Of a DNA stretch of 5,744 nucleotides, positions 1 to 5,744 are shown in pieces. Under the pieces are notes generated by a model that was given only the letters and a program-made list of their open reading frames with translations, did no database searches and was not told the origin of the DNA. Source of the DNA: DAOVGU01 sp030637775 [NCBI: bacterium] (GTDB lineage Bacteria > Ratteibacteria > UBA8468); NCBI GenBank assembly GCA_030637775.1, contig DAOWFY010000034.1, forward strand, positions 1 through 5,744. Direction: 5' to 3'. Numbering within the stretch: the first letter of the stretch is position 1; every line of letters starts with the position of its first letter. A program made the position numbers and the translations under genes.

Positions 1-1723
1 CACCATAAGTGCAGGACCAACCACTATATTCCCTTTCATGATGAGCATATCTTTCCCGGTTTAAGTTTAGGTTTATTAACCTTCTTCTTGACCCAATTCT
101 TAATTCCCGCAGAGGGATAGAAACTTCCATTATCCATTTATTTTTTCCTTTAGAGGTTTTGCTCTGCCAGGAAGAGTTCCATTTTAGGTTACGGGTTTTT
201 ATATCAGGCCGGTATGCTTCATAATGTACATCCTCAGTGTTGGCTGCAAAATGGTAGTAATTTCTTTCATCATAGTTGCTATCAATAAATATCTCAATGC
301 AATCATCTGTCCATACAGAACCGTCATGCTTTTTTTCAGTACATTTTATTTCATTGATAAACGGTTCCTCAGAGATGAAGGCAAGGTAAAGGTTTCTGTC
401 GTCCCGGAGTGCATAGCCAGTGGTCTGAACTTTGGCTAATCTTCCTCCCTCATAATAGGAGAAATTACTGGCTACCTGAGATAACCTCCAGCAGGAATCG
501 TTCAGATTCCCATCAATTATGGGTGGCTCAGAAACCTTATTGCAACAAAGGATGGGATTTACGGGAGAGAATATCACTGGAACCAAAGCCCGGTAGACTA
601 TTTTTTCTTCATCGTTGAGGAGAGTTACCACTACATTATGGAGTTTTGCTCTTCTCAGGGGAGGAGTAAGTTCATAATAGAGGGTAACCCTTTTTTCTTC
701 TTTCCCTTTTAGCTCTATGGAATATTTTCTTTCCTTGACTTTACTCCCGGAAAGAGTGAAACTCGCAACTTTTAAGACAAATTCTTCCGTACACCGGGAA
801 GGATTATTCAATTCAACCATCACCCTCCCTACCGAACTAAGATCGGAACATTCTGCGGCGAGCAATTTTGCCAAAAGTACCTTTTTTCTGAAGATAAGAG
901 AGCCAAGAGAATCGGGAGAAGGTTCTTTTTCTGCTACCGGGAACCAAAGACTTTTCTCATAACCTTCCGGGTATCTATGCCGAATAAAGTTTATTCTCCA
1001 GGACTCCTCCTCCTCAATCCTCTTTATCCCTAAGGACTTAAACGGGATTGAAAGTTCGGCATTCCAACTTTCTCTGTCAATCTGGCAGACCACCTCCCAG
1101 TCTGCCTGCCATTTTTTATCGAAGGTGGGATTATCTTCTTTGGGAACTTTTTTAGCTTCATATTTTGCATCTTTGCTATTGAAGGCAAACCGACAGTAAG
1201 ACAATTCCTTCTTTTCTGAAAGAGGAGCTAAGGCAATCTCAATCGAGTCATCTTCCGAGAGTTGGCTATCCGGTCTTTTCATCTTTGCCCTTATTTTATT
1301 TGGGTAGGGCTCTTCGCAGGAAAAACCAAAATAGATATTCCTCTTATCGTATAAGCAATAGACAGCCGTCTTGCTCTTGGCTAAACGAAAGGTCCTTGGA
1401 GAGATAAAATTTTCTGCCACTTGAGATGTTTCCCAACAGAAATCATCGAGTTTTCCATCAATCTTCGGGGGATGTTTAACATAGACGCAGGATATTAATG
1501 GAGCCATTGCCTTAAAGGAGATTTTCTTCTCTTTCTTTTCCACCCTTTTCCTAATACGGCTTACTGTGCTCCGATAGATTTTGACATCCCAATTTTTCTG
1601 AATAGGGGAGGGTCTCTTGGGATAAAGCCGTCGGTGCAGATAGGAATCAACTATCCGTAGAGAGAGAAAGGACAGGGCCACTGTTGCTAAAAGAATGAAA
1701 TTTTTCCCTCTCCTTTTAACCAT
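1..1723 (-). CDS. Membrane-anchored protein with two CBM9-like domains (C-terminus beyond window)
   Basis: The minus frame stays open from the ATG at 1723 to the left edge (574 codons), so the C-terminus is missing. Residues 1-7 are basic (MVKRRGK) and about 8-25 are hydrophobic, which fits a signal anchor or uncleaved signal peptide. Two similar domains follow, at about 75-280 and 390-574+. Each has PPxIDGxLxDxCW (85-97 and 399-412), SQVAxNF, a RNxYxxF strand followed by EEP, a DDxIEI motif (158-163, 473-478), a YEA motif, a W-rich stretch and SIPxxxL (225-231, 535-541). These are hallmarks of the CBM9/DOMON-like beta-sandwich family. A linker of about 110 residues with no recognised motif separates them. 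The family binds carbohydrate or cofactor outside the cell, but the ligand here is unknown. The start overlaps the upstream ATPase gene by 8 bp, implying coupled translation. A TTG at 1729 lies nearer a GGAAG sequence and is an alternative start. Confidence 0.85.
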   Translation of the reverse strand, partial: MVKRRGKNFILLATVALSFLSLRIVDSYLHRRLYPKRPSPIQKNWDVKIYRSTVSRIRKRVEKKEKKISFKAMAPLISCVYVKHPPKIDGKLDDFCWETSQVAENFISPRTFRLAKSKTAVYCLYDKRNIYFGFSCEEPYPNKIRAKMKRPDSQLSEDDSIEIALAPLSEKKELSYCRFAFNSKDAKYEAKKVPKEDNPTFDKKWQADWEVVCQIDRESWNAELSIPFKSLGIKRIEEEESWRINFIRHRYPEGYEKSLWFPVAEKEPSPDSLGSLIFRKKVLLAKLLAAECSDLSSVGRVMVELNNPSRCTEEFVLKVASFTLSGSKVKERKYSIELKGKEEKRVTLYYELTPPLRRAKLHNVVVTLLNDEEKIVYRALVPVIFSPVNPILCCNKVSEPPIIDGNLNDSCWRLSQVASNFSYYEGGRLAKVQTTGYALRDDRNLYLAFISEEPFINEIKCTEKKHDGSVWTDDCIEIFIDSNYDERNYYHFAANTEDVHYEAYRPDIKTRNLKWNSSWQSKTSKGKNKWIMEVSIPLRELRIGSRRRLINLNLNRERYAHHEREYSGWSCTYG

Positions 1724-2372
1724 TTTCAATGAGACTTCCTTCTTCCATTAAGAAGACTTTCTTGGCAAAGGAGTGCGCTTCCTCTTCCTCGCTGGTAGCA
1801 TAAATGACAGCCAGTCCAAATTTTTCTAAGGCTATTTTCAATTTCTCTTCAATTCTTTCTCTCCAGATTCGATCCAGATTGAGGAGAGGATTATCCAATA
1901 GAGCGACCTTCCTTATTGTCAAAAGGTAGCGAGACAAATCCAGCCGCTGCTGTTCTCCTCGTGATTGGGTAGCTGGGCGTAACCCTAAGAGAATTTTCTT
2001 TTCTATCTTCATTAAGTTGGAGACAATATCTATTCTCTCCTTTATAATCTGGAAGTACCATCTTTGATACATAAACCAATAGGGTAATCTCTTGCCAGAT
2101 TTTTCTCTTCTGTATGGAGGGTAATCCTGAAAGATGGCTACAGTTTTTGGTTCCTTTGCAAGGATTTCGGTAACAGGTTTGTTTTCCAAGAGAACTTCCC
2201 CCTCATCAGGTCTTTCTAATCCGGCAACTATTCTTAAAAAAGTTGTTTTTCCGCAGCCGCTGGGACCGAGAAGAGAGACGATTTCTCCTTCCTCTAATTT
2301 CAGGTTTACCTTCTCCAGGACCCTTTTGTTGCCAAATTTTTTACTGAGATTCTCTACCGCAAGTATCACCAT
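1716..2372 (-). CDS. ABC transporter ATP-binding protein with degenerate catalytic motifs
   Basis: 218 residues from the ATG at 2372. The Walker A motif GPSGCGKTT (36-44) is intact and Q82 of the Q-loop (FQDY) is present. The N-terminal sequence and the D-loop-like LLNLD (163-167) resemble sugar-type ABC ATPases of the MalK/UgpC group. Other catalytic elements have drifted: the LSGGQ signature reads QSRGEQQR (136-143), Walker B is VALLDNP with Asn in place of the catalytic Glu, and the switch His is Ser (ATSEEEEA). The C-terminal regulatory domain of MalK is absent. Nucleotide binding looks possible, but hydrolysis is doubtful unless a partner subunit supplies it; early decay to a pseudogene is also possible. 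No permease gene lies in the window. A GTG at 2381 would lengthen the protein by three residues, but it lies upstream of the predicted transcription start, whereas ATG 2372 has GAGG just before it. Confidence 0.85.
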   Translation of the reverse strand: MVILAVENLSKKFGNKRVLEKVNLKLEEGEIVSLLGPSGCGKTTFLRIVAGLERPDEGEVLLENKPVTEILAKEPKTVAIFQDYPPYRREKSGKRLPYWFMYQRWYFQIIKERIDIVSNLMKIEKKILLGLRPATQSRGEQQRLDLSRYLLTIRKVALLDNPLLNLDRIWRERIEEKLKIALEKFGLAVIYATSEEEEAHSFAKKVFLMEEGSLIENG

Positions 2373-2384
2373 CGTCCTCACATT

Positions 2385-2413
2385 AGTATATATAGAGGCG
2401 AGGAAGTTGTCAA
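2385..2413 (-). promoter_or_regulatory. Sigma70-type promoter for the ABC/CBM9 unit
   Basis: On the minus strand, TTGACA (2413-2408), a 17-nt spacer and TATACT (2390-2385) match the sigma70 consensus at 11 of 12 positions. The expected transcription start is near 2378, only about 6 nt before the ATG at 2372, so the mRNA would be nearly leaderless. This placement argues for ATG 2372 over GTG 2381. Confidence 0.7.
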
Positions 2414-2420
2414 CTTGACA
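2408..2420. repeat. 13-bp palindrome formed by abutting divergent -35 boxes
   Basis: TGTCAACTTGACA has two perfect 6-bp arms around a central C. Each arm is a consensus -35 hexamer (TTGACA) on opposite strands, so the two divergent promoters sit back to back one base apart. RNA polymerase binding on one side should compete with binding on the other. The palindrome could also be an operator, but no particular regulator is suggested. Confidence 0.7.
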
Positions 2421-2443
2421 TCCTATATCTTGTGTTTTATAAT
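2415..2443 (+). promoter_or_regulatory. Perfect sigma70-type promoter for nrdR-nrdD
   Basis: TTGACA (2415-2420), a 17-nt spacer and TATAAT (2438-2443) match the consensus in both hexamers with ideal spacing. Transcription should begin near 2450, leaving about 15 nt before the nrdR ATG. No Shine-Dalgarno sequence is visible there. A weaker overlapping set, TTGTGT (2430-2435) and TACAAT (2453-2458), also has 17-nt spacing and would give a leaderless nrdR transcript. Confidence 0.8.
2420..2435 (+). promoter_or_regulatory. Candidate NrdR box 1
   Basis: ATCCTATATCTTGTGT matches 13 of 16 positions of the published NrdR-box consensus acaCwAtATaTwGtgt. It starts at the last base of the -35 hexamer and covers most of the promoter spacer, where a bound repressor would block RNA polymerase. 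Its position beside nrdR and upstream of nrdD fits known NrdR regulation of ribonucleotide reductase operons. This is a by-eye match. Confidence 0.6.
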
Positions 2444-2449
2444 TAGATA

Positions 2450-2465
2450 TGATACAATATAGTGT
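2450..2465 (+). promoter_or_regulatory. Candidate NrdR box 2
   Basis: TGATACAATATAGTGT matches about 11 of 16 consensus positions. The right half (ATATAGTGT) is perfect and the left half is weak. It spans the predicted transcription start and ends directly before the nrdR ATG. Its centre is 30 bp from that of box 1, close to the three-helical-turn spacing (about 31-32 bp) known for paired NrdR boxes. Confidence 0.5.
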
Positions 2466-3011
2466 ATGAAATGTCCTTTCTGTGGAAACTCAGAGGATAA
2501 GGTTGTCGATTCCCGGGAAGCAGAGGATGGTCTGGCTGTTCGTCGCAGAAGGGAATGCCTGAAGTGTGCTCGCCGGTTTACCACTTACGAAGAGATAGAG
2601 GAAAGACCTCTTCTGGTTATAAAGCGCGATGGTCGCAGGGAGCCATTCGAGCGCAAAAAACTTGAGGTTGGAATCTTGAAGGCCTGTGAAAAAAGGCCAA
2701 TTCCCTTTGAAACAATAGAAATAATCATCGATCGTTTGGTGAGAGAATTGCGAAGGGGATTTCCGGTGGAGATAAATTCTAAAGAGATTGGGGAAAGAGT
2801 AATTAAGGAATTAAGAAAAATTGATGAGGTTGCCTACGTGAGGTTTGCTTCGGTCTATCGTCAATTCAAGGATGCAGCGGAATTTACCGAAGAGGTAAGA
2901 AGGCTCGGCAAGTTTCCTAAGCGGCACGCTCGATTTCCCCAGCGAGGAAATCTTCGCTCTCGTTGCTCCTCGCTCCCCAGCCCTCTGAGCAAGAAAGTGC
3001 AAGCTTTGTAG
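2466..3011 (+). CDS. nrdR: Transcriptional repressor NrdR with a foreign C-terminal tail
   Basis: NrdR represses ribonucleotide reductase genes in response to ATP/dATP. The sequence begins MKCPFCG, with a four-Cys zinc ribbon (C3, C6, C31, C34) and the family motif VRRRRECLKC...RRFTTYE. An ATP-cone follows at about 49-135, starting VIKRDGRREPF and ending VAYVRFASVYRQF. NrdR is normally about 150 residues, and here the native part ends near 146-150 (FTEEVRRLGK). The remaining 30 or so residues (to 181) are Arg/Ser/Pro-rich, are encoded by an inverted-repeat element, and are unlike the family. The zinc ribbon and ATP-cone are intact, so DNA binding and nucleotide sensing may be kept, although the tail could affect oligomerisation. 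The ATG is fixed by the MKCPFCG start. There is no obvious Shine-Dalgarno sequence, and the promoter carries candidate NrdR boxes, implying autoregulation. Confidence 0.95.
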   Translation: MKCPFCGNSEDKVVDSREAEDGLAVRRRRECLKCARRFTTYEEIEERPLLVIKRDGRREPFERKKLEVGILKACEKRPIPFETIEIIIDRLVRELRRGFPVEINSKEIGERVIKELRKIDEVAYVRFASVYRQFKDAAEFTEEVRRLGKFPKRHARFPQRGNLRSRCSSLPSPLSKKVQAL

Positions 3012-3077
3012 AGCATAGAGGGCTGGGACCATGCCCGCTTCGTCGCTAACAAGGCCGCTACAGAAACTTTCCTCGCC
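2902..3077. repeat. GC-rich nested inverted-repeat element (MITE- or REP-like)
   Basis: The outer arms 2902-2925 and 3077-3054 match at 18 of 24 positions when one is reverse-complemented, sharing AAGTTTC and AGCGGC. Inside are a perfect 11-bp stem (2976-2986 with 3017-3027) and a 7-bp hairpin with a 7-nt loop, GATTTCC to GGAAATC (2932-2952). The row 2941-3000 is 35/60 G+C, richer than much of the flanking sequence. The element carries no transposase gene, so if mobile it would be non-autonomous. It starts within the last native codons of nrdR, supplies its stop codon and ends 16 bp before the next gene. No clear target-site duplication is visible. Confidence 0.6.
2976..3027 (+). repeat. Perfect 11-bp hairpin stem at the nrdR stop codon
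   Basis: CCCAGCCCTCT (2976-2986) pairs perfectly with AGAGGGCTGGG (3017-3027) across a 30-nt loop. The nrdR stop codon (3009-3011) lies in the loop. No U-run follows, so an intrinsic terminator is unlikely. In the mRNA it could slow 3' decay or adjust read-through into the nrdD part of the operon. Confidence 0.6.
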
Positions 3078-3093
3078 TTTGTATATACTAATT

Positions 3094-3678
3094 ATGGAAG
3101 AAAAATTAAAAAATGTAAAAAAAAGAGACGGGAGAATTGTTCCCTTTGATAAAAATAAGATTACCGAGGCCATCTTTAAGGCAGCGAAAGCGGTAGGAGG
3201 AGAGGACCGATATTTAGCGGAAGACCTGGCCGATAGTGTTACCTTTTACCTGCAGAAACAGTTTGTTAATAAAATTCCTGCAGTAGAAGAGATTCAGGAT
3301 ATTGTGGAGAAGGTTCTCATTAAAACCGGTCATGCCAAAACGGCCAAAGCTTATATTCTCTATCGGGAAAAACGAGCCAGAATCAGAAAGATTAAGAAAG
3401 GCATTATCTTAGGAGAATTGGAAGAGGAACTGGCCTCTGGTGGCTTTACCGGTCTCTTTCTCCTTATCGGAAGATCTGAGGATGAGGTTCTCCTCTGGGA
3501 GCGAGGAAAAGTTGTTGACGCTTTAGTAAAGGAGAAAGGCCTATCAAGAAATATTGCCGAATTAATCGGTTTAGAAGTGGAAGACCAAATTCTTAATTCT
3601 AAAATGAAAGCATTATCCACTTCCTCGATTGAGGAATTGATCAATAACAAAGTGGCCGAATATAGTCAAAGAAGATGA
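3094..3678 (+). CDS. Stand-alone ATP-cone protein resembling a ribonucleotide reductase N-terminus
   Basis: 194 residues. Residues about 5-98 form an ATP-cone, with VKKRDGRIVPFDKNKI, IPAVEEIQDIVEKVL and TAKAYILYREKRARIR. The domain is close in sequence to the one at the start of the downstream NrdD. Residues about 128-188 (LLWERGKVVDALVKEKGL to STSSIEELINN) recall the helical segment that follows the ATP-cone in some class II and III reductases. The glycyl-radical barrel is absent, so this cannot be a reductase by itself. It may be a duplicated reductase N-terminus acting as a nucleotide-sensing partner of NrdD or NrdR; this role is inferred. The ATG at 3094 is chosen because residues encoded upstream, from an ATG at 3031, come from the repeat element. 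No Shine-Dalgarno sequence is visible. A TATACT at 3084-3089 could be a -10 box giving a leaderless mRNA, but no good -35 is seen. The stop codon is 9 nt before nrdD. Confidence 0.85.
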   Translation: MEEKLKNVKKRDGRIVPFDKNKITEAIFKAAKAVGGEDRYLAEDLADSVTFYLQKQFVNKIPAVEEIQDIVEKVLIKTGHAKTAKAYILYREKRARIRKIKKGIILGELEEELASGGFTGLFLLIGRSEDEVLLWERGKVVDALVKEKGLSRNIAELIGLEVEDQILNSKMKALSTSSIEELINNKVAEYSQRR

Positions 3679-3682
3679 GGAG
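3677..3682 (+). promoter_or_regulatory. Shine-Dalgarno sequence of nrdD
   Basis: GAGGAG lies 5 nt before the ATG at 3688 and overlaps the stop codon of the ATP-cone gene. This fixes the nrdD start and suggests translational coupling. It is the clearest ribosome-binding site in the window; the two preceding plus-strand genes lack one. Confidence 0.8.
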
Positions 3683-3687
3683 ATACG

Positions 3688-5744
3688 ATGTTTGAAAAAA
3701 TTGAGAAAAGGAAGGGGCAAATAGTAAAATTTGAAGCGGAAAAAATCACTACCGCCATTGGAAAGGCCGGAGCCGCTACCGGCGAATTTGAGGAGAAGGT
3801 TGCGCAAAAGTTAACTCTCAAGGTATTAAGTTTAGCGCAGAATCTAATTACCGATAGAGTTCCTACCGTTGAGGAGATTCAGGATGTGGTGGAGGAAGTT
3901 TTACTCTCCTCTCCTTACCGCAAAACCGCGCGCGCCTACATTATCTATCGTGAGCAACATGCGAGAATCAGAGCAATTGCTACCGCCGCAAGTCTCGATT
4001 TGGTTGATCAATATTTAGCTAAAAGCGATTGGCGGGTCAATGAAAATAGTAATATGACATTTTCTCTGCAAGGGTTGAATAATTACCTTTCTTCCGAGGT
4101 TACCGCCACTTACTGGTTAAATAAGATTTATCCGGCCGAAATCCGGGAGGCTCATCTGAAGGGAGATTTTCACATCCATGATTTAAGTATCTTTTCTACC
4201 TATTGCGTGGGCTGGGACCTTTTTGACCTTTTGGTTCGTGGTTTCGGTGGTGTCTCCGGTAAGGTAGAAAGTAAGCCGGCAAAGCACCTGCGCGCTGCTC
4301 TTGGCCAGATCGCCAATTTTTTCTATACCCTTCAAGGCGAGTCCGCGGGAGCGCAGGCCTTTGCTAACTTCGACACACTTCTCTCGCCTTTTGTCCGCTA
4401 TGATCACTTAGATTTTCCGCAGGTAAAGCAGGCGCTCCAGGAGTTTATCTTCAATGTTAATGTGCCTACACGGGTAGGGTTCCAATGTGTTTCAGAAGAT
4501 ACTGAAATATTAACTCCAGATGGATGGCAAGGTTATAACGAGATAAAAAAGGGAAGCGTAATAAGAGCTTTTAATATAAGAACTAAAAGGATAGAAAATC
4601 AGACGGTGAATTATGTTTTTAAAAAGAATTACCAGGGTATTATGTATAACTTGAAAAATCGCATTCAAGACCAACTGGTTTCTCCTCGGCACAGAGTTGT
4701 GAGAAAAAAATTCCAAAGTGATAGATATATTTTGGAACCTATTGAAGAGATTGTGAAGTTGAAATCTCCTTTTATTGTTCCCATCGCTGGGAAAAATTCA
4801 AATAAGAAGGCGAAAATCAGTGATAAACAGATAAAATTGATGGCCTGGATTATCAGCGAAGGAACAATAGAGCGCCCCACAAAATACCGATGCTGTTATC
4901 GAGTAAGTATTTATCAATCTAAAATTAATAATAAGGAAAATTACCAGGAAATCATAAATTTATTGAATGATTTTAAGATAAAATATTCAGAAGCTGAAGC
5001 TTCTTCCCTGGGAAATAATGTTAAGAGAATGAGATTAAATGCCGAAAGTTCGCGAAAAATCCATCAATGGTTCGGTACAAAAGAAAATATTCACTTTATT
5101 CCCGATATTTTGCTGAATCTGAATCAACAACAATCACGCTTATTCCTGGAGACATATTTGAAGGCAGATGGATTTGAGAATTGCAAAATTTCCACAACCG
5201 ACCCCGCATTGCTGGAAGATTTACAGATAGTGGTGGTTAATAGCGGCTATAGTCTTACTACTCTCAAACGTAAGCCAACGATTGGTAAAAAAGAGATTTA
5301 TGTTTTAAGGATAATTAAGCATCAAGAGACATATATTCAAAGGGTGGAGAAGGTGAACTATAAGGGCGTTATCTGGTCTCCCCATACGAAAAATGAAACA
5401 GTTATTGCCAGAAGAAAGGGAAAGGTATTCATTACCGGCAATACTCCCTTTACCAATATCACCCTAGATTTAACGCCTCCGGCATATTTTGCTAAAGCGC
5501 CGGTTATCATTGGGGGAAAACCACAAAAAGAGACCTATCAGGAGTTTCAGGAAGAGATGAATACCATTAATCGGGCTTTCCTGGAAGTAATGGTCCAAGG
5601 AGATGGCAAAGGGAGGGTCTTTACATTTCCGATACCAACATATAATATCACCAAGGATTTTGATTGGAAAAACCGTAATACGAAATTGCTCTGGCAGGTG
5701 ACCGCCAAATATGGTATTCCCTATTTTTCCAATTTTATTAATTC
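3688..5744 (+). CDS. nrdD: Anaerobic (class III) ribonucleoside-triphosphate reductase, intein-containing, C-terminus beyond window
   Basis: NrdD reduces ribonucleoside triphosphates to deoxynucleotides under anoxia using a glycyl radical installed by NrdG. The frame is open to the right edge: 685 codons, made up of 266 N-extein, 319 intein and 100 C-extein residues. An ATP-cone occupies about 3-97 (EKRKGQIVKF, VPTVEEIQDVVEEVL, RAYIIYREQHARIR). The reductase barrel starts near 105 and has DFHIHDL (160-166) followed by YCVGWDL, where Cys173 fits the first active-site thiol. NVPTRVGFQ (258-266) and TPFTNITLDL after the intein form the conserved NrdD junction. The remaining active-site Cys and the C-terminal glycyl-radical site lie outside the window. 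It is the third ATP-cone gene in a row. Activity depends on intein splicing. Confidence 0.95.
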   Translation, partial: MFEKIEKRKGQIVKFEAEKITTAIGKAGAATGEFEEKVAQKLTLKVLSLAQNLITDRVPTVEEIQDVVEEVLLSSPYRKTARAYIIYREQHARIRAIATAASLDLVDQYLAKSDWRVNENSNMTFSLQGLNNYLSSEVTATYWLNKIYPAEIREAHLKGDFHIHDLSIFSTYCVGWDLFDLLVRGFGGVSGKVESKPAKHLRAALGQIANFFYTLQGESAGAQAFANFDTLLSPFVRYDHLDFPQVKQALQEFIFNVNVPTRVGFQCVSEDTEILTPDGWQGYNEIKKGSVIRAFNIRTKRIENQTVNYVFKKNYQGIMYNLKNRIQDQLVSPRHRVVRKKFQSDRYILEPIEEIVKLKSPFIVPIAGKNSNKKAKISDKQIKLMAWIISEGTIERPTKYRCCYRVSIYQSKINNKENYQEIINLLNDFKIKYSEAEASSLGNNVKRMRLNAESSRKIHQWFGTKENIHFIPDILLNLNQQQSRLFLETYLKADGFENCKISTTDPALLEDLQIVVVNSGYSLTTLKRKPTIGKKEIYVLRIIKHQETYIQRVEKVNYKGVIWSPHTKNETVIARRKGKVFITGNTPFTNITLDLTPPAYFAKAPVIIGGKPQKETYQEFQEEMNTINRAFLEVMVQGDGKGRVFTFPIPTYNITKDFDWKNRNTKLLWQVTAKYGIPYFSNFIN
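4486..5442 (+). mobile_element. Intein with LAGLIDADG-type homing endonuclease inside NrdD
   Basis: 319 in-frame residues interrupt NrdD between GFQ and TPFTN. Block A begins with Cys1 (CVSEDTEILTPDGW), block B is LVSPRHRVV with His69, and block G is GKVFITGN, ending in Asn319 before Thr+1. Two endonuclease motifs are visible: LMAWIISEGTI (118-128), with Glu as the acidic residue, and LFLETYLKADGF (219-230). The spacing fits a DOD homing endonuclease inserted in a splicing domain. The penultimate residue is Gly rather than the usual His; other inteins ending ARR-x-GKV-x-x-TGN are known. The DNA is more AT-rich than the host gene: row 4801-4860 has 21/60 G+C against 32/60 in row 4261-4320. The frame is intact and all blocks can be recognised, so splicing is likely. 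Endonuclease activity is uncertain. Confidence 0.93.

Follow-up and report, generated by a model that had tools for sequence, protein, structure and literature searches.

We found that the nrdD gene in the DNA analyzed here, whose product carries an NRDD domain (PF13597) and an ATP-cone (PF03477) and is thus a class III ribonucleotide reductase, is interrupted at a conserved site by a 319-residue insert. With a probability of about 95%, this insert is a class 1 intein that contains a LAGLIDADG homing endonuclease; it would splice itself out of the NrdD precursor and cleave intein-free copies of the gene. The insert is ordinary in kind; the unusual part is the bacterial lineage that hosts it, together with its relationship to inteins of archaea. 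The original prediction, made from the sequence alone, had proposed an intein at this junction of NrdD, and our analysis goes beyond it in two respects, by identifying the homing endonuclease and the relationship to archaeal inteins.

The window, by which we mean the whole stretch of DNA that was analyzed, is an entire contig (G000:C88, 5744 bp) from a draft genome (1.40 Mb, 177 contigs, 84% complete) in which no 16S rRNA match was found. The nrdD reading frame (3688-5742, + strand) contains no stop, reads through the insert and is still open at the contig end, and a genome search found the rest of NrdD, 3' of that end, on no other contig of the draft. The best NCBIfam match of NrdD was to PRK08270, at 513.6 bits against a cutoff of 548 for a protein that is both interrupted and cut by the contig end. 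The same-genus relative L002, which is apparently one record with G032:C211 (the match coordinates are the same), encodes NrdD in full length, and the C-terminal part of that protein can be aligned to NrdDs of known structure. A small ATP-cone protein lies directly 5' of nrdD in the window and also in G033 and G034 (L068 and L067). The features are as follows; the two peptides named as LAGLIDADG motifs are presumed to be such from their position.

2466..3011, + strand: nrdR, ribonucleotide reductase transcription regulator (TIGR00244, 190.7 bits against a cutoff of 124.65)
3094..3678, + strand: small ATP-cone protein directly 5' of nrdD (PF03477, E 1.2e-26)
3688..4485, + strand: NrdD N-extein, with the ATP-cone and the first part of the NRDD domain, ending ...NVPTRVGFQ (PF03477, E 2.6e-20; PF13597, E 2.2e-74)
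4486..5442, + strand: intein, 319 aa, from Cys1 (codon 4486-4488) to Asn319 (codon 5440-5442), placed by the junctions, the relatives' alignment and the predicted fold
4486..4800, + strand: N-terminal splicing half, residues 1-105, with blocks A and B and Ser66-Pro-Arg-His69; kept in the G034 mini-intein, with C1, T6 and H69 invariant in 20/20 copies
4801..5310, + strand: LAGLIDADG homing-endonuclease domain, residues about 106-275; absent from the G034 and G118 mini-inteins, with an I-DmoI fold match and a weak PF14528 match
4837..4863, + strand: presumed LAGLIDADG motif 1, LMAWIISEG, with acidic Glu125 (E125 and G126 invariant in 20/20)
5140..5172, + strand: presumed LAGLIDADG motif 2, LFLETYLKADG, with acidic Asp228 (Asp or Glu at this column in 20/20)
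5311..5442, + strand: C-terminal splicing half, residues 276-319, with blocks F and G and the end FITGN; kept in the mini-intein, with G318-N319 invariant in 20/20
5443..5742, + strand: NrdD C-extein, TPFTNITLDL..., from the reading frame, with Thr+1 at codon 5443-5445; runs off the contig

The precursor reads ...NVNVPTRVGFQ/C at the upstream junction and N/TPFTNITLDL... at the downstream one, with exactly 319 codons, all in frame, from that Cys to that Asn. Joining the flanks without the insert gives NVPTRVGFQTPFTNITLDL. The coordinates originally proposed, 4486-5442 with 319 codons, are therefore exact to the codon, and the joined flanks do restore the NrdD motif.

We searched 35 genomes from five families of the phylum with an intein-free NrdD as query and obtained matches in 34, the exception being G029, which gave no match to this query. 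In 13 of the 35, the orthologous nrdD runs uninterrupted across the site. Eleven of these matches cover query residues 1-694/695 of 697, and the other two cover residues 82-694 (G022) and 217-694 (G027); 12 of the 13 loci read directly as PTR(V/T)GFQ(T/S)PFTN, and that of G027 was read separately. The site is occupied in four genomes: G000 (the source of the window), G032, G034 and G020. It could not be judged in five, which either are cut by contig ends (G013, G033 and G023) or gave ATP-cone matches only (G016 and G025), and the remaining 12 contain only a distant NrdD (about 26-30% identity). Aligning homologues across the junction had been suggested as a check of the original prediction, and it yielded these 13 empty orthologues, a relative with a mini-intein and no homologue that carries the residues as an integral domain. 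We exclude chance as an explanation of the insert, because it recurs, bearing the same ends, in bacterial and archaeal genomes that are independent of each other.

To describe the insert we aligned 20 copies end to end, comprising that of the window and those of 19 relatives. Cys1, Thr6, His69, Gly318 and Asn319 are invariant in all 20. Within the Ser/Thr-x-x-His pattern of block B, which closes on His69, the Thr position is occupied by Ser in 16 copies (the window's included) and by Thr in four. Asn319 is followed by Thr+1 in the window, and the +1 residue of the relatives is Thr, Ser or Cys. The penultimate residue, Gly318, is not the usual His; given that about 5% of functional inteins are reported to have another residue at this position (PMC4031507), the Gly is no bar to membership in class 1. 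Class 3, which is described as having a Trp-Cys-Thr motif and no N-terminal nucleophile (PMC7664689), was considered as an assignment and ruled out, as Cys1 is present.

Profile matches to the window copy alone were weak: TIGR01445 reached 17.8 bits, below its cutoff of 24.5, and PF14528 reached 21.5 bits against a cutoff of 22.5 (E 2.9e-4). Across the 20 copies, matches at E 0.01 were found to TIGR01445 in 19, to PF14890 in 10 and to PF14528 in seven. The AlphaFold model of the intein (mean pLDDT 93.9, pTM 0.90) has the HINT fold and matches inteins end to end, including TliVMA (7qsu; VIA-align Z 23.3, 4.9 Å, 295 residues) and PI-PfuI (1dq3; Z 20.9, 3.9 Å over 300 residues), with other intein entries among the 50 matches listed at Z 13.7 to 23.2. 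Foldseek gave an intein match at E 2.7e-17, and PI-SceI was also among the best matches. A search of solved chains with an alignment profile returned two matches, the intein endonuclease PI-PkoII (E 3e-4) and MJ0781 (E 2e-3). The single match of a single-sequence search of the structure database, an acyl-CoA oxidase at E 0.06, was taken as chance.

We propose that the insert would be translated in frame within the NrdD precursor, where Cys1 would attack the Gln-Cys peptide bond and the N-extein would pass to Thr+1. Asn319 would then cyclize and free the intein, leaving the exteins joined as ...VGFQTPFTN.... The endonuclease, for its part, would cut intein-free nrdD alleles at the site, and repair would copy the intein in.

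Glu125 and Asp228, the acidic residues of the two presumed LAGLIDADG motifs, are retained in the window copy, and both positions are acidic in 20/20 rows; the model of this copy matches I-DmoI entries in Foldseek with E values from 2.3e-7 and a probability of 1.00, consistent with a monomeric LAGLIDADG fold. G034, another member of the family, has at this site a mini-intein of 149 residues that keeps residues 1-105 and about 276-319 and has lost the endonuclease, and a mini-intein of 155 residues occupies the same site in the archaeal genome G118. Among the relatives, every stage of the homing cycle is represented at a single site, from an empty gene through a full intein carrying its endonuclease to a mini-intein lacking it. 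Between the window and L002, dN/dS was 0.085 in the N-terminal splicing half, 0.101 in the endonuclease and 0.051 in the C-terminal splicing half, compared to 0.055 and 0.102 in the two exteins. Judging by this single pair, purifying selection acts on the endonuclease as it does on the rest of the gene. The dS of the intein (0.56) is about that of the exteins (0.51-0.56), which suggests that insert and gene have been passed down together since the species of the window and L002 parted.

Two other accounts of the insert have to be weighed against a working intein. It could be a degenerate intein that no longer splices, leaving nrdD inactive in its host, and the absence of the penultimate His and the replacement of Thr by Ser in block B would fit such decay. 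However, a Gly that is fixed in 20/20 copies is a trait of the lineage and not a sign of decay, and it is a deviation of the kind that functional inteins are reported to tolerate; moreover, dN/dS relative to L002 is low in both splicing halves and in the exteins, and no other ribonucleotide reductase was detected in the family, so we regard a dead intein as very improbable. Alternatively, the insert could be an integral extra domain of an NrdD subfamily that is retained in the mature enzyme, as might be supposed from its presence at the same place in both genus members examined and in archaea of three phyla. Given that orthologues lack it, that the splice-junction residues are conserved, that the mini-intein shows its central domain to be removable with the junctions unharmed, and that its predicted fold is that of inteins, we consider an integral domain extremely improbable. 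The empty orthologues, the mini-intein relative, the conserved junctions and the predicted fold together bear out the proposal of an intein in NrdD at GFQ/TPFTN.

Where else does this intein occur? Outside its own bacterial family, the closest inteins are those of DPANN archaea, at the same site. A scan of 84,980 species genomes for exact matches to short peptides of the window intein confirmed six loci, all at this site (L002, two Aenigmatarchaeota, two Nanoarchaeota and one Candidatus ainarchaeum); it missed several copies that a later genome search recovered. At E 1e-20, that search matched 10 of 156 genomes of the Aenigmatarchaeota phylum, with six inserts at GFQ/TPF (a mini-intein included), three in another type of NrdD, two residues upstream of this position, and one in another protein. 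It also matched 10 of 371 sampled genomes of the Nanoarchaeota phylum, with six at GFQ/TPF, one at the equivalent GTQ/TPF and three in other proteins. Eight of 87 genomes of the Candidatus ainarchaeum phylum matched, and among the three whose sites were read, G039 (the same as L007) and G614 carry the insert at the site and G581 carries it in another protein; G569 and G605 did not resolve with the pattern used to read the site, and G611, G599 and G567 were left out. The 13 full-length DPANN copies measure 316-321 residues and share 57-73% identity with the window intein, and a further copy (G358) shares 44%. Of two pattern matches in viral contigs, neither was confirmed, and among 264 phage records with matches, none reached 60% identity (26% was the highest among the 20 matches listed). 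Few inteins have been tabulated so far for DPANN lineages, and one survey table includes a single intein for the two DPANN genomes that it covers (PMC10643990).

The intein and its host gene appear to have had different histories. The window intein shares 72.7, 71.8 and 71.5% identity with the archaeal copies L003, L004 and G304, compared to 50.3% with that of the same-class bacterium G020. The N-extein of the window reverses this order, with 60.9, 62.8 and 57.1% identity to L003, L004 and G304, 73.5% to G020 (in an alignment of just 117 residues) and 71-75% to nine bacteria of the phylum that lack the intein; values of 30-31% for L029 and L031 are artefacts, as those stretches include intein sequence. 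The C-extein (100 residues) hardly separates the domains, at 59-71% to archaea with the insert at the site versus 65-76% to bacteria. An extein tree of 28 rows and 376 columns, comprising 13 bacteria (nine of them intein-free) and 15 archaea, places bacteria and archaea apart at 100/99, and a grouping of the family with three archaea was rejected (p-AU 2e-7). L029 and L031 (with intein sequence inside) and L050, L053 and L054 were left out of this tree, as were L022, L023 and L027, which are intein-free and read as GFQ/SPFTN. In an intein tree of 22 rows, in which five of 19 inner branches are starred, the window, L002 and G034 (99/94) stand beside the DPANN archaeal G304 (94/95); the surrounding group is otherwise archaeal except for G020, which lies apart on a long branch. 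Forcing the four bacterial inteins together cost 10.8 log units and was marginally rejected (p-AU 0.044). The intein has a lower GC content (0.347) than the exteins (0.46 and 0.41), which we treat as weak evidence of a foreign origin since the six archaeal inteins measured are likewise GC-poorer than their surroundings.

Because the intein is closest, outside its own family, to those of archaea while both the N-exteins and the extein tree point the other way, these comparisons argue for spread across domains. We consider it likely that the bacterial family laterally acquired an intein whose lineage today occurs mostly in DPANN archaea, and that vertical inheritance within the genus followed. 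The intein would have crossed between domains at least once, more probably out of archaea, although we infer both the direction and the number of events from nodes of moderate support. It is also conceivable that the intein is ancient, was inherited vertically and was lost from most lineages, with no transfer between domains: the site is identical in all carriers, inteins can be lost, the two mini-inteins show endonuclease decay, and a single clade of bacterial inteins is rejected only at p-AU 0.044. Yet vertical descent would not readily give the family an intein nearer to archaea than to its own class while its N-exteins show the reverse, nor nest the family in an otherwise archaeal intein group with G020 apart, and we judge it unlikely, though it deserves more weight than any other alternative considered here. 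Exchange of the whole nrdD gene between archaea and bacteria, as opposed to the intein alone, might be read from the 53-63% identity of the window's N-extein to 12 archaeal copies with the insert at this site (G188, with 45 residues, was left out). The separation of the domains in the extein tree and the rejection of a mixed group argue against it, making such exchange quite improbable.

Under lateral acquisition of the intein, sequence beside it might have been converted along with it. We compared the identity of the family's NrdD to archaea and to other bacteria along the gene, using other bacteria as controls, and no clear co-conversion tract was seen. In several regions the family is tilted towards bacteria less than the controls are (for example, +0.01 at residues -120 to -60, against +0.10 to +0.14 in the controls). 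However, the same weaker tilt appears far from the site, and the family branches deepest among the bacteria, so we claim no tract. The GFQ/TPFTN intein would be a case in which intein and host gene have different histories across the divide between archaea and bacteria.

The nrdD genes of the relatives are also interrupted at other sites. Inteins are found at QGE/SAGAQ (L002 and G027), at AQAF/SNFDT (G034 and G020), at GRVF/TFPIP and PYF/SNFIN (both in G034) and at a site in the MCCR motif (L002, G034, L003, L004 and G144), and PLTG/S is probably a further insertion site (L059). The window is empty at QGE/SAGAQ, AQAF/SNFDT, GRVF/TFPIP and PYF/SNFIN, and the MCCR and PLTG/S sites lie beyond the contig end. 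G034 carries five inteins (383, 149, 510, 435 and 331 residues) in one frame of 2523 codons. Its MCCR-site intein shares 66% identity with that of the archaeal L004 and 23% with that of L002, and inteins of this G034/L004 type were found in three of 156 genomes of the Aenigmatarchaeota phylum; going by these identities, it is possible that the pair represents a second case of exchange between domains.

The MCCR-site intein (L067/L004) reads SMC/PL...THN/CRLR, and both cysteines of SMCCRLR survive in the joined product only if Pro is the first residue. TIGR01445 agrees in two of three cases, placing its position 2 on the residue after Pro, and the third alignment starts later. In Thermotoga maritima NrdD, the SCCR mutants C329A and C330A are reported to have activity indistinguishable from background (PMC4493059). 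Read in this way, the SMC/CRLR-site intein would lack a Cys1 or Ser1 nucleophile; the model of the L067 intein at this site is poor (pLDDT 44.7, from four sequences). One could go further and imagine NrdD as a hub of intein exchange between domains, with two inteins (at the GFQ/TPFTN and SMC/CRLR sites) passing between DPANN archaea and one bacterial family, and with the supply from a sole reductase hostage to up to five inteins that might act as a redox- or metal-sensitive replication switch. We regard this as speculative and doubtful.

The original prediction also held that NrdD activity would depend on splicing, with possible consequences for dNTP supply. A search for the catalytic domain of class I and II reductases (PF02867) found none in any of the four draft genomes of the family (84, 93, 77 and 83% complete); as a control, the search was positive in 11 of 14 known genomes. 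Across the phylum, 17 of the 35 genomes contain the domain; lacking it is therefore not peculiar to the family. From this gene content, NrdD is probably the family's sole ribonucleotide reductase. Given that no other reductase was detected in the four drafts, the supply of DNA precursors should depend on splicing, and the predicted dependence gains strength to that extent. Copper and zinc are reported to inhibit the fungal Prp8 intein via its catalytic residues (PMC6805012), which makes conditional splicing a reasonable question to ask of NrdD, although it is not evidence for it there. In a group of organisms whose only detected reductase must splice, the control of essential enzymes by inteins becomes testable.

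Inteins also occur in phage and cellular RIR1 and in the NrdD of Methanocaldococcus jannaschii. An intein has been reported in the NrdD of Clostridium phage c-st (PMC3653736), and RNRdb is described as holding about 80 inteins in ribonucleotide reductases (PMC2795772). Inteins in ribonucleotide reductase are thus already a known kind. Among the titles and abstract openings of the open-licence PMC literature, no paper addressed the GFQ/TPFTN site or the exchange of an NrdD intein between DPANN archaea and bacteria; given the partial coverage, this absence is weak evidence.

The window intein shares its two-domain build and its whole-length fold with the class 1 LAGLIDADG inteins TliVMA (7qss/7qsu), PhoVMA (7qst), PI-PfuI (1dq3) and PI-SceI, but it has only 11-17% identity to them in aligned rows, is shorter (319 aa), has a penultimate Gly and resides in a different host protein. 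Its endonuclease domain superimposes on I-DmoI at a Foldseek rmsd of 3.4-3.9 Å (5.0 for 1b24) over 171-180 alignment columns; whereas I-DmoI is encoded by an intron, the domain of the window is embedded in a splicing domain. Outside its family, the nearest counterparts are the DPANN NrdD inteins of Aenigmatarchaeota (L003 and L004), Nanoarchaeota (L005 and L006), Candidatus ainarchaeum (L007) and further genomes of their phyla, whose site and ends are the same as those of the window. They differ in having archaeal hosts and in block F, which reads Trp-Cys-Pro in 11 of 13 DPANN copies and Trp-Ser-Pro in the window and L002.

Within the bacterial family to which the window belongs, a single nrdD gene can carry several inteins. 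In one genome of this family (G034), the gene is a single frame of 2523 codons (locus L067, 729-8294) that is interrupted by five inteins at five sites, and the predicted splicing of all five would leave an NrdD of about 700 residues. In a second genome of the family (G033), nrdD (locus L068, 4412-5085) ends together with its contig, and because this end falls at the QG of the QGE/SAGAQ site (a slash marks the junction), it suggests that the assembly broke at another intein.

One of the five inteins, at the MCCR motif of NrdD, was found at four loci:

L067 6333-7352, MCCR-motif intein of NrdD
L073 1489-2502, MCCR-motif intein of NrdD
L074 1489-2499, MCCR-motif intein of NrdD
L076 1489-2021, MCCR-motif intein of NrdD, first part only

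The junctions of this intein read SMC/PL.GxEK[VI]LIK ... ILTHN/CRLR. The intein appears to begin with Pro, and it would therefore be without a Cys1/Ser1 nucleophile. The copy in the bacterium G034 shares 66% identity with that of an Aenigmatarchaeota locus (L004).

Relatives of the window's own intein were found beyond its NrdD type. Another archaeal type of NrdD, encoded at three loci (L052, L053 and L054, with matches starting at 1501, 1501 and 106), holds inteins of about 40% identity, inserted at SRWG/SQ[YF]PFSN, two residues upstream of the GFQ/TPFTN position. More distant relatives occupy other host proteins: a 30%-identical intein in a non-NrdD protein of G034 (L015, 973-3030), which we read as a sugar-nucleotide epimerase/dehydratase; inteins of about 30% identity in an archaeal protein, presumably a HerA-like ATPase, with the junction EEAHQF/C (L056 and L083); and a 27%-identical intein inserted at HTLRH/SFATHL (L066, match 1501-2538, minus strand) in what we take to be a tyrosine recombinase.

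Upstream of the ATP-cone gene, the window contains three further features:

5-1729, minus strand, long protein whose two carbohydrate-binding regions are CBM9-like (PF06452, E 3.2e-19)
1716-2381, minus strand, ABC transporter ATPase adjoining the CBM9-like protein
2907-3081, dispersed repeat covering the nrdR 3' end and the gap after it

The repeat makes up the end of the nrdR frame, and the stretch 2905-3090 has an RNA fold z-score of -3.4. Counting the window's own, 49 pieces matching it occur in the draft genome, most of them its left 69 or right 52 bases. Since the central 52 bases (2976-3027) match by themselves on another contig (C83), the element looks as if one small repeat had been inserted into another.
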